The notes under the pieces are model-generated. The model made no database searches. It had not been told where the DNA came from and was given only the letters and a program-made list of their open reading frames with translations. Shown here piece by piece: positions 1-64,000 of a stretch of 64,000 nt of DNA. Source of the stretch: Fabrea salina (lineage: Eukaryota; Ciliophora; Heterotrichea; Heterotrichida; Fabreidae); the NCBI GenBank assembly GCA_022984795.1, contig JALIHJ010000038.1, forward strand, positions 62,001 to 126,000. The letters are read 5' to 3'. Position 1 is the stretch's first letter. Each line of letters opens with the position of its first letter. The translations under genes were made by a program, and so were the position numbers.

Positions 1-642
1 GCGTCTGAGTCCTCTGAGGATTAAACCTGTCCACTCCAAATTTGGCTCTAAAACCCTGTTTATGAACCACCTCACGCTAATGTTTTGCTGGGCTCCTGGG
101 ATTCTGTATATCACTGAGTTCAGGAGACCTTTTTCTTCGTAGCCTCTCAAACGGTCGTAAGTGGTTTTTGCCTCCGCATAGCAACGGAAGTAAGCAATAG
201 CACAGTGTATGAAGTTGCCAACTGAGAAAAAATCTACGTTGTGAACCCGGACAAGCCCAGGACTGAGCTTAGTAAGTACTGAAAGCAACATGTGGTGGGT
301 CATATGAGAGTCTAAGTTGAAAAAAATCAGTGCCGGAAGGTGAAATGAGTGGGCTTCAGCCTCAACTGTGATGTTGGTGTTGTGGGAGTCCAAAATGGTT
401 TCTGTTACTTTGCGCACTGAAGGAAAGCGAGGTGCGTCTTCAGAATCCTCGTCACTCGTGGGGGGTTCCAGCAAGACTCGAGGGTCTGGCCCTACGTCTC
501 TGTAAGCTTCGCGAGATGATAATAACCCTAGACGTGGCCTTTCGCATCCCTGCAGTTTCCCTATCAAGCTCGCAGTGTTGACTTCTTTGAAATTGCTTTT
601 AAAACTTTCTAAGAAACTAGATAACTCTGTTTTTTCTTCCAT
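1..642 (-). CDS. Uncharacterised protein, partial (runs off left edge)
   Basis: An ATG at 642-640 opens 214 codons without a stop to the left edge of the window, so the C-terminus is missing. I do not recognise a family. The visible part has an acidic stretch near residue 90 (TSDEDSEDA) and then a more folded-looking region rich in H, V, F and Y. Codon use resembles neighbouring genes, and the long uninterrupted frame is the main support. It is divergent to the Tpt1-ERI1 gene, with about 140 bp between the two start codons. No signal peptide or membrane segment is evident. Confidence 0.6.
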   Translation of the reverse strand, partial: MEEKTELSSFLESFKSNFKEVNTASLIGKLQGCERPRLGLLSSREAYRDVGPDPRVLLEPPTSDEDSEDAPRFPSVRKVTETILDSHNTNITVEAEAHSFHLPALIFFNLDSHMTHHMLLSVLTKLSPGLVRVHNVDFFSVGNFIHCAIAYFRCYAEAKTTYDRLRGYEEKGLLNSVIYRIPGAQQNISVRWFINRVLEPNLEWTGLILRGLRR

Positions 643-783
643 CTCAAATATTTAATAATCTACTCCAGTTAAATCCTTAAGATTATAAATGGTCCAGTTC
701 CCTGGAGAGTTGGGCTAGTTTGTTTTCATATTTACTAGAGTTATTGGTGCTTTTGCATACCTTTGAAATACTTCAATATAAAG

Positions 784-1995
784 ATGAGAAGAGGAAGAAG
801 AAGAGGCAATGACACTCCTATGGTAAAGCTTTCGAAGCTCTTGTCTTGGGCTTTGCGTCACGGAGCTCAAGACCTTGGACTCAATATGACTCCAGAAGGT
901 TATGTGAGTTTATCAGAACTTTTGTCCAAACACCAGTTTTCCAACTATACTATTAAACAAGTAAGAGAGGTAGTTGAAACCAACGACAAAAAACGCTTCA
1001 AGCTCACGGAGCAAGCAGGGGAACTGTGTATACGCGCAAACCAAGGCCACACAATAAACTCAGTAAGTGAAGATAAATTGCTCAGGGAAATCACTGACTT
1101 CAATGAGTTCCCTACAGTTATCCACGGAACAACTAAAAGTGCTTTAACCAGTATTTTGAAAAGAGGTTTGTTCAGAATGAATCGGAACCATATTCATCTA
1201 GCAGCTGGAATGCCTGGACAAGTTATTAGTGGAGCAAGGGCTAACTGCAACGTGTTCATTGAAGTAAACATGCCTTTGGCAATGCAGGAAGGAATTAAGT
1301 TTTATGTTTCAGATAACAACGTAGTGCTTACAAGTGGGGTTAGTGGATTCCTGCACCCTAAGTACTTTAAAAGCTTAATAGTAGACGGAGTACACAAGGA
1401 GCCCAACTACGGTTCCCAGTTCCTGGACCTAGACTACATTTTGGTGCTGGACTTTGAGGCTAACTGTCTGAGAACAGGAAGAATGCCTTGTCAAGAAATA
1501 ATTGAGTTCCCCGTTCAAGCACTAAACTGCAGAACACTAGAAGTAGAAAAAGTATTTCACTCCTACGTGCTTCCTGAAGTGGTTCCAGAAATATCAGAAT
1601 TCTGTACAGAACTTACAGGAATCACTCAAGAAACAGTAAAAGACTCCCCTACAATCAAAGAAGTTTTATCTAGTTTTGATGAGTTTTTAAGCAACTTTGT
1701 TGGAACCAACTTTGCTTTTTTGACTTGTGGAGACTGGGACTTAAAAACCTGTTTGCCCAAAGAGCTTTCTTACAAAGGAATTCCTGTTCCAAGTTACTTC
1801 GACAGATGGATCAACTTGAAAAAAGTAATGCCACTAGGCCGAGGAATGATGGAAGCCCTCAAAGCCCTTAACATAGAACACCAAGGAAGACATCACTCTG
1901 GAATAGATGACGTTAAAAACATCACAAAGTGTGTAGTTGCCCTTGTTCAAGCTGGAGTGCAAATCTTCGAAGACGACTTTTCACACAGAGTTTAA
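784..1995 (+). CDS. Tpt1/KptA RNA 2'-phosphotransferase fused to ERI1-type 3'-5' exonuclease
   Basis: Two RNA-processing domains lie in one 403-residue frame. Residues ~12-215 match the Tpt1/KptA family, which removes the 2'-phosphate left by tRNA ligation by transferring it to NAD+. LxxxLRH is at ~20-26, with IRANQGHT, an HGT motif and HIHL further on. Residues ~225-400 match DEDDh exonucleases of the ERI1/3'hExo group: LDFEANC (Asp, Glu), GDWDLKTC (Asp) and HHSGIDDVKNI (His, Asp), so both sites look intact. A TTG seven codons upstream extends the frame, but the ATG at 784 follows the AATATAAAG box typical of starts here. The next gene begins 4 nt after its stop. The separate domain assignments are firm; their joint role is unknown. 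Confidence 0.88.
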   Translation: MRRGRRRGNDTPMVKLSKLLSWALRHGAQDLGLNMTPEGYVSLSELLSKHQFSNYTIKQVREVVETNDKKRFKLTEQAGELCIRANQGHTINSVSEDKLLREITDFNEFPTVIHGTTKSALTSILKRGLFRMNRNHIHLAAGMPGQVISGARANCNVFIEVNMPLAMQEGIKFYVSDNNVVLTSGVSGFLHPKYFKSLIVDGVHKEPNYGSQFLDLDYILVLDFEANCLRTGRMPCQEIIEFPVQALNCRTLEVEKVFHSYVLPEVVPEISEFCTELTGITQETVKDSPTIKEVLSSFDEFLSNFVGTNFAFLTCGDWDLKTCLPKELSYKGIPVPSYFDRWINLKKVMPLGRGMMEALKALNIEHQGRHHSGIDDVKNITKCVVALVQAGVQIFEDDFSHRV

Positions 1996-1999
1996 TAAA

Positions 2000-2638
2000 A
2001 TGATAGTAAGGTCTTTTAAAAGTCGCCAACTCCTAAGTTCTTTGAAGTACACATACGAAAACAAAGACATTCTGAGTTTCACACAATTGATTAGGAACTC
2101 CAAAGAGTCTCTAAAGGTAAACAAGCCCTCCAAGGAATATATCAAAACACTAGTTAGGACCAAAGGCGCTTCTTGGGACCCAAACGTTTACGTAGACGTA
2201 GTGAACTCACTTTACTTAGTTGAAGAGCCAGTAGATCGTTACTACAAAGAACTACACAACAAAACCCACTTACTAGATAGCATATCCTTTGTGAAACTAG
2301 TTCACCTTATATCTAAGCAACCCAAAGACTCAGAGTCATTGCTGAAGCTTTTGGAACCTAAGGTAGAGCCAAGTCTAGAAGAGCTTTCTAGGACTCCTCA
2401 CTCTTTCGGAGTGGCCTTAGGTTCACTCATCCAACTCAGAGCAAAGTCGCTGAAACCTAAAAAAGTAATTGAGTTGGTCAGAGAAGTTAAGTGGTCACTT
2501 TTGCCCAAACACACCATTAAGATCCTTTCGTACTCTTCAGGCTCTTTCCAAGAAGCCCTTTTAGAGGAACTCTTGCCTCTCATTAAGTTTTACGTGAAGC
2601 ACAACCTTTTAATCTCAGAAGATTTCATTAGAAATTAA
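2000..2638 (+). CDS. Uncharacterised helical protein, 212 aa
   Basis: I do not recognise this protein. From the ATG at 2000 it is 212 residues, Lys/Leu/Ser-rich and mostly predicted-helical, with a basic, hydroxylated N-terminus (MIVRSFKSRQLLSSLKYTY) that could be a mitochondrial presequence (inference). The computed frame starts earlier at TTG inside the preceding gene; the ATG preceded by TAATAAA is preferred. It lies 4 nt downstream of the Tpt1-ERI1 gene. Its TAA stop shares the palindrome TTAA at 2635-2638 with the stop of the opposing CFAP91 gene, so the two coding regions overlap. Confidence 0.7.
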   Translation: MIVRSFKSRQLLSSLKYTYENKDILSFTQLIRNSKESLKVNKPSKEYIKTLVRTKGASWDPNVYVDVVNSLYLVEEPVDRYYKELHNKTHLLDSISFVKLVHLISKQPKDSESLLKLLEPKVEPSLEELSRTPHSFGVALGSLIQLRAKSLKPKKVIELVREVKWSLLPKHTIKILSYSSGSFQEALLEELLPLIKFYVKHNLLISEDFIRN

Positions 2639-4470
2639 CCGTAATGTTTGACATTTTTTCTAGCTTTGTTTGCAGCTTCGTTCAAGAACTGCCTAGCTGC
2701 CAATAGGTGTCTTTTTTCTTCTAGTCTTACTTGCCGTTGGATCTTAGAGCGTTCCACTTCTGGAATCAAGAAACTAGAAACTAAGTCCCTTGCAATCATC
2801 TCTGGACGGTTAAGTCTTTCTTCCAGAGTGTCCACTATGCGGTTTAGTTGGAATGCCCTGAGTTGGGCTTCTTCTTGGGCTTGGTTAGTAGCTGCTTCCT
2901 GCACAGAGTTGTGCAGAATAGAGTGCAGGTAAGAGTCCACTGTGCCTTGGTGGGTGTCCATGATTTCTTTGAAAAGAGCGTCTTGTCGGGCCCTCATTAC
3001 CTCTTCGGCTTGTCTGCGTCCTGACTCTTCGCATTCTTTCATCCTCCTTTCTCTTTCTGCGTGCTTCACAATAGCAGTAATCTTTCTTTCTTGCTTGAGA
3101 CGCACAAGTTCTTTGCTGAGCACGTCTAGAGTTTCAGATATGAATTCTCCTTGCAGTGCTTCTATCATCCCGTCTGTGAGTCTTTCTTTGTAGTCTTCTA
3201 GCAAAGCTCTTTCTTGTTCTTCTTCAGTAAGTTCTATCATTTCCCCGGTGCGTCTTAGTTCAGCTATTAAGTCCAGGCGTTTTTCTTTGCCTTCGTGCAT
3301 TACGTTCTGGATAGCTCTGCCTCTTAGGAGCCTTTGAAGCAGTACCACAGCTATGTTTCTGCGTTCTTCTTCGTCAGACTGGGTGCTTTTTACTTCTGGA
3401 GTTTCAGGACGCCACCTTACGTCACCTACTGACTGTCTCATTTGGCCTTTTGAGTCAGACATTTCGCTTGGGGCTTTGTACTCCTCGTCTATGGCTTTTT
3501 GTGCTGTGAAGAGTGCAGAGCGGTGCTTCATTTCCTTGCGGTTGTAAGAGCGTTCGATTCTTTGTTTTTCAGCTTTAATGCTTACAGTGGTTTTAAGCAC
3601 TCTTTCAGGAAGGGTGTCACTTAAAGACTTAAGACCTTCGTAAGTAGTGAGTAAGTCAGGTTGTATTTCGTACTTGTTTGCAAGTTTGTCCAGACCCAAG
3701 CCTTTCCTAGTAACTCCAGCGTAGATCTCACTTCCATAGTCTGCGTATTCTTCAATAATGTCTCTTTTGGTGCTTCTGAAGTCTGCAGCTTTTCTTTCCT
3801 TGTACATCTTTCTGAGCACTTTAATGCGTTTCCTGCCGATCTTGACAAGAGCTCTGTCTTTTTGTTCGGTTTTTTTGAGTTTTTGTTCTTCAACGCGTTG
3901 TGCGTCCCTTTCTTCGTTTTCTTTTTCTCTGTCTAGTAAAGCAGTGTGCAGCAAGTTAAGTCTTTCGTTTTGGATCTTTTTAATGTCGTTTTCTCTTTTA
4001 GCCCACTCTTTGAATTCTTGCTCGTCCATCAACTTCCTCCTCAAAGCAAAGCACGCTTCGTCTGTGCTCGAAGGCAGCATGGACTCAAACAGTCTTTTTT
4101 CCCGTGCTTGTTCTATAAGTTCCATCTCAGTCATCGAAACAGGCAGCCCGTTCCCGTATTTGAAGTAAGTAAAAGACAGCACTTCTGGGTTGTGTCCTTC
4201 AGCTACTTCGTATTCAGGCGAGTAAGGGTCTGTTTGGGCTTCGCTTTCTCTGTAGACAGTTTGCACAGCTATGCTTTTGTTAAACTCACTTTCAACTGAT
4301 TCCTCTCGTTTTTGATCTTCAGGTTGTGACTGCATAAGCACCTCTGGAATCTGCGGTTGGAGCAAAGGAATGATTGGCCTTCTAAAGTACAGAGGCCGGT
4401 CCCTTCCAGATATGATCATCTCAAGCCCTTGCCGCGGGTACTCGTCTCTGAGAACGTACGTTACGCTCAT
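2635..4470 (-). CDS. CFAP91: CFAP91 (MAATS1) ciliary protein
   Basis: A 611-residue protein matching CFAP91/MAATS1, a component of the calmodulin- and spoke-associated complex at the base of radial spokes in motile cilia. The family signature near residues 70-140 is clear (QTVYRESEAQTDPYSPEYEV, then YGNGLP and EQAREKRLFESMLP), followed by YADYGSEIYAG and TYEGLKSLSDTLPE. The C-terminal half is long charged coiled coil with an IQ-like segment (VVLLQRLLRGRAIQ) around 380. The ATG at 4470-4468 follows AATAAAT. Length is a little under animal homologues (inferred from memory). Its presence fits a heavily ciliated cell. Confidence 0.9.
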   Translation of the reverse strand: MSVTYVLRDEYPRQGLEMIISGRDRPLYFRRPIIPLLQPQIPEVLMQSQPEDQKREESVESEFNKSIAVQTVYRESEAQTDPYSPEYEVAEGHNPEVLSFTYFKYGNGLPVSMTEMELIEQAREKRLFESMLPSSTDEACFALRRKLMDEQEFKEWAKRENDIKKIQNERLNLLHTALLDREKENEERDAQRVEEQKLKKTEQKDRALVKIGRKRIKVLRKMYKERKAADFRSTKRDIIEEYADYGSEIYAGVTRKGLGLDKLANKYEIQPDLLTTYEGLKSLSDTLPERVLKTTVSIKAEKQRIERSYNRKEMKHRSALFTAQKAIDEEYKAPSEMSDSKGQMRQSVGDVRWRPETPEVKSTQSDEEERRNIAVVLLQRLLRGRAIQNVMHEGKEKRLDLIAELRRTGEMIELTEEEQERALLEDYKERLTDGMIEALQGEFISETLDVLSKELVRLKQERKITAIVKHAERERRMKECEESGRRQAEEVMRARQDALFKEIMDTHQGTVDSYLHSILHNSVQEAATNQAQEEAQLRAFQLNRIVDTLEERLNRPEMIARDLVSSFLIPEVERSKIQRQVRLEEKRHLLAARQFLNEAANKARKNVKHYG

Positions 4471-4475
4471 ATTTA

Positions 4476-4802
4476 TTAGTTGAAGCTTAGAAGTTCTACT
4501 TCGAAGATGAGAGTAGCGTTGGGGGGGATGACTCCACCCACTCCTTGGGCTCCGTATCCGTAGTCAGGAGTGATAGTGAGTCTAGCTTTTTGTCCCAAAG
4601 TCATCTGAGCCACACCTTCTTCCATGCCTCTAATTACTTCTTGGCCGTTCAATCTAAACTCGAAAGGCTGGCCTCTGTCCCTGCTAGAGTCAAACTTAGT
4701 TCCATTTTGCAAAAACCCGTCGTAGTGCACTCGGACTTTTTTTCCGCGTGCAGGTTGGTTCACTCCGTCTCCTTGCTGGATGGTTTCTACCTGAACTCCC
4801 AT
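4476..4802 (-). CDS. FKBP12-type peptidyl-prolyl isomerase
   Basis: A single FKBP domain of 108 residues, the size of FKBP12. It catalyses cis-trans isomerisation of peptidyl-prolyl bonds and binds FK506/rapamycin-type ligands. Visible motifs are [19 protein letters not shown], the [10 protein letters not shown] loop, and the C-terminal [18 protein letters not shown] with the binding-pocket tyrosines. No targeting sequence is seen, so it is cytosolic. The frame extends eight codons upstream (MNCLKSNK), but ATG 4802 directly follows TAATAAA and leaves room for the upstream gene's stop at 4807. Spacing to that stop is 4 nt. CFAP91 starts 5 bp downstream. Confidence 0.95.
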
Positions 4803-4806
4803 TTTA

Positions 4807-5277
4807 TTACTCTTCAAACAGTTCATTAAGCAAAGAAGTTTGGGTGCCCCCTGTGATTTTGTCGTAGTAGTAAAAGCTAAGTCCTTTGAAGACTCCTAGT
4901 AAGTTCAGGTTCACAAACATCATCATGGGAGCTATTCCTAGGTGAATCAGCACAAAGCTCCTCACACTAGGAAACAAGTACCGAAAGGTTTTTATAGCCC
5001 GAGGGTATGTGTAAGTCACTGAAATTCCAAACAACCACAAAGAAGCCTAAGTAGCACCTACAATTCCAGGAACTAAGTCCTGCAAAGTCGTTTTCCAGTC
5101 TCTCTGAGAACGCTTGGGCATAAAAAGCAGCTGGGACTCTTCTATCTGGCCTAAGTAAAGCCTTCTTTTAAGGGTGACTGATTATTGCTTACTTTCTAGG
5201 TGCTTTCCATAGGTATCAGCTTCCCCAGCGTAAGATTCCTTTTCTCTCTTGATATGACTTTCAAGGAACTCGTCCAT
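4807..5277 (-). CDS. Small membrane protein with two 15-nt introns
   Basis: Three exons (5277-5193, 5177-5062, 5046-4807) join in frame to give 146 residues; only the last exon shows as a simple open frame. The N-terminal third is charged ([16 protein letters not shown]), followed by [12 protein letters not shown]. Residues ~68-125 hold two hydrophobic stretches that could span a membrane ([10 protein letters not shown] and [15 protein letters not shown]). The tail is [11 protein letters not shown] do not recognise the family; a small mitochondrial inner-membrane or respiratory-complex accessory protein is one possibility (inference). The stop is 4 nt before the FKBP start, with the same TAATAAAATG junction as at 1993-2002. 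Confidence 0.8.
5047..5061 (-). other. 15-nt intron
   Basis: On the minus strand GTAGGTGCTACTTAG. Removal joins exons 2 and 3 of the 4807-5277 gene in phase 0 and removes an in-frame stop. A is at position 10. Confidence 0.85.
5178..5192 (-). other. 15-nt intron
   Basis: On the minus strand GTAAGCAATAATCAG. Removal eliminates the in-frame TAA and connects exon 1 (85 nt) to exon 2 (116 nt), giving a codon split after its first base. A is at position 10. Confidence 0.85.
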
Positions 5278-5342
5278 TTAATTAGTTACTTGCGTTCTTC
5301 AAATTCTTAATTTGAAAATTTTAAAAAACTGTATACTAAAAT

Positions 5343-5849
5343 ATGGCTGGAAGACGTCCTCAACAAAAGGCCTTCAACCCTAAGCAATATGAGCGCCCCG
5401 GCCTCACTGAAGACGAAATCGAAGAAATAAAAGAAGCTTTTGACCTCTTCGATACAGATGGGTCAGGAACCATTGACCCTAGGGAACTCAAAACTGCTAT
5501 GCAGTCCCTTGGCTTCGAAGCCAAAAACCAAACTATCTACCAAATGGTTTCTGACCTTGACAAAGATGGGTCAGGAGCTATTGACTTCGACGAGTTCTTG
5601 GACATGATGACTGCTCGCATGAGCGACAAGGACACCAAAGAAGACATCAACAAGGTGTTCCGTCTTTTCGATGACGATAAGACCGGTATGATTAGCATCA
5701 AGAACCTCAGAAGAGTAGCTAGAGAGTTAGGAGAAACCATGACTGACGAGGAACTCATGGAAATGATTGAAAGAGCCGACTCTGATGGAGATGGACAGGT
5801 CACTGCTGAGGACTTCTATAACATCATGACTAAAAAAGCTTTCCCTTAA
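5343..5849 (+). CDS. Centrin
   Basis: A 168-residue, four-EF-hand centrin, a calcium-binding protein of basal bodies and contractile fibres. The N-terminus has the basic extension typical of centrins ([12 protein letters not shown]), then EF1 [14 protein letters not shown]2 [14 protein letters not shown]3 [12 protein letters not shown] (weaker, the usual Gly changed) and EF4 [12 protein letters not shown], ending in the centrin-type KKAFP. In heterotrichs centrin-like proteins are also known from contractile myonemes (established knowledge); which role this copy plays cannot be told. ATG 5343 follows ACTAAAAT. It is convergent with the UFD1-like gene, 16 nt apart. Confidence 0.95.
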
Positions 5850-5865
5850 TTGGCTAAGTTAAACT

Positions 5866-6954
5866 TCAGTTATTTCTTAGTAAGTAGTCGTACAGTGGAG
5901 GAAGGGTTGTGCTGAGTTCTGACTCTGAACAGGAGTTTTCTCTGTGTCCCAAGTTAGAGTTGATGCCTATGTCTCTTTTGAGGGGTTTGGAGGACTCTTG
6001 GGACTTGTTTTGTTTTCTGTGTTTTGAGTACTGTTTGTAGTATTTGGCCCGAGTTACTTTAAGGCCTAGATTTTCTTTAAGTTTGGGTAAGAGTGTTCCG
6101 TGGTTAGGGTGGCTTTTGCTTGGCACTGAAGTTTTTTTGATTTCAGGCAGAAAAAAGCGCGTTTTTCCTTTGTTTTGAAGTGCTTTAAGGAACTTAGGGA
6201 CCTTAGGAAGATCCTGGTCGATTTCATAGATGCCTAGTTTCCGGGGAACTTGGGGCTCTTCAGCAACCTGGTCACCAGTAATTAGTTTATTTTCTAAAAC
6301 TTTTGGACTGCTCGTTTCTTGAGGCAACTTTCCAGGGCCTAAGTAAGTTTCTTCAATGGTTAACTTGTCCTTTACAATTTTAACTCTGGTTTCTTCGTTA
6401 ATCACACACAGACTCCGAGGCTTTAAGTCAACTACTTTTACAAACTTTTTTTCGTTGTTGTCTAAAACTGGAACTATTAAGTCCCTAGACACAAGTGTGT
6501 AGAATCTGAGGCTTTTCAGCAAGCTTTTTTTGGAGACTTCTTTGGAGGTGTACACATAGAGTTTTTCGCACTTGCGTAGAGTTTCAGGGAGGTATTGCAG
6601 AAACAGCCCGTAACCCGACTTAGCAGGTCGTTTGTACCTGAAGGTTTTATAACCGAGTTTTAAGTACATCCACTGAGGCAAGTATATGAACCCTTCAGGT
6701 GCTGTGAATTCGAAAGGAACGCACAAAAGATTTTGTTTCTTGCGTCTTTCTGAGTACACTTCAAAAGCAATGGGCAACTTAGGTTTTCTTCGTTTTATGT
6801 CCAGCAAAACTGACTTAGGCAGAATTATTTTATCACTAAAATCTAAGTTTTTCTGGTAAGACTCATGGAATGAAACTGGAAGCACGTTTCCGAAGTACCT
6901 GGAGTAACCTTGTTCCTCTATTTTGGTGCGTAGTAGTTCATTAGTAATCTTCAT
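5866..6954 (-). CDS. UFD1-like protein
   Basis: A 362-residue protein whose first ~195 residues resemble the UFD1 N-terminal double-psi barrel: KIILPKSVLLDI, then VPFEFTAPEGFIYLPQWMYL (compare the family's E-F-x-A-x-E-G-x-x-Y-L-P-x-W-M), and VVDLKPRSLCVINEE. UFD1 with NPL4 is the CDC48/p97 adaptor that recognises ubiquitin. The C-terminal ~165 residues are basic and do not match, so this is a divergent paralogue rather than plain UFD1. ATG 6954-6952 follows ATATAA. It is divergent to DRG1 with 61 bp between starts. Confidence 0.7.
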   Translation of the reverse strand: MKITNELLRTKIEEQGYSRYFGNVLPVSFHESYQKNLDFSDKIILPKSVLLDIKRRKPKLPIAFEVYSERRKKQNLLCVPFEFTAPEGFIYLPQWMYLKLGYKTFRYKRPAKSGYGLFLQYLPETLRKCEKLYVYTSKEVSKKSLLKSLRFYTLVSRDLIVPVLDNNEKKFVKVVDLKPRSLCVINEETRVKIVKDKLTIEETYLGPGKLPQETSSPKVLENKLITGDQVAEEPQVPRKLGIYEIDQDLPKVPKFLKALQNKGKTRFFLPEIKKTSVPSKSHPNHGTLLPKLKENLGLKVTRAKYYKQYSKHRKQNKSQESSKPLKRDIGINSNLGHRENSCSESELSTTLPPLYDYLLRNN

Positions 6955-7015
6955 TTATATTCTGTTAGCTACTAGTTAAAACTAAGCTAGCTTTTCCAGA
7001 AAGCTCTATAAAAAT

Positions 7016-8119
7016 ATGAGTCAAGCACAAAAAATAGCAGAAATCGAAGCAGAAATCGCCCGCACTCAAAGAAACAAAGCTACCGAAGGCCACTTAGGAC
7101 TGCTCAAAGCCAAACTAGCCAAGCTCAAAAGGGAAATACTTGAGCAAGCCAAGTCAGGCGGCAAAGGAGGTGGTGAAGGATTTGACGTGTCAAAAACTGG
7201 AGACGCACGAGTAGGCATGATAGGGTTCCCTTCAGTAGGCAAGTCCACCCTTCTGAACAACCTCACCAACACCTTTTCAGAAGTAGCAGCTTACGAGTTC
7301 ACTACCCTAACCTGCATTCCAGGCGTAGTTAGGCACAAAGGGGCCAAAATCCAACTTTTGGACTTGCCAGGAATTATTGAAGGAGCCAAAGACGGCAAAG
7401 GAAGGGGGAAACAAGTAATTGCAGTAGGCAAAACCTGCAACTTGATTCTGATAGTTCTGGATGCCACTCGTCCTATGACTGACAAAATCATCATTGAAAG
7501 GGAGCTGGAGGGCTTTGGAATTCGCCTGAACAAAAAACCACCTGAAATCACTGTTAAGAAAAAGGAAAAGGGTGGTATTTACGTAACTAGAGCCAATCCT
7601 ACTCCTAAACTGTCTGACGAAACTATTGCTACTATTTGCAAGGAGTACAAAATGCCCAACGCAGACGTTACTCTTAAGTCAAACGCAACAGCTGACGACT
7701 TGATAGACGTGTTGGAAGGCAACAGAGCTTACATTCCGGCGATTTACATCCTCAACAAAGTAGACGAAATCACTATGCCTGAACTAGAAGTTTTAAGCAA
7801 GTTGCCTAACTCTATTTTTGTATCTGGACACAACAGGTGGAACTTAGAAGGACTTGTAGAGTACATTTGGGAAAAACTAGACCTTTTCAGAATCTACACT
7901 AAGCCTAAAGGACTAGCACCTGACTACGAAGAACCTGTAGTTCTTCCAAGAGCTAAGTGCTCTATAGAAAGCTTCTGCAACCGCTTACACAAGCAGATCA
8001 TGAAAGAATTCAAGTACGCACTTGTCTGGGGCTCTTCTGTGAAGCACTACCCACAAAAGGTAGGCAAAGACCACGTTCTCCATGACGAAGACATAGTCCA
8101 GATAGTTAAAAAAGTTTAA
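7016..8119 (+). CDS. DRG1: DRG1 developmentally regulated GTP-binding protein
   Basis: A 367-residue Obg-like GTPase, the same length as human DRG1. The G motifs are intact: GFPSVGKST (G1), [14 protein letters not shown] (G3) and NKVD (G4). The TGS domain follows (RIYTKPKG at ~295, then [20 protein letters not shown] and the C-terminal [19 protein letters not shown]). DRG proteins bind a DFRP partner and associate with translating ribosomes. DRG1 rather than DRG2 is favoured by the C-terminal sequence. ATG 7016 lies in CTATAAAAATATG. The gene ends 2 nt before the opposing stop. Confidence 0.95.
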
Positions 8120-8121
8120 AC

Positions 8122-9129
8122 TTAAGTTTCTTTGAGTGAAACTGGGTTGATGGAGATAACTTCTTTGGGCTTAACTCCTTTTTGTTGCAAGAGTTTATGC
8201 GTCAGGTCGATTTCTTCTTGGTTAGTGGCTGCCACTACTAGTTGCTCTACTTCGCCTGGTTCTTGGATGAGTTTAGCTCGGTCGGGCGAGATCACAAGTG
8301 CTTTGGCTTTTTGCTGGTTGTTCTCAGCAATGGGGTCTTGTCTTCCAGTTACTAAGCACTTAACTCCAGAGAGTCCTGGAGCTGTTGCACAGGCAAAGCT
8401 CAAAGGCAGTTTATGGGTGAGTGCGTTGATAAGGATGTCTCTAGGGCCCAGGGACAGCTTTTCGCACAGGCCTTTTGTGAACTCAGTAAGTGACTCTTGG
8501 GTATGAGTCGAGTCTTTGTAAGTAAACACTGGACTCTCTCCTTTAACTTCGAAGTTGTGCAACGGATTGGATTCACTGTAGGAGTACACTGGAATTTGCT
8601 TCATCTTAAGAGAACCCCTAATGGTGGTATGGCTGGTCTGAATAACGTGGTGCAAGTTGGGGAAGTTTTGCGTCTTGATTACATTTCCAAAGTAAGTTTG
8701 GCGCATTTCAGGCACAAGTTTAAGCACGTAGTCAATTCTGTAGTCCTGGTCAATGGCTTTCCAAGGCGACAAAAATAAAGCTTTGGCTTCTTTAAGGGCT
8801 GGCTCTAGTTCTGCTAGTTCTCCTATGCTGAGTAAATGAAGGCCTGCTCTAGCAGCTGCCATTTGAAGTACTAAAGTTTCAGGGAACTCGTCACAAGTAA
8901 GCCAAGAAGCTACTTTGTCTCCAGGTTTAAGTCCCATCTCTGCAAGCCCCAGCGAGTAAGCTTGAGTGTATCTCTACATGAATCTTACGTTCACTTCTGC
9001 AACAGTCCAGCGAAGGGGTTTTTCTGAAAAGTGCCATGCGTCTCTTTGCGGAGTTGCTTTCAGCTGGGACAGTATACTGCTTTCAATAGCTCCAGCTTTT
9101 TCTAGCCTCAGTAAGCTTTTGCGCAGCAT
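8122..9129 (-). CDS. Acyl-CoA synthetase (AMP-binding)-like protein, short
   Basis: Two exons (9129-8989, 8973-8122) give 330 residues. The N-terminal part resembles ANL-superfamily enzymes: RWTVAEVN followed after splicing by RYTQAYSLGLAEMGLKPGD and KVASWL, the block where family members read 'W.Y.EL......A..L...GLK.GDRVA'. The glycine/serine-rich AMP-binding loop and the C-terminal motifs of active enzymes are not visible, and the protein is little more than half the usual length. It may be a non-catalytic relative, perhaps mitochondrial given the basic start (MLRKSLLRLEKAG); this is inference. Convergent with DRG1. Confidence 0.65.
8974..8988 (-). other. 15-nt intron
   Basis: On the minus strand GTAAGATTCATGTAG. 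Removal takes out the in-frame TAG and restores a family-typical sequence across the junction (VAEVN|RYTQAY). Phase 0, A at position 10. Confidence 0.9.
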
Positions 9130-9138
9130 ATTTAGTTA

Positions 9139-11955
9139 TTAGAAGTCACTGAATTTCCTTGGTCTGTTGAGTCTTGGCGGTCTAGCACAGACTGTTCCTT
9201 GCTTAGTGCATTCAGAGCATTTAGAGTCAAATGCATCTTTGCCTGAGTAACTAGAGTAAAACTTGCACTCAGGTCTGTGGTAATGGTTCCCATGCACTAA
9301 GGTGGGTTGTCTAATGCAAGCACACTGAAAACAAAACTCCAGTTTACAAGTAGGGTCTGCACAAGTTACGTGTTCACAACCTTCATCTTTAAGATAAGGA
9401 GTTTTGCAGCCTGGACACTGAGAAAACTCTTTGCCTTCTTTTTCGTAGCTTTCAATTACCCTTTTAACGGCAACTTTGTCACAGGAACCTTCGTGAGGAT
9501 ACTCTAAGCACTTAAAGCAGTACTTTTTTCTGCAGTTAAAGCACCTAACTTTTATGTTATCTATTTCGTATACAGACTTACACTGGGGGCACTCACTGAT
9601 TTTAAGGTTCTTTTTTATGTTTTGGGAATTGAAGTAATCCCAGTCAGATTCACTAACTAAGTTTTGAACTATATGGGGATTCACTGGAATTCCACAGGCA
9701 TTGGGACAAAACATCTCTGACTTGTTGCTCCTAATTTCACCTGAAAAATAAGTAGTAAGGCAGTCTCTGCAAAAGTAATGCTCGCAATCTAAAGTAATCA
9801 TGGAGTTCATTGGGTATTCTTGGAAGCATATATTACAGGCTTTCACTGGAGGAACGTCCAAATACAACTTTTGTAACTCAGCAATGTCGATTTCTTGCAG
9901 TTGCTTACTACAGACAAAGCACACACTTCCGTTCTGACTAATCGAGCTTTGAAAACACTCTTCACAAAGCTGGCACCCGCAATCTCTAAGTTGAGTTTGG
10001 TAAGACTGGCAGTGCGAGCACTGTGGTTTATGCTTTAAGTTCAGCAGAAGTAATTCTTCTTGGTTAAGTTCTCTTCCACAAACACAAAGCTTAGTTTGAT
10101 ACAACTTATAGTCGCAGTTTTCACAGCAATAGTGACTTTGGCAAACTATAGACTCAGAGTACTTAGTAGATTTGCAAATGAAGCATCTGGACTTTTGAGG
10201 ATTCTTTGAATAGGTGAACTTAAAACATGCAGGACACAAAAGGTTTTCCTCTAAAATGTCTTTTAAGCAGTTTGTGCATAAGCAAAAGTGGCCTTCTGAA
10301 AAAGACTCTGCTTCTAAGTTTTGTTCGCATAAACCACACTTGTAAGTAGTTTTAGTTCTTTCCTTCATTTGAAGGTAATAATGCTCGTAGGAGTCCCCTA
10401 GTATTTTTTTAACATCCCATTGAGTCATTAAAACTCCACAAATCAAACACACAGGATCCATTCCTTCGGAGGGATCCACCACAAACAACCAATTTGTAGC
10501 CTTTCCAAGCAACTCAAAAGCATCCTTCTCGCAAAACCTGTGACTACAGCCCAACTGCACAGTTCCTAATTCAGCAAGGCAATAATCGCAATGCTGAAGA
10601 ATTACAGTGACGTTGCTTCTAAGAAATTGACTAAACTTTTCTTCTGAGTCGGCAATCGACTGTTCCAGGTTGACTGAAGCACTTTTAGAATCTCTGAATT
10701 GGTTGTGAAAGTCAGAAACTGCTTTTCTGAAGTTAGGATCGAGTTTTTCAAATGGTAAAGAATTGCTTTGAGCTAAAAGATACAAGTTATAGTAGAGATA
10801 ATGCATGTGGCTTACGTACTGGCCCACGTAAGTGCTAAGTTTGTGAGAATTTCCAAAACTACTGTTGTCTGAGTTTGCTTGTTCTTGTGGGTAAAGTATG
10901 TCATAGTGTCCTGGCCTCAATAAAACGTGCAGCTCAGCTACAGGGTTATCAGACTCAAATTTAGTTTTTGAAAGGGAAGAACGGTCCATGATTATGTGAG
11001 TGATGTTCACTTGTAGTACTTTTGCCATGCAGTAAAACACAACTCCTTCTGCTTCCTTTCCAAACTCCAAAATGTTTCCACTTACACTTTCAATACAGTC
11101 ACTCATGAAGTAACTGATTTCTGGAGACTTGTAGTGATGAATTAAATAGTTGTAGGCTAAAGTCCTCATTTCTGAAACCAAAACTTGGTCTAGTGCAGAG
11201 TCCTGAAACAAGTTCTGAACTTCTTGGATAGCTGTTTCAGAACTATGGAGTTTTAGTTTATAAACGTAAGCAAGCAACTCCAGGAACTTTTCTCTTTGGG
11301 TGTAGTTAGCAATGGGACCATAAACTCCTTCTTTAGCTTGCAAACAGTTGTAGAACTTGTTTAACTGGTAAATTGGACAAGTGCTTCTTGCAAAGTGCTC
11401 TACTAAAGACACTCCAACTGCTCTGAAGTAACAGTTTCCATCACCTCTGCAAGGCCTCCAGCTTGAGTAGTTTTTAGCCATTTCTTGGATGCTTTGCTGG
11501 ATTATAGGATTGTGTTTAAATTCTTCTTGCAAAGAAAGGATCGGAAGTTTAGTTTTGCACACAGTTTGGGGGTAGTTGCTTTCTGAATCAACTGGAACTA
11601 CTTTGAAAACTTTGCCCTCGTATGTTTTGTAAAGCAGTACTTCTGATCCTACTTGTGTGCTTCCAGCTATAAATAGTTTCTTGGGAATAGACACCTTAGG
11701 AGTTTTGTCTGCAAGTGGCTGGACTAAGTAGTCTAGTGGTCTTTCTTCAAGTACCTTTGCTTTAGCTTCTGTAAATTTCCCGAACTTCCCTTTGAACTTG
11801 TAACTTTGGTTTCTAATTTTAAACTCTACAGGGTCAAGTTTGTTAACTTGGAGTTTTTTGGTGTTTTTTACTAGTAATACTCGGTCGATCTCTGGAATGT
11901 AAACTTCAAATGTTTCATCTTCAACTTTAGTTACAATGCCTATTGCTTGACTCAT
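9139..11955 (-). CDS. Otubain-type deubiquitinase fused to an RBR ubiquitin ligase
   Basis: A 938-residue protein joining opposing ubiquitin activities. Residues ~165-360 are a peptidase C65 (otubain) domain: the catalytic loop CRGDGNCYFRAVG puts the nucleophile at ~Cys175, EAEGVVFYCMAKVLQVNITH follows, and the catalytic His is in LLRPGHYDILYP (~350). Next come several Cys-rich RING-like modules (~450-690). Residues ~707-900 form a RING1-IBR-RING2 unit: CNICFQEYP, ISECPQCKSVY, then QCPGCKTPYLKDEGCEHVTC with the RBR-type acceptor Cys at ~860. The frame extends 25 codons upstream into the previous gene; ATG 11955 after GATAAAT is preferred. The upstream stop is 7 bp away. Confidence 0.9.
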   Translation of the reverse strand: MSQAIGIVTKVEDETFEVYIPEIDRVLLVKNTKKLQVNKLDPVEFKIRNQSYKFKGKFGKFTEAKAKVLEERPLDYLVQPLADKTPKVSIPKKLFIAGSTQVGSEVLLYKTYEGKVFKVVPVDSESNYPQTVCKTKLPILSLQEEFKHNPIIQQSIQEMAKNYSSWRPCRGDGNCYFRAVGVSLVEHFARSTCPIYQLNKFYNCLQAKEGVYGPIANYTQREKFLELLAYVYKLKLHSSETAIQEVQNLFQDSALDQVLVSEMRTLAYNYLIHHYKSPEISYFMSDCIESVSGNILEFGKEAEGVVFYCMAKVLQVNITHIIMDRSSLSKTKFESDNPVAELHVLLRPGHYDILYPQEQANSDNSSFGNSHKLSTYVGQYVSHMHYLYYNLYLLAQSNSLPFEKLDPNFRKAVSDFHNQFRDSKSASVNLEQSIADSEEKFSQFLRSNVTVILQHCDYCLAELGTVQLGCSHRFCEKDAFELLGKATNWLFVVDPSEGMDPVCLICGVLMTQWDVKKILGDSYEHYYLQMKERTKTTYKCGLCEQNLEAESFSEGHFCLCTNCLKDILEENLLCPACFKFTYSKNPQKSRCFICKSTKYSESIVCQSHYCCENCDYKLYQTKLCVCGRELNQEELLLLNLKHKPQCSHCQSYQTQLRDCGCQLCEECFQSSISQNGSVCFVCSKQLQEIDIAELQKLYLDVPPVKACNICFQEYPMNSMITLDCEHYFCRDCLTTYFSGEIRSNKSEMFCPNACGIPVNPHIVQNLVSESDWDYFNSQNIKKNLKISECPQCKSVYEIDNIKVRCFNCRKKYCFKCLEYPHEGSCDKVAVKRVIESYEKEGKEFSQCPGCKTPYLKDEGCEHVTCADPTCKLEFCFQCACIRQPTLVHGNHYHRPECKFYSSYSGKDAFDSKCSECTKQGTVCARPPRLNRPRKFSDF

Positions 11956-11962
11956 ATTTATC

Positions 11963-12427
11963 TTAAAGTCCGTACCTCTTATAAACCCAGTTCTCGGCTT
12001 TGAGTTCCCAGCCCTCGGACTTGTAGTCATGCATGTGGCCGAGAGGGTGGGGTCTACTGAAGACTTTTTCTTCTTTAAACCTTTTAAGCACCCTCCTTAC
12101 GTTGTCATCTTCCTTGTCTATTACAGTTTGCCTGTAGGGCCGCTTGAAGTTGCTGTAAACCACCACTCCCATCAAGAACCCAAATAGAATAGGGGCCAGT
12201 TGCACCAGAATGAAGTTGTGAGTGTACATAGTAGTTCCAGTCATGTAAGGCAGCTGTTGGTCCACAATATACTCAGGCTGCATTCCGTCGTACACCCACA
12301 TGTTGGTGTCGAAGATTGAAATGTACCGCTTGTGCTTGTAGTACCCTGCGAAAGGAAAGTCAGGGTGGTCGTGCCCTCCTCCTCTTTTTGGAATCTTCTT
12401 CAGAATGCTTCTGCGCAGCACACTCAT
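11963..12427 (-). CDS. Small single-pass protein, probably mitochondrial
   Basis: A 154-residue protein with a basic N-terminus (MSVLRRSILKKIPKRGGGHD), aromatic-rich segments and one hydrophobic span (ILVQLAPILFGFLMGVVVYS, ~73-92), then a charged C-terminal region. The layout (short basic leader, His/Gly-rich patch, one membrane span) resembles accessory subunits of respiratory complex I such as the NDUFB group, but no family is certain. ATG 12427 lies in TTTTAATAAAATG. It sits between the PAS membrane protein (21 bp upstream) and the otubain-RBR gene (7 bp downstream), all on the same strand. Confidence 0.65.
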   Translation of the reverse strand: MSVLRRSILKKIPKRGGGHDHPDFPFAGYYKHKRYISIFDTNMWVYDGMQPEYIVDQQLPYMTGTTMYTHNFILVQLAPILFGFLMGVVVYSNFKRPYRQTVIDKEDDNVRRVLKRFKEEKVFSRPHPLGHMHDYKSEGWELKAENWVYKRYGL

Positions 12428-12448
12428 TTTATTAAAATGGAATTAAAC

Positions 12449-15400
12449 TTAAGTGTAATCTTTGGCAATGCTGCTGTACAAAGTCTGCTTGTCTACTGAA
12501 AACAACTCAATGAACTCAATCTCATTTTTTATGAGTTCTTTGGCTTTGGATAAGCTGATGTTCATGACTGTAAATAAAAACACTAACTGGAAAAGTGAGT
12601 AAGTTGAAACACACAAAACAACTAACTGAAATACTTCTTCGATGTTTTCAAAGGTTCTCTTTGTGTACTTGTCAACATAAGTGTCCAGTGCTGAAATGAT
12701 TTCTTTTTGAAAATTTTGAATAAAAAAGAACTTTTGGTACATGCTTTGGTACCTAAGGCCGTTTTCAATTTCTGCTAGCATGTTTTCAATGAACTTTTCG
12801 TACTCCAAAAGTGAGTAATATAAACCTTTTTTCATGTGGTTCAGACACTCAGAGCAAGCACTTTCAAACATCATACTAAATATTTCTTGGTTTTCAGTTT
12901 CTAAAAACTGAAGGTCTAGCAAGTGGGTTTTCCAGTACTTCAGAGACTCTATTTGGTGTTTTGCTTCACTTAAAGGAGACACTGCAAACTTTTTGGTTCT
13001 GACTAGTTTTGAGTAGTGCTGGTCTGAGTCTTGCAAAGCAACTTCTCTAACCCAAAAGCTTGTTAGCTCTAGGTCTGCTAGCAGTACTCCAACATTTTCA
13101 ACTTTGTATGGGAGTTGCAAAACTCGGTCTTTTATCTCGTAGTAAAACTGATAGTAAAAGCTTGAGATATAAGCTGTTTCTAAGCAGCACATAAAAACAA
13201 ATACCAGTGCGAGTCTTTTCACAGCAGGGTGCATTCTGTATTTAAATTCCTTCTCAGCTTTGTATTTGGACTCTGAGAACTCATGGAAGTCATGAATTAA
13301 AGAAAGCCTTTCAGAGGCAAGTTTTTTCTTCTCTGCAAACTTGCTTTCAGGAATACTTTCGATTTGGCTCCAAACTCCTTTCCTTAACCTTTCGATTCTG
13401 TAAATGAAGTAACCAATAACTACCATACTCACCACAAGCACAAAGCTTGCTGCAGGCAAAACAAAGTAAATTGAGCTTTCGATTTTTCTTTTGCTTATTT
13501 GGTTCCTAATTTCAATGTAGGGCTTAATGGTGTTGTTTACTTGTTTTAAAGCTTGTTTGGGACAGTTAGTGTATAAGTTAATGAACTCTGTGCTGTTTCT
13601 GTGAATTCTTTTTAAGCCATTTAGGTTCTGTATGTTGCTGGATACTTTTCCGAACAGGTCAGATAAAGTAACGAACTCTTCAGAAAAGTCTCCGTCTTGG
13701 AAGCCTACCCAGTAGAACTGGGGTTCGTTTACTCTTTGAGTAAAACTTTCAGAGTTTATTTCAGAAGCTTCTTCGTAAAAGTGTTTCGAAGCTTTTTTTA
13801 AGTCAGCTGATATTTTGTTAAGGGCCTGAACTACTTCTTCAGAGGTGCTTGACCACTCGTACCCCTCAGATATTAGTTGGAGGTCTCTAGAAAAGTCTGC
13901 AGACTCTGCTAAAAGCCGTCTACTGGTGCCTTTCATGTTTTCCAATTCTGCTTCAAGTCCTCTGACGTCGTTTTTGAGAATTGAGTAACATATTATGCTT
14001 TGCACAAAACTTACAATTATGATTGCAAGCATTAAAATCCTAGCAGTTGCTGCCTTTTTGTTTAAACTCGAAATTAAACTTTTGTATTCATTTCTGCTTT
14101 TCTTGAATTTTGCTTTGGTTTCTGAGTCAAGGCCTTTAGTGTGGTAAGTGTTGTCTAATGTTAGTGAGCCTTTATTTTCGGAGTGACTTATTGTGACACT
14201 TACTATGGACTCATACATATTCCGTTTAAGTTGTTTTTCTTGGTACAAAGAAGTTCCTTCTCTGCGTTTGGCATTAGGGTCTGATATATAACTGGACCTT
14301 ACCCAGTCTTCTCCTGTCCATCTGAAAAGGCCAAGCACTTTCAAAGGGTACGAGTTGAAGATGTGAAAAACGTCAACTCTTATACTCATAGTTTCTCCTA
14401 GACAAGTAATTGCTTGGGTAAGTTCCAAACCAACTTCAACTTCTTTCCTAATCTTGAATTCTTTGAACAGGTTTATAAACTGGTGACTTAGCCCTATTTC
14501 TTGCTTTAGGAACCTACTAAACCCTTCAGTAAGCCCTGTGACTTCACATTTTTTTTCGTAGTCAAACATAGCAAAGTCAATATGCTTATTGTTGGGCTTA
14601 GCAGCAAGCATTATAGAAAGTGAGTTTGAACTGTCTAGAATGATTCTAGCTTTTAAGTCAATGGTTGCTAAGAAACTTTGACTGGTTAAAACAACTAAAG
14701 AATGAACTCCAAAGTAAAAGGAGTGCCTGTGTCTGTACCTGGCTATTTTCTTAGACCAGTGGTCATGATGCCTCTTAGTTGGTTGAGGAATCAAAACTTT
14801 AAAGTCTTTCATTAATAAATCGCTTTCACTGTACCCAAGAATCCCGCTGTTCCTAACGTAAATGATTTTGCCGAAGTTTTCTTTTTCTAAACTCACCTTC
14901 ACTAAGAAGTTTTTAGAGTCACAAAACAGTACGTCATGGATGTTTTTACGTCTTGCATTTAGGGTATCCTTAGCTTGTTTCATCTGCAAGTTAATGTTTT
15001 CAAAATGGTCAGAGTTAACAATAGACTGCAAAAAACCCAGATAATACTTAAAAACAGTAGGGTGGGTTTTTGAAGTGCTTTTTTTGACAATTCTTTCATA
15101 GGAATTCTTGCAGTCTTCAATGGTTGCTTCTGCTTTTAAAAGCTTGTCTACAAAGGCATTGAAACTCAGTAAGTTCTTTTCCTTTGCTTCCATTAAACTT
15201 GCTAAGTCAAAGCACACCAAACGGTCTTTTTCTAAAACTTGTTCAAGTTGTTCTTGAGTGGACACATACCCTATAGACTCTGCTTCTTGTTCGTTGTTTG
15301 CTAAAGAAGCCTCTACGTCTAGTTGGCAGCGGTTAACTTGTGAAAGCATCAAAAGACTCTTAGGCCGTTTCATGAGCTGATTCAGTAGGAACTTTATGTA

Positions 15401-16546
15401 GTCTTTGTCGTCGGGACTCGAAAGCAGGTAGTTAATCACCCATATAAAGATAATGTGGTCGTAAAACTTTTCAAGCGCTTCTTTAAGTAACTGGTCTAGT
15501 TCAGAGTGATTTGAGTTATGCTTGAGTACATAGCGTATGGAGTGTTCCACCTTGTACAAGCTACTTACTGAAGAAGGGAACTTGTTTTCTAGTTCTCTAA
15601 GTGTAATAAACACTCCAATTGAAAGCACCGAAAAAGTCAGCAAGACTGTGATAGGCGCAAAAAAACTTTTGTCAGTTATAAGGGCTACCTTAGCTGCGAA
15701 GATCACTAAAGAAATAACTACAAGCAAAAGCCCTTTGAGTGACTCTAAGTAGTTGAGTGGGAATGCATGGAAAGGTCTTCTCACTAAAAAGGTATAAAGG
15801 AAAACAACACCCAGCACCAAGTACAGAACTAGTTTTTCGTAGAGGTAGTCTTTGTACGGCAGAAAGGCTTCTTGGAAGACCAAAATAATTATAACAACGT
15901 ACTTTATAGCTAAGGTTCTGTGGTCTGCAACTGAGTCTGCGTTTTGGTCGTTCCATTTAAGGTTGCGCAACAGAATTTCTTCCCAAAGCACAGTGGGCAG
16001 GTACACTACAAAAGTGACTACAAACAAAGCTAGCTCCAAGTAAATGGGAAACAAAGTTTTTCCCCCTGTTATTGCTTTTAAGTGTCCAAACAAGCTGTAT
16101 AGCAAGGGTATGAGTAGGAAACTACTGGTTTGGACCCTAGAAAAGTTTTTGAGTTTAATGACCCAGGAGTGGTCGTCTTCTGAAGACAAGTCCCTAAACT
16201 CAAATCTGTCTAAGTTTTTAATCCATAGAGCCACTTTGAAGTAGCATACTAAGTTCAAGCACAAAAGCACAAAGTTAACCACGATTGAAGAGTACAAATT
16301 GACTCCCATGAGCCTTAAGAGCAGAACTGGGTTGGAGAGTGCCTTTAAAATGTCCCAAAAGTTGCTTATGTAGTAATAAGCCCAGGGAACCCCTGAGGTT
16401 TCGTCTTCTGGAATAAATATTGCAAATATCTGGAGGATCTGAACACAATTGAAAATGATCAGCAATGTGTTCGAGCGGCTTTTGCGTTGGAAAGCAAAGT
16501 ACAAGCAAGTTTTTTCTAATAGCTCAAAAAAGCTAATTTCTGGCAT
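12449..16546 (-). CDS. Large multi-pass membrane protein with a PAS domain
   Basis: A 1365-residue protein. Residues ~1-320 contain many hydrophobic spans, followed by a long cytoplasmic part. A PAS-like domain lies near 545-610 (FLVKVSLEKENFGKIIYVRN, then SGILGYSESDLLMKDFKVLI and the conserved RHHDHW). Two more spans (IIIVSFVQSIICYSIL and AASFVLVVSMVVIGYF) bracket an extracellular-looking loop, and further spans follow. This is the arrangement of the ciliate/amoeba TmcB-like PAS membrane family, whose function is largely unknown. The frame extends 26 codons upstream; ATG 16546 after TTATAAATAAAATT is preferred. A sensory role is inference. Confidence 0.8.
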   Translation of the reverse strand: MPEISFFELLEKTCLYFAFQRKSRSNTLLIIFNCVQILQIFAIFIPEDETSGVPWAYYYISNFWDILKALSNPVLLLRLMGVNLYSSIVVNFVLLCLNLVCYFKVALWIKNLDRFEFRDLSSEDDHSWVIKLKNFSRVQTSSFLLIPLLYSLFGHLKAITGGKTLFPIYLELALFVVTFVVYLPTVLWEEILLRNLKWNDQNADSVADHRTLAIKYVVIIILVFQEAFLPYKDYLYEKLVLYLVLGVVFLYTFLVRRPFHAFPLNYLESLKGLLLVVISLVIFAAKVALITDKSFFAPITVLLTFSVLSIGVFITLRELENKFPSSVSSLYKVEHSIRYVLKHNSNHSELDQLLKEALEKFYDHIIFIWVINYLLSSPDDKDYIKFLLNQLMKRPKSLLMLSQVNRCQLDVEASLANNEQEAESIGYVSTQEQLEQVLEKDRLVCFDLASLMEAKEKNLLSFNAFVDKLLKAEATIEDCKNSYERIVKKSTSKTHPTVFKYYLGFLQSIVNSDHFENINLQMKQAKDTLNARRKNIHDVLFCDSKNFLVKVSLEKENFGKIIYVRNSGILGYSESDLLMKDFKVLIPQPTKRHHDHWSKKIARYRHRHSFYFGVHSLVVLTSQSFLATIDLKARIILDSSNSLSIMLAAKPNNKHIDFAMFDYEKKCEVTGLTEGFSRFLKQEIGLSHQFINLFKEFKIRKEVEVGLELTQAITCLGETMSIRVDVFHIFNSYPLKVLGLFRWTGEDWVRSSYISDPNAKRREGTSLYQEKQLKRNMYESIVSVTISHSENKGSLTLDNTYHTKGLDSETKAKFKKSRNEYKSLISSLNKKAATARILMLAIIIVSFVQSIICYSILKNDVRGLEAELENMKGTSRRLLAESADFSRDLQLISEGYEWSSTSEEVVQALNKISADLKKASKHFYEEASEINSESFTQRVNEPQFYWVGFQDGDFSEEFVTLSDLFGKVSSNIQNLNGLKRIHRNSTEFINLYTNCPKQALKQVNNTIKPYIEIRNQISKRKIESSIYFVLPAASFVLVVSMVVIGYFIYRIERLRKGVWSQIESIPESKFAEKKKLASERLSLIHDFHEFSESKYKAEKEFKYRMHPAVKRLALVFVFMCCLETAYISSFYYQFYYEIKDRVLQLPYKVENVGVLLADLELTSFWVREVALQDSDQHYSKLVRTKKFAVSPLSEAKHQIESLKYWKTHLLDLQFLETENQEIFSMMFESACSECLNHMKKGLYYSLLEYEKFIENMLAEIENGLRYQSMYQKFFFIQNFQKEIISALDTYVDKYTKRTFENIEEVFQLVVLCVSTYSLFQLVFLFTVMNISLSKAKELIKNEIEFIELFSVDKQTLYSSIAKDYT

Positions 16547-16683
16547 AATTTTATTTATAAGAAAGTAATTTTTAATAGAATAATAGTTAATAAACTTATA
16601 ACAATATTTAGTTCGGCCAGTCAATTTCTAGGGTGTTCTGAAGTACTTTGAGAAATTAAATATGAAAAGGAGCTTTATACAAG

Positions 16684-17367
16684 TTATTCGATAATTTGTG
16701 TATAAATGGGCGAGAGTTTTTCACCACCCATTGTTGTTGTTTCGAAGTACTCCAGCTGGTTGTCCATATCGCACACAGTAGAAGCTTCTGATTCTTCAGT
16801 AAACTTCTGTTCGTTCTCAGGCATAACACTTGAAACTAAGTCTTCGTAGTAACCTTCTCTAGGCCTAGGCTTCACACTAGCTTTTGATAACTCAGTAAGC
16901 TTAGCATTGATTGCTTGCAAAGAAAGGTCCTCTGTAGCATTTGTCATTAGGAGCCAGTTGTTGTATTTAAAAGCAAATCCCTGAACTAAGTGCTTGAGCT
17001 TAGCTTCTAGTACTCTGCAGTCTTTTTCAAAGTACTTCTTTGCTGTAAAGCCAGTGTAAAGCAGTAGTTTTGGAATACTTAAGAACTGGTCAACTGCTTG
17101 ATCCAGTAAAAGAGCCCACACAGCAACTTGGACTTCATTAAGCTCTAGAATGTTAGCGTACTTGTTGAGTAACTTAAAAAGCTTGAAGTCGTGTAATTTC
17201 TTGTTAAGAGTAGATTCCTTTGCTACTCTACTTAAAAAGTTTTGCCTAAGTGCATTCACCCCTCTTCTCTTGTACAACTTACTTTGCTTAATGGAACGAA
17301 GCAGTTGCATATGGCTAAGGTCTAGTTTGTTTAAGCTCTGTACAGGACAAGAACTTGGCTTTTTCAT
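16684..17367 (-). CDS. Uncharacterised protein, 227 aa
   Basis: I do not recognise this protein. It begins MKKPSSCPVQSLNKLDLSHM, has a basic helical region with several leucine-rich segments (residues ~20-150) and an acidic tail (~180-227). No signal peptide or membrane span is evident. ATG 17367 lies in TTTATAAAGATG. It is divergent to a Rab GTPase gene, with 57 bp between start codons, so the two may share a promoter region. Confidence 0.6.
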   Translation of the reverse strand: MKKPSSCPVQSLNKLDLSHMQLLRSIKQSKLYKRRGVNALRQNFLSRVAKESTLNKKLHDFKLFKLLNKYANILELNEVQVAVWALLLDQAVDQFLSIPKLLLYTGFTAKKYFEKDCRVLEAKLKHLVQGFAFKYNNWLLMTNATEDLSLQAINAKLTELSKASVKPRPREGYYEDLVSSVMPENEQKFTEESEASTVCDMDNQLEYFETTTMGGEKLSPIYTQIIE

Positions 17368-17424
17368 CTTTATAAATCAAAGGCTTTAATTTACTACTAG
17401 AAGTTTCGAGTGTGCAATCAAAAA

Positions 17425-18009
17425 ATGGTAGAGTCCCGCACTAACCAATACAAGTTAGTAATACTAGGCAACACTAACGTGGGCAAAACATGCGTAGTGC
17501 ACAGGTTTGTCCAAGACAGGTTTTTAGACGTTTCAGAACCAACTATAGCAGCCAACTTCCACACAAAAGCTGTGGACTTAGAAGACGGCAGGAAAATAAA
17601 CTTCGAAGTTTGGGACACAGCAGGCCAAGAAAGGTACAAAAGCTTAACCCCTATGTACTATAAAGGCGCAAGCGCAGCCCTTATAGTATACGATGTGACT
17701 TCCCCTAGTTCCTTCGAAGGCGCAAAAGACTGGATTAAAGAACTCCAAACTCACGCCTCTCCCTCAGTAATAATAGGCCTTTGTGGCAACAAAGCTGACT
17801 TAGAAAAAAAAGTAACCTCGGAAACTGCAAAATCTTTAGCTGAAAGACACAGCTTGGTGTTTTACGAAGTTTCAGCTTGGACAGGGGAAAACGTCCAAGA
17901 GTGCTTTTTAGGCATTGCAAAAAAACTTCCCCAAACACCTCCAAGACGGTCCCAAGGCCTTAACCTACAAAACCAACAAGTGAGCTCTCCAGACTCTTCT
18001 TGCTGCTAA
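17425..18009 (+). CDS. Rab GTPase, Rab5/Rab21/22-like
   Basis: A 194-residue small GTPase of endosomal Rab type. G1 is GNTNVGKT, the switch I threonine is in SEPTIAANF, G3 is WDTAGQERYKSLTPMYYKGA, G4 is GNKADL and G5 is VSAWTGEN (family usually SAK, so Lys to Trp here). The C-terminus ends in Cys-Cys for geranylgeranylation. The Rab5 subgroup is suggested by the WDTAGQERYKSL and A-A-L-I-V-Y-D blocks. The frame can start at GTG 17410, but ATG 17425 after AATCAAAAA is the natural start. It is convergent with the sugar-nucleotide transporter, 10 nt apart. Confidence 0.9.
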   Translation: MVESRTNQYKLVILGNTNVGKTCVVHRFVQDRFLDVSEPTIAANFHTKAVDLEDGRKINFEVWDTAGQERYKSLTPMYYKGASAALIVYDVTSPSSFEGAKDWIKELQTHASPSVIIGLCGNKADLEKKVTSETAKSLAERHSLVFYEVSAWTGENVQECFLGIAKKLPQTPPRRSQGLNLQNQQVSSPDSSCC

Positions 18010-18019
18010 CTTATGTTAA

Positions 18020-18916
18020 TTAAGCTTTGTTTTTGATTTTGCCGAAAGAGTACACTGCAGCTCCCAACATACTGCAGAAAAGTCCTGTCACAAAAGCTTC
18101 TGTAGGTTCAACGTCTGGGAAAGCAAAGAGTCCTACTAACATCGAAACAACGTCTTTCATGTTACCCGTGATCGTTGTCGCCATAGGCGAGTTGTGGGTT
18201 GTACACAAGAATACAGCTATGTTACAAAAGAACCCCACTAAGCAAGCCAATCCTAAAGCTATTTTAAAGCTTAAGTGCCCAGTGTAGGGATGCATAGAGT
18301 AAGAAATGTGTTCTTCAGTGCAGTATGCTAATATACAAACTAAAGGAAGTCCTAGCATAGCGTTGTAGTACGACTGCGGAAGCGCACCTAAGTTTTTTCT
18401 TTTTTGTTTTAAAAGTCTAGCTAAGTGCAGTTGCAGTCCTGTGCAAATATTGGCCAAAAACACTAAAAAGAAACCAAAATAGTCACTTGTTAAGTCGTTC
18501 GACCCTGCAACTAAAGCTCCTAAAGAAATCAAGCAGATCCCCAAAGAACTCCATTTGTCAGGGAGCTTCTGCGAAAACCCAATTTCCATCAAAAACACCA
18601 CTAGTGTAGACAACTTGCGCAAAGCTACGTACATAGGCAAGTTCACGTAAGCCATTCCCGAAAGCCCAAAAACAATACTTCCTAAGAAGCACAAAGTCAC
18701 TGGAAGTGTGTCTAAAGCGTCCTGGTAAGAAATCTGTGGAATAGTTTTCATGCCTTTGCTGCGGAGTGCTTCGTAAATCCCTAAGGAAAGCATGTATTGA
18801 GCTGCCATGAAAATAAAAGTGCAGGAGAACTCGTAGGTAAATATAAGGAACTTGTTTGTGATGTTCATAAGTGTAGCAGTCACTCCGTATAACAAGCAGA
18901 TTGCCAAAGGCTTCAT
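18020..18916 (-). CDS. Nucleotide-sugar transporter, GDP-mannose transporter-like (SLC35 family)
   Basis: A 298-residue protein with about ten hydrophobic spans, the size and shape of Golgi drug/metabolite-transporter-superfamily carriers. The block NLPMYVALRKLSTLVVFLME matches the VRG4/SLC35D-type signature in which an R-R/K after a tyrosine-rich helix precedes the glycosyl-transporter helices, and GNMKDVVSMLVG matches the late conserved segment. Such carriers exchange nucleotide sugars for nucleoside monophosphates across the Golgi membrane. The substrate cannot be fixed from sequence. ATG 18916 follows CCATATTT. Confidence 0.8.
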   Translation of the reverse strand: MKPLAICLLYGVTATLMNITNKFLIFTYEFSCTFIFMAAQYMLSLGIYEALRSKGMKTIPQISYQDALDTLPVTLCFLGSIVFGLSGMAYVNLPMYVALRKLSTLVVFLMEIGFSQKLPDKWSSLGICLISLGALVAGSNDLTSDYFGFFLVFLANICTGLQLHLARLLKQKRKNLGALPQSYYNAMLGLPLVCILAYCTEEHISYSMHPYTGHLSFKIALGLACLVGFFCNIAVFLCTTHNSPMATTITGNMKDVVSMLVGLFAFPDVEPTEAFVTGLFCSMLGAAVYSFGKIKNKA

Positions 18917-18995
18917 AAATATGGTATGAGGCTATGGTGAGTTAAGTTTACTACTAAGCACTATAAATGCAACACTTAGGATTAAAGACTAAGTT

Positions 18996-19068
18996 GCTTT
19001 CGTAGCTCAGCCGGTAGAGCGTTTGGCTGTTAACCAAAAGGTCCCTGGTTCGAGCCCAGGCGGGAGCG
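18996..19068 (+). tRNA. tRNA-Asn (anticodon GTT)
   Basis: A 73-nt cloverleaf. The acceptor stem GCTTTCG pairs with CGGGAGC (two G-T pairs). The D arm is GCTCAGCCGGTAGAGC, the anticodon stem is TTTGG/CCAAA around loop CTGTTAA with anticodon GTT, and the T arm is CCTGGTTCGAGCCCAGG. The discriminator is G and no CCA is encoded. There is no intron. It lies in the gap between the sugar transporter and the bL28-like gene. Confidence 0.96.
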
Positions 19069-19069
19069 C

Positions 19070-19075
19070 TTTTTT
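19070..19075 (+). terminator. Pol III terminator of tRNA-Asn
   Basis: A run of six T residues begins two bases after the last tRNA base, the usual RNA polymerase III stop. Confidence 0.8.
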
Positions 19076-19082
19076 ATGAAAG

Positions 19083-19686
19083 TTACTTATTTTTAGCTTT
19101 GCCTTGCTCGACTTTCTGAACTTTTAGCTTTTCCTCAAGTTTCTTCAAACCAGGGTCTTCATTCTTGATACGGTCTCCTTCGTAGTCAGGTCTGGGTGGG
19201 GCGTTGGGGTCGTACCTGTCAAAGTGCAAGTGGGTTAGGTCAGTGTGTCTGATTTCAGGGGGTATCCACACTGCTTCGTAGGCTTTTCTGGTCTTTGACA
19301 TGCTTGGACACTCTAGCTTTGCGAGTGTGTGGAATGTAAGGCACTTCCCAGTCAGGGTCAGCTTGTCTGTTCTGCATGTATTCTCTAAGAAGCATTCCTA
19401 ACTGGGACCTCATGTCTCTGGGGTCTGTTTGCAGAATGTAGTTGTCAAAAGACCCTTTTTTCTTGATGGTTTTCATTGCTTTTGTAGATACTGAAATTTC
19501 TAAGTGGCGCTTAAGAATGTTGCTCCAGTACTTTTTCTTGTGAACATTTGGCTTGAAAGTGCGCTTAGTAGCTTTGTGGGAAAAGGTGTAAGAAGACCCA
19601 AACCTAATATCTTTTCCGTGCCATAAACCTCTCTGCGACCTGTTCGAAGCAAAACTTCGACAAGCTAAATTTAACAAGCGGTCCAT
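19083..19686 (-). CDS. Mitochondrial ribosomal protein bL28m-like, in two overlapping frames
   Basis: The first frame (19686 to 19255) carries a bL28-type sequence: HGKDIRFGSSYTFSHKATKR, TFKPNVHKKKYWSNIL and ISVSTKAMKTIKKKG. It would end in TGA, the only such stop seen in the window. A second frame (19301 to 19083; RKAYEAVWIPPEIRHTDL) overlaps it by 47 nt, starts without the usual A/T-rich box and ends in TAA. I infer one protein whose halves are offset by one base. Either an unusual GT...AG intron of about 19 nt (removing GTGTCC...AAAG) or a one-base indel would join them. The ATG is 8 bp from the divergent CHHC gene's start. The computed frame begins at a GTG upstream; ATG 19686 is preferred. 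Confidence 0.7.
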
Positions 19687-19693
19687 AGAAAAT

Positions 19694-20326
19694 ATGAGAA
19701 CCCAAAGCACAACATGTCCTTATAACTCAGAGCACGTTGTGGCTCCTGACCAGATGATAGCGCACCTTTTTCAGTGCACTGACAGAGCACAAAAGGCTCA
19801 TCTTTACGAAATTTGTCCTTACAACCCAGCGCATCACGTGCTCAAAGAAAACATAAACGAGCACATTGAGCAGTGCACTGACAGGCTCCTCAGCATTTGG
19901 AAAGAGCAAATAGCTAAGAACCCTTTGTACTCACAGCAGCCCTTGGAAACTCCAGAGCTCTTGGGGAATTTCGAACCCCCGCCTGGGTTCAATTCTCAGG
20001 AAGAAGTTAAGGAGCTCCCAAAAGAAGAAGCTAAACAGCCTTCAAAAGAACCTGACTCTTGGGTGCAAGTCAAGTCCAAGTCACGCAAAAAACTCCAAAA
20101 GAAACCTAAGTCGGAACCAGCAGTTTCTGCTAAACCCAAGGAAGGTTCCCTGGCTGAAGTGCAACTTTCTGCTAGTTTAGCTAAAAAGAAAAAGAATTTA
20201 AAGAAGAAGTTAAAAGAAATTGAACAACTCGAAGCTAGGAAACAAAGAGGCGAGAAACTAGACCCGCAGCAGCTGTCAAAAATTAGCAGCAAAGCTCAGG
20301 TAGAAAAAGATTTAAAATCTATTTAA
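19694..20326 (+). CDS. CHHC zinc-finger protein (GTSF1/U11-48K type)
   Basis: A 210-residue protein with two C-x5-H-x9-H-x3-C fingers at ~9-29 and ~42-62 (CPYNSEHVVAPDQMIAHLFQ and CPYNPAHHVLKENINEHIEQ). This is the CHHC zinc finger of U11-48K, TRM13 and GTSF1/Asterix. Paired N-terminal CHHC fingers are the GTSF1 arrangement; GTSF1 binds RNA and assists Piwi proteins (established in animals). After a linker with DSWVQVKSKSRKK comes a basic helix (KKNLKKKLKEIEQLEARKQR) like the C-terminal motif of PYM and eIF2A, which contact ribosomes. Small-RNA function here is inference. Its start is 8 bp from that of the divergent bL28m-like gene. Confidence 0.82.
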   Translation: MRTQSTTCPYNSEHVVAPDQMIAHLFQCTDRAQKAHLYEICPYNPAHHVLKENINEHIEQCTDRLLSIWKEQIAKNPLYSQQPLETPELLGNFEPPPGFNSQEEVKELPKEEAKQPSKEPDSWVQVKSKSRKKLQKKPKSEPAVSAKPKEGSLAEVQLSASLAKKKKNLKKKLKEIEQLEARKQRGEKLDPQQLSKISSKAQVEKDLKSI

Positions 20327-20329
20327 CTG

Positions 20330-21067
20330 TTACTCTTTAAACATAGCTTTGTAAATGACCTTTTGCTTGTCTTTGTAGTTGTCTCTTTTCTTAGCAAGTT
20401 TTTTCTTGAGTTGAATCACTTCTTTGAGTTGAGAACTTGACTCATCTAAACTCTCCAGTATAGTTTCAGCTTCGTCGTAAAGGTCCCTTGCAAACATAAC
20501 TTGGGCTTTTCTGAACAAAGCTTTGGGGTGGTTAGGGTGGATTCTCAAAGCTTGGGCTGAGTGAGTAAGGGCTTCGTCGTACTCTTCTAAATGGTACTTA
20601 GCAATGCACATATTAAGGTGGAGTGAGAGTTCTGTTTGTTTGAACTCTTCTTCTTCTTGTTTTGTGTCGGGAAAGGTGTAGTCTAGCTGCAGTATTCCTT
20701 TTCTGTAAAACAAAGCTGCTAGTGAAAAGTTGCTTTGCTTAAAAGAATCGTTGCCTTGTTGCTTGAAAGTGCTGGCAGCGTCTAGTTTTTCTCGGGTAGG
20801 TCTTTCGAAAAGTTCGATTTCTTTTCTGTGGTCTTGCGAACACATAGTTTTAGCGTACTCTTCAGCCTGCTTTTTAGTGGCTTCTTCGTCTTCGTCTTGG
20901 AAAGTTTCCCATTTTTTGTAGTCAGTGATGCCGATAGTTCTGTCTGGGCCCTGGACTTCTTGTTTGGGCTGGGGAGGTTTGGGTGGTTCGGGTTCTTTTT
21001 TTCTGAACAAGTCAATTGTTTTCTGGGCAAAGTCTCTGGCGTGTATTGATGTTATCACAGGTTCCAT
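20330..21067 (-). CDS. TPR-domain protein
   Basis: A 245-residue protein. The N-terminal ~85 residues are proline- and charge-rich (EPEPPKPPQPKQEV). Residues ~95-215 form three tetratricopeptide repeats: STFKQQGNDSFKQSNFSLAA, LHLNMCIAKYHLEEYDEALT and NHPKALFRKAQVMFARDLYD, followed by a Lys-rich helix. The repeat arrangement is that of chaperone-binding TPR clamps (TTC4, RPAP3/SPAG1, immunophilins), but the family cannot be fixed. A role in chaperoning or axonemal assembly is inference. It is convergent with the CHHC gene, 3 nt apart. Confidence 0.8.
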   Translation of the reverse strand: MEPVITSIHARDFAQKTIDLFRKKEPEPPKPPQPKQEVQGPDRTIGITDYKKWETFQDEDEEATKKQAEEYAKTMCSQDHRKEIELFERPTREKLDAASTFKQQGNDSFKQSNFSLAALFYRKGILQLDYTFPDTKQEEEEFKQTELSLHLNMCIAKYHLEEYDEALTHSAQALRIHPNHPKALFRKAQVMFARDLYDEAETILESLDESSSQLKEVIQLKKKLAKKRDNYKDKQKVIYKAMFKE

Positions 21068-21320
21068 TTAGGTTTTTAAGAGTTACAAACTTAACTACAC
21101 AAGAACAAGTCTAGATTATAAATGTTCCATTTTGAGGAAGCATCCCTCTTTTTAGAGATTCTTCAAAATAAATGAATCCTGGGTTGAAGCCCAACTTGCA
21201 ACTGCAGTATTAGTAAACTTCTGTTTATGCCCCAAAGTACTTTTTACAAAATGGGTTTAGGGTCAACCATTGATTAAAACCTAACAAAAAAATTCTAATA
21301 ACCCAATAATCTTTATAAAA

Positions 21321-24212
21321 ATGGGCGAAGTAGGGCATGAGTTACGCGGACTTACAAGCGAAGAAGAGCCTGGTAGTGACAAGGACGCAGAGTACCTTCC
21401 AGAAAGCAACATTGGAAAGCGCCAGATGGACCTTACGGTAGATCCCCAAACCAAACTGCAGTACTTACTGGACCAAATAGACGTCCTGACGCACTCTCTG
21501 AACTCTCACTCGCCACCCTCGCCCACTCCAAACGGCTCGAAACGCCGCCACGGGCCCGAAAACGAGGACGAAAAAAGTTTAGTGAGCAAAGACAAGTCTC
21601 TCTACACCATAAAGCTTGAAAAGCAGCCTTCTAACATCCGAGGAGGCACCATGCGCGATTACCAACTGGAAGGACTGAACTGGCTTCTCAAAATGCACGT
21701 TTGTTCTATAAATGGCATTCTTGCAGACGAAATGGGCTTGGGAAAGACCCTCCAGACGATATCTTTGCTTTCACAGCTTGCCACAATGCACAAGGGAAAA
21801 CTCAACCCACACATCATCATAGTACCTAAAAGCACTTTGGCAAACTGGGTGAAGGAATTCAAGTACTGGTGTCCTTCTTTGGACGTTTTTGAGTTTTACG
21901 GAAACCAAGTAGAAAGGGAACAGCTCAGACCTAAAGTCCCCAGAACTTCTACTTACGACGTACTCATGACTACTTACGAAATTGCTATGGCTGAAAAAAC
22001 TGTTTTGAAAGGAGTCAAGTTTGAGTATTTAATCATAGACGAAGCTCACAGAATCAAAAACGAAAAGTCAGTCCTAAGCCAAGTAGTGAGGCTCTTCAGC
22101 TGCACACACAGACTCCTCTTAACAGGAACTCCTCTGCAAAACAACTTGCACGAGCTCTGGGCTTTGCTTAACTTTTTGATGCCCCAAATCTTTTCGAGCG
22201 CCAAAAACTTCGACGAGTGGTTTGACTTGTCAAAAGAAAGCCAAGACTACCAGGAAAACCTCATAAAGCAACTGCACAGAATTTTGAGGCCTTTCATGCT
22301 CAGAAGACTCAAAAGAGAAGTAGAGAACAAACTTCCTCCTAAAAAGGAACTTTATGTTTTTTTAGGAATGACTGACCTGCAAAAGGACATTTACAAAAAG
22401 ATCCTCACCAAAAACATCGACGTAGTAAACGGCTTTGGCGAAAAAACCCAACTCATGAACACAATCATGCAGCTGCGGAAAGTCTGCAACCACCCTTACT
22501 TGTTCGACGGAGTTGAAGAAGGGCCTCCTTACCTAGACGGGGACCACTTGATTTATAACTGTATGAAGTTCAAGTTCTTGGACAAACTCATTCCTCGAAT
22601 CATAGAAAAGGGGAAGCTTTTGATCTTTACCCAGATGACCAGACTGCTTGACATCTTGGAAGATTTCTTCAATTACAGAGGGTACCGCTTTTGCCGCATT
22701 GACGGCAGCACACAGTACATGAGGCGAGAAATGCAGATAGAGGAGTTCCAGAGGCAAGACAGTGGAGTGAACATCTTTATATTGTCTACACGTGCAGGAG
22801 GGGTAGGGATCAACCTGCACTCAGCCAACACTGTAATCATCTTTGACTCAGACTGGAATCCCCAAGTAGACATACAAGCAATGGACCGTGCTCACCGAAT
22901 TGGACAAACCAGAACGGTGACAGTGTTTAGGTTCGTGACTGAAGGGACAGTCGAAGAAAAAATCGCTGAACGAGCTGCAAAGAAACTCAAAATGGACCAC
23001 TTAGTAATCCAAAAAGGCACAATAGCTTCGCAAAACAAAGGCCCTAGTATCCAAGAAATGAACCAAATCGTGCAGTTTGGAGCACAGCAAGTGCTAAAGA
23101 GCACTGGACCTGAAGTTTTAGAAGAAGACATTGACCAGATCCTGGAGTACGCCGAAGAAAAAACCCAAGAAATGAACAAAGAACTGGCTAAGCTAGAAGA
23201 AGCCTTTAACCTAAACAACTTCCGACTTGACGGGTCTTCTTTATACGAGTTCGAAGGAAACGACTACAAAAAAGTCAAAAAAGAACACATCAGTTTAGGT
23301 GCCCGCAAAAGAAAAACTACTGGGTTTTACGACGTAGAAAAGTACTATAATAACTTAGAAAAGAAAAAGGCTAAGAAAAAAGGCTGGAGAGCTCTGTACG
23401 GAGGAGGACACCCCCACCAGTTCTTCAACACTGAAGAACTCGATTCTTTAGAAACCAAAGAAGAGAAGTGGAACGACTATTTAAACGAAAAAACTCGAAG
23501 AACTACCCGGGCCTCTTCAAGTGACAAACCTGAAAAGTTCACAGAAAAAGACAAACAGTACAAAAAACAACTTTTAAGTCAGGGCTTTGTAAACTGGACC
23601 AAAAAGGACTTCAACAACTTCATAAAAGGCTGTGAAACGTATGGCAGAGACAGCTACAAAGAGATTGCCCAAGAAATCGGCACCAAAAGTGTGAAAGAAG
23701 TTAAAACTTACTCTGCTGAGTTTTGGAACCGGTTTGAAGAACTGCCCAACGGAGCTGAACTAGTAGAACGAATCAAACAAGGCGAAAAAGACATTGAACG
23801 ACTTGCGCACATTGAAAACTTACTCAGTACCAAAAGGAAAAGGGAAGAAGGCAAGTTAGGCATTGACTACTCTTACGATCCCCAAGTGACCCACTTCACT
23901 ACTGAAGAAGACAAGTTCCTCCTTAGCTGTTTGTTTGACTCTGGCTACGGCAACTGGGACGAAATCCGCACACAAATAAAACAACTAGGAAAGTTCAGGT
24001 TTAACTTTTGGCTACAAACGAGAACTGAAGCTAACATCCAGGAAAGGTGTGACTACTTAGTGAACCTTATAGAAATGGAAATTAACAAAGCTCCTAAAAA
24101 ACAAAGGAAAATAGAAACTGAAGGACTTGAAGTCACAGGCAAAGGTCCCCGAGTTGAAGTTACGTCTGATTTTGACTGGGTAATAACTCTTCCTAAGTAC
24201 CCACTTCCTTAA
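21321..24212 (+). CDS. ISWI chromatin-remodelling ATPase (SNF2H-like)
   Basis: A 963-residue SNF2-family protein with the complete ISWI layout. The ATPase lobes have DEMGLGKTLQT (~136), DEAH (~240), LTGTPLQNNLHELWALLNFL and HRIGQTRTV (~525). The HAND domain follows near 640-720, SANT at ~755-805 (NWTKKDFNNFIKGCETYGRD) and SLIDE at ~855-910 (FTTEEDKFLLSCLFDSGYGN). ISWI slides and spaces nucleosomes using ATP. An AutoN-like basic region precedes the ATPase. ATG 21321 lies in CTTTATAAAAATG. Histone H4, whose tail normally stimulates ISWI, is encoded at 36.7 kb. Confidence 0.97.
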   Translation: MGEVGHELRGLTSEEEPGSDKDAEYLPESNIGKRQMDLTVDPQTKLQYLLDQIDVLTHSLNSHSPPSPTPNGSKRRHGPENEDEKSLVSKDKSLYTIKLEKQPSNIRGGTMRDYQLEGLNWLLKMHVCSINGILADEMGLGKTLQTISLLSQLATMHKGKLNPHIIIVPKSTLANWVKEFKYWCPSLDVFEFYGNQVEREQLRPKVPRTSTYDVLMTTYEIAMAEKTVLKGVKFEYLIIDEAHRIKNEKSVLSQVVRLFSCTHRLLLTGTPLQNNLHELWALLNFLMPQIFSSAKNFDEWFDLSKESQDYQENLIKQLHRILRPFMLRRLKREVENKLPPKKELYVFLGMTDLQKDIYKKILTKNIDVVNGFGEKTQLMNTIMQLRKVCNHPYLFDGVEEGPPYLDGDHLIYNCMKFKFLDKLIPRIIEKGKLLIFTQMTRLLDILEDFFNYRGYRFCRIDGSTQYMRREMQIEEFQRQDSGVNIFILSTRAGGVGINLHSANTVIIFDSDWNPQVDIQAMDRAHRIGQTRTVTVFRFVTEGTVEEKIAERAAKKLKMDHLVIQKGTIASQNKGPSIQEMNQIVQFGAQQVLKSTGPEVLEEDIDQILEYAEEKTQEMNKELAKLEEAFNLNNFRLDGSSLYEFEGNDYKKVKKEHISLGARKRKTTGFYDVEKYYNNLEKKKAKKKGWRALYGGGHPHQFFNTEELDSLETKEEKWNDYLNEKTRRTTRASSSDKPEKFTEKDKQYKKQLLSQGFVNWTKKDFNNFIKGCETYGRDSYKEIAQEIGTKSVKEVKTYSAEFWNRFEELPNGAELVERIKQGEKDIERLAHIENLLSTKRKREEGKLGIDYSYDPQVTHFTTEEDKFLLSCLFDSGYGNWDEIRTQIKQLGKFRFNFWLQTRTEANIQERCDYLVNLIEMEINKAPKKQRKIETEGLEVTGKGPRVEVTSDFDWVITLPKYPLP

Positions 24213-24236
24213 AATTAACTTACTATTACTCTTAGT

Positions 24237-26438
24237 TTATTTTTCCAAGTTAGAGACTTCGCTGAAAGGGAACTCAGCAGTTTGGATTTCTTCGACACAA
24301 ATAGGAGACATTTTGTCTTGGTCTAACAAATTGACCCACATAAGAGCACTGAGGTCCTGGCTTTCGTAAGACTCGTTTTCTTTGTTTTTCTTGGTGTTGT
24401 AAAAAGAACTTTCGAAGTCCATTGAAGAGTTGTTCGAGTCTGAATCTGAAAGGTCAGCTGGGTCACTCAGACCTAGTGACTTCCAGAGTTTAAGCGACCT
24501 AGTCTTCACTGGGCTCTCTGGGATTTGTGGCATAGGCTTGATTTTGCTCATTTTTTCTTGGTACTTTCTGTGGAACTTGGCGTTTTTAACTGAGTCAAGG
24601 GCGTGGAAGAAGAAGGTTTCGAGTTGTTGGAGTTGGTTGCAAGAAAGTTTTTCTAAACCTTCTTGTTTTTCTAAGATAGAAAGTTTGGTTTCGAGGGTTT
24701 TGTAAAACTTCTTCATGTCTTTGTACTTGTTTTTGTACTTTTGTTTCTGGTCAGAAAGCTCCTTGCATAAGCCTAGTGCTTTTTTTAAGTCGTTTTTAAG
24801 GTTGTTTCTGGAGTCTAGTAGGTTTTGTTTGCCTTCTTTGAGGCTGTCGATTTCTGTTTCTCTTTTCTTGATTTCTCTTTTGAGTTCTCTCATTCGTTCA
24901 AGTGCAAACTCTCCCTTTTCGTCGAACTTCACTTGGATTTCTTGTTTTGTTTCTGAGAGTCTTGAGTCAAGCATCAAGTCTCCAGGTCCGTTCACCCAAA
25001 CTTGTTTTTGCTTGCTGGCTTCGTCAGCACATTCTTTACTTTGGTCGAAAAGTATGTGAGTTAGCTTTTCGAGTTTTTCTTGTAACTGGGTTTTAGCAGA
25101 TTCGTCTTGTTGTGCTTGGCCCTTTAAAGCCTCTTGAAGTTCTGACTTTAGTTGGTCAATTTCCCGTTTGTAGGCTTCAATTACTTCAGCGTCGTAGTTG
25201 GACCGAATGTTAGCTGCAACTTGGTTTGTAATGGTGCTTGCTGTGCCCCCGAATCGCAAGGTACTTAGAGTCATTTCGAACTGGGAAAGTGCAGGAGTAG
25301 CTGTGCAAATTATGCAGGTAAGCGAGTTCCCACCTAAAGATGACCTTAGGATCTTGGTAAGGTTGGAGTTTCTGTAAGGAATGTGCTTTTCAGAAACAGT
25401 ACCTGACTTAGAAAGGCGGTTTATGACTTGGCACAGGTAAAACAAACTAGTGTTGATGTGCTTGCCTTCGTTTATCAAAGTGTCAATGTTGGCAAAGCGC
25501 TGCCTTTTAGCTTTGTGGTCCAGTGAACTGTCAGCTAAGTTACTAACTCGTTCACTTCCTGCTAAGTCTACGAAGTTTAACATGCTTTCCGTGGTGCGGT
25601 TTTCTTTGTGAGTCACACTAGTAACGTTAAGTCTGAAGATAGTGTGTGAGCGGGAACTGAAGTGGTTCATAGCAGTGGCGGCATACTTCCTGTTGTCTTC
25701 TCCTTTGTCAATGAGTGAAAGGACTTCTTCCATAGAATTGACTGTGTGGTCTGTAACTCCTTTGATGTAAAAGCCTCTGTGAGGATCCTCACTAACGGCC
25801 AAAGTTTCATTTTTGAAATGAGAAGAGTCCACTAGCAGGTCATAAACCTGCTCGTTATAGATCTCTACGTAAGAACATGTAAGAGTGTAGTCTTTGCTCT
25901 CGTTACTCCTGATGCTTGAGTATAAGTCCTCTAAAGCATGCAAAATTATTCCTTTTTCTTTGGGCTTTGCAGGAGAGTTGTCTCCCATGAAGCTTCTGTT
26001 CATCTTGAAAGGAGAAACTGAACGTTTGCGGCTCCCAGGGAAAGGAGACAGGCTTCTTTTACGTTCGTCTGGAGGAGCTTCTGAGTTCTCGCTGCCCATC
26101 ATGGTGTAGGTCTTGCCACTGCCAGTTTGTCCGTAGGCAAAGATCGTGCCGTTATAGCCTTCCAAGGAAGCCAAAACAACTCTTTTGGCCATGGCGTCGT
26201 AAACTTGTTCGTTGGAGTGCTTTGCGTCGAAGCAATAGTCTAATTAGTTCTTACTGTAGTTGTAGCATTTGGGAATTCCAGTCAGTCGTCGCTGGTCAAA
26301 AAGAAAGTTGGCCCAGTCTGCCTTTAGGGAAACTGTGTTGTTCGACACATCCCAAATGCAGTGGTCGCTTTCTTCTTTTTCACGCGAGTTCAGAGGTCTG
26401 AACCGCATAGATACTTCGATGTTTTCGATCCTTGACAT
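24237..26438 (-). CDS. Kinesin motor protein with an insert after the P-loop
   Basis: Two exons (26438-26255, 26239-24237) give 728 residues with an N-terminal motor: VSMRFRPLNSRE at the start, YGQTGSGKTYTMMG (P-loop), NHFSSRSHTIFRL (switch I) and VDLAGSERVSN (switch II), then neck coiled coil and a long coiled-coil tail. Unusually, a Ser/Pro/Arg-rich insert of about 45 residues (RKRSLSPFPGSRKRSVSPFK) follows the P-loop before the helix GIILHALEDLY. Overall shape suggests a kinesin-7/CENP-E-like plus-end motor, not certain. It is convergent with ISWI, 24 nt apart. Confidence 0.93.
26240..26254 (-). other. 15-nt intron
   Basis: On the minus strand GTAAGAACTAATTAG. It splits a codon after its first base; removal joins the kinesin N-terminus to the P-loop exon in frame. 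A is at position 10. Confidence 0.92.
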
Positions 26439-26640
26439 TTTAACGATATGTTTAATTTAAAAGTTGTTAGGAGTTTTTCGAAATATGCTTAAAAGGTGCT
26501 TGAAAGATGGAATAAGGCTTTAGAGCCTACTTAAGAAGCAATGGTTTTCTGGGAAGAGTAGAAGTAGTTCTAGTAGTTAACTACTATAAATTCTGTTTTG
26601 GTCAGTTTAAAAGTGCTTAAATGGTGATCTATATTTATAA

Positions 26641-26967
26641 ATGACAGGTTGTGTAGATGAAAGGTTTTCAGAGCGTATTGAAAAAGCTTTTGCAGCGATG
26701 GTTCCTGACGAAAGCGAGAGTTCCGACTGTCACGAGTCAGACTTCGAGTCTTCAACTGGTTTCGAGCAAAACTCCATTGACTCAGAGCCACTAGTACCCA
26801 AGACTCGAGCCTTTGAAGTAGACCCAGAAGACTACTCCTTGTATTTTTCCTCTAAAAAGTTTAAGTTTTTAGAGGCTTCTGAAGATCTTTTGAGTCTTTG
26901 TGACTCCAACAAAAAAACGGACAGAAACTGTAATGAATTCAAGCAAGACCCTGAATTCTATATGTAA
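26641..26967 (+). CDS. Hypothetical acidic protein, 108 aa
   Basis: A small frame from ATG 26641, preceded by ATATTTATAA, a good start context for this genome. The product is acidic and Ser-rich in the first half (DESESSDCHESDFESS) with a more mixed second half (DYSLYFSSKKFKFLEASEDL). No family is recognised. It may be an unstructured regulatory protein. Support is the start context, TAA stop and gene-like spacing; expression is unknown. Confidence 0.5.
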   Translation: MTGCVDERFSERIEKAFAAMVPDESESSDCHESDFESSTGFEQNSIDSEPLVPKTRAFEVDPEDYSLYFSSKKFKFLEASEDLLSLCDSNKKTDRNCNEFKQDPEFYM

Positions 26968-27032
26968 ATTCTAATGCAAAGCTTTAATTAATACTGGCGA
27001 ATAAAACATACGGAGCCATTACTTAGTAATTT

Positions 27033-27191
27033 ATGCAATACGAAGATGGTTCTCCCAGTAAAAAACCTAAAGCTAAGTTTTCACACACCAAAATACACCC
27101 TAAGATCGCTCCCTACATGCTTTGTACGGTGCTGTTTATAGTTTTAGGGTACTATTTGTTGTATATACTCAAGAACTACTCTTACATGTAA
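27033..27191 (+). CDS. Small single-pass membrane protein, 52 aa
   Basis: A short open frame beginning MQYEDGSPSKKPKAKF and carrying one clear C-terminal hydrophobic span (PYMLCTVLFIVLGYYLLYIL) with a two- to five-residue lumenal tail, a tail-anchored layout. ATG context is AGTAATTTATG and the stop is TAA. The pattern of polar head, SPxKKP and one span recalls Sec61-beta and other small translocon or OST subunits, but similarity is too weak to name it. It occupies most of the gap between the 26.6 kb and 27.3 kb genes. Confidence 0.45.
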   Translation: MQYEDGSPSKKPKAKFSHTKIHPKIAPYMLCTVLFIVLGYYLLYILKNYSYM

Positions 27192-27257
27192 ATAACCATT
27201 CTTATCAGAATAACTAAATACCAGTCCATCAGAATCTCTTCAGGATTATAATATGTA

Positions 27258-27611
27258 ATGGAAAAAAACTGGGGTACTGAAGAAAAAACCCAAATGTTTT
27301 TGCACTCAATCAAAGCCTTTGATGTTTGCGGAGAAGTAAAAAAAGTGTTTAACTTATGCAGAGCTTCGCCTTTCGGAGGAGTAGTAGATCCCTCTTACTG
27401 CAAAAACCACGCAGAAGTTATGTTGGATTGCTTTGAAGAAGTCAAACAAGTGCCTGGACCTTGCAAATCAGCTTTTGACTCTGCAGTGAATTGCTTGCAA
27501 AACAAAGGTTACTGGAACACCTGTGAAGAAGAAATAACTGAGTACGAAGAGTGTCCTCATCCCGCCCAGTCCAAGTACAGTGGCTACGAGCAAGGATCTA
27601 AAATAGAGTAA
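27258..27611 (+). CDS. Double-CHCH protein, NDUFA8-like complex I subunit
   Basis: A 117-residue protein with three clear C-x9-C pairs (CGEVKKVFNLC, CKSAFDSAVNC, CEEEITEYEEC) and further cysteines (SYCKNHAEVMLDC), the double coiled-coil-helix pattern of NDUFA8. Such proteins are imported and oxidised in the mitochondrial intermembrane space and bind complex I. Other CHCH proteins are possible; NDUFA8 is favoured by the four-helix spacing. ATG 27258 is chosen because it starts the frame and follows ATTATAATATGTA. The next gene starts 21 nt downstream. Confidence 0.75.
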   Translation: MEKNWGTEEKTQMFLHSIKAFDVCGEVKKVFNLCRASPFGGVVDPSYCKNHAEVMLDCFEEVKQVPGPCKSAFDSAVNCLQNKGYWNTCEEEITEYEECPHPAQSKYSGYEQGSKIE

Positions 27612-27632
27612 CTAGACTTTTAATAAAATTAA

Positions 27633-28811
27633 ATGCTTAACAACTCCCAACTGGATCAAACTGTGCAAACTCTAGAAAACCCCAAAAGGTCACTGGAAGA
27701 ACTAGCATTCCTGTGTAGCTCGCTCAATGGACTCGAAGACATCAAGAAGTATTTAAAGTTATTAAACGAACTCGAAAAGAACCAACTATGCCGAGCTTTA
27801 ACTGTTTGGAGTTTTGATAAAAACGAAACAGTCATCCAAAAAGACCAAGTCTCTGAGCACTTGTGTGTGCTTTTAAAAGGAGCTGTTGAAGCCTATAAGG
27901 TTATTAACGACGGCACTTTGATGCAGGTCAACAAAATGAAGCAAGGCAAAGCTTTGGGTGAAAGGGAATTCATACAGAGTTCTCCGCAGAGTTTCACTTA
28001 CATTACTTCTAAAGTTTCAGTTTTTGTTGTTATTTCAAAAAGCAACTTTGATAGAATTCTAAAGCATTACATCCAGCAAGAACTCAACACCAAAGTCAGA
28101 TTCTTAGAAAACTTTTTACCTGGAATCAAAGACTACTCTCGGTTGCGCAAAGAAAAAATAGCTATTTCGATGAGCACTGAGATAGTTAAGCGGGGAGAGA
28201 TAGTAGTTAAGGAAGGTTCTATTATAGAGAACTTACTGATTATTCTGGAGGGTGACTGCATAGTTACCAAAGAAATCCCAGAAAAACTCCCTTTAGTGAT
28301 AGCAAAGTTAGGACCTGGGAACACCTACGGAGAAGACTGCGTTTTACTAGGAAAAAAAACTGACTACGACCTTAGAGTGGCATCTGACCACGTAACTTTG
28401 GGAATCCTTAAAAAAGTAGATGTTTACTCTACCTTTCCAGAGGAAGTTCTAGAAATCCTGAAGCAAAACCAAAAACTAAAACAAGCTCGCAGAGAAAAAC
28501 TAGTTAAGTACTCTTCAAAACGAACAAAAACTCCTAAAGTCATCAATCCAGTTGACAGAAAGTTCCCCTCAGCAACACCTGACGTGAGGAAAAAAATTGC
28601 TAGAATCATTAAACTAAAAGGAATCCCCCTTCCAGGCAGCATAAACAGACCTAGTTCTAGGTCCAAGAACTTCAAAGGCACCCTTGAAACCCTAAGAGAC
28701 TGCAACCCCAACCGACTCATCAGGGAAAATTACACAAAACTTTCTACTGAAAAAACTCCTCTGCACTTTAGAAGCAACTCTTTTAAAAGGCCTTTTGATA
28801 AGTCTTTTTAA
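27633..28811 (+). CDS. Protein with two cyclic-nucleotide-binding folds
   Basis: A 392-residue protein with two CNB-type beta barrels. The first (~60-145) runs ALTVWSFDKNETVIQKDQ, HLCVLLKGAVEAYK. The second (~185-275) has EIVVKEGSIIENLLIILEGD and GPGNTYGEDCVLLGKKTDYD. The phosphate-binding cassette lacks the canonical Arg of PKA regulatory subunits, so nucleotide binding is doubtful. The C-terminal ~110 residues are basic and Ser/Pro-rich. No kinase or inhibitor sequence is present, so it is unlike a PKA R subunit and closer to CNBD-type orphan proteins. ATG 27633 is preceded by AATAAAATTAA. Confidence 0.75.
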   Translation: MLNNSQLDQTVQTLENPKRSLEELAFLCSSLNGLEDIKKYLKLLNELEKNQLCRALTVWSFDKNETVIQKDQVSEHLCVLLKGAVEAYKVINDGTLMQVNKMKQGKALGEREFIQSSPQSFTYITSKVSVFVVISKSNFDRILKHYIQQELNTKVRFLENFLPGIKDYSRLRKEKIAISMSTEIVKRGEIVVKEGSIIENLLIILEGDCIVTKEIPEKLPLVIAKLGPGNTYGEDCVLLGKKTDYDLRVASDHVTLGILKKVDVYSTFPEEVLEILKQNQKLKQARREKLVKYSSKRTKTPKVINPVDRKFPSATPDVRKKIARIIKLKGIPLPGSINRPSSRSKNFKGTLETLRDCNPNRLIRENYTKLSTEKTPLHFRSNSFKRPFDKSF

Positions 28812-28815
28812 CATG

Positions 28816-30054
28816 TTATTTAGTCCAAATCACAGCAGAGTTGTTTTGGCCGCAATGAACACTTAAGACTTGTTTGTTGGCGTACCTTTTTAAAAGTTTA
28901 GGTCTGTCTTGGATGAGTCTTTTCTTGTTGCCCTGTTCTCCATGCTCGTTTCCGCCCCACGAGTACACAGCTCCTACATCCAACAAAGCTAAGCAGTGCT
29001 CTTTTCCGCACTCTACTTGCTTTACTTCTACGGGCTTCATTCCTTTTTCGTCGCTAACTACAAAGTTAGAAAGGTTCTGGATCTTAATCATGTTGGAAGA
29101 GTGTGTTAAGTACCCCAGTGCTAGTTGGCCTCTAGAGTTGAGTCCACACCCGTAGAGTTCTGTGCTTTCTCCGTCAGTTCCCACAAAGATGCTGAAGTAT
29201 TCCCCTGCAGCAGCTTTTTTTATACTTACGTTTTCAGGAGCCCTTAGAAAGTTAGGCTCGTAAGACACAGGTGCTGGGGCTCTGCCCATCCGTATCTCTA
29301 TATCTCCTAGTTGGTTTTTGTTGTTCCTTCCCCAGCCCATGATTTGTCCGTCTTCTAAAACTGCAACTGTGTGGTACTTCCCACAAGCTATGTCTGTGAC
29401 TTTTTTAGGGATCTTTTTGACTTGCAAAGGGTTGGGGTACCTGATCTCTAAGTAGGGACTGTCTAGTTGTCTTGCAAACTCTTCTTGTCCGCACTGCCCA
29501 AAAGTGTCATCTCCCATAGTGAAGACTTGCCCTTCTTTGTTCAAAGCTACAAAGTGATCTTCTCCTGTGGCTATTTTAGTGATGTTTTTCAGTGAAGGAA
29601 CCTTGCGTACTTTTGGGTTTTCTTCTAAGTCAAACCTCCACTGCCAAACCTCTCCTTTTTTGTTGAGGGCAAAAAGCACCTTTTTAGTCCACTTGAGATC
29701 AGTAAAGTTGCCTCTGGAGTGCAGGAGCTTGACTTCTCTGTGTTTGTCGTCAACATTTGGCAGCTTGCAAGCATTTAAAACAGGCTCTGGCCAAATGTAA
29801 ACATCTCCGTTTTCGTCTAGAGCTGTGGTGACTCCAGGTCCAAAACTCACACTTTTCAAGTTGGGTGATTTCTCAGATTTAAAATAAGATATGAGTTTAG
29901 GCGAAAAGTTACTGAAGTTGAGTAAATCTTCAGGGTGTCCTGGTCTGGGGTCGTACATTCCGTTTCCCCAAATGTGTAGGTAGTTGTGTTGTTTGGCACA
30001 GTAGCATAAGGCACTTGCGCCTCCTGCCATCCCTAGCATTTTCCAGAGTCTCAT
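28816..30054 (-). CDS. RCC1-repeat protein (RCC1L-like)
   Basis: A 412-residue seven-bladed RCC1-like propeller. Repeats are visible as VYIWPEPVLNA, GEVWQWRFDL, GQVFTMGDDTFGQCG, DGQIMGWGRNNKNQLGD, ELYGCGLNSRGQLALGY and AVYSWGGNEHGEQGNKKR. The N-terminus (MRLWKMLGMAGGASALCYCA) could be a mitochondrial or membrane leader, which with the size resembles RCC1L/Fmp25 rather than nuclear RCC1 (inference). ATG 30054 lies in AATAAAGATG. It is convergent with the CNB gene, 4 nt apart. Confidence 0.8.
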   Translation of the reverse strand: MRLWKMLGMAGGASALCYCAKQHNYLHIWGNGMYDPRPGHPEDLLNFSNFSPKLISYFKSEKSPNLKSVSFGPGVTTALDENGDVYIWPEPVLNACKLPNVDDKHREVKLLHSRGNFTDLKWTKKVLFALNKKGEVWQWRFDLEENPKVRKVPSLKNITKIATGEDHFVALNKEGQVFTMGDDTFGQCGQEEFARQLDSPYLEIRYPNPLQVKKIPKKVTDIACGKYHTVAVLEDGQIMGWGRNNKNQLGDIEIRMGRAPAPVSYEPNFLRAPENVSIKKAAAGEYFSIFVGTDGESTELYGCGLNSRGQLALGYLTHSSNMIKIQNLSNFVVSDEKGMKPVEVKQVECGKEHCLALLDVGAVYSWGGNEHGEQGNKKRLIQDRPKLLKRYANKQVLSVHCGQNNSAVIWTK

Positions 30055-30066
30055 CTTTATTAGTTA

Positions 30067-30357
30067 TTAGCCTCGGTGCTTCTTCATAATCTCTACGAAC
30101 TCTGCCAGTTGAATCACACCGTCTCCGTTAGTGTCAGCTTCTTTAATCATTTCTTTGATATCTTCATCAGAGACTCTTTCCTCTGCTGTCTGGCTCATGA
30201 CTGTTTGCAATTCTTCTGATTGAATGCAACCGTCTGAGTTTCTGTCGAACAGCTCGAAAAGTATGGAGAGCTTGGAGTCGTCGTTGTTTTCGTAGAACTC
30301 GAACATTGCATTTTTCAAGTCTTGAAGTTGAGTTTCGGATAAGGGTTGAACGGCCAT
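30067..30357 (-). CDS. Small two-EF-hand protein (array copy 1)
   Basis: A 96-residue protein with two EF-hands, loops DRNSDGCIQSEE and DTNGDGVIQLAE. It belongs with the three homologous units at 30471-30758, 30852-31024 and 31177-31452 but is the most diverged. It is about half a calmodulin; it may dimerise or act as a calcium-binding adaptor (inference). The ATG lies in TAATAAATG. Confidence 0.85.
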   Translation of the reverse strand: MAVQPLSETQLQDLKNAMFEFYENNDDSKLSILFELFDRNSDGCIQSEELQTVMSQTAEERVSDEDIKEMIKEADTNGDGVIQLAEFVEIMKKHRG

Positions 30358-30470
30358 TTATTAGTTAACCAAAGAACCTTATGAAATAATACGAGATCAG
30401 GAGCCATTACTTGAAGTTATTGGAAAGAGTTAAGGGTAAAAGGAGAATTACTTAAGCCTTGAGCCAAGAG

Positions 30471-30758
30471 TTAGCTACGCTTCTTAATTACTTCTATAAA
30501 CTCGGATAGCTGAATGACTCCGTCTCCATTGGTGTCAGCTTCTTTGATCTTTTCTTGGACTTCATCTTCGGAAAGTTTCTCATCAAAGACTTGCATAGCA
30601 ATAGCTTTTAATTCTTCTCCCTGGATGGCTCCGTCTCCATTCCTGTCCAGTATTCTAAATACTACTTCCAGGTTTGACTCGTCTTGGCTCTCCTCAAATG
30701 CTTTATAGGAATTTTTGAACTCTTGGATCTCGCTTTCGGTCAAAGGGTTGTTCGCCAT
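30471..30758 (-). CDS. Small two-EF-hand protein (array copy 2)
   Basis: A 95-residue paralogue. Loops are DRNGDGAIQGEE and DTNGDGVIQLSE, both with canonical acidic positions. The N-terminus (MANNPLTESEIQEFKNSYKA) is nearly the same as copy 4. The ATG lies in TTATAATAAATG. It is separated from copy 1 by ~110 bp with no recognisable feature. Confidence 0.88.
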   Translation of the reverse strand: MANNPLTESEIQEFKNSYKAFEESQDESNLEVVFRILDRNGDGAIQGEELKAIAMQVFDEKLSEDEVQEKIKEADTNGDGVIQLSEFIEVIKKRS

Positions 30759-30851
30759 TTATTATAAATTCTGCTGGTTTTTGAACTGAATAATGCCTTT
30801 CTCACTAGAAATATGGACCCAACTATGAAAAATCTTTAAGAGAAGTATTAT

Positions 30852-31024
30852 TTACCTTTCACTCTTAAGCTTCTCTATGAACTCGGATAGCTGTACGACT
30901 CCTTCTCCATTGGTGTCAGCCTTATTGATCTTCTCTTGGACTTCATCATCAGAAAGTTCCTCGCCTAAAACCTGTTTTAAAGCAGCCTTTAACTCTTCTT
31001 TTGAGGCTCCTCTCCCCCCCCCCC
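30852..31024 (-). pseudogene. Truncated EF-hand copy (array copy 3)
   Basis: Only the second half of the protein is recognisable: KEELKAALKQVLGEELSDDE, then VQEKINKADTNGEGVVQLSE and a tail ending KLKSER with TAA at 30854-30852. The first EF-hand and the start codon are absent. Homology breaks off at a run of 11 C (31014-31024). The second loop reads DTNGEGVVQLSE, with the usual D of DGV changed to E. Upstream, another G-rich patch lies at 31063-31075. It is a broken duplicate, or else the C run marks an assembly problem. Confidence 0.7.
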
Positions 31025-31176
31025 TTGAAGGTTTTAGGGAATTTTGGGCTTGGGTCCTTTAAGGGGGGCGGGCGCTATATAAAAAGTTTTTAAAAGATGA
31101 TCAATACCTTCACTTAAACAAAAAACTCCCAGTTTAGAGGCTTACACAACTTACACAGATTACCATAAATAGATAA

Positions 31177-31452
31177 TTACCTATCATTCTTAACTTTCTC
31201 TATGAACTCGGATAGCTGAATGACTCCGTCTCCATTGGTGTCAGCTTCTTTGATCCTCTCTTGGACTTCTTCATCAGAAGCATCCTCAGATAAAATCCGT
31301 CTTAACTCTTCTGCCTGAATGACTCCGTCCCCATTCTTGTCAAGTATTTTAAATACTACTTCCAGGTTGGACTCGTCTCCGCCCCTTATGAATGCTTTAT
31401 AGGAACTTTTGATCTCTTGGATCTCGCTTTCAGTTAAAGGGTTGTCTGCCAT
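31177..31452 (-). CDS. Small two-EF-hand protein (array copy 4)
   Basis: A 91-residue paralogue beginning MADNPLTESEIQEIKSSYKA. Loops are DKNGDGVIQAEE and DTNGDGVIQLSE. It is slightly shorter than copy 2 between the EF-hands. The ATG lies in TTATAATAAATG. It is divergent to the basic protein gene whose ATG is at 31525 (or 31489). Confidence 0.88.
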   Translation of the reverse strand: MADNPLTESEIQEIKSSYKAFIRGGDESNLEVVFKILDKNGDGVIQAEELRRILSEDASDEEVQERIKEADTNGDGVIQLSEFIEKVKNDR

Positions 31453-31524
31453 TTATTATAATTCCACTAAGTTTAAAACCGTCAGATAATGCTTTTTCAT
31501 GCCAAATTAAATAGTACGTTAAAT

Positions 31525-32016
31525 ATGAATTCAAACATTCCAAGTTTAAAACGTAAGAGAACTATTAAAGACGAAATAGCCAAGAAAAGGGCCAAACCTT
31601 CTTTAGAACCTCCACAAATGTGCACTCCCAACACAGTGATCAAGCAAAAAAGACTCAGACGCAAAAGCAAGCCTAAAGCTTCACCACTTTTACTCACAAT
31701 GACCCCTAAGGCCTCACACCTAGTCCAAACTCCCCAAACAGCTCCTCAGAACAAACTGAAGTTTTCGCCTTCAAAAGAAAACACACCTTCGCGTCTAAAG
31801 CAACCAACTGTAGTCAATTCGAAAAGCGCTAAGAACTTATTCTTTGCTAGGTCTTTCCACACTACAGGCTACACACACCAAGACACAGAAAACCAAGAAG
31901 TCGAAGTTAACGAAAGCAACTCCCTCAACAACAGCTTCAGCAGCTACAACACCAGTGTGCTGAACTACCGGTTGTTTACTACTCCTATCAGGGAAAAGGT
32001 TTTTAAGTTTAAGTAA
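31525..32016 (+). CDS. Basic Ser/Thr-Pro-rich protein, possibly nuclear
   Basis: 163 residues from ATG 31525 (context GTTAAATATG), or 175 from ATG 31489. Unrecognised. Very basic N-terminal half with probable nuclear-localisation clusters (LKRKRTIKDEIAKKRAK, KQKRLRRKSKPK) and repeated TP/SP sites (CTPNT, MTPKA, QTPQTAP, FSPSKENTPS) typical of cyclin-dependent-kinase targets (inference). The last ~40 residues are Asn/Ser-rich. Its stop TAA overlaps the first possible ATG of fimbrin (TAATG). Confidence 0.6.
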   Translation: MNSNIPSLKRKRTIKDEIAKKRAKPSLEPPQMCTPNTVIKQKRLRRKSKPKASPLLLTMTPKASHLVQTPQTAPQNKLKFSPSKENTPSRLKQPTVVNSKSAKNLFFARSFHTTGYTHQDTENQEVEVNESNSLNNSFSSYNTSVLNYRLFTTPIREKVFKFK

Positions 32017-32030
32017 TGGGTGATAAAAAT

Positions 32031-33911
32031 ATGGAAGGCGAAGAAGAACAAAAGGGGTACAAACGCCCTGAATACCAAGTAGACTACAACTTGCAGAAAG
32101 AGTTCAACCCTGTGGACTTCCAGATATTCCAAAACATCTTTGGTGCTTACGACCCAGAAAGGAAAGGAAACATCCAGAAAGCAGACTTCAAAGACATGAT
32201 GGCCTCTTTAGGAATAAGAGACGCAGCTGAGTCAGAAGCCACTGAAATCCTCAACAGAGTTGAAGACCACAAAGAAGACTCACTTAACTTCGAGAACTTC
32301 CTTAACATTTTTAAGGGTCTTAAGGTCTCTGACGCTGTGAAGCAAGAACTCCGAACTAAAGCTGGCAACATCACTCAAGTGCTGCGAGTCCACGGAACAA
32401 TTCATTCTTACAACCACGAAGAAAAATCTGCTTTTGTGCAAATCATAAACCACTACTTAGCAGGTGACGAGGAAATCAACTACATGATGCCTATGAACCC
32501 CGACAACGAAGACCTCTTCGACAACTGCGTAAGTGGAATTTTGCTTTGCAAGTTAATCAATTGTGCTTCCCCTGGAACCATCTTTGAAAAAGCAATTAAC
32601 GCTAAGCAGAACATTAACATTTTCCAAACTAAAGAAAACCTCAACCTTGCCCTTAATGCAGCTAAGTCAATTGGGTGTACTGTGGTGTCTATATTCCCAG
32701 AGTCCATCATAGAGAAAAAAGAGCACCTTGTGCTGGGGCTTATCTGGCAGATCATCAAAATTTTGATGCTGAGCAGCATTAACTTAAAGGCCCACCCTGA
32801 GTTGGTTAAACTAGTTAAAGAAAACGAAGAGCTCACTGACTTACTTAAGTTGCCCCCTGAAGAGCTCTTAATGAGGTGGGTTAACTACCACTTGCAGAAG
32901 TCAGGCAGCTCCAGAAGGATCAGCAACTTTTCAAGTGACGTAAAAGACTGTGAGTGCTACGCAATTCTGCTCAATTCTATAGACCCTGAGTCCTGCACTA
33001 AGGATGCCATTCAAGAACAAGACTTGAACGCCAGAGCTGAAAAAGTTATTGAAAACTCAAAGAAACTAGGAGTAGACACCTTTACTAGGTCTTCTGACTT
33101 ACTAAGTGGAAACAACAAGCTGCACCTTATTTTTGCAGCTGCTATATTCAACACCAACCCAGGTTTGTACGCAACCGAAGAGGAACTCTACGAAGCTGCA
33201 GCTCTGATTGAAGACGACGTAGAAGGAACCCGTGAAGAGCGTGCTTTTAGAATGTGGATTAACTCTTTAGGCATAGAGAACTTATACATCAACAACCTTT
33301 ACGAAGACGTAAAAGACGGACTTGCTCTTCTGAAGGTACTGGACAAGGTGGAACCCGGAATTGTTGACTGGAAAAGAGTGGAAGCCAAACCCAACCACCG
33401 ACTCAAGGTAATTTCCAATGGGAACCTTGTAATTGAGTGCGGCAAAAAACTCAACTTCAAACTAATTGGCCTAGGAGGAACCGACATCGTAGACGGAAAC
33501 AAGAAACTTATTTTAGGGTATGTGTGGCAGTTAGTTAGACACGCTACTCTTAAAATCATAGGAGAAATGACTGAAGAAGGCATGGTTAAGTGGGCTAACT
33601 CTCGGGTTGGAGACATTCAGATCAGTAGTTTCAGAGACAAGTCCATCAGCACAGGAGTCTTTTTGATAAAGCTCCTAGCAAGTATTGAACCTCGCGCTAT
33701 CAACTGGGAAATAGTTACTGAGGGAGAAACCGAAGAAGACAAAGAAGTCAACGCTAAGTACGCCATTTCAGTTGCTAGGAAACTGGGAGCTTCTGTGTTC
33801 TGCACCTGGGAGGACTTGGGTGAGGTGAACCCCAAGATGGTCATGACTTTCATAGCTGCAGCTATTAAGTTGACTGAAACTCCTCAGCAAGAAGAAGTTA
33901 AGCAGGATTAA
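32031..33911 (+). CDS. Fimbrin/plastin actin-bundling protein
   Basis: A 626-residue fimbrin. An N-terminal EF-hand-like region (FQIFQNIFGAYDPERKGNIQ, residues ~25-95) precedes four calponin-homology domains in two actin-binding pairs: CH1 about 125-250 (YLAGDEEINYMMP, ISGILLCKLINCASPGTI), CH2 about 280-385, CH3 about 400-510 (EERAFRMWINSLGI, DGLALLKVLDKVEPG) and CH4 about 520-620 (VKWANSRVGD, ISTGVFLIKLLASIEP). It cross-links actin filaments. Two in-frame starts exist: ATG 32016 overlaps the previous stop, while 32031 follows GATAAAAAT and is preferred. Convergent with the 33919 gene, 7 nt apart. Confidence 0.93.
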   Translation: MEGEEEQKGYKRPEYQVDYNLQKEFNPVDFQIFQNIFGAYDPERKGNIQKADFKDMMASLGIRDAAESEATEILNRVEDHKEDSLNFENFLNIFKGLKVSDAVKQELRTKAGNITQVLRVHGTIHSYNHEEKSAFVQIINHYLAGDEEINYMMPMNPDNEDLFDNCVSGILLCKLINCASPGTIFEKAINAKQNINIFQTKENLNLALNAAKSIGCTVVSIFPESIIEKKEHLVLGLIWQIIKILMLSSINLKAHPELVKLVKENEELTDLLKLPPEELLMRWVNYHLQKSGSSRRISNFSSDVKDCECYAILLNSIDPESCTKDAIQEQDLNARAEKVIENSKKLGVDTFTRSSDLLSGNNKLHLIFAAAIFNTNPGLYATEEELYEAAALIEDDVEGTREERAFRMWINSLGIENLYINNLYEDVKDGLALLKVLDKVEPGIVDWKRVEAKPNHRLKVISNGNLVIECGKKLNFKLIGLGGTDIVDGNKKLILGYVWQLVRHATLKIIGEMTEEGMVKWANSRVGDIQISSFRDKSISTGVFLIKLLASIEPRAINWEIVTEGETEEDKEVNAKYAISVARKLGASVFCTWEDLGEVNPKMVMTFIAAAIKLTETPQQEEVKQD

Positions 33912-33918
33912 GTTATCT

Positions 33919-34455
33919 TTAAAAGAATTGGGTTTTTCTGGTTTCGAAAAGTAAGTTTTTAAACTGGAGTTTTTGAAGCACACTTAACTTGCTGATGAGG
34001 GATACTGAGTTTTGGAGGTTTTGGGTCCAGTTGGTAGGCCTTTTGGCGGGAACTTTAGTTCCAGTTGGTTTTTCTAGTAACTTCCCAATGGTTTCTTTGA
34101 GGTACTCTAAGTTAAGGTAGAGTCTTTTAAGGTCGTAAAGCTTGTCGGTTTTGTGCTTTTCAGACAAAACTTGGAAGAGTTTTGCGAATTGGGGAGAGTT
34201 TTTGAGTTCCTTCAGAGCTTGAAGTGTTTTGTTTTCTTTAAGGGTTTTTATGTAGTTGTCCAAAGTTTTAAAGTAGTTTTGGACGAACTGGTGGTAGTTT
34301 TTGGTTGACTCGTGGTCTTTTGTTTGGGCTTTAGTGGGTTTCTTTATTTGCTTTTCGCGCCTAGCAAACCCACTTGTGTAAAGGCCTAGTTCCACCTTAA
34401 CTAAGTTCAGTGCAGGCTTTTGCTTTCCCATATTGAAACTTACAAAGGGACCCAT
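33919..34455 (-). CDS. Uncharacterised basic helical protein
   Basis: Unrecognised. From ATG 34455 it is 178 residues; ATG 34431 (MGKQKPALNLVKVELGLY) is an alternative start. Lys-rich helical sequence with repeated amphipathic segments (FVQNYFKTLDNYIKTLKENK, LKRLYLNLEYLKETIGKLL). No membrane span. It is divergent to the PIG-F-like gene with only 8 bp between starts if 34455 is used. Confidence 0.55.
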   Translation of the reverse strand: MGPFVSFNMGKQKPALNLVKVELGLYTSGFARREKQIKKPTKAQTKDHESTKNYHQFVQNYFKTLDNYIKTLKENKTLQALKELKNSPQFAKLFQVLSEKHKTDKLYDLKRLYLNLEYLKETIGKLLEKPTGTKVPAKRPTNWTQNLQNSVSLISKLSVLQKLQFKNLLFETRKTQFF

Positions 34456-34463
34456 ACATAAAT

Positions 34464-34972
34464 ATGCTAGATAAAGTATCACCGTACACCTTAGCACTTA
34501 AAGCTTGCTCTTGGGCTTTTTGCCTGAGCTTGTTTAGTTTCTACTCAGATACAACTAGGTTCTTGATATCTTTTGTTTTCTCTTACTTGCCTTTTTACCT
34601 TTTAGTGTTTACAAGAATGAACCGGAAGCTCCCTCCCCTTTCAAGCATCTACGATAGCCTTTCAAAGGGTTCCCTACAGCTAATTGTTGTAGTGGTACTT
34701 TTAGGTGCTTCTATTGAGTAATTATTACAATAGGTTTGCAGCTTCTGTGGATGAGTAGTTTGTTGTGGCTGTACGTAGTGGTTCCTAACGCCTTAAAGGG
34801 AAGTTTTGAAGCGCCTGAAAAAGCTACGGTAGCTGCTGCAATCTTAGCTGTGACCCAGCTCCCTCTTGACTGGGATTTAGAAGTGCCCTGGCAAGTTTAC
34901 CCATACCCGATCATATTTGCTACAGAAATCGGGCATACTTTGGGACTCTTATTCAAACTATTAACTAGTTAA
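34464..34972 (+). CDS. PIGF: PIG-F/GPI11-like GPI-anchor synthesis protein, halves in two frames
   Basis: The first frame (34464-34721) has three hydrophobic spans ending SLQLIVVVVLLGASIE, like the LFGAP block of PIG-F. The second frame (to 34972) has LPLDWDLEVPWQVYPYPIIF and GHTLGLLFKL, the hallmark C-terminus of PIG-F, a partner needed to add ethanolamine phosphate to GPI precursors in the ER. The halves differ by two bases in frame. A 16-nt GT...AG candidate with A at position 10 (34718-34733) removes the stop but leaves the frame off by one, so a further indel or a non-standard intron must be involved. Convergent with S1P lyase at zero distance (TAATTA). Confidence 0.7.
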
Positions 34973-36532
34973 TTACGCTGTAAACAAGCAGTCTAAAAAG
35001 TGATGAAGCATTCCTCCCAAAATTTGTTTATCAGGAACTTGAGTTGCCATTCCGTACATTGCAGCTTTTTCGTAGTTGTTAGGGTCAGGGTCGCTTTCTA
35101 CCTTGTGGACTGCTTTTTTCAAGTCCTCAACAAAAGCTTCTACTTCTCCGCAGTTAGCATAAGTCACACAGAAATGCAGAGAAGTAGGATACTGCAAGTA
35201 GTTTAAAGACCAGCCTCCTATCTCAACCATCGCGTCTGCTATTGCGTGCACGTTTACAATGTCTGAGTTAAAAGCCACCACGTTCATTTTAGGGTTTCCC
35301 AAAACTTTAAGTTGTGGAATTTCTGAGATGCTCTCTTTGAGGTAGGCAGCAGATTTCATAATGGCCGCAGTGCACTTTACGTACTCGTTTTTGCCAAAGT
35401 GCATAAGCACTGCCCAACTCCCAGCTGCAATTGCTCCGTTTCTAGAACCTGCAATTGTTGGAGTGGCGTATATTCCTCCGGTCCAGTCTGGGGAACTGTA
35501 GTACTGGAGACGTCTTAACTCAGGCGAGTTGTACATAACTACAGATACTCCTTTAGGAGTGTACCCGTACTTGTGGGGGTCGCAGGAAATCGAAGTAACT
35601 CCGGTTACTCTGAAGTCAAAGGGTTCAATCGAATAGCCTGCCTCCTCCATAAAAGGGAGCAAATAGCCTCCTAAACAAGCGTCAATGTGGAAGTTAATGC
35701 CTTGTGAGTGTGCTAGTTTACCTAGTTCTTCTAAAGGATCCAATACTCCAGAAGCGTAGTTAGGTGCACTGCCCACCAACACTACAGTGTTTCTGTTGAT
35801 TTTTTTCTTAGCTTCTTTGAGCTTTATTTGTTGGGTGTTTTTGTCGGATTCTACGTACCTTATTTTCATTCCTAGGTAGTAAGCAGCTTTTTCAAAGGCT
35901 ACGTGGGCAGTTCTGCAGCAAACTATTTCTGGAGTTTTAATTCCTTTGAGCTTGCCCCACTCTCTGTAAGCTAGCATTGCCATAAGGATACTTTCAGTGC
36001 CCCCGCTAGTCATTACTCCGCAGGCCTTTTCTCCCCCTTTGTAAAGCTCAATGGTCATTTGCACGATTTCGCTTTCCATCTGACGTATGCAAGGGAAAAT
36101 ATCAGGGTGCAAAGGATTAGCCACTATAAACTTCTTCATTACTTGGGCTGCCAAGTCGTAAACTTTAGAATCCCCGTAGTAAACAGCTCCAGAAATTCTG
36201 TTTTGGTTTGTCAAGTTTAAGTCCCTTATGTGCCAAGCCTCAACTTGCTTAAGGACCTGTTCTTCACTAAGTCCTTTTAAAGGCATCTGGAGTGTTCTGT
36301 TTTCTCTGTGCTTAAACAGTGCTTCTTGAAAAGCCTTTTTAACCTTTTCCTCTTCACTCTGGAGTTGTTCCTTAAACTTGCCGAACTTCAGCAAAACTCT
36401 GACTACTCTTGCTTTTAAATATGCAAATAAACCTTCATCCCTTACCACACTTATAAAGTCAGGCAACTTCAGCAAAAAGCAAGTTCCTAAAACTGAAACA
36501 ATCGCCACACGAATCTCTCCATCAGTCACCAT
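34973..36532 (-). CDS. SGPL1: Sphingosine-1-phosphate lyase
   Basis: A 519-residue PLP enzyme of the group II decarboxylase fold. It cleaves sphingosine-1-phosphate to ethanolamine phosphate and a fatty aldehyde. An N-terminal membrane anchor (RVAIVSVLGTCFLLKL) precedes ACGVMTSGGTESILMAMLAY, HIDACLGGYLLPF, and SCDPHKYGYTPKG with the PLP-binding lysine. The tail has PSSLHFC-like YPTSLHFCVTYAN. The product ethanolamine phosphate feeds phosphatidylethanolamine, from which PIG-F's pathway takes its phosphoethanolamine; it sits next to PIG-F, which may be chance. The computed frame starts at TTG; ATG 36532 is chosen. Confidence 0.95.
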   Translation of the reverse strand: MVTDGEIRVAIVSVLGTCFLLKLPDFISVVRDEGLFAYLKARVVRVLLKFGKFKEQLQSEEEKVKKAFQEALFKHRENRTLQMPLKGLSEEQVLKQVEAWHIRDLNLTNQNRISGAVYYGDSKVYDLAAQVMKKFIVANPLHPDIFPCIRQMESEIVQMTIELYKGGEKACGVMTSGGTESILMAMLAYREWGKLKGIKTPEIVCCRTAHVAFEKAAYYLGMKIRYVESDKNTQQIKLKEAKKKINRNTVVLVGSAPNYASGVLDPLEELGKLAHSQGINFHIDACLGGYLLPFMEEAGYSIEPFDFRVTGVTSISCDPHKYGYTPKGVSVVMYNSPELRRLQYYSSPDWTGGIYATPTIAGSRNGAIAAGSWAVLMHFGKNEYVKCTAAIMKSAAYLKESISEIPQLKVLGNPKMNVVAFNSDIVNVHAIADAMVEIGGWSLNYLQYPTSLHFCVTYANCGEVEAFVEDLKKAVHKVESDPDPNNYEKAAMYGMATQVPDKQILGGMLHHFLDCLFTA

Positions 36533-36599
36533 AATTATGCCTAGTTGCCACTGAACACTCAAGTTTATACTATCTAACTAACTAGCAATCTTAAATATG

Positions 36600-36715
36600 A
36601 TTGGCTAATTCGACCAAAGCACCTAAGTCGAAAGTAACCAATGAAAAAAGAGATTGGGAACTCCAAGGATACATTTTGAAGTATAAAAGGTGAGACGGAA
36701 GGGATTATAAATATA
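36600..36715 (+). promoter_or_regulatory. Histone H4 upstream region with CCAAT and TATA motifs
   Basis: Within ~115 bp upstream of the H4 ATG are three CCAAT-type elements (ATTGG at 36600-36604, CCAAT at 36638-36642, ATTGG at 36653-36657) and a TATAAAA at 36682-36688, about 28 bp before the ATG, plus ATTATAAATATA at the start codon. Clustered CCAAT boxes with a TATA are typical of histone promoters in many eukaryotes. Function here is inference. The same 183-bp gap also precedes the divergent S1P lyase gene. Confidence 0.45.
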
Positions 36716-37030
36716 ATGGTTGTACGCGGAAAAGGAGGAAAAGGACTTGGCAAAGTCGGAGCTAAAAAGAGACAAAGAAGGGTGATAAGGGAAAACATCC
36801 AAGGAATCACCAAACCAGCCATTAGAAGGTTGGCTAGAAGAGGAGGAGTCAAGCGCATCAGCGGACTTATCTACGACGAAACTAGGAACGTCCTCAAAGT
36901 TTTCCTTGAAGGAATCGTGAGGGACGCTGTGACTTACACAGAGCATGCAAGGAGAAAGACCGTCACAGCTCTTGATGTTGTTTACGCCCTCAAGAGACAC
37001 GGCAAAACTCTCTATGGATTTGGCGGCTAA
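36716..37030 (+). CDS. Histone H4, divergent N-terminal tail
   Basis: A 104-residue H4. The core is conserved ([54 protein letters not shown]). The tail reads [20 protein letters not shown] and then RRV, so acetylatable Lys5, 8, 12 and 16 are kept, one residue is inserted before the position of His18, and the position of Lys20 is Arg. A divergent tail is also known in other ciliates. H4 packages DNA with H3, and the basic patch around residues 16-20 normally activates ISWI. Start context ATTATAAATATAATG. Confidence 0.98.
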
Positions 37031-37078
37031 TGTTAACTTAATTTGTTTGAGCTACTCTTGTGTTAGTAAGGATGTTAG

Positions 37079-37258
37079 TTAAGCTACTACTTTCTGGTGC
37101 TTGATGTTGGGGTCGTTGAGCTGGGCAAATTTCCTGTTCTTGCGGTATTTGATGTCGCATCCTTTTAAAGACAGGCGTGTATTCTTGGGCTTCTTTATTC
37201 CGTTTCTGTGGTGTTTCCTGTTTTGGTTATGGTTAGTGTGATTCTTAGATTTTGCCAT
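37079..37258 (-). CDS. RPL29: Ribosomal protein eL29
   Basis: A 59-residue, highly basic protein matching RPL29/eL29 of the large ribosomal subunit: [20 protein letters not shown], then [20 protein letters not shown], with the family's AKSKNHT start and [11 protein letters not shown]-like block. The size is at the lower end for the family. The ATG lies in GGCTATAAATG. It was too short for a standard ORF cut-off. It is convergent with histone H4, 48 nt apart, the widest convergent gap in the window. Confidence 0.94.
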
Positions 37259-37474
37259 TTATAGCCTTAAATTTTAAGTGTCCCAAAGAATAGGGTATAT
37301 TAACTGCTTGCTTCAGAAACTCATAAAAAAACCTTAAACTTCATTCAGAGACTTTGCTGCAAGCTGGTGGAGTTTTTGTAAGTTTAGGAGTTGCAGTTGA
37401 ATTTCACTCAGAACTTCACCCAAAAACCCTAAACAAGCTTATAAGCCATAAGATCAGCGGATGGGGAATAAAAT

Positions 37475-38656
37475 ATGGGAGAAGTAAGCAGACTGGTTGT
37501 ATACCTCTTCATGATTGGAATGCTTATATCAGGAACACTCAACACTATTTTCACAAAAGGAATGGATATTTTGGGTTTTAAGCACCCTTACTTCCAGTGC
37601 ATGTCCATGTTTTTTGGAGAGTTTCTTTGTTTGTCATATTACTTCGCTATAGTCACAGTGAGGAAAAGGAACAAGCAAGCTGACCATGAGTCCTTAATTC
37701 CAGAGAATCAGCCTCCTCGCACTGGCCTTCACGCCAAAGTAGGAGACATGATTTTTGCAATCCCTGCGTTTTTTGATTTGTGTGCGTCCACTCTAAACAT
37801 GATTGGACTGGTGTTGTCAGCAGCATCCGTGTACCAAATGCTTAGAGGGTTTGTAATTGTTGTTGTTGCGGTTTACTCAGTCATATTCTTAAAGAGAACC
37901 CTTTACAGACACCAAATCACAGGAGTTATTTTGACTATTGCTGGCATTACCTTAGTAGGCATGGCTAGTGTTCTTTACAAGGCTAGTACTGCTGAGAACC
38001 CCTTTGTTGGAGTGCTTGTTTTGCTTGCTAGTCAGTTTTTTGCAGGAGGAGTTTGGGTGATTGAAGAGAAGTTTTTGTCCGATATAGTTATTGACCCTAT
38101 GAAAGTAGTGGGCATTGAAGGACTCTCAGGACTAGCTTATTTCGCTTTGATTTTGCCTATTCTTAATTTGATACCTTGCACTAACGACAGTTTTTGCTCC
38201 CACGGGTATGTGGAAAACTCTATCAATGCTTTTAAGGAACTAGGGAACGCAGAACTGCTTTTCTTGATGCTGGGGTCTTTGTTTGCACTTTCAATGCTTA
38301 ACTGGACTGGAGTTTCCACTACCAAATACGGAAGTGCACTTGCTAGGTCCACCATCGACACTTCGAGAACTCTTTTGGTGTGGATAGTAGACATTATTGT
38401 GGGGTGGGAAACATTCATTCCATTGCAACTAGCAGGGTTTTTATTGCTAACAACAGGAACAATTCTTTACAACGAAATCTACGTTCCGCCTATTTTTGGG
38501 TTCAAAGAAGCCATGGCAAAGCACCAAGAAGATGCTGAAAGAAGAAAGAACCCCCAAAAGGTGGAAACTGCTAGTGAAGAAACTGACTACATAGGGTTCA
38601 AACCCCAGTATGGAGTTAGGTCTTCAAAACTCGAAGAAGCCGACACCGATGTTTAA
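37475..38656 (+). CDS. SLC35F6-like transporter
   Basis: A 393-residue protein of the drug/metabolite-transporter superfamily with ten hydrophobic spans. It matches the SLC35F6/ANT2BP group: VYQMLRGFVIVVVAVYSVIF with the conserved L-R-G, HQITGVILTIAGITLVG, and FAGGVWVIEEKFLSDIVIDP. The C-terminal ~65 residues are hydrophilic. In animals the protein is lysosomal or mitochondrial with unclear substrate. ATG 37475 lies in GGAATAAAATATG. Upstream, 37259-37474 (216 bp) holds no gene I recognise; an open frame at 37354-37581 in another frame begins at TTG and looks like chance. Confidence 0.88.
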   Translation: MGEVSRLVVYLFMIGMLISGTLNTIFTKGMDILGFKHPYFQCMSMFFGEFLCLSYYFAIVTVRKRNKQADHESLIPENQPPRTGLHAKVGDMIFAIPAFFDLCASTLNMIGLVLSAASVYQMLRGFVIVVVAVYSVIFLKRTLYRHQITGVILTIAGITLVGMASVLYKASTAENPFVGVLVLLASQFFAGGVWVIEEKFLSDIVIDPMKVVGIEGLSGLAYFALILPILNLIPCTNDSFCSHGYVENSINAFKELGNAELLFLMLGSLFALSMLNWTGVSTTKYGSALARSTIDTSRTLLVWIVDIIVGWETFIPLQLAGFLLLTTGTILYNEIYVPPIFGFKEAMAKHQEDAERRKNPQKVETASEETDYIGFKPQYGVRSSKLEEADTDV

Positions 38657-38695
38657 AACTAAATAGTCAATCACTATAAGTCTAGAAATTTAAAG

Positions 38696-40051
38696 ATGGG
38701 AAATTGGTGTTCTCAAAGAATCGAGTACTTGTTCGAACCTAAATATTTAAACAAAGCTACTTTACAAATTAAGGATAAAGACAGCTTAGGAAGAGTAGTA
38801 GGGTATGAAACTCTTAAGTTAAGTCTGAACCCAGCAAAGTCTGAGATGGTCAACCTCACATACAACGATGCCCGAATTACTGGATGTGTCATTCCCAACC
38901 AAGACCCCCGGGGAGAGTACTCCAAGCCCTGCCAGGACGATGTTTTGTTCGTCGAAGGAACTCAGGCCTGCGTCGTTGTACTTTTTGACGGGCACGGCCG
39001 GGAAGGCGAGGCTCTGGTTAGCTTTTGCAAAGAATATATGAGGGACTACTTTCTGAAACACCAAAAAACCTTCCAAGGCAACGCAGAGCAAGCTTTGTGC
39101 GAAATGATTGAAACTTGCGATAAGAGCTTAGAAGCCAGTGGAATTCCTAGCGAGCTTTCAGGCACCACTTGTGTCGTAGTCTATATAGACGGAACCAGCG
39201 TTTTCGTGGCAAGTCTAGGTGACTCGCGAGCTGTCCTAGCAACCCTTCCTAAAGAAAAAAGTTACCGCAGCGAAAACTTGAAACCCCAGCCTTATAAAAG
39301 GCCTGTTTTGCCTAGTAAAATACTCCAGCCAGTAGCTTTAACTGTGGACCAAAAGCCAAACCAAACCAATGAAATGAAGAGGATACTTGACTGCGGAGGA
39401 GTTGTTCGTGCACTCAGCGATTCTATGGGAAATCCAGTGGGTCCCTACAGGGTTTGGCTCAAAAACGCAAATCTGCCAGGTCTAGCAATGTCTCGTTCCA
39501 TCGGAGACAAGTGCGCCAAACGAGTAGGAGTTATTTCGACGCCTTTGTGTCATTCGTTCCCCTACTACGCAGGAACTGACCACTTCATAGTCGTAGCATC
39601 AGATGGCGTCTGGGATGTCATGGAAAACTTTGAAGTCATCAACTTTGTGGAGAGGTTCCGTAAGAAGTGCCAGCAAGCCAAAGGGAAACTTAACTACCCT
39701 TCTAGTTTGAGCAACTCTACTATAGCTAGGTTGCTTTGTGAGGAGGCCAGGTACAGGTGGTTTTCTATTCTGGAAGAGGAGGATGTCATGATTGACGACA
39801 TCAGCGCCGTAGTCATTGAGTTCGAAGGAGTCTCTCCAATTACTGAAACTTACGAAGAGCCCCAAACCTACCGAAACGTCGAGAAAAAAGTCAGCTGGGA
39901 AGAAATGGATGCAGGAGGAAGTGCTTGGAGCAATGCTGTTAGAAACGACCCTAACAGAGGCAGTGTTGCAGCAAGTTACGAGGATTCTGAAATTCTGCAG
40001 ACTGTTTTAGAAATCAACCATGAGATTAATGAAGAAAGTTATTGTAATTAA
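38696..40051 (+). CDS. PP2C protein phosphatase, N-myristoylated type
   Basis: A 451-residue PPM-family Ser/Thr phosphatase. Metal-binding and catalytic blocks are present: VVVLFDGHGREGEA, LGDSRAVLA, GLAMSRSIGD, ASDGVWDVMENF and DDISAVVIEF. The N-terminus MGNWCSQR has Gly2 for myristoylation and Cys5 for palmitoylation, so it is probably membrane-bound, as with several ciliate PP2Cs. The C-terminal ~70 residues are acidic and without a domain. ATG 38696 follows AATTTAAAG. Confidence 0.93.
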   Translation: MGNWCSQRIEYLFEPKYLNKATLQIKDKDSLGRVVGYETLKLSLNPAKSEMVNLTYNDARITGCVIPNQDPRGEYSKPCQDDVLFVEGTQACVVVLFDGHGREGEALVSFCKEYMRDYFLKHQKTFQGNAEQALCEMIETCDKSLEASGIPSELSGTTCVVVYIDGTSVFVASLGDSRAVLATLPKEKSYRSENLKPQPYKRPVLPSKILQPVALTVDQKPNQTNEMKRILDCGGVVRALSDSMGNPVGPYRVWLKNANLPGLAMSRSIGDKCAKRVGVISTPLCHSFPYYAGTDHFIVVASDGVWDVMENFEVINFVERFRKKCQQAKGKLNYPSSLSNSTIARLLCEEARYRWFSILEEEDVMIDDISAVVIEFEGVSPITETYEEPQTYRNVEKKVSWEEMDAGGSAWSNAVRNDPNRGSVAASYEDSEILQTVLEINHEINEESYCN

Positions 40052-40077
40052 CCTAAAAATGCCATATTTTTGCGGTT

Positions 40078-41001
40078 ATGTATAATCCAAACAACTACAT
40101 TGCTACTCAAACCACCTTGGGAGAAAACACCCAGCAAACTCACCAAATGCCAGCTAAAAACACCGTTGGAAGTGCCAACGCAGGCACTCTAAACTACTTA
40201 AGGGACATGAAAGTTTTTGACCCTGAATTAATTCCAGAGAAAGCTCGCAAGGTAGTTGAAGAAGTCAAGGAGTTCACAGCTAAGGACATCTTAGGGATAA
40301 AAACACCTAACTGGAATACCAGCACTTACGTGGACAAAATGAAGTCCTATGAAAGACAAGTCCCCCTTGACAAAAAGAAGTTCGAAATCAGGTCAGGGCT
40401 TAGAGACGAAAACCCAGTTCCTGTAAAAAGCAAAAACACCTACGAAGGCACTGACTCTAGAAACAACTACACAGGCTGGAACGTAAGTGTAGAAGTCACC
40501 ACTAAGGAACTCAAAAAGAACTACGAAACCGTAAACTCCCTTTCTAAGGAAAAAGCTAAAAGGGCCAACTCCACCCTTTTAGAAAAAGGAAAGTACACTA
40601 GACCTGAAGCCATGCAGCAGACCTCCATACAACAAGCAAGAGAAGAAAAAGCCAAAGAAGACGAGTTGAGGCAAAAGATCCGTCAGGAGTACCTGTACGA
40701 ATACCCAAGTGCCAGCAAAGAAAAAGTAGAAGCTAATGTGTTCAAAAGAGTAGCTCAGTTAAAACTTAAACAAAAACAAGCCCAACAAGCCCAAATCATA
40801 AGCACAGAGGAAACCTTTAAACCAGACATGAAAAAAACTATCAAGCACAGAAAGATTAAAGTTTACTACCACGACGGAGCCTGGGTTCACTCCCAAGTAG
40901 CCCAAAAAGAAGCCTGGAGTTGCTGCATGAACGAAGACTATGACTCCAAAGGGTGCTGCATAAAGAAAAGAGACTTAGATAGATGGCAAACTACCCTGTA
41001 A
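40078..41001 (+). CDS. Uncharacterised protein with Cys-rich C-terminal motif
   Basis: A 307-residue protein, unrecognised. The first half is polar and low in hydrophobics; ~170-265 is a charged helical/coiled-coil region (REEKAKEDELRQKIRQEYLY and LKLKQKQAQQAQ). The C-terminus has VYYHDGAWVHSQVAQKEAWS followed by CCMNEDYDSKGCC, a compact W...CC...GC motif that could bind metal and that I associate loosely with ciliary or cytoskeletal proteins in ciliates (inference). ATG 40078 is in GCGGTTATG. Its TAA directly abuts the opposing stop of glutamine synthetase. Confidence 0.65.
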   Translation: MYNPNNYIATQTTLGENTQQTHQMPAKNTVGSANAGTLNYLRDMKVFDPELIPEKARKVVEEVKEFTAKDILGIKTPNWNTSTYVDKMKSYERQVPLDKKKFEIRSGLRDENPVPVKSKNTYEGTDSRNNYTGWNVSVEVTTKELKKNYETVNSLSKEKAKRANSTLLEKGKYTRPEAMQQTSIQQAREEKAKEDELRQKIRQEYLYEYPSASKEKVEANVFKRVAQLKLKQKQAQQAQIISTEETFKPDMKKTIKHRKIKVYYHDGAWVHSQVAQKEAWSCCMNEDYDSKGCCIKKRDLDRWQTTL

Positions 41002-42141
41002 TTAAATTATGTTAAGGAAGTTTAGGTATCTGTCGTGCAACGACTGAGACTTAGACCCCTCCAAAATAGTAAAGTCCGCCAGAACTCCTGTGTACACATA
41101 GGGCTCTGAGTTAGCAGAAGGTCTTCTGTCTTCAAAGTAACCTTTGCCTGCTCGTTCAGTGAGTCTGGGAATTCTAATTGAAGCTGACCTATCAGCTATT
41201 CCGTAGGTGAACTTCTCAAAACTCGAAGTTTCATGTCTTCCTGTAAGTCGCTTTTCGTTTTCGTAGCCCGAAACTTCTATGAAAAAGCAGTGATGATCTT
41301 TCATCTTGTCTAGGTACCCGTAGATTGCCTCCAGGCCCCCTTCTCCACGGGTACTGGTTGTGCTGTAGTTCACGTGGTTTCCTGAGCCGTTCCAGTCAGG
41401 CATTGGCTTGGACATAAAAGTCACAGCCACTCCGTAGTGTTCAGACACTCTGTACAGCAAGTACCTCGACACCCACAGTTGGTCTGCAGCAGAAATACCC
41501 GCTACAGGCCCAATCTGGTACTCCCACTGGCCTGGCATAACTTCAGCATTTGTACCCGAAATCGCAAGTCCTGCGTGGAGGCAGCACTTGTAGTGAGCTT
41601 CCATTACTTGGCGTCCAAAGCAAACGTCTCCGCCCACACTGCAGTAGTACGGACCCTGAGGCAGAGGGTAGCCCCCTTGCGGGAATCCAAGTGGCCAAGA
41701 AGGATACTGGTCTATGCGGTACAAGCAGTACTCCTGCTCAAATGCAAACCAGGGCTCTTCGTGTTTACATTCCTCCATGATGTCCAGACACTCTTGTCTG
41801 AAGTTACTGTTTGCAGGCGACCCGTCAGGCTTCCAGGTATCGCACAGAACCAAAACATTGTTGCCTCCTCTAAAGGGGTCTTTGTAAATCACCCTAGGTT
41901 TAAGCCAGATTTCGCTGTCGTGGCCTTCTGCTTGTCTTGTTGAGGACCCGTCAAAGTTCCATTCAGGTATATCCTCAATAGACTTTGCTTCAGCAATGCT
42001 CAGGGTTCTGGCTTTCGACCTTATGTCAATCCCGTTGCCTCCAACCCAGATGTATTCAGCTATTATTTTGCCTTTCTGGTCTAACTTTGTGAACTCGTAG
42101 TCGCCCCTGGCTAGTGTCCTGACGCCGTCGCCAACTTTCAT
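41002..42141 (-). CDS. Glutamine synthetase, eukaryotic type II
   Basis: A 379-residue GS-II enzyme (ATP + glutamate + ammonia to glutamine). Visible blocks: EWNFDGSSTRQAEGHDSEIW, PWFAFEQEYCLY, GNHVNYSTTSTRGEGG (family NGAGCHTNFST, with H kept and N-to-V change near it), LTGRHETSSFEKFTYGIADR and GYFEDRRPSANSEPY. All catalytic elements appear present. No targeting peptide is obvious. ATG 42141 lies in ATTTATATAATG. Confidence 0.96.
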   Translation of the reverse strand: MKVGDGVRTLARGDYEFTKLDQKGKIIAEYIWVGGNGIDIRSKARTLSIAEAKSIEDIPEWNFDGSSTRQAEGHDSEIWLKPRVIYKDPFRGGNNVLVLCDTWKPDGSPANSNFRQECLDIMEECKHEEPWFAFEQEYCLYRIDQYPSWPLGFPQGGYPLPQGPYYCSVGGDVCFGRQVMEAHYKCCLHAGLAISGTNAEVMPGQWEYQIGPVAGISAADQLWVSRYLLYRVSEHYGVAVTFMSKPMPDWNGSGNHVNYSTTSTRGEGGLEAIYGYLDKMKDHHCFFIEVSGYENEKRLTGRHETSSFEKFTYGIADRSASIRIPRLTERAGKGYFEDRRPSANSEPYVYTGVLADFTILEGSKSQSLHDRYLNFLNII

Positions 42142-42172
42142 TATATAAATGTCGGTATATTATTACTTATAC

Positions 42173-42787
42173 TTAGTTGGCTCTTTGTCTGAACCTAGCA
42201 AACTCAGCAATGTCTTTAGGACTGGGGTACTTCCAGGGTCTCAACTCATAGTGCCAAGGGTATCTGTTGCTTTTTAGGAGTTTCTGCCATTTGTTTTCGC
42301 GTGGAGGTTTGCCTAGGGCTACAGCTGAGCACATATTTACCACCACACTCCAGTCAATCGTGTCAGGAGCTATTCCAAGTTCGCTTAGCTCTTCGTAAGT
42401 TTCAAAGAACTTCCTGCACAGGTTAGCTCCTTTGTTTTCTCCTAAAGAGTTCAGTATGCTGTAAGCTTTAGTTCGGTTTTTGAAAGCAACTAAGTAAGCA
42501 TTGGCAGCTATAATATGGGAAACTTCGTTTACTCCGTGGGAAAACTCAGAGGCGCAGTGGTACATGTAAAAAAAGTCATCCTAACTGTAGCTTACCCATT
42601 GGTGGAACCTGAAGTGCTTCATAAGTTTTTTGTTGTAGTACCTAACTAAGTCTTCTTTCTTGACTTCGTAGGCTTCTTCTGCAGTTATTTTTTGTTGTCT
42701 TAAAAGAGAATGAAGTTTGACGGAGGATATGTACTGGAAAGGAGGCATGGGCTGAGTCCCTAACAACCTAAAACACCCTGAAATCAT
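42173..42787 (-). CDS. Uncharacterised protein, 199 aa, one intron
   Basis: Exons 42787-42596 and 42580-42173 join in phase 0 to give 199 residues. The junction reads FRFHQW|DDFFYMYHCASEF. Predicted helical, His/Tyr/Trp-rich, with a Pro/Trp-rich C-terminal part (YPWHYELRPWKYPSPKDIAE). No membrane span. The N-terminus (MISGCFRLLGTQPMPPFQYI) could be a mitochondrial leader; a ciliate mitochondrial complex or ribosome accessory protein is possible (inference). ATG 42787 lies in CTTATAAATG. Glutamine synthetase begins 31 bp downstream on the same strand. Confidence 0.75.
42581..42595 (-). other. 15-nt intron
   Basis: On the minus strand GTAAGCTACAGTTAG, phase 0, with an in-frame TAG and A at position 10. 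Confidence 0.88.
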
Positions 42788-42801
42788 TTATAAGTCATTA
42801 A

Positions 42802-43545
42802 TTAAGCTGGCTCGGTTGCGTTACTTGAGTGCTTCGAACAGGCGTAGTAGGCACTGAAAACTAAGTAATAGCAAGCTCCCGTAAGTTCAAATATAGGCAG
42901 TAACTTTGTTTGCCTTAAAAAAGCAATTGCAAGGGCAACAGAAAACAATCCAAATACTCCTAAAAACACACAAAGAGTTTTAAGGAAAACCTTGAGTATT
43001 TTGTCCAACTTAAGCAAGTTGCAGTCAACTTTAGCCCTTGAAGTTATGAAAAGTCCAAGTGGAAACAATACAGTGATAATGTAAACAAAAAGTATCCCTA
43101 AGCTAACCCAAATCCCAGGGTAATCTTCTTCGCAGTCAGCATTCACATCTAAACAAGGCACTAAGTGACTGGTGAAAAACAAACTGCTTACAGCTTTCAA
43201 AAAAAAGTACCTTCTTTCAGTCAGCTTTTTCTGAGCTCTTTTTGAAAACCTCAAACTCAACAGAAATAACTTTGTAAAGGCCCCCAGCACAAACACCGAA
43301 GCAATCAGAGTTAGTTTCTCTGCTGAAAAGCACTCAGAAGTAACTGCTAGCACCCACACTCCAGTGATAGTTGAGGCTAGGAAAAAAAACAAGTCCAGTA
43401 AGCCCCTTAAAAACCCCACAAGTCCTTTTTTGGTAGATACTTGTCTGGGTTCTTTCAAGCCCTGGAAAAAGTCAAGCTTTAAGAGGTGGAGAATCCTTGA
43501 AGGGTTATTTGACTCGGAGTTTTTGGTTTCCTCACCATTGTTCAT
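42802..43545 (-). CDS. Multi-pass membrane protein, unrecognised
   Basis: A 247-residue protein with a polar N-terminal ~45 residues and about five to six hydrophobic spans (GLLDLFFFLASTITGVWVLA, LIASVFVLGAFTKLFLLSL, VSLGILFVYIITVLFPLGLF, TLCVFLGVFGLFSVALAIAF and a last one near 220). A loop has CLDVNADCEED, a possible disulfide. I do not recognise the family. ATG 43545 lies in AAACTAATAATG. The next gene upstream is the divergent two-exon gene at 43575, 29 bp away. Confidence 0.7.
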   Translation of the reverse strand: MNNGEETKNSESNNPSRILHLLKLDFFQGLKEPRQVSTKKGLVGFLRGLLDLFFFLASTITGVWVLAVTSECFSAEKLTLIASVFVLGAFTKLFLLSLRFSKRAQKKLTERRYFFLKAVSSLFFTSHLVPCLDVNADCEEDYPGIWVSLGILFVYIITVLFPLGLFITSRAKVDCNLLKLDKILKVFLKTLCVFLGVFGLFSVALAIAFLRQTKLLPIFELTGACYYLVFSAYYACSKHSSNATEPA

Positions 43546-43574
43546 TATTAGTTTAAAATTCTGATGAAATAAAA

Positions 43575-43835
43575 ATGCAGTCAGAAAAAGTTAAAAGGTT
43601 TGAAGAAGCTTTTTCGAAGTACATGAGCCCTAAAAAGGCCAGAGTGGTTTTGGCCAAAATAACAATGCAAGAAAGGTAAGGTTTACAAAGGGAATTCCAA
43701 GAAATAGAAGAAGGCCTAGCCTACGACCATGTTCTTAGGGGCAAAATTGATAAAAACCTTAGAAAAAAGGTACTCCACGTGTACGCTCTTAAACATATCC
43801 TTGAATGTCTAAACCGCTGTAAATATAATCCTTAG
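43575..43835 (+). CDS. Small basic protein, 81 aa, two exons
   Basis: Exon 1 (43575-43675) and exon 2 (43691-43835) join across a 15-nt intron to give 81 residues, too split to show as a long frame. Sequence begins MQSEKVKRFEEAFSKYMSPK and ends ALKHILECLNRCKYNP. It is basic and probably all-helical, with an E-F-Q-E-I-E-E-G patch. No family is recognised. The start context GAAATAAAAATG and splicing pattern support it. It ends with TAG, one of few in the window, directly abutting the opposing TAA of the Bap31-like gene. Confidence 0.65.
43676..43690 (+). other. 15-nt intron
   Basis: GTAAGGTTTACAAAG. It removes an in-frame TAA (codon AGG|TAA) and restores reading of exon 2. A is at position 10. 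Confidence 0.8.
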
Positions 43836-44246
43836 TTACTGAGTTTTCTTGAGTTTGCCCATTTGCGAGTAGTCAAACACCACTGGGCACAGTCGCCAAA
43901 TGTAAACCCAGCAAAACAAGCACATTCCTATTAGGTAGAAGTCTCGCTCAGTGCGGTTCCTTTTCATTTTGTAGTCTGTTGCAAGTTCTATTTCCCACTC
44001 TTGTTCAGCTAACTCAGCTATTTTCCAGTAGCCCAAAAAGGCTTTGTTGAGGAAAAGCCCAAAAAACAACACAATCAGAAAGTGGATAACTTTGATCTTA
44101 AAGCCGCCTACCTGGAACTGAATGTTCCACAAAGAGTTGGACAAGCTTTGCAGAACAAAATAAGGCGTGTAAGGGATCAAAAAGACTCCTAAAACCAGAA
44201 GCGACAAAGGCTGGATTACCATAGCCATAAACCATGCTAAACTCAT
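43836..44246 (-). CDS. Bap31-like ER membrane protein
   Basis: A 136-residue protein with three hydrophobic spans. The third is preceded by RNRTERDFYLIGMCLFCWVY, closely resembling the Bap29/Bap31 block in which R-N-x-Y-I-x-G-F precedes the third span, and the middle span VIHFLIVLFFGLFLN also fits. It lacks the cytosolic coiled coil and KKxx-type tail of animal Bap31, ending MGKLKKTQ. Bap31 proteins are ER chaperones for membrane-protein export. Assignment is moderate. Confidence 0.6.
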   Translation of the reverse strand: MSLAWFMAMVIQPLSLLVLGVFLIPYTPYFVLQSLSNSLWNIQFQVGGFKIKVIHFLIVLFFGLFLNKAFLGYWKIAELAEQEWEIELATDYKMKRNRTERDFYLIGMCLFCWVYIWRLCPVVFDYSQMGKLKKTQ

Positions 44247-44316
44247 TTCTTATTTATCAGAACTCAGTTTACTTAAATGGAGAAACCGTTCTTAAAGCTT
44301 AGGTTTGTTTATAATA

Positions 44317-45159
44317 ATGGAAGATCAACTAAACAACAGGCCTCATGCCTCTACTAAAGAACTGGCCAGTATCATTACTCAGGCTAACGGCCCTACTTCT
44401 TCTTGGGTGTCCCGGTGGTTCGGAAGTCTATGCACATGCCTTATTCCTTCTCAGAAGAAAACTAAACACTCCAAGTCAAGGTTCCTGGAAAACAAACTTC
44501 CAGATACTCGAAAAAAAACCCTTGTGCTGGACTTGGATGAGACTCTCGTGCATAGCAGTTTCAAACCCACACCCACTTGCGACATTAAATTAAAGATCAC
44601 CATGCAAGGCACGGATTATGAAGTCCACGTGCTTGTAAGGCCAGGTGTTGAGGATTTCCTCAAAGAAATGTCCAACTACTACGAAATTGTTGTTTTCACT
44701 GCAAGTTTAGGACTTTACGCAAACCCCTTACTGGATACTTTAGACCCCCAAAAGTACATTTCAGCACGGCTCTTCAGAGAGCACTGCGTGTTTAAAAAAG
44801 GGAACTACATCAAAGACTTATCTAAACTAGGGAGAGACTTGTCCAAAACAGTAATAGTAGACAACTCCCAAGTTTCTTTTTCCTTACAACCACACAACGG
44901 AATACACATTACTTCTTGGTTCAACGACAAAGCTGACGAGCAGTTAAGTTTGCTGGGCAACTTTTTAAAGACCCTTGCTTCTGTAGATAGTATTCCTCAA
45001 GTTCTGAAAGAGATCCACAAAAACAACTTAGAAATGGTGCCTCTCAGCATTGCTGAGGTTGCAACTCCTACTCCAAAAGTTGCTGAAGTGTTTCCAGGAG
45101 AAAGGGGTGGCTTTAACTCTCCAGTTAACGACCCTAGTAGATCTTTTGAATTCGAATAA
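44317..45159 (+). CDS. CTD-type small phosphatase (CTDSP/NIF-like)
   Basis: A 280-residue HAD-family phosphatase with the DxDxT signature (LVLDLDETLVHSSF), then VLVRPGVEDFLKEMSNYYEI, VFTASLGLYANPLLD and the later TVIVDNSQVSF (DNxP changed to DNSQ). This is the FCP1/SCP domain acting on Ser-phosphates, as of the RNA polymerase II CTD. Cys residues upstream (SLCTCLIPS) may be palmitoylated. A TTG upstream extends the frame; ATG 44317 after TTATAATA is preferred. Confidence 0.9.
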   Translation: MEDQLNNRPHASTKELASIITQANGPTSSWVSRWFGSLCTCLIPSQKKTKHSKSRFLENKLPDTRKKTLVLDLDETLVHSSFKPTPTCDIKLKITMQGTDYEVHVLVRPGVEDFLKEMSNYYEIVVFTASLGLYANPLLDTLDPQKYISARLFREHCVFKKGNYIKDLSKLGRDLSKTVIVDNSQVSFSLQPHNGIHITSWFNDKADEQLSLLGNFLKTLASVDSIPQVLKEIHKNNLEMVPLSIAEVATPTPKVAEVFPGERGGFNSPVNDPSRSFEFE

Positions 45160-45161
45160 TA

Positions 45162-45300
45162 AATATGACTGGAATTTATTTATTTATTTATTTATTGGAA
45201 TTGTTGTAAGCCGTCTAGGCCTCTGCTTCGTGTCTTGGGAAGTTTTTTGGTTGGGTTGTCATTTTCTTCTGCCGTTCTTTTCCTCAATATGACTGGAATT
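45162..45300 (+). repeat. 15-bp direct repeat containing the GST start codon, with TTTA tetramers between
   Basis: AATATGACTGGAATT occurs at 45162-45176 and again, exactly, at 45286-45300, where it contains the ATG of the GST gene. Between them lie about five TTTA units (45174-45196) and ~90 bp of unremarkable T-rich sequence. Translation from the first ATG stops after 14 codons. Confidence 0.75.
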
Positions 45301-45876
45301 AAACTTCACTACTTCAGTGTTTATGGAAAAGCCTCTGCTACAAGGATGATTCTTCACTACAACTCAACTCCTTTTGAAGACCATATTGTAGGAATAGAAG
45401 AATGGCCTGCTTTAAAACAAACTGCTTTGTCTGAGTTCGGCCACCTTCCAGTTTTGGAAGTCGACGGACTTAAACTTGTACAAAGTCGCTCTATCAACAG
45501 GTACTTGTGCCAGAAGTTTGGTTACTACCCCAGCAACCCTTATGATGTTTACTTAGTTGAGAGTTTGTGTGACTTGAAAGAAGACATTTTAAAGGAATTC
45601 ATGAAGGCTGAAGCTGACAGCAACTTAGAAGAAACCTTAGTAGAAGAAAAAGTTCCTAGTTGGCTTAAGATGATTGAAACTCGCTTTGCCAACAACCTAG
45701 ACAACAAGCACTTTGTGGGAGAAAAAACTACTTTAGCTGACTTTGAGATCTTCCAGCTACTAGTTGACCAAGAACTGTACCTTCTTTCGCCACTACTAAA
45801 TGAGTTCTGCGAAGGGTTTTTAAACTCTTCACAGAGCTTGCAGACTTACATCAAGTCAAGACCTAGTAGACAATAA
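45289..45876 (+). CDS. Glutathione S-transferase, sigma-like
   Basis: A 195-residue cytosolic GST. Begins MTGIKLHYFSVYGKASATRM, with a catalytic Tyr in the HYFSVYG motif, and has GHLPVLEVDGLKLVQSRSIN and RYLCQKFG, in the glutathione-binding position. The helical domain contains FVGEKTTLADFEIFQLL, the GST N-capping box region. It conjugates glutathione or acts as a prostaglandin-type isomerase in sigma members; the class is provisional. The frame extends 18 codons upstream to an ATG at 45235, but the family N-terminus fits ATG 45289. Convergent with the TTL-like gene, 7 nt apart. Confidence 0.9.
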   Translation: MTGIKLHYFSVYGKASATRMILHYNSTPFEDHIVGIEEWPALKQTALSEFGHLPVLEVDGLKLVQSRSINRYLCQKFGYYPSNPYDVYLVESLCDLKEDILKEFMKAEADSNLEETLVEEKVPSWLKMIETRFANNLDNKHFVGEKTTLADFEIFQLLVDQELYLLSPLLNEFCEGFLNSSQSLQTYIKSRPSRQ

Positions 45877-45883
45877 ACATTAT

Positions 45884-47401
45884 TTACAAGCACTCTTCTT
45901 CAAGCAATCCTGCGTACCTTTCCATGCCAGGTTTTCTTCCGTCAAAAACTACTTCAAGTTGGGTGTCTCTAAGCACAGTGTCAAGGTCAGCTCCATACTC
46001 AAGAGCGTACTCTACGTCTATAACTCCTCTGATTAGGTCTGAGTTGAGTTTTTTCTTTTCTTGTGAAGTGGCACTGATGCTAGGTGACAAGTTGGCTTCG
46101 ATGTACCACACATTTAAGTTGTTGTCAACTAAAAAGTCCATGCCCATCAGCTCAAAGACTCTGGGGTGTCTTAGAAGCTTGTCTAAGTTCATCCGCACAA
46201 TGTGGAACATAGTTAGTTTGATCTTTTTTTTCATAACATTTTCCATCCACCCTGGGTAAATGACCCCTTTGTCCAGCATGTAGTTTTCGAAGTGGGCATA
46301 ACTCCAGCCCTGGTCTTCTAAAAGCAGTTTTTGTTGTTCAGGGGTCAAGTTTTTGCTTTCCATGCTTGCTTTAGCTACTTTGATGTTAGTTAAGTGCGAA
46401 GTTTTGTCGTTGGACTCTGGGTCCCACTCAGCCATAGACATCCTTACGAACCCGTCGTGGTAAAGAATTATAAGAGGGTCCATGCTTGCTATGAACATGT
46501 ATGCTCTGAAGTCAAACTTGTGGCCTTCTATAAGCATAGGGTCGGCAATGTACCACTGGGCTAGGTACCCTTCTTCCCAAGGACACTCTTCCTTGATTAA
46601 AAGCTCTTCTTTAGTTTGCTTGTCCAGAACATCTACTCCCTTTCCATTGTGGGCGTACCTGCTTTTTTTAATCATCCAGTTTATTTCGGAGGAGTCGCGC
46701 TCCTTCTCAAGTATACTTAGAAACTCCCTGCACTGGCCTTCTTGAGTAAGGTCCAGAGTGTAAGGCATGATTTTCCAGGGATCGAAGCAGTGCTCCCTTC
46801 CCTTGTAGTAATTCGCGTATTCACGGAACATGTTGGCTGTAAGGTCTTTGTAGTTGATCCAAGCTATTCCTGGAATGTGGTTGTACCTTTGGCCCTTGCA
46901 CAAAAAGTGCTTTTCAATAAGGTGGTTGGCGTGCCACCTGGATTTAACTACAAAGAACAGGTTGTAAGCAGGGCTGAAAGGAGGATGCACTTTTTGGTTG
47001 GCAATTTTAGGTTTGTAAGTCATGTTGGTATACGTTTGGAGAACTTGTCTAGGAACTTGTTCTGTCTGGTAGTCAGTGCAGGTGTTTCTGTCCCTCCAAA
47101 TAGGAATTCCTTTGGAGTCGAACTTTATGGGGTTTGCTTTTCTGTACTCCTCTACCTTTTGGCAGTAGTTATCCTCGTTAGCAAAGTCTACTTCTTTTTG
47201 GAGTTGGAGTTTGTCTGTGTATTCTTTCCAAGGCTCAGATTCATACCAAGGAGGCCTTGGAGCGTCTTCGAAAAAAGGTACTGAAATCACCTTGTCAGAA
47301 AAAGCTAGGGGGCCTTCTGACTGCTTAGGATACACTGTCATCATAAGCAACAAGTTAAAAACAAAAGCCCCAGTTAATATTGCTTTTATTCCTATAAACA
47401 T
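45884..47401 (-). CDS. TTL-domain amino-acid ligase with N-terminal signal anchor (copy A)
   Basis: A 505-residue protein. Residues ~5-24 are hydrophobic (IKAILTGAFVFNLLLMMTVY) after a single Lys, a signal anchor or signal peptide. The rest is a tubulin-tyrosine-ligase-like ATP-grasp domain: WMIKKSRYAHNGKGVDVL (nucleotide loop), WYIADPMLIEGHKFDFRAYM, YHDGFVRMSM, DKTSHLTNIKVAK and GMDFLVDNNLNVWYIEANLS with the metal-binding Glu and Asn. Cytosolic TTLLs ligate Glu, Gly or Tyr to proteins; with this anchor the domain should face the lumen or exterior. Extra cysteines (REHCFDPWK) fit an oxidising compartment. About 3 kb from its paralogue. Confidence 0.85.
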   Translation of the reverse strand: MFIGIKAILTGAFVFNLLLMMTVYPKQSEGPLAFSDKVISVPFFEDAPRPPWYESEPWKEYTDKLQLQKEVDFANEDNYCQKVEEYRKANPIKFDSKGIPIWRDRNTCTDYQTEQVPRQVLQTYTNMTYKPKIANQKVHPPFSPAYNLFFVVKSRWHANHLIEKHFLCKGQRYNHIPGIAWINYKDLTANMFREYANYYKGREHCFDPWKIMPYTLDLTQEGQCREFLSILEKERDSSEINWMIKKSRYAHNGKGVDVLDKQTKEELLIKEECPWEEGYLAQWYIADPMLIEGHKFDFRAYMFIASMDPLIILYHDGFVRMSMAEWDPESNDKTSHLTNIKVAKASMESKNLTPEQQKLLLEDQGWSYAHFENYMLDKGVIYPGWMENVMKKKIKLTMFHIVRMNLDKLLRHPRVFELMGMDFLVDNNLNVWYIEANLSPSISATSQEKKKLNSDLIRGVIDVEYALEYGADLDTVLRDTQLEVVFDGRKPGMERYAGLLEEECL

Positions 47402-47441
47402 TATAAGCTATTGATAAGAATCTATATTCAAAGTTGTTAAG

Positions 47442-48776
47442 TTAAACTAAGAAAGCGTAGATGGAGCTAAGGATAATGAGTGAGGCAGAATCCTCATCAG
47501 CAGTTTCTCCATCAACCTCGACTGTAGTGTCAAGGCTAGTTTCGTCAATGCTTTCGTAGGAGTCAAAGCCCCCATCTTCTGTATAGGTGTATGTAACAGA
47601 ACTAGAAAGTCTTCTAGATTCTTCAACGTCATTAGGGTCAGCAACATCGTCTGGCCTAGGTCCTAGTCCGCCCTCGCCTTTAGGAAGTTCTTCGCAAATG
47701 TACTTTTTACAGTCTTCGTCGTTTTCACAGACTTTTTTGGTGCTTTCAGTGTCTACTAGGCCTTCAAGGTCTTCTGGCATAAAGTCATCTTCAGTTACTT
47801 CGGAGTTTTCAGTTGCTTCATTTTTGATCTCAGCTTCAATGGCGTCTTTGCTTTTCTTGATCTCTGAAGGTAGTTCGTCTTGGCTTTTCATGTACTCGGT
47901 ACAGTCTTCTGAAAGTTTGTCGCAACTGTTTTGGTTTAGCTTTACGTTGATTTCTCCGCTAGAGCCTTCGGAGACGTAGTTTTCCCAGTTGGGGTCGCAT
48001 CCCATGCACAGCATTCCTGTCATGTGCTTCATGAGTCCTTTGATGCACTTGGCTCCTTTTTTAGCATGGTCTTTCATTTTGTCGTTCATGCCTCTAGCTT
48101 CTTCTTTGATCTTTGCTTTTCGTTCATCTCCCATTTTGTCAAACCCCCCTCTTTTCCTCCTGCGTCCTCTGTCCTCAGGTCTGCCCCTTCCTTCTTCTTT
48201 TAGTTCTTCGTCTTCTTTTTCTAGGTCTTCTTCTCTGTCTTTGTACTCATCTCCTTTAGGCAGTCCTTTGCCGTCTTTATCGTCTAACTCTTCGGGTGAG
48301 CGTTTTCCTTTTCCATTTTCCTTTTGACCGTCTTCTTTTTGGCCATCTTGTAATCTTCTGGTTTCGTTCTTGCCCACATAGTAGCCATCTTTATCATACT
48401 CATCGCCGTAGTCCTTTTGGTTGTCAGGGTCGAAGTCATTGAAAGTATCCCTGATCCTACCTCCGAACTCGTCAGTTTTGTTTTCGTTTTTTCCTTTCTG
48501 TTCTTTGAAGATAGCCTCAATCTGAGCAACTGTATTTGCGTCGCAACAAGAAAGAGTGCTATCTCGAAGTACCTTTGAACAGAACTTCAAGTCCTCTGAG
48601 GATACCTCTTGAGGAGTGCTTAAGTAAGCAGGCCGTGTTCCTAGGCTCGAATCCCAGTCCTCAGCTGAGTAAAGGGGGTTGTTGCAGTTAGCTTGGGTTT
48701 GGTTAGTTTCTTGGGCCCAGCCTAAAAGTAGAGCTAGGCAAAATGCAAACAAGGTATTTTTCATTACAATGGCCAT
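47442..48776 (-). CDS. Secreted acidic, probably GPI-anchored protein
   Basis: A 444-residue protein with a signal peptide (MKNTLFAFCLALLLGWAQE from the fifth residue) and a hydrophobic C-terminus (SASLIILSSIYAFLV) without following charges, a GPI-anchor-type tail. The middle (~85-190) is very rich in D, E, K, G (DFDPDNQKDYGDEYDKDGY, EDLEKEDEELKEEGRGRPED). Cysteines occur in clusters (STLSCCDAN, GMLCMGCDPNW). Family unrecognised; the composition suggests a surface or storage/calcium-binding protein. It lies between two TTL-domain ligases, on the same strand. Confidence 0.75.
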   Translation of the reverse strand: MAIVMKNTLFAFCLALLLGWAQETNQTQANCNNPLYSAEDWDSSLGTRPAYLSTPQEVSSEDLKFCSKVLRDSTLSCCDANTVAQIEAIFKEQKGKNENKTDEFGGRIRDTFNDFDPDNQKDYGDEYDKDGYYVGKNETRRLQDGQKEDGQKENGKGKRSPEELDDKDGKGLPKGDEYKDREEDLEKEDEELKEEGRGRPEDRGRRRKRGGFDKMGDERKAKIKEEARGMNDKMKDHAKKGAKCIKGLMKHMTGMLCMGCDPNWENYVSEGSSGEINVKLNQNSCDKLSEDCTEYMKSQDELPSEIKKSKDAIEAEIKNEATENSEVTEDDFMPEDLEGLVDTESTKKVCENDEDCKKYICEELPKGEGGLGPRPDDVADPNDVEESRRLSSSVTYTYTEDGGFDSYESIDETSLDTTVEVDGETADEDSASLIILSSIYAFLV

Positions 48777-48869
48777 TTATTCATGGCCTTTTATGTTTAA
48801 AGATGAAACGGTGATTTAACTGTCCGAGTTTTTTCCAGTGAAATTATACTTAAACACCTCACTTAAGAA

Positions 48870-50402
48870 TTAAAGGCAATCCGGAGTTAAGAGTCCACTA
48901 TACTTATCGAAACCTTGCTTCCTTTCGTCAAGGACCCACTCGAAGTATGTGTCTTCCAGCAACTTGTCGAAGTCGGCTCCATGCAAAAGACCAAACTCTA
49001 AGTCAATAATTCCTTTGGATAACTTGGAATTGAGTTCTTTCTTCTCCTTAGAAGTTCCTGAAATCTGAGGCGACAAGTTTGCCTCGATGAACCAAAGGTT
49101 AAAATTGGTGTCCATCAGAAAGTCAAAACCCACCAGTTCAAAGACCCCGGGGTGCTTCAAAAGGTACTTTTCGTTCATGAGTGTCAGGTGCAGCATCATG
49201 TTTTTGATTTGAGTTCTGAGCTGGTTGATCCAGCCTGGCTCGACAAGACCAACTCGCACCAAGTAGTTTTCAAAGTGGTTATAGTTCCAACTTTGGTCCT
49301 GAAGTGCAAGTTCTTGTTGCTCCTGACTCATCTTCTTAGAGTTCAATGACGTCTGGGCTACTTTGAGGTTAGTCAAGTGAGAAGTTTTATCAGTGGAATT
49401 AGGGTCGAACTTAGACATCGACAGTCTAACGAAACCGTCATGATAAAGAACCATAAGAGGGTCCACGTTTGCAATGAGCATATAAACTCTAAAGTCAAAC
49501 TTGAAACCTTCAATGAGCATTGGGTCTTTGATGTACCGCTGCCCAATGTAGAGTTCGTCGAAAGGACAAGGAGTTTCCAGAATCACTTCAGCTACAGGCT
49601 GAGTAACTATTCTAACTCCGCTTCCTCTGTGGAAGTCCCTGGGCTTCTTAACCATCCACCTTATCTGGGGGTCGTGCAGGCTTTGCTGAAGGTAGGACTT
49701 GAACTCCAAACACTGTTCTTTCACAGTTAAGTCCAGAGTTTGAGGCATGATTTTCCAGGGATCGAAGCAGTGCTCCCTTCCTGAATAGTACTCTCCGTAC
49801 TCTCGCATGGTGTTTGCGATCACGTCTTTGTAGTTGAGCTTCTCTGCTCCAGGGATGTGGTTGTACCTTTGGCCTTCGCACAAAAAGTGAGTGCCTATTT
49901 TGTGGTACCTGTGCCAAGTGATGCGTCGGTTCATGAAAAGAGAAATTCTAGGGTCGAACTTTTCAGCCTTCACTTTTTTCTCTGAGTTTCCGGGTTGGCT
50001 TTTGAGGTTTGCAAGTGTAGTGTAGTTTGTTATGACCTGCTTTATTAACTGGTAATCTGGGTACTGAGAAAATACAACTCTGTCTTTTTTAACTGGAATT
50101 CCTCTTTGATCAAAAGTAGCCTTGTGGTTTTCCTTGTATTTCTTAACCCTTTCGCAGTAAAGGGGGTCGTTCTTGATGTTGTTTATAGTTTTGGTCAGGG
50201 TGAGGCTTTCTAAGTAGTTGATCCAAGGAAGGGATTCATTCCAGTTAACTTTTTGTGCAAAAGAGACTTCAGAAAGAGTGGCTCTTAAGCTTGGAACAGT
50301 CTGGAGTTCTTCTTTGGTGTGTTCAGACTTCATCAAAAGTAAATACCCTACCAAACTGAAGTTCAGCAAGAAGGATACTAGTACAATAATCTTGTAGTCC
50401 AT
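48870..50402 (-). CDS. TTL-domain amino-acid ligase with N-terminal signal anchor (copy B)
   Basis: A 510-residue paralogue of the 45884-47401 protein. Residues ~5-24 form the hydrophobic anchor (IIVLVSFLLNFSLVGYLLL). Shared blocks are HFLCEGQRYNHIPG, REHCFDPWKIMPQTLDL, WMVKKPRDFHRGSGVRIV, YIKDPMLIEGFKFDFRVYML, DKTSHLTNLKVAQTS and GFDFLMDTNFNLWFIEANLS. Catalytic residues of the TTL ATP-grasp fold (Lys, Asp-Phe-Arg, Glu-x-Asn) are kept, so activity is likely. The substrate is unknown; the lumenal location is inferred from the anchor. Confidence 0.85.
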   Translation of the reverse strand: MDYKIIVLVSFLLNFSLVGYLLLMKSEHTKEELQTVPSLRATLSEVSFAQKVNWNESLPWINYLESLTLTKTINNIKNDPLYCERVKKYKENHKATFDQRGIPVKKDRVVFSQYPDYQLIKQVITNYTTLANLKSQPGNSEKKVKAEKFDPRISLFMNRRITWHRYHKIGTHFLCEGQRYNHIPGAEKLNYKDVIANTMREYGEYYSGREHCFDPWKIMPQTLDLTVKEQCLEFKSYLQQSLHDPQIRWMVKKPRDFHRGSGVRIVTQPVAEVILETPCPFDELYIGQRYIKDPMLIEGFKFDFRVYMLIANVDPLMVLYHDGFVRLSMSKFDPNSTDKTSHLTNLKVAQTSLNSKKMSQEQQELALQDQSWNYNHFENYLVRVGLVEPGWINQLRTQIKNMMLHLTLMNEKYLLKHPGVFELVGFDFLMDTNFNLWFIEANLSPQISGTSKEKKELNSKLSKGIIDLEFGLLHGADFDKLLEDTYFEWVLDERKQGFDKYSGLLTPDCL

Positions 50403-50884
50403 ATTATGGTAACGAACACTAAAAGCACTCTTTACTTAATCAAAGTTTGTTTTGTAAAGTAGTGTGTACTCTAGGTCAATTATGTATTTTAGTGCTTTAA
50501 GTCAACCCTTTCGCTGGAAGTTAGCTCTGGAGTTTACAAAAGCTGATAGAAAGGTTTAGAGTTCAGGAACTGGGTCCCTGACTTAGCCCTTAATGAAGCT
50601 TACTGGGTTTTTGAATGTAGTGTAGTTAGCTGTGAGTTAACAAGGTGCTTGGACTGGTATTTTTGTACCCTTGAAATAGCTATTGATTACATGGCGGAAC
50701 TGCCCAACTTAAGTTTAGAAGTAAACCAAGGGCCTGGCTCTTTTCACCTTTGTGTGGCTTAAGAACCCTTGAGAGTTACTTTGAGATAGCTTTACGAAAG
50801 ATAAATGCACAGAGTTAATAGCTAGTAAGAATTTCTTAAAACTCCAAGTATTCATATACTTAATATTAACTACCAATAACCATT
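50403..50884 (+). other. Intergenic region, 482 bp
   Basis: The longest gap without a recognised gene. Both flanking genes read away from it. One 23-codon frame (ATG 50691) exists but has no supporting feature. No RNA gene, repeat or promoter motif beyond A/T-rich stretches next to the starts was seen. Confidence 0.5.
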
Positions 50885-51793
50885 ATGGGAGCCAGTCCTT
50901 CGAAGTCAAGCCTTTTGACGAAAAGGGGCCTTGAACTCAACTTAGAAAGTTGCAAATTTAGACCTGGTTCAGCGATTGCAGGAAGTGTTTTTCTTGAAAA
51001 ATCACTAGAAGTTTGCTCTATCAAAATAATTCTGACAGGGACACTCAAAACCGTCCACACCACCAACAAGGATAATGGACTGCTGGAAGAAGCACGGGCT
51101 ACTCAACAAAGAAAATCCAGCACGAAAGAAATTTTTTATAAGGAAAAACCCCTGAAAGTGTCAGAAGAGCACCTAGAAAAAACTAAGTACCCCTTTAACT
51201 TAGAGACTGAAGCAGAAATGCACCCTTCGTTTTCAGAAGCAAACTCAAGAATGCTTGTTGAAGTTAAGTACGAAGTAGTAGTTCGCGCCACTCTAGCAAA
51301 TGGATTCTTTTACGAAGAAAAAAAAGAAATTTGGCTTGAGGGACCAAACACTCCTCCCAAACTAGCTTTAGAGAACTCCCAAATAGTAGATGCAAGCAGT
51401 TTTAAATACAGTGGGTCTGGAACAATTAGAATATCTTCGAGCATTGATAAGCAGGGTTACTTGGCTCAAGAAAGAATTCTACTAAAGGTTTGGCTAGAAA
51501 ACAACAGCAACTGTAAAATAAAGAAAGTTATAGGAAGACTCACTAGGGTTATTGAGTTCCGAGGATTCAGGGATGAGTTAGTTCTTGAGAAAAGGGAACT
51601 CAAACCTACTCAGGAGGAACTCTACTTAACCTTTGAGTTGGGACAAATGCTGAACTCCAAAGTATATACAACGCAGCTTAAGGACTTAGTCTGCAGCTTT
51701 TTCGTAAAAGTCAGTTTGAAGCAGTCAGGACTATTAGTTAAGTACAGGGAAATCCCTTGCTTGGTCCAGGACTTTGCTGTTTGTAATAATTAA
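50885..51793 (+). CDS. Arrestin-fold protein (ARRDC-like)
   Basis: A 302-residue protein with an arrestin N-terminal fold: FRPGSAIAGSVFLEKSLEVC, IKIILTGTLKTVH, KYPFNLETEAEMHPSF, VEVKYEVVVRATLANG, then a second beta domain (RTLKVWLENNSNCKIKKV-like). Alpha-arrestins recruit ubiquitin ligases to cargo in endocytic sorting; no PPxY motif was seen here. MGASPSK at the N-terminus suggests myristoylation (Gly2, Ser/Thr-type at 6). Next start is 1 nt after its stop. Confidence 0.75.
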   Translation: MGASPSKSSLLTKRGLELNLESCKFRPGSAIAGSVFLEKSLEVCSIKIILTGTLKTVHTTNKDNGLLEEARATQQRKSSTKEIFYKEKPLKVSEEHLEKTKYPFNLETEAEMHPSFSEANSRMLVEVKYEVVVRATLANGFFYEEKKEIWLEGPNTPPKLALENSQIVDASSFKYSGSGTIRISSSIDKQGYLAQERILLKVWLENNSNCKIKKVIGRLTRVIEFRGFRDELVLEKRELKPTQEELYLTFELGQMLNSKVYTTQLKDLVCSFFVKVSLKQSGLLVKYREIPCLVQDFAVCNN

Positions 51794-51794
51794 T

Positions 51795-52763
51795 ATGGAA
51801 AGCATAGACACTATCAGAAGTATTTTCTCTTACTTAACTACTAGTGAGCAGTGGAAGCTCAGGGAGGTTTGTGGAGCATTTAACCAAAACTTAAGAACAC
51901 GGGAAGAGCACTTGCTTGATGGCAAGATACTTTTCTTTAGACTTCCCTACAAACAAATTGAAGTAATGGAAATCGAAGAGCCAGAAAAGGTAAAATCTAG
52001 AGAAACTCGAGTTTCTTTTAGGGTGTTCAGTAATGCTATTTGTCGAGTTTCTAAGTTCGAGTACTTTTTCCATGGAGGTCGCAATTTGGAAACTGAAGCC
52101 TCAGAAAAAACTGTGCTAGTTAATAGCCAGAACACCAAAATCCTAAAGTTGCCTCCACCTTCAAATCAGCACTATGAGTTCAAAAGGTTCTCGCACGCCT
52201 GTTCTCTTTACAATGGGTATGTTTACCTATTCGGTGGATTAGACACTGAACAAAAAACACGTAGAGAAGCAATGAAGTATTGCTTAAAAGGACAAACCTG
52301 GAGCCAAATAGCTTCTTTACCTGAGCCTATATCTAAGGTAACTTGCGCTACTTGCCAAGCAGGCATTTTAGTTGGTGGGCAGGGGTCTTCTAATGTTTAC
52401 CTTTACAGTCCTACTCAAGACAACTATGTCGTGAGTTACAGTGGCCTTCCAGAGAACTGCATGAAGGTTCTAATGAAAGCTGAGTACAATCTGGTCTACA
52501 TGATTGTTGACCAAAAACTACACAAACTTGAGTCAGGCAACTGGGAAGAAATAAGTCACCAAGAAAAGTACCCCAAAATCAGGCACGCCTTAACTTGGTT
52601 CCCCACTAGATACAGAAACCACTTTTACTTCTGTGACGGAATGAGGAAACTCTACTTGTTTAGCTTGGAAAACTTTGAACTAAAGATCTGTGGAGAATAC
52701 ATGCTGAGTGGAAGAAAGCACCCTTACCTAAGGTGGGAAAGGGACTACGACCATGAAGTGTAA
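51795..52763 (+). CDS. F-box-like and kelch-repeat protein
   Basis: A 322-residue protein. The N-terminal ~40 residues resemble an F-box (SIFSYLTTSEQWKLREVC), the SKP1-binding motif of SCF ubiquitin ligases. Kelch-type blades follow (YNGYVYLFGGLDTEQ, GQTWSQIASLPE, AGILVGGQGSSNVYLYSP). The F-box match is weak. The computed frame opens seven codons upstream at TTG; ATG 51795, 1 nt after the previous TAA (TTAATATG), is preferred. The pair may share a transcript. Confidence 0.7.
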   Translation: MESIDTIRSIFSYLTTSEQWKLREVCGAFNQNLRTREEHLLDGKILFFRLPYKQIEVMEIEEPEKVKSRETRVSFRVFSNAICRVSKFEYFFHGGRNLETEASEKTVLVNSQNTKILKLPPPSNQHYEFKRFSHACSLYNGYVYLFGGLDTEQKTRREAMKYCLKGQTWSQIASLPEPISKVTCATCQAGILVGGQGSSNVYLYSPTQDNYVVSYSGLPENCMKVLMKAEYNLVYMIVDQKLHKLESGNWEEISHQEKYPKIRHALTWFPTRYRNHFYFCDGMRKLYLFSLENFELKICGEYMLSGRKHPYLRWERDYDHEV

Positions 52764-52776
52764 TAATAAGTGTTAC

Positions 52777-53826
52777 TTAGCTAGGAATGCAGAACACACC
52801 AACCCTAGAGTTCCTCTGGGCTATTACATTCTCTATTCCTGAACTCTTTCTTCTGGTAGACAAAAGTTGGGTTGAAAGAGGACTGCTTTTGTCTAGGTAA
52901 CTGTCCTTGGACTTAGGACTGGACCTCCTCGAGTTAGAAGTGCTTCCTGCAGTTCTGGACCGAGCATGTCTTACAGAGTTCCTTGAAGGGTCTCGAGAAG
53001 TGATTTCAGTAAGTCTTCTGATTCTGAAAAGCACTAGGTCTTCAGCTGAGGATTGGCGTTTGTGAATGGACTTCTGAAACAGTCTCTGAGAAACAAGGGG
53101 AGACTTAAGTTCTTTGGACATGATTGAAGGTCTTCTGCTCAGCAAGTACTTGTCAGGGCCCTTTTGTTCACTCTTCATTAAATGGACCATCCAAGGAAAG
53201 TACTTGGGTTTAACTTTAGTGGTCAAGTGTTTTCTGCTGTAGATTTTAGCTTTAGTAGGCAAGTTACATTCCAATACTTTTTTGTAAATGCGTTTCATTG
53301 CTTTTGAGTACTCGTTTGCAAGTGTGCTTTTGGTCAGTTTGTCCAAACACTCGAAAATAGCATCGTAGAACTCTATGAACCTCAGATACTGGTTTTTGAA
53401 GTCAAGCAAAGTGTCTGAGTTAACAGAAGCTTTAAGGTTTTGTTGACTGCATTTTAAAAACACTTCGGAGTAAACGCACTGAAGCACGCAAGTGTAGACT
53501 TGCTCAGAAACTGCAGGAAACAAGTAAGGGTTGACTAACTTCCAAAACTCCCAAATAGCTTTAAATACTTTTGGGTTTCTTTTCACAGCTGCTCTTTTTC
53601 TAAGAACACTCAACGAGAAGCACTGGCTAGTTTTCAAAGCCTGTTTGTATATAAAAACAAAGACTTCTGAGCCCTTTTTCAGAAAGTCCACCTTCTTAAG
53701 TGGGGACTTAGGTAACTTTTCTTTAGAAAACCGCCATTTAGGTAAGTTTGTTCTGAATTCAGAATACTCTTGGGACATTATTTTGATATCGTAAAGTACA
53801 CTGTTGTCCACTGAGCTTAATTCCAT
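52777..53826 (-). CDS. Uncharacterised basic protein, 349 aa
   Basis: Unrecognised. A helical region spans ~60-200 (FIYKQALKTSQCFSLSVLRK), and the C-terminal third is Ser/Arg-rich and probably disordered (ARSRTAGSTSNSRRSSPKSK). ATG 53826 begins the frame; MSQEYSEF at residue 17 is an alternative. It starts 5 nt after the preceding gene's TAG. It is convergent with the F-box gene, 13 nt apart. Confidence 0.65.
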   Translation of the reverse strand: MELSSVDNSVLYDIKIMSQEYSEFRTNLPKWRFSKEKLPKSPLKKVDFLKKGSEVFVFIYKQALKTSQCFSLSVLRKRAAVKRNPKVFKAIWEFWKLVNPYLFPAVSEQVYTCVLQCVYSEVFLKCSQQNLKASVNSDTLLDFKNQYLRFIEFYDAIFECLDKLTKSTLANEYSKAMKRIYKKVLECNLPTKAKIYSRKHLTTKVKPKYFPWMVHLMKSEQKGPDKYLLSRRPSIMSKELKSPLVSQRLFQKSIHKRQSSAEDLVLFRIRRLTEITSRDPSRNSVRHARSRTAGSTSNSRRSSPKSKDSYLDKSSPLSTQLLSTRRKSSGIENVIAQRNSRVGVFCIPS

Positions 53827-53831
53827 TATTT

Positions 53832-54209
53832 CTAAGAAGTTTCATATTTTAAATGGTGCTTTATGTACAGTGAGTTTTCGTACAACTCTGAGCTCACAGG
53901 TTTAGGAGTTGCTTTAGAACTCTTGGGTAACTCAAACTCAGGAGTGCACTGGGCATTCCACCTGTTTGGACTTATGAGTTCCAAGGTGCAGTTTTGTTGG
54001 GTTTCTGGAACTTTGACTTCTTGAGGTTGGATGGCACTGCTGGCCCACTCCAAGAGTTGCTGTTGTTGTTTGGCAATCTTTTTGTAGTACTTAATTTTGG
54101 TTTTGAACTCTTCGACGGACCTTTTGTAGGAGTCATCAATCTTGTAGCACTTAACTAGGTGTCTGTTGGTGAGCCTCCTGGCTTCTTTAGGAGTGTCGTA
54201 CCTTTTCAT
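53832..54209 (-). CDS. Uncharacterised coiled-coil protein, 125 aa
   Basis: Unrecognised. A basic N-terminus (MKRYDTPKEARRLTNRHLVK) leads into a helical segment (SVEEFKTKIKYYKKIAKQQQ), then a Pro/Ser-rich tail. The stop is TAG. The ATG lies in TTCTTAAATG. It starts 18 bp downstream of the FYVE-kinase stop. Confidence 0.6.
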   Translation of the reverse strand: MKRYDTPKEARRLTNRHLVKCYKIDDSYKRSVEEFKTKIKYYKKIAKQQQQLLEWASSAIQPQEVKVPETQQNCTLELISPNRWNAQCTPEFELPKSSKATPKPVSSELYENSLYIKHHLKYETS

Positions 54210-54227
54210 TTAAGAATTATATTTACA

Positions 54228-55536
54228 CTAGCGTGACTTTGATTCAAGCCAGTTCTGTACAAACTTGGCAAACAAAGACTTAGCCCGAGGAGGCGTACTT
54301 AAAATAAAAGGGTCCCCCAGTAACTGGAGGGCACTTGGCCTTCTCTCAGGTTCCTTCACCAAGCAACTTTGAATGAAGTTACAAAACTCAGGAGACCACC
54401 GAGCTTTGTTTTTGAGTTCTGGAGGAGGCCTGTTGGATATCAGGTAAAGAGCTTTCATGGGGTTTTCCCGTATGTAGGGCGGTTCCGCCCTCTGCTAGTT
54501 CGAGTCCCACTATTCCCAGACTCCAAAGGTCTACTTCTTCGTCGTAGTCTTGACCTAAAATAAGCTCAGGTGCCATCCAACTGGGTGTGCCCACTATTGT
54601 TCTGCGCTTGTCCTTTTCGGTCGTTAGCTGAGCTGCGTAACCAAAGTCGCCTAGCTTAACTTCTCCCTGAAGGTTGATTAAAACATTGTCACTTTTAACG
54701 TCTCTGTGTATTCTGTGGTGTCTGTGCAAGCAAAGCAGACCTTTTAGAATTTCCCGAAACAAGTAAGCCATTAAGTGCTCAGGAATCTGCCCTGGCTTGT
54801 CCACTATCAAGTCTGTTAGGCTGCCTTTCATGAGTTCCACAATTAACCACAAGCAACCAGAGTACTCGTAACTCTCGTAGTAAGTTATGATGTTGGGATT
54901 GTCGCTAAGCATAGTCAAAGCTATTTCGTTGATGATTTGGTTCCTTTTCCTTTCATTTTTAGGGTGGATCTTTTTGAGTGCAAAGGCTCCAAGAGTCAGT
55001 TTGTGCTCAGCTAAGTAAACTGACCCAGAGGCTCCTTCGCCGATTTTGCGAACTAATCTGTACTTGTCTTCAGGGCTCTCCTGAATCAACTGGACTCTTT
55101 GCATCATAGCTTCTTGAAACCCAGAGTCAGAAGGCAAAGACTTAACTCCGTCGAGCATGAAGCTGAAAACTCCTACAATGGAGTCTTTGTTGTCTCTTAT
55201 TTCTTTTTCAGGAATTCCTGCAGCTGAAGCAATGCTTTCGATGTTTTGGATGCCTTCTGCTTTGATGTTTTCTAAGGGGTCGGACTTGTTTTTTTTGGTT
55301 TTGGGGTTCTGGCTTTTATGTCCTAGTAAGTAATCTGAGTAACAGTCTTTGCAGAACCGTTTGGGCACAAAAAACCCCAAGTGCTTTTCCTTGATGCTGC
55401 AGTCACTGCAGAATAAGTGTCCTGTTTAGGCATTACTACACAAAGCACACTTGCGCCTTTTAGAAGTGAGTTTAAAGACTTTTGAACACCGGTTGCACTT
55501 GCTGTGTCTGTCAAACAAACTAGCTAATACTTTCAT
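54228..55536 (-). CDS. FYVE zinc finger-STE20/PAK-like protein kinase, one intron and one frame break
   Basis: Exon 1 (55536-55437) and exon 2 (from 55421) splice to a FYVE-type finger: HSKCNRCSKVFK, KRRKCALCRHLFCSDC and KRFCKDCYSDY. A STE20-family kinase domain follows: IGEGASGSVYLAEH, FALKKI (Lys), HRDVKSDNVLINL, LGDFGYAAQL, VGTPSWMAPELI. After LELAEG the frame is lost. The rest (PPYIRENPMKALYLISNRPP) continues in another frame and ends with TAG at 54228; one surplus G in GAGGGCGGAACC (~54480) would explain it. Pseudogene or sequencing indel cannot be separated here. FYVE fingers bind PI3P on endosomes. Confidence 0.75.
55422..55436 (-). other. 15-nt intron
   Basis: On the minus strand GTAATGCCTAAACAG. 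Removal restores the FYVE motif CALC|RHLFC across the junction. Codon split after its first base. A is at position 10. Confidence 0.9.
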
Positions 55537-55619
55537 TTTATTAAAACTCCCAACTAACTCCCAGTAGAATTTATAATAAGTTTTATTCCGACCTTTAATT
55601 CATTGATTAATAAAGAAGT

Positions 55620-57187
55620 ATGGAAAGCACAGCAAGTTATAATGAAATCAAATTAGTTAATGAACTGCTTGGGGTCAGAAAAGAAGCAGCTCAGTTTATA
55701 GAGTGCAACTACGATATTCACAAGAAGAGTAGTGAATCCAAGCTCCAAAAACTGCAGAAAAACTCCGCAAAATCAGGCAAGAGGCTAGCATTGAAATCCA
55801 AAGACACGTAAAAGGGTGGCTCGTCAGGAAAGATCTGGCTGCTTACAAAGCAGTTCCTTCAAGCAAACTAATTACTTGGCGTCACCCAGCGAAAAGTGTC
55901 TCTGTAGCTGGCACTTTCACAGAACCAATTTGGACCTTGCACATACCTCTTAGTTACTGCAAAGCCTTGAAGTTATTTTACACGGGATTCCTTCATACAA
56001 CGGGAGTTCCTCCCGGGAATTACTCTATCAAATTCATAGTTGATGGGGCTTGGGTGTGCAATGGAGACCTTCCTCTAGCTAAAGACCTAGAAAACAACTT
56101 CAACAATCTAGTTGCAGTTAAGAAGTCAGGCAGAAGACTTGTGCGCGCTCTGAGTGTAAGGGACTTCCAAGCTGCTGTTGTCAACACTGAGCTTTGCCAA
56201 AACGTAGTGAGTGACGGGTCCCCTGTAATACTGGCAAGAAGCCTCAGTGGGTCACTGGAGTCTCCTAGAGGTTTTAGAGTTGTTGAAAACGGGATTGCAC
56301 GCACTACACTCTCACTGGTTCTAGGAGCTTACAAAGCAGCTCGTCCTAAAAGAAAGTCTGCTCCCCTTACTCCTAACGGATCTGCTGACGATTACTTTAT
56401 TAATGAAAAACAGTCAGCGTTTGGAGTAGCTGATGGAGTAGGGGAGTGGAGCACTTACGGACTAGACGCAACTCGCTTTTCAAAAGAAATAATCAAGCAC
56501 TGTCAAGAAGTTTTGGAAAACAGTATTGACAAAGACACTTCCCAACTTGAAATGTGTGACTTATTGGAACAAATCTTGTTTGAAGCTTACGCAAGAACCG
56601 CTTCGTACGGAAGCAGCACTGTTTTGCTGGGAATATGTAGAGACTCCTTTTTGCATACTTTGTGTTTAGGAGACTCAAGCTTTATAGTTTTGAGACAAAG
56701 GGAAAACCAAACTTCCCTCACAGCTGTTTACCGCTCACAAGAACAACAGCACTCTTTTAACTGTCCTTACCAGCTAGCTCGGCTTCCCAAAGCTTCTAAG
56801 TACAAAAAACTCATTGAACAAGGAATGGGTTCACTGGTTTCTCTTTTGAAAAGAGCCAACAAAACTATGCATGACTCTCCTTTGGACGCAGAAACAGAAA
56901 TGATTCCTCTCAAGGCAGGAGACATCGTGATTGCAGGCACAGACGGAATTTTTGACAACTTATACGACATTGAAATCTTGAGAATAGCTGAACAGGAACT
57001 TCTGGCTCACAAAGACTCTCAAGACTTCGTTACAAAGCTAAGTTACAAGCTAGTAGAAAGAGCTATACAGATGGGTTGGGATGCTACTTACAAGTCTCCT
57101 TTTGCAAAAAATGCAGGAAAAGCTGGCAGGAGATACATAGGGGGCAAACTGGACGATACTACTGTAGTAGTAGGGATTGCAGTTTAA
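55620..57187 (+). CDS. IQ motif-CBM48-PP2C (PPTC7-like) phosphatase, one frame break
   Basis: The frame from ATG 55620 (MESTASYNEIKLVNELLGVR) continues in another frame after a run of five A (55758-55762); one extra A would join them. The second frame reads IRQEASIEIQRHVKGWLVRK, an IQ calmodulin-binding motif, then WRHPAKSVSVAGTFTEPIW and GNYSIKFIVDGAWVCNGDLP, a CBM48/AMPK-beta-type glycogen-binding module, then a PP2C domain: FGVADGVGEWSTYGLD, LCLGDSSFIVL, VIAGTDGIFDNLYD and KLDDTTVVVGIAV, closest to PPTC7/PTC7. A carbohydrate-targeted phosphatase with Ca2+/calmodulin input is plausible (inference). Confidence 0.78.
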
Positions 57188-57232
57188 GTATTGAATTTTG
57201 AATAAATTAATTTGCTTTAATTATAGATAAGT

Positions 57233-57766
57233 ATGGACTCTCTGCCCCAAGTTGAAATAGAAAGACTTTTAAATGCCAGTATTGAATCTGGAAGGTTAGT
57301 TCACGAGTCACAACTAGTTGCTGGTGTGTACGAGCACTGGGTAAATGTTGTAAACAAGCACCCTAAAAAAGACCGAATCAAGTACTTTGCATTTGAAAAC
57401 ATTAGGAGCTCTTTGGAGGGTGACTTTCAAGAAAGCCAGACCTTAGAAGCTTTAGCTAAGATTTTAAACAACACCGATAGTGCTTTGGAGGAGTTATCAA
57501 GACTTTTGTGTACAAACATTTTGTTTCTACACCCCTTTCACGAAGGAGGCTTAAGTGTTACCCACTACGAGTCTGCTTTTGATATTTATCTATGCATTTA
57601 CAGTCGATACTCTCACTACTGCTTTCTTTCAATCAACCAAACTCCAAAAGTTTTCTATCCAACGACCAACTTGCCTATGAACAAACTAATCAATAAGTGT
57701 GGCTGCATTGTGCCTATACTGGGAAGGCACTGTCCTAACTGCCAGAAACTAGTTTACAACCAATAA
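57233..57766 (+). CDS. Uncharacterised protein with C-terminal zinc-ribbon-like motif
   Basis: A 177-residue protein, unrecognised. Mixed helical N-terminal region, then a hydrophobic central part (FLHPFHEGGLSVTHYESAFD) and a tail with KCGCIVPILGRHCPNCQKLV, i.e. C-x-C...C-x2-C, which could bind zinc. No membrane span. ATG 57233 follows ATAGATAAGT. Convergent with the ankyrin-SAM gene, 9 nt apart. Confidence 0.6.
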   Translation: MDSLPQVEIERLLNASIESGRLVHESQLVAGVYEHWVNVVNKHPKKDRIKYFAFENIRSSLEGDFQESQTLEALAKILNNTDSALEELSRLLCTNILFLHPFHEGGLSVTHYESAFDIYLCIYSRYSHYCFLSINQTPKVFYPTTNLPMNKLINKCGCIVPILGRHCPNCQKLVYNQ

Positions 57767-57775
57767 GGCTAATCA

Positions 57776-59149
57776 TTACATTATTTGACATAACTCGCAA
57801 GCTGTCTGGTTAACTTCTTTATCAATGATGTCGCTTTGCGAAAGGTTCCTTTTGTGGTTAAACCTGAAAGAAGAGTCTTCTTTAAGCTTAGCAAGAATGC
57901 GGTGTCTGTAGCCAATTTTTTCAACTCCAACTTCTTCTTTGAGGACCTGGTCGTCAACTGGGTAACTGCTTTTCATTAAGAACAAAAGGTGGTCTAAGTC
58001 GTCATAGCCTGAAGACACAAACAGTCTTTCTAAGTGACTCAAGTGTAGGTTCTCCAACCACTCTTCTAAGTTAGGTAAAAAGAACTCCCCAGGGGTGGCT
58101 GTAGGTGCAGTGCAGCACACAAAGCTGCTTGAGTAGTTAGGTTTTTTCATAGACTTCCTTTCTTTCTTGGTTGTTTCTTCTTCAAGCAGAGCTAGCAGTC
58201 TTTTTCTATGTCCAGGTTTAGAAATGCCTATTTCTTTTAAGTTTTCTAAGGAAATAGGGAAGTTCGATTTCATCTGGTCAAGGATGATTCTTAGCTCGTC
58301 GTACCCGTTGTCGTGCAAAGGCTCAAATAAAAACTCCAGTCTTACTGAACTTAACCACTGGTAAAGTGAATTCCTACTTAAGTCCCCTCCGAAAGAAAAA
58401 GACCTGCACTGGCTAGGTATTAAACTTCCTCTAGTTAAACTTACTTTTTCGCACTCAGGCTCAAGGACTGACTCTGCCCAGGAAGAAGCACTTGACTCTT
58501 GGAGTTCTTGAGCAAACTTAGGAGACTGTTCTTTAATTTCTTCAGTTACCACCACTTCAGCAACTGGGTTTTCGAAAACTGGCGGGTCACTTAAAACATT
58601 AGCAATTTCTTGTGACTTGGCAAGCTCCAAAGGAGTTTTTCCAGATTTGTCTTTTACACTGCAGTTAGCTTTTCCACAAACCAAAGCTTGCACTACCTGC
58701 AGTTGCCCTGCCTCAGCTGCTAAGTGCAAAGGAGTTTTTCCGTATATGGAATTTTGAACGTTGGGGTCAGCTGAGTGCTTTAGAAGTAGACGCACTACTT
58801 TAATGTGGCCTTTAAGTGCAGCATGGTGCAAGGGAGTGTCTCCGTCGTTCTGTTGCAAGTTAGGATTGGCTTTGTGCTTAAGAAGCATAGCTGCTATTTT
58901 AAGTTGGTTGTTGTCTGCTGCTTGGTGAAGAGGAGTTTCTCCAAGGCGGTTTTGGATGTTGGGGTCTGCTGAGTTCTTTAACAGTAAAGAAGAAGCTTCA
59001 GCATGCCCGCAAATCACTGTTCTGTACAGAGGAGCCCAGCCTAGCTTGGTGTCAAGTTCGTTCAGGCCCTCTGGGTAACTTTCTATGCTTTTTTTAAGTA
59101 AGTCAACGTCTCCTAGTCTGCAAGCTCTTTGAATCTCTTCGCTTTTCAT
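57776..59149 (-). CDS. Ankyrin-repeat protein with two SAM domains and CaaX tail
   Basis: A 457-residue protein. Five or so ankyrin repeats at ~5-185 (GWAPLYRTVICGHAEASSLL, GETPLHQAADNNQLKIAAML, GDTPLHHAALKGHIKVVRLL, GKTPLHLAAEAGQLQVVQAL). Two SAM-like domains follow at ~265-335 (LYQWLSSVRLEFLFEPLHDN) and ~360-430 (LEEWLENLHLSHLERLFVSS). The last four residues CQIM fit a CaaX farnesylation box. It may be a membrane-tethered scaffold (inference). ATG 59149 lies in GATATGAAAAG. Divergent from Nup107 by 34 bp. Confidence 0.82.
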   Translation of the reverse strand: MKSEEIQRACRLGDVDLLKKSIESYPEGLNELDTKLGWAPLYRTVICGHAEASSLLLKNSADPNIQNRLGETPLHQAADNNQLKIAAMLLKHKANPNLQQNDGDTPLHHAALKGHIKVVRLLLKHSADPNVQNSIYGKTPLHLAAEAGQLQVVQALVCGKANCSVKDKSGKTPLELAKSQEIANVLSDPPVFENPVAEVVVTEEIKEQSPKFAQELQESSASSWAESVLEPECEKVSLTRGSLIPSQCRSFSFGGDLSRNSLYQWLSSVRLEFLFEPLHDNGYDELRIILDQMKSNFPISLENLKEIGISKPGHRKRLLALLEEETTKKERKSMKKPNYSSSFVCCTAPTATPGEFFLPNLEEWLENLHLSHLERLFVSSGYDDLDHLLFLMKSSYPVDDQVLKEEVGVEKIGYRHRILAKLKEDSSFRFNHKRNLSQSDIIDKEVNQTACELCQIM

Positions 59150-59183
59150 ATCTATTAACAGTTTATATAAGCCACTTAGAAAA

Positions 59184-61355
59184 ATGACTACTCAAGACAT
59201 CGTAGATAGTTTCTACTCTATTTTACAGAAGGCCCAGGACACTGAGTTCCGTTTGGCAGAGTTTATCAAAATTTTAGAGTCCAAACTTGACTCAGTCATG
59301 CTTTCAGACAAATACTTAGAACGCCAAATCCTAAATATTGAGTACAACACTTGGATGCTTATCTACCAATTCTACATAGTAGAAACTTTCCAACCAAATG
59401 AAAGCCACTCTGAGTCTTCTTTGCATTACTTGTTGGGCGAATTCAAACAAGACCGGGAATTTTTGTGTACTCTGTGTGTGATGAACTGGGTAGAACAGAT
59501 TAGTTGGCTCTCCACTTCTAAGCAATTCAGAGGAGGCTGGAAAAACTCCTTGGCTGACTACATTTCCAGGCCTGACGAACAACCCCGCTTTGACCCAGAT
59601 GGAGTGTTCAACGGAACAAAACTAAACACTGAAGATACAAAACAGGAAAAACAACTACTGAGTGAAGTCTTTTCGCTTATAAGATGTGGCAACCTGGCAA
59701 AAGCCCAAGAATTACTTATAAGTTCAAACCAAGCTTGGCGGGCTTTAACTATTGGAGGAGCTCTTCCGTACTTTAACTTCAGTTTGGGCAGTTACCAAGA
59801 AAAGCTCCACTTGCCTTCTGTGATGCAGACTCTTGAAAAGCAAGAAAACTGTGAGTCTTTGGACAACAGTATTTCAGAAGACTTTGAAATGGGCAACACT
59901 GACGTTGACTTGTATATGAATACTTGTTGGATGCTTTCTGAACAAAAAAGACCTGAACTGAACGAGGCTTCTTGCTACGAAAAGGCTATTTACGGAAGTC
60001 TGTGTGGAAACTTCAATGCTATTGTTGGAGTGTGCAGAGAAACCATTTACGACCTTTTTTGGGCCATGATAAGGACTTTGTTTGTGTTTCAGTTAAGGAA
60101 CAAGTTAAGGAACTACAACGAAAAGTACTCAAGTGCTCAGGCAACTGAAGAAGAGTTCTACGCGAACTTTTCAGTGCCCAAGCACATGCCTCCTGAGTGG
60201 GACTCTGCGTTTGAGTCTATTTTAAGAAGACTTCAGCAACATTTTCCTGACGAGTTTAGGTTTGGGTTTACTAAGTTCCAGTTCCTAAGTATTGGAGGCA
60301 TAATTGATGGAAACTGGAACGCAATATTTGACTACCTCTGGGACTTAAGTTCTATGGTTCCTGAAGAAGATATTGTTCAGTGTCACAGTGTGCAGAGGTT
60401 CAGTGCTCACTTAGCCATCATACTTCTGAAAACTCCTGAAATAGAGATTTCGCGAGAAAAACAACAAAGAGCCCAGGTTCTTGTTTACAGATACTTGAAG
60501 TACCTCATAGGAAATGTAAAACTTAAAGTAGTTCTGTACTACTGCAGGTTTATTTCTGATGAAGAAGTATACACAAAACTTCTAGGACGCTTGCTAGATT
60601 CTTGCTCAGCACCAAAAGAACGCGAAGCTTGCTTCAAAGTCGTCAAGGACTACTGCAGAGTCTCCTTTCAAGGAGTTATTTGCAAAGTTATCAGAAGTAA
60701 TTTCGTTGAAGAACTGCCTGAGTTAAGTTCCGAACTAGTAGTGCAAGCTATGGAACCCAGCAAAGAGACCAAAGAAATAGAAGCCATTCTCGATAAAATA
60801 GAAGAGATTCCAGATGAGTCACAAGAAGGCTTAGAACTCTTAAAGCACTTGCTTATGAACTGCATGGTTTCTCCAGCACGCAAGCTGATAACCAAGTTCA
60901 GGAAGATTCCTGGGTTTTGGGCTGTGTTTTTAAACTCTTTGGAAGCCTACAAAGACTACTACAAAGAAAAGAACTGTGACTACATACAAGAACTGCAACT
61001 TCACTCTATGGAAGAAAGAGGAGCGGACATTCTGGCTTCTAGGCGTCTAGGAAACAACCCTCAAGCTAGGTACGAGCAGCAACAGTTAAAGCTCCAAAGT
61101 ATTTCTTCTAACCTTTTAGCCTTGCTAAAGCAACTTACTTGTGACCAAGCGATCATAGCCGGAGAGGACTTTGTGGAGAAATGGGTTTGTTTGTTAGTGT
61201 GCTGGGGAGGGGAAGTTTGCTCAACACTGCAAACAAAAGAAGACTGCGAGTACTTCAAAGAACAAATCAGCAACTTCACTGAAGTAATAAACATGGACAA
61301 ACTCCAGCAAACAATGAGCTACTTAGAAGAAGTCTCCAACACAATACCTAATTAA
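59184..61355 (+). CDS. NUP107: Nucleoporin Nup107/Nup84
   Basis: A 723-residue all-helical protein matching Nup107/Nup84 of the Y-shaped nuclear-pore scaffold. Diagnostic blocks are IRCGNLAKAQELLISSNQAW, RALTIGGALP, NTCWMLSEQKRPELNEAS-like TCWMLSEQ with YGSLCGNF, ETIYDLFWAMIRTLFVFQLR and WNAIFDYLW. Slightly shorter than animal Nup107, nearer to Nup84. ATG 59184 follows TTATATAAGCCACTTAGAAAA. Confidence 0.88.
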   Translation: MTTQDIVDSFYSILQKAQDTEFRLAEFIKILESKLDSVMLSDKYLERQILNIEYNTWMLIYQFYIVETFQPNESHSESSLHYLLGEFKQDREFLCTLCVMNWVEQISWLSTSKQFRGGWKNSLADYISRPDEQPRFDPDGVFNGTKLNTEDTKQEKQLLSEVFSLIRCGNLAKAQELLISSNQAWRALTIGGALPYFNFSLGSYQEKLHLPSVMQTLEKQENCESLDNSISEDFEMGNTDVDLYMNTCWMLSEQKRPELNEASCYEKAIYGSLCGNFNAIVGVCRETIYDLFWAMIRTLFVFQLRNKLRNYNEKYSSAQATEEEFYANFSVPKHMPPEWDSAFESILRRLQQHFPDEFRFGFTKFQFLSIGGIIDGNWNAIFDYLWDLSSMVPEEDIVQCHSVQRFSAHLAIILLKTPEIEISREKQQRAQVLVYRYLKYLIGNVKLKVVLYYCRFISDEEVYTKLLGRLLDSCSAPKEREACFKVVKDYCRVSFQGVICKVIRSNFVEELPELSSELVVQAMEPSKETKEIEAILDKIEEIPDESQEGLELLKHLLMNCMVSPARKLITKFRKIPGFWAVFLNSLEAYKDYYKEKNCDYIQELQLHSMEERGADILASRRLGNNPQARYEQQQLKLQSISSNLLALLKQLTCDQAIIAGEDFVEKWVCLLVCWGGEVCSTLQTKEDCEYFKEQISNFTEVINMDKLQQTMSYLEEVSNTIPN

Positions 61356-61380
61356 TCTATAATGAGTTTGGTTAAAAATT

Positions 61381-62796
61381 ATGAAATACGGAAACTGGTC
61401 TAGAAACACCTCTAAGCTGAACCCAATAGCTATTGCCAAAACACAGCGTGACAGAAAGAAGGACCTAAAGAAACTTACCCAGCTTTTTCCAAAATTTCCC
61501 AAAGAAGACTTACAAAGTGTTTACAAGCAATGCGGAGAAAACTTCCAGGAAACACTAGACAAATTAACTGAAATGAACCATGAAGAAGAAACAGAAGCAC
61601 CAGAAGTGAAGTTCCTAGAAGAAATGTTCAATACAATAGACAAAAACTACGTAAACGAGGTCTACAATGGCTGCAACCAAGACATAAGTCAAGCCACAGC
61701 TTTTTTACTTGAAACCAATCACGAAGAAGATGAAGACTCCAAACAGGAATTCGGAAACGAAACCATTGGGTACGTAAACAACTCTGCTATTGAAAGGAGA
61801 ATATTTACTGACTATGTAGCAATGCTCAAAGAAAGCTACCCAACCATCAGTGGAAGCAAAATACGCGAACTCTACAACAAAAACAACCAAGACCTAATCA
61901 ACACTATTAAGGACCTTGACGAAGAAATTCTGAGAACTCCTAAACCCAACTTGTCAGTTAAAACACCGAAAAGCAAAAAAAGACCCAAAGAAGACTTCCC
62001 TAGTTTAGGCGGAGTGCCTCAACCTAAACAAAGTGCAGGTGGGTACTGGAACAGGCATTCCGAAAACTACTTTTTAGAAGGAAACAACACTGACTCTGTT
62101 GAAAAGATACTAAAACTAAAGCGCTCCTTTCCAGCAGTGGACGATGTTATCATTAAAGAAATTTTTTTTAGCTTCGGAGACAGCTACGAAGAAACCCTAG
62201 CTCAGTTGCTTGAGATGTTTCCCGAAAACTATAGGGAACTTCCTCAGAGCGAAGGCCCATTAAGAATACCCCACCCAAAACCTGAACAACCTATTCACCA
62301 GCCAAGAAAACCCTTTGATTTTGACTTAAGACCCAAGATGCAAGACGAAGAGTTCGAAACTAGGTGGAACGAAATGCAGCACAGCCGACAAATCCATGAT
62401 GGTATGTGCCAGGCTGCTAGTAGTGCAGCTGCAGCTAGGAACTTTGAAGAAGCCAAACGCCTTAGTTCGGAAGCTAAAAATTACCTTGCAAAGTCAGAAA
62501 GGATCTACGAAGAAGTTTATCCAGAAGTATTTGCAAGGAACAACAGGGACTTTGGAAACCTAGAAAAAGTAGACTTGCACGGACTAAGAACTAAAGAAGC
62601 TCTGGAGATACTATCTAGAGTCTTGGAAACTGCTAAACAATCAGGAGTTTTGAAGATTGAAGTAGTGACTGGAAAAGGTCTGCACTCTCACCGTGGCATT
62701 GCAAAACTTAAGCCTGCAGTGGAAAACTTCTTAAATTCAGAAGGCTACAAAAAAAGCAACTTGGAAGGAGGCTTCAAGGTGCATCTCAATAAGTAA
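61381..62796 (+). CDS. CUE-DUF1771-SMR protein (Cue2/N4BP2-like)
   Basis: A 471-residue protein with CUE-like ubiquitin-binding modules (LTQLFPKFPKEDLQSVYKQC and LKRSFPAVDDVIIKEIFFSF), a DUF1771 helix pair (FEEAKRLSSEAKNYLAKSER), and a C-terminal SMR domain with VDLHGLRTKEALEIL (DxH) and VVTGKGLHSHRGIAKLKPAV (TGxG). This is the layout of yeast Cue2 and human N4BP2, endonucleases that cut mRNA at collided ribosomes in no-go decay (established for those proteins). Residues required in SMR appear intact. ATG 61381 starts 25 nt after Nup107. Confidence 0.85.
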   Translation: MKYGNWSRNTSKLNPIAIAKTQRDRKKDLKKLTQLFPKFPKEDLQSVYKQCGENFQETLDKLTEMNHEEETEAPEVKFLEEMFNTIDKNYVNEVYNGCNQDISQATAFLLETNHEEDEDSKQEFGNETIGYVNNSAIERRIFTDYVAMLKESYPTISGSKIRELYNKNNQDLINTIKDLDEEILRTPKPNLSVKTPKSKKRPKEDFPSLGGVPQPKQSAGGYWNRHSENYFLEGNNTDSVEKILKLKRSFPAVDDVIIKEIFFSFGDSYEETLAQLLEMFPENYRELPQSEGPLRIPHPKPEQPIHQPRKPFDFDLRPKMQDEEFETRWNEMQHSRQIHDGMCQAASSAAAARNFEEAKRLSSEAKNYLAKSERIYEEVYPEVFARNNRDFGNLEKVDLHGLRTKEALEILSRVLETAKQSGVLKIEVVTGKGLHSHRGIAKLKPAVENFLNSEGYKKSNLEGGFKVHLNK

Positions 62797-62823
62797 TTAA
62801 GAGTACCGCGAAATTTTAAGAAT

Positions 62824-64000
62824 ATGGCAGACATCGTATCGGAGTTGATTGAAACCAAAATGAAACTGGCTGAGAGTGAAGACCGCCTTATGCAAAAGGT
62901 TAAGTATCTTAAAGAAACTTCTGACAAGGTTACTGCTTTAGAGTCCAAACTGAATTACCTGGAAAGTGAAAACTCATCGCTTTTAGATTCAATATCCCAG
63001 TTAATAGAAGAAAAAAACACACTTAGAATGCAGCTAGAAGAAGCCTCGGGGCTAAAACCTTCCATGGTTCCTGAACAAGAAATGGAAGAGGACGAGTTTA
63101 GGTCCCCAGACCAGTACTTACCCATCACAATTACTGAAGATCATAACAGTGTGTGGACCGAAGTGCTTGACAACTGGGACCGTTTGGGCAACTCCAAAAA
63201 ACTCAAAGCCCTCAGTAGGAAAGGAATACCTTCTAACTTGCGAGGCGAAGTCTGGAACAAAGTAGTGGGGAATCCATTGCATGTGACTCCTCAGTTGTTC
63301 AACGTACTTCTGGCAAGGGCTAAGGAGTCCAATCCTGACGCCAGGGAACAAAACGGAAGCTCACTGATTCCAATGGACTTGAAAAGAACACTTGGGAGTC
63401 TGCAAGTGTTTCAAAAAGAACAACCCCTGCACCAAGCACTGAATGACTTACTTGAAGTGTTTGCTTCATACAGACCTGACATTGGGTACGTGCAGGGCAT
63501 GGCTTACTTAGGAGCAATTCTAATTCTGCACTTAGGAACTTATAAAGCCTTTGAAACCTTTGCTAACATGATCTGTAAGTCTGAAATGCTAAGGACCTTT
63601 TACTCGTTTGACTTAACTGCAATTAAGGCTTACTACAGAGTGTTTGAGTACTTTATGAGGAAAAAAGTACCTAAAATACTGAACAGGTTTTACGAACTAG
63701 GAATAACTCCAGACGTGTACCTCCTTGAATGGGTGTACACTTTGTTTTCACGCTGCTTCAGTTTAGATGTAGTAAGGTAAGAATTCTATAGGAGAGACGT
63801 GTGTGGGATGTGTACATGTTCGAAGGAGATGCCTACATCTTTAAAATTGGGTTAGCTATTTTGATGAACTTAGACACAAAGTTCCAAGGAGAAGACATTG
63901 ACGGCATAGTAACCATCATTAACGACATGTCTGAGTACTTCTTAACTCCTGAGAAGCTTTTCAAAACTGCTGACAAAATCAACATCACTTTGGGGAAAAT
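62824..64000 (+). CDS. TBC-domain Rab GTPase-activating protein, partial (runs off right edge)
   Basis: An N-terminal coiled coil (~1-75) is followed by a TBC domain: KALSRKGIPSNLRGEVWNKV, IPMDLKRTLGSL with the catalytic Arg finger, RPDIGYVQGMAYLGAILILH with the Gln finger, and YLLEWVYTLFSRCFSLDVV. It resembles TBC1D12/14-type proteins. The frame stops at 63780, but the sequence then continues in another frame (VWDVYMFEGDAYIFKIGLAI) that matches the family. Removing 20 nt (63777-63796) joins them with correct domain length; a 15-nt GT...AG (63777-63791) alone leaves the frame off by two. The 3' end lies beyond the window. Confidence 0.85.

Follow-up and report, generated by a model that had tools for sequence, protein, structure and literature searches.

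TTL-family enzymes are regarded as writing the tubulin code in the cytosol. The window analysed here, a stretch of 64,000 bp of Fabrea salina (contig JALIHJ010000038.1, positions 62,001 to 126,000), raises the question of whether such enzymes may also work in the secretory lumen or outside the cell, and whether a protein encoded between two of them belongs to the same system. Three minus-strand open reading frames were found at 45884-50402 of the window. ORF, Pfam and hydrophobicity data confirmed what the initial annotation had observed there, i.e., two anchored TTL-domain ligases (TTL1 and TTL2) flanking an acidic protein of secreted type, for which an alternative start is possible at an upstream Met at 48776 (Table 1). 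As to the reading given to this arrangement, the placement of the ATP-grasp domains in the secretory lumen or outside is supported by anchor, charges and cysteines, all of them sequence characters, and the idea of one three-gene system is not supported.

Table 1. Features of the TTL locus (positions within the window; KD17, mean Kyte-Doolittle hydrophobicity across 17 residues)
Feature	Position	Strand	Remarks
TTL1, class-1 anchored TTL-family ligase, 505 aa	45884..47401	-	PF03133 E 2.5e-43
TTL1 hydrophobic signal-anchor segment, residues 7-23	47333..47383	-	KD17 2.11; N-flank +2 (free N-terminus counted), C-flank 0
TTL1 Cys 1 (C80)	47162..47164	-	Cys in 29/29 class-1; 0/30 unanchored, 11 gaps
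TTL1 Cys 2 (C168)	46898..46900	-	Cys in 29/29 class-1; 0/30 unanchored, 2 gaps
TTL1 Cys 3 (C205), putatively paired with Cys 6	46787..46789	-	27/29 class-1; 1/30 unanchored, 27 gaps
TTL1 Cys 4 (C224)	46730..46732	-	Cys in 29/29 class-1; 0/30 unanchored, 0 gaps
TTL1 Cys 5 (C273)	46583..46585	-	Cys in 29/29 class-1; 0/30 unanchored, 25 gaps
TTL1 Cys 6 (C504, penultimate residue)	45890..45892	-	26/29 class-1; 2/30 unanchored, 14 gaps
Acidic Cys-rich secreted-type protein, 440 aa	47442..48764	-	No Pfam match; homologues P0028-P0032; 3 genomic copies
Signal-peptide-like N-terminus of acidic protein, residues 1-18 (end approximate)	48711..48764	-	N-terminal hydrophobic run; present in homologues
Acidic stretch of acidic protein, about residues 152-193	48186..48311	-	ETMVEETEAMQN-type repeats instead in P0029-P0031; mostly absent in P0032
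Hydrophobic GPI-like C-terminal tail of acidic protein	47445..47489	-	Also in P0028, P0029, P0031, P0032, C32 and C86 copies
TTL2, class-1 anchored TTL-family ligase, 510 aa	48870..50402	-	PF03133 E 1.5e-40; six conserved Cys
TTL2 hydrophobic signal-anchor segment, residues 5-21	50340..50390	-	KD17 2.32; N-flank +1 (free N-terminus), C-flank -1

TTL1 and TTL2 are 48% identical and match the Pfam family TTL (PF03133) with 148.8 and 139.7 bits, respectively (cut-off 20.1). Both also match the overlapping ATP-grasp family PF14398, narrowly over its cut-off; no other domain lies above the Pfam cut-off, and NCBIfam gave no match for either. The TTL-type ATP-grasp fold of the TTL/TTLL superfamily was found as well. 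The catalytic Lys, Arg, Glu and Asn that were said to be retained in both are found in the aligned columns, which comprise K245, K295, D297, R299, R320, D422, E435 and N437 (TTL1 numbering). This set is present in all 24 aligned anchored proteins, the single exception being one Lys at the R320 column; in class 2 of the family, Ala replaces the Asn of HLTN (N339). The closest solved relatives are TTLL6, TTLL7 and TTL. The class-1 P-loop, compared by eye, is longer by one residue (K+8 to the first Gly, versus K+7 in the solved TTLLs), so the pocket of the class-1 enzymes may differ. This would agree with TTL-fold enzymes in the lumen whose substrates are small molecules or short peptides, e.g., in pigment or extrusome granules, and not proteins. 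Small carboxylates are frequent ligation substrates of ATP-grasp enzymes, and the 16 intact members of the family would be compatible with diverse substrates. The substrate of TTLL6, TTLL7 and TTL is, however, a protein, tubulin, and the TTL-typical residues are kept; action on small molecules is considered rather unlikely.

The N-terminal hydrophobic segment described for both ligases is indeed there, and a hydrophobicity scan of the two proteins revealed no second one. In this heterotrich genome 47 TTL matches were identified, consisting of 16 intact anchored, one degenerate anchored and 30 unanchored genes. A single N-terminal hydrophobic segment was found in all 16 intact anchored TTLs. 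N-terminal hydrophobicity is at least 1.78 in these and at most 1.26 in the 30 unanchored genes; since the two ranges are disjoint, the anchor is more than a product of chance. It is conserved in the paralogues and in Blepharisma. Among the database homologues it is missing in 5 of 26 class-1 and 7 of 21 class-2 proteins, most of them short; P0014, with 504 aa, is an exception.

Flanking charges favour a type II topology. With the free N-terminus counted as +1, the N-flank is more positive than the C-flank in 15 of the 16 anchored TTLs; without it, 12 of the 16 still show this bias, three are tied and L045 shows the reverse. As far as these charges tell, a cytosolic orientation of the TTL domains is not predicted. 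The opposite arrangement would be a reverse anchor (N-terminus out, C-terminus in), with a cytosolic TTL domain modifying tubulin at membranes, e.g., at the cortex or the ER. All characterised TTLLs known to us are cytosolic, and the more positive C-flank of L045 and the three ties would agree with this arrangement. It is nevertheless very improbable, as the charge bias is opposite in 15 of 16 genes and the six cysteines conserved in the anchored TTLs (see below) occur seldom or not at all in the genome's unanchored TTLs.

Counts of N-glycosylation sequons differ from expectation by z values of +1.8 and +3.5 in the class-1 sets, -1.4 in class 2 and -0.6 in the unanchored TTLs, with a reversed-motif control that is partly raised. 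The homologue set used for charges and sequons comprises 19 proteins (near-copies P0001, P0002, P0004-P0007 and P0020 left out) and contains 80 sequons where 55 are expected; its reversed control, S/TxN, reaches 69 and is also somewhat high. Sequon enrichment was dropped as strong evidence because the excess is modest, the control is partly raised and class 2 shows no excess. The excess also bears on a location in the mitochondrial inner membrane, with the TTL domains facing the intermembrane space. This space is also oxidising, and a single N-terminal anchor with paired cysteines would fit it. The N-flanks of the 16 anchored TTLs, however, are only 4-8 residues long, none of them resembling an amphipathic presequence, and the class-1 sequon excess, though weak, would be unexpected there; a mitochondrial location is thus extremely improbable.

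The extra cysteines noted as common to both ligases proved to be six and to extend through the family. In TTL2 they are residues 83, 175, 212, 231, 279 and 509. A joint alignment places all six positions in the 24 anchored proteins, except for a duplicated pair without Cys 3 and Cys 6 (L037 and L039). The 29 class-1 proteins of Table 1 are the 13 genomic anchored genes of class 1 and 16 of the 26 database proteins; the genomic near-copies listed above and the fragments P0013, P0024 and P0026 were left out, and the degenerate L043 was excluded from every alignment count. Because the Cys 3 and Cys 5 columns are gapped in most unanchored TTLs (27 and 25 of 30), absence of these two cysteines there means that the segment is unaligned. 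In L037 and L039, Cys 3 and Cys 6 are missing together, as would be the case if one disulfide had been lost. The 3' bases of both genes, read in the gene frame, contain no ending like that of the other members. One of the three frames past the stop gives a short Cys-containing end, which overlaps a neighbouring ORF on the opposite strand; a spliced last exon restoring the C-terminal Cys is possible. P0014 keeps Cys 3 and lacks Cys 6, and its C-terminus looks mis-predicted.

The conserved anchor in paralogues and Blepharisma, the positive N-side, the six cysteines, the weak sequon excess and the intact catalytic set together indicate that the TTL domains of the anchored family are most likely lumenal or extracellular.

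In the phylogenetic tree the anchored genes group together with a bootstrap value of 94, in a clade consisting of the 24 anchored proteins and P0055. Seven proteins of Blepharisma stoltei match the anchored TTLs in a protein homology search. Judged from these comparisons, TTL1 and TTL2 are part of a larger anchored TTL family in heterotrichs. Family membership, anchor, six-Cys pattern, catalytic residues, the single clade and the presence in Blepharisma are computed results. The homology searches need shared exact words, and the range of the family among ciliates is thus a lower bound. Two database proteins, P0027 and P0057, resemble the family in having a TTL domain (PF03133 E 5.7e-13 and 6.2e-21, respectively) and an N-terminal hydrophobic segment, but both fall outside the clade. 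In P0027, column 6 is the only one of the six occupied by Cys, and several catalytic residues are absent. In P0057, Cys occupies columns 1, 3, 4 and 6, with a further one next to column 5; Cys 2 is missing, and D422 and E435 are unaligned. The TTL loci include two segmental duplications, L033/L035 and L037/L039; the joint loss of Cys 3 and Cys 6 is one event, in duplicated genes. A neighbour family recurring across the TTL loci was rejected, as the other recurring neighbours, judged by eye, seem to belong to widespread families, e.g., small GTPases and kinases.

The middle protein contains 24% D/E versus 14% K/R, and 13 Cys. The signal peptide, Glu/Asp-rich stretches and GPI-like tail attributed to it are all present as sequence features; among the homologues, P0030 stops short of the hydrophobic tail. 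No Pfam family was matched even at E 10, NCBIfam gave only a match far below cut-off, and no solved structure was matched in sequence at E 1 or better. The predicted model, with a mean pLDDT of 50, is unusable. A weak resemblance to the folate receptor family (PF03024), together with the GPI-like tail, was seen in homologues: three of six aligned members gave sub-threshold matches (best E 0.0059; P0029 with 16.5 bits, cut-off 29.8), and the window protein gave none. Membership in this family is not supported, all matches being below the Pfam cut-off. One member also matched a bacterial TcaA domain (E 0.0045), and two matched LED repeats (E 3.3); these matches were taken as chance.

A dedicated three-gene system, with the intervening acidic protein as the glutamylation substrate of TTL1 and TTL2, would draw on the common strand and close spacing of the genes and on the secreted-type, acidic character of the middle protein; the TTL1/TTL2 homologues P0001 and P0006, for both of which the longest contig measures 143560, probably persist as a pair in another assembly. 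Against it stands the distribution of the acidic protein. A whole-genome search found copies in the window and on contigs C86 and C32, plus a further match at chance level (E 0.17). Neither C86 nor C32 contains a TTL match, and the genome's other intact class-1 TTLs, 11 in number, were found to have no copy in their vicinity; a conserved trio is therefore rejected within this genome. The acidic segment is not conserved among the homologues, and none of the five listed homologues is named Blepharisma (only one of the five is named), versus seven Blepharisma TTLs. The suggestion of the initial annotation that the three genes may form one glutamylation system is therefore unsupported, and such a system is quite improbable. 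The acidic protein is probably just a neighbour of TTL1 and TTL2; if it is a substrate at all, it would be one of many candidates.

The preferred reading is an old heterotrich family of TTL-fold lumenal ligases that would attach an amino acid, Glu or Gly being the likeliest, to secretory, surface or extrusome proteins. It is considered fairly probable, with the compartment, the disulfides, the activity and both the amino acid and its acceptor being inferred. TTL-fold ATP-grasp ligases would have been relocated into the secretory pathway in heterotrichs. A short positive N-terminus followed by one hydrophobic segment would provide type II membrane anchoring and would leave all of the catalytic domain on the lumenal side of the ER/Golgi, or else extracellular or within a granule. 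Three disulfides, with proposed pairs 1-2, 3-6 and 4-5, would hold the fold. Using lumenal ATP, as Golgi kinases do, the enzyme would join a free amino acid, with Glu or Gly the most likely, through an isopeptide or peptide bond to a carboxylate of a secretory, surface or extrusome protein. The specific proposal that heterotrichs glutamylate or glycylate proteins in the secretory pathway by means of about 16 disulfide-stabilised type II TTLs, acting on secreted, surface or extrusome proteins, is put forward tentatively and with some doubt.

Compared with TTLL6, TTLL7 and TTL, which share PF03133, the anchored family adds a membrane anchor, six Cys and the longer class-1 P-loop, and is predicted to be lumenal instead of cytosolic. 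Fam20C-type Golgi/secretory kinases are type II anchored, disulfide-bonded, ATP-using modifiers of secretory proteins, and the anchored TTLs are predicted to work in a similar way. They differ in having a protein-kinase-like fold and in transferring phosphate, whereas the anchored TTLs are ATP-grasp enzymes with predicted amino-acid ligation and are not members of that group. Neither an account of lumenal TTL enzymes nor a Fabrea salina genome paper was found among the matches listed for the open-access literature, and to our knowledge, modification of secreted or surface proteins by glutamyl or glycyl chains is not being looked for. The anchor together with the six cysteines provides a clear sequence signature for finding such enzymes elsewhere. 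If the preferred reading is true, secreted and surface proteins could receive side chains of Glu or Gly, or some other ligated group, which would perhaps tune charge and calcium binding, and a lumenal "tubulin-code" chemistry would have been shifted away from tubulin.

Three open frames make up the locus (see table). Both ligases scored well over the cut-off of the Pfam TTL family in a Pfam profile search, and the acidic protein between them matched no Pfam family in the same search. The genome containing the window has 18.3 Mb in 103 contigs.

Coordinates of the features at the locus and of two further anchored TTL loci of the same genome
Feature	Stretch	Positions	Strand	Remarks
TTL1, acidic secreted-type protein and TTL2	window	45884-50402	minus	open frames; 505, 440 and 510 aa
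Acidic protein	window	47442-48764	minus	
Class-1 anchor segment	window	47333-47383		
Degenerate anchored TTL	L043 (contig C23)	4479-5780		two ORFs flanking an in-frame TAG
Two anchored class-1 TTL genes	L041 (contig C81)	3273-6311		direct tandem

A six-frame search found 47 TTL matches genome-wide, all of which were sorted by open frame. They comprise 13 intact genes of anchored class 1 (471-511 aa counted from the first Met), three intact genes of anchored class 2 (533-551 aa), one degenerate anchored copy (L043, whose N-terminus is still hydrophobic) and 30 unanchored TTLs. The best 17-residue hydrophobicity within the first 80 residues spanned 1.78-2.68 among the 16 intact anchored genes versus -0.32 to 1.26 among the 30 unanchored ones, without overlap, though introns or locus ends could conceal the N-terminal exons of some of the latter. 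None of the 16 has a second hydrophobic segment. The names among the close protein relatives are Fabrea salina and Blepharisma stoltei, which places the genome among the heterotrich ciliates. A segment is present in 21 of 26 class-1 database homologues (P0001-P0026) and in 14 of 21 of class 2 (P0034-P0054); most of those without it are short and look N-terminally incomplete, but P0014 (504 aa) is not short. The hydrophobic start described for both ligases in the initial annotation recurs in all seven homologues named B. stoltei (1.52-3.14).

In the class-1 anchor consensus the majority residue is Lys close to the start and Asn midway along the hydrophobic stretch. This Asn, a polar residue unusual at such a place, might have a role in retention or oligomerization. 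The open frames of the L041 tandem are separated by 12 bases, with no gene between them. Two recent segmental duplications, L033/L035 and L037/L039, hold anchored TTL genes. Very large secreted-type Cys-rich ORFs adjoin the duplicated TTLs, with lengths as read because they are cut at the stretch ends: 1301 aa with 38 Cys in L033, 1201 with 71 in L037 and 1188 with 80 in L039.

The strongest evidence, as read from the alignments, is a pattern of six conserved cysteines. These columns hold 169 of the 200 cysteines of 29 class-1 proteins, versus a single conserved column with 22 of 276 cysteines in the 30 unanchored TTLs. When 57 proteins were aligned jointly, all six columns were Cys in all 24 anchored proteins, except that Cys 3 and 6 are missing from L037 and L039; the unanchored proteins have Cys in 0, 0, 1, 0, 0 and 2 of 30 cases (columns 1-6), with gaps in 11, 2, 27, 0, 25 and 14. 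The extra cysteines reported earlier are these six. Since L037 and L039 come from a segmental duplication, with P0020 ~95% identical to both, the joint absence is counted as one event. Their Blepharisma relative P0008, which groups with them at bootstrap 100, has both residues. Joint absence is what loss of a disulfide pair would predict, although L037/L039 might conceivably have a hidden last exon. An apparent counter-example, P0014, has Cys 3 and lacks Cys 6, although the divergence of its C-terminus is of the kind expected from a mis-predicted end. In our reading of strand and helix order in the predicted structure, Cys 4 and Cys 5 would form a pair; Cys 1-2 is what remains.

For topology, charge in the flank before the segment was compared with that of the 15 residues after it. 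With the free N-terminus counted as +1, the N-flank is more positive in 13 of 13 class-1 and 2 of 3 class-2 genes (15 of 16); of 14 further class-1 homologues, 13 show the same and one is a tie. Without this +1 the N-flank is more positive in 12 of 16 genes, with three ties and one reverse. By the positive-inside rule the catalytic domain would be lumenal, the side proposed initially. The rival reading, a reverse anchor with that domain on the opposite side, fits the one reverse case and disagrees with the majority. N-glycosylation sequons, with z values from related and hence non-independent sequences, numbered 50 versus 38.9 expected in class-1 genes (z 1.8) and 80 versus 55.0 in 19 class-1 homologues (z 3.5), a mild excess in both; no excess was seen in the 30 unanchored TTLs (121 versus 126.6, z -0.6) or the three class-2 proteins (5 versus 8.6, z -1.4). 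The reversed-motif control gave 38, 69, 128 and 7, respectively, so composition may explain part of the homologue excess. We regard sequons as weak evidence of topology.

The acidic protein has homologues which, among the matches listed, share its signal-peptide-like start and cysteine framework and, where complete, its hydrophobic tail. P0030, a near-identical protein from transcriptome MMETSP1345 (which we take to be Fabrea salina), points to Fabrea itself as the probable source of the genome. The secreted-type ends described initially recur; the acidic segment varies, with Glu-rich repeats in P0029-P0031 and the copy on contig C86, and is mostly missing in P0032 and the copy on contig C32. 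Repeats of the ETMVEETEAMQN type differ in number among P0029, P0030 and P0031, and are long, with NxT sequons, in the C86 copy (L047/L049). Three of six family members show below-cut-off likeness to the folate receptor family (best E 0.0059), and the protein could have a Cys-rich module that is GPI-type and folate-receptor-like; the structure model is poor (pLDDT 50). The three genes had been proposed as one dedicated system. They do stand together here, but the two further genomic copies, on C86 (reading as two ORFs) and C32, lie on contigs without TTL matches in the six-frame search, and no copy was found beside other class-1 TTL genes of this genome. We conclude that within this genome the trio is a local arrangement and no conserved system.

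A maximum-likelihood tree was built from 57 domains (276 columns, residues 165-470, some cysteine columns included). The anchored proteins and P0055 split from all others with ultrafast bootstrap 94; class 1 received 96 and class 2 100. P0055 (612 aa, anchored, 28% identical to class 2) has exactly six cysteines, all in the six columns, and a complete catalytic set. L040 pairs with P0021, L032/L034 with P0019 and L037/L039 with P0008, each a pairing with Blepharisma, which indicates that the anchored family had already diversified before the genera split. P0027 and P0057, TTL-domain proteins with their own N-terminal hydrophobic segments, group outside the anchored clade. P0027 has Cys at column 6 only and a broken catalytic set. 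P0057 carries four of the column cysteines (1, 3, 4 and 6) plus another next to column 5, and lacks that of column 2. It hints that lumenal TTLs may exist beyond the clade, and may be either distantly related to the family or an invention of its own.

Among the matches listed in searches of open papers, none described TTL enzymes of the secretory pathway; a term search of one polyglutamylation review (PMC9117372) gave zero occurrences of 'lumen', 'Golgi' and 'extracellular'. The TTL enzyme family itself is already known; its proposed compartment and its architecture here are, to us, new.

The anchored TTLs are most likely lumenal amino-acid ligases, for which we infer compartment, activity, amino acid and substrate. 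Rival readings, besides the reverse anchor and the dedicated trio, are a small-molecule ligase and a mitochondrial location. The PF08449 carrier family, which includes ER ATP importers, has two strong genome matches with stops inside the match. As lumenal ligases, the proteins would resemble in set-up the type II secretory kinases: an ATP-grasp enzyme anchored in the ER/Golgi or in a granule would attach Glu or Gly to protein carboxylates, the targets being secretory, surface or extrusome proteins.
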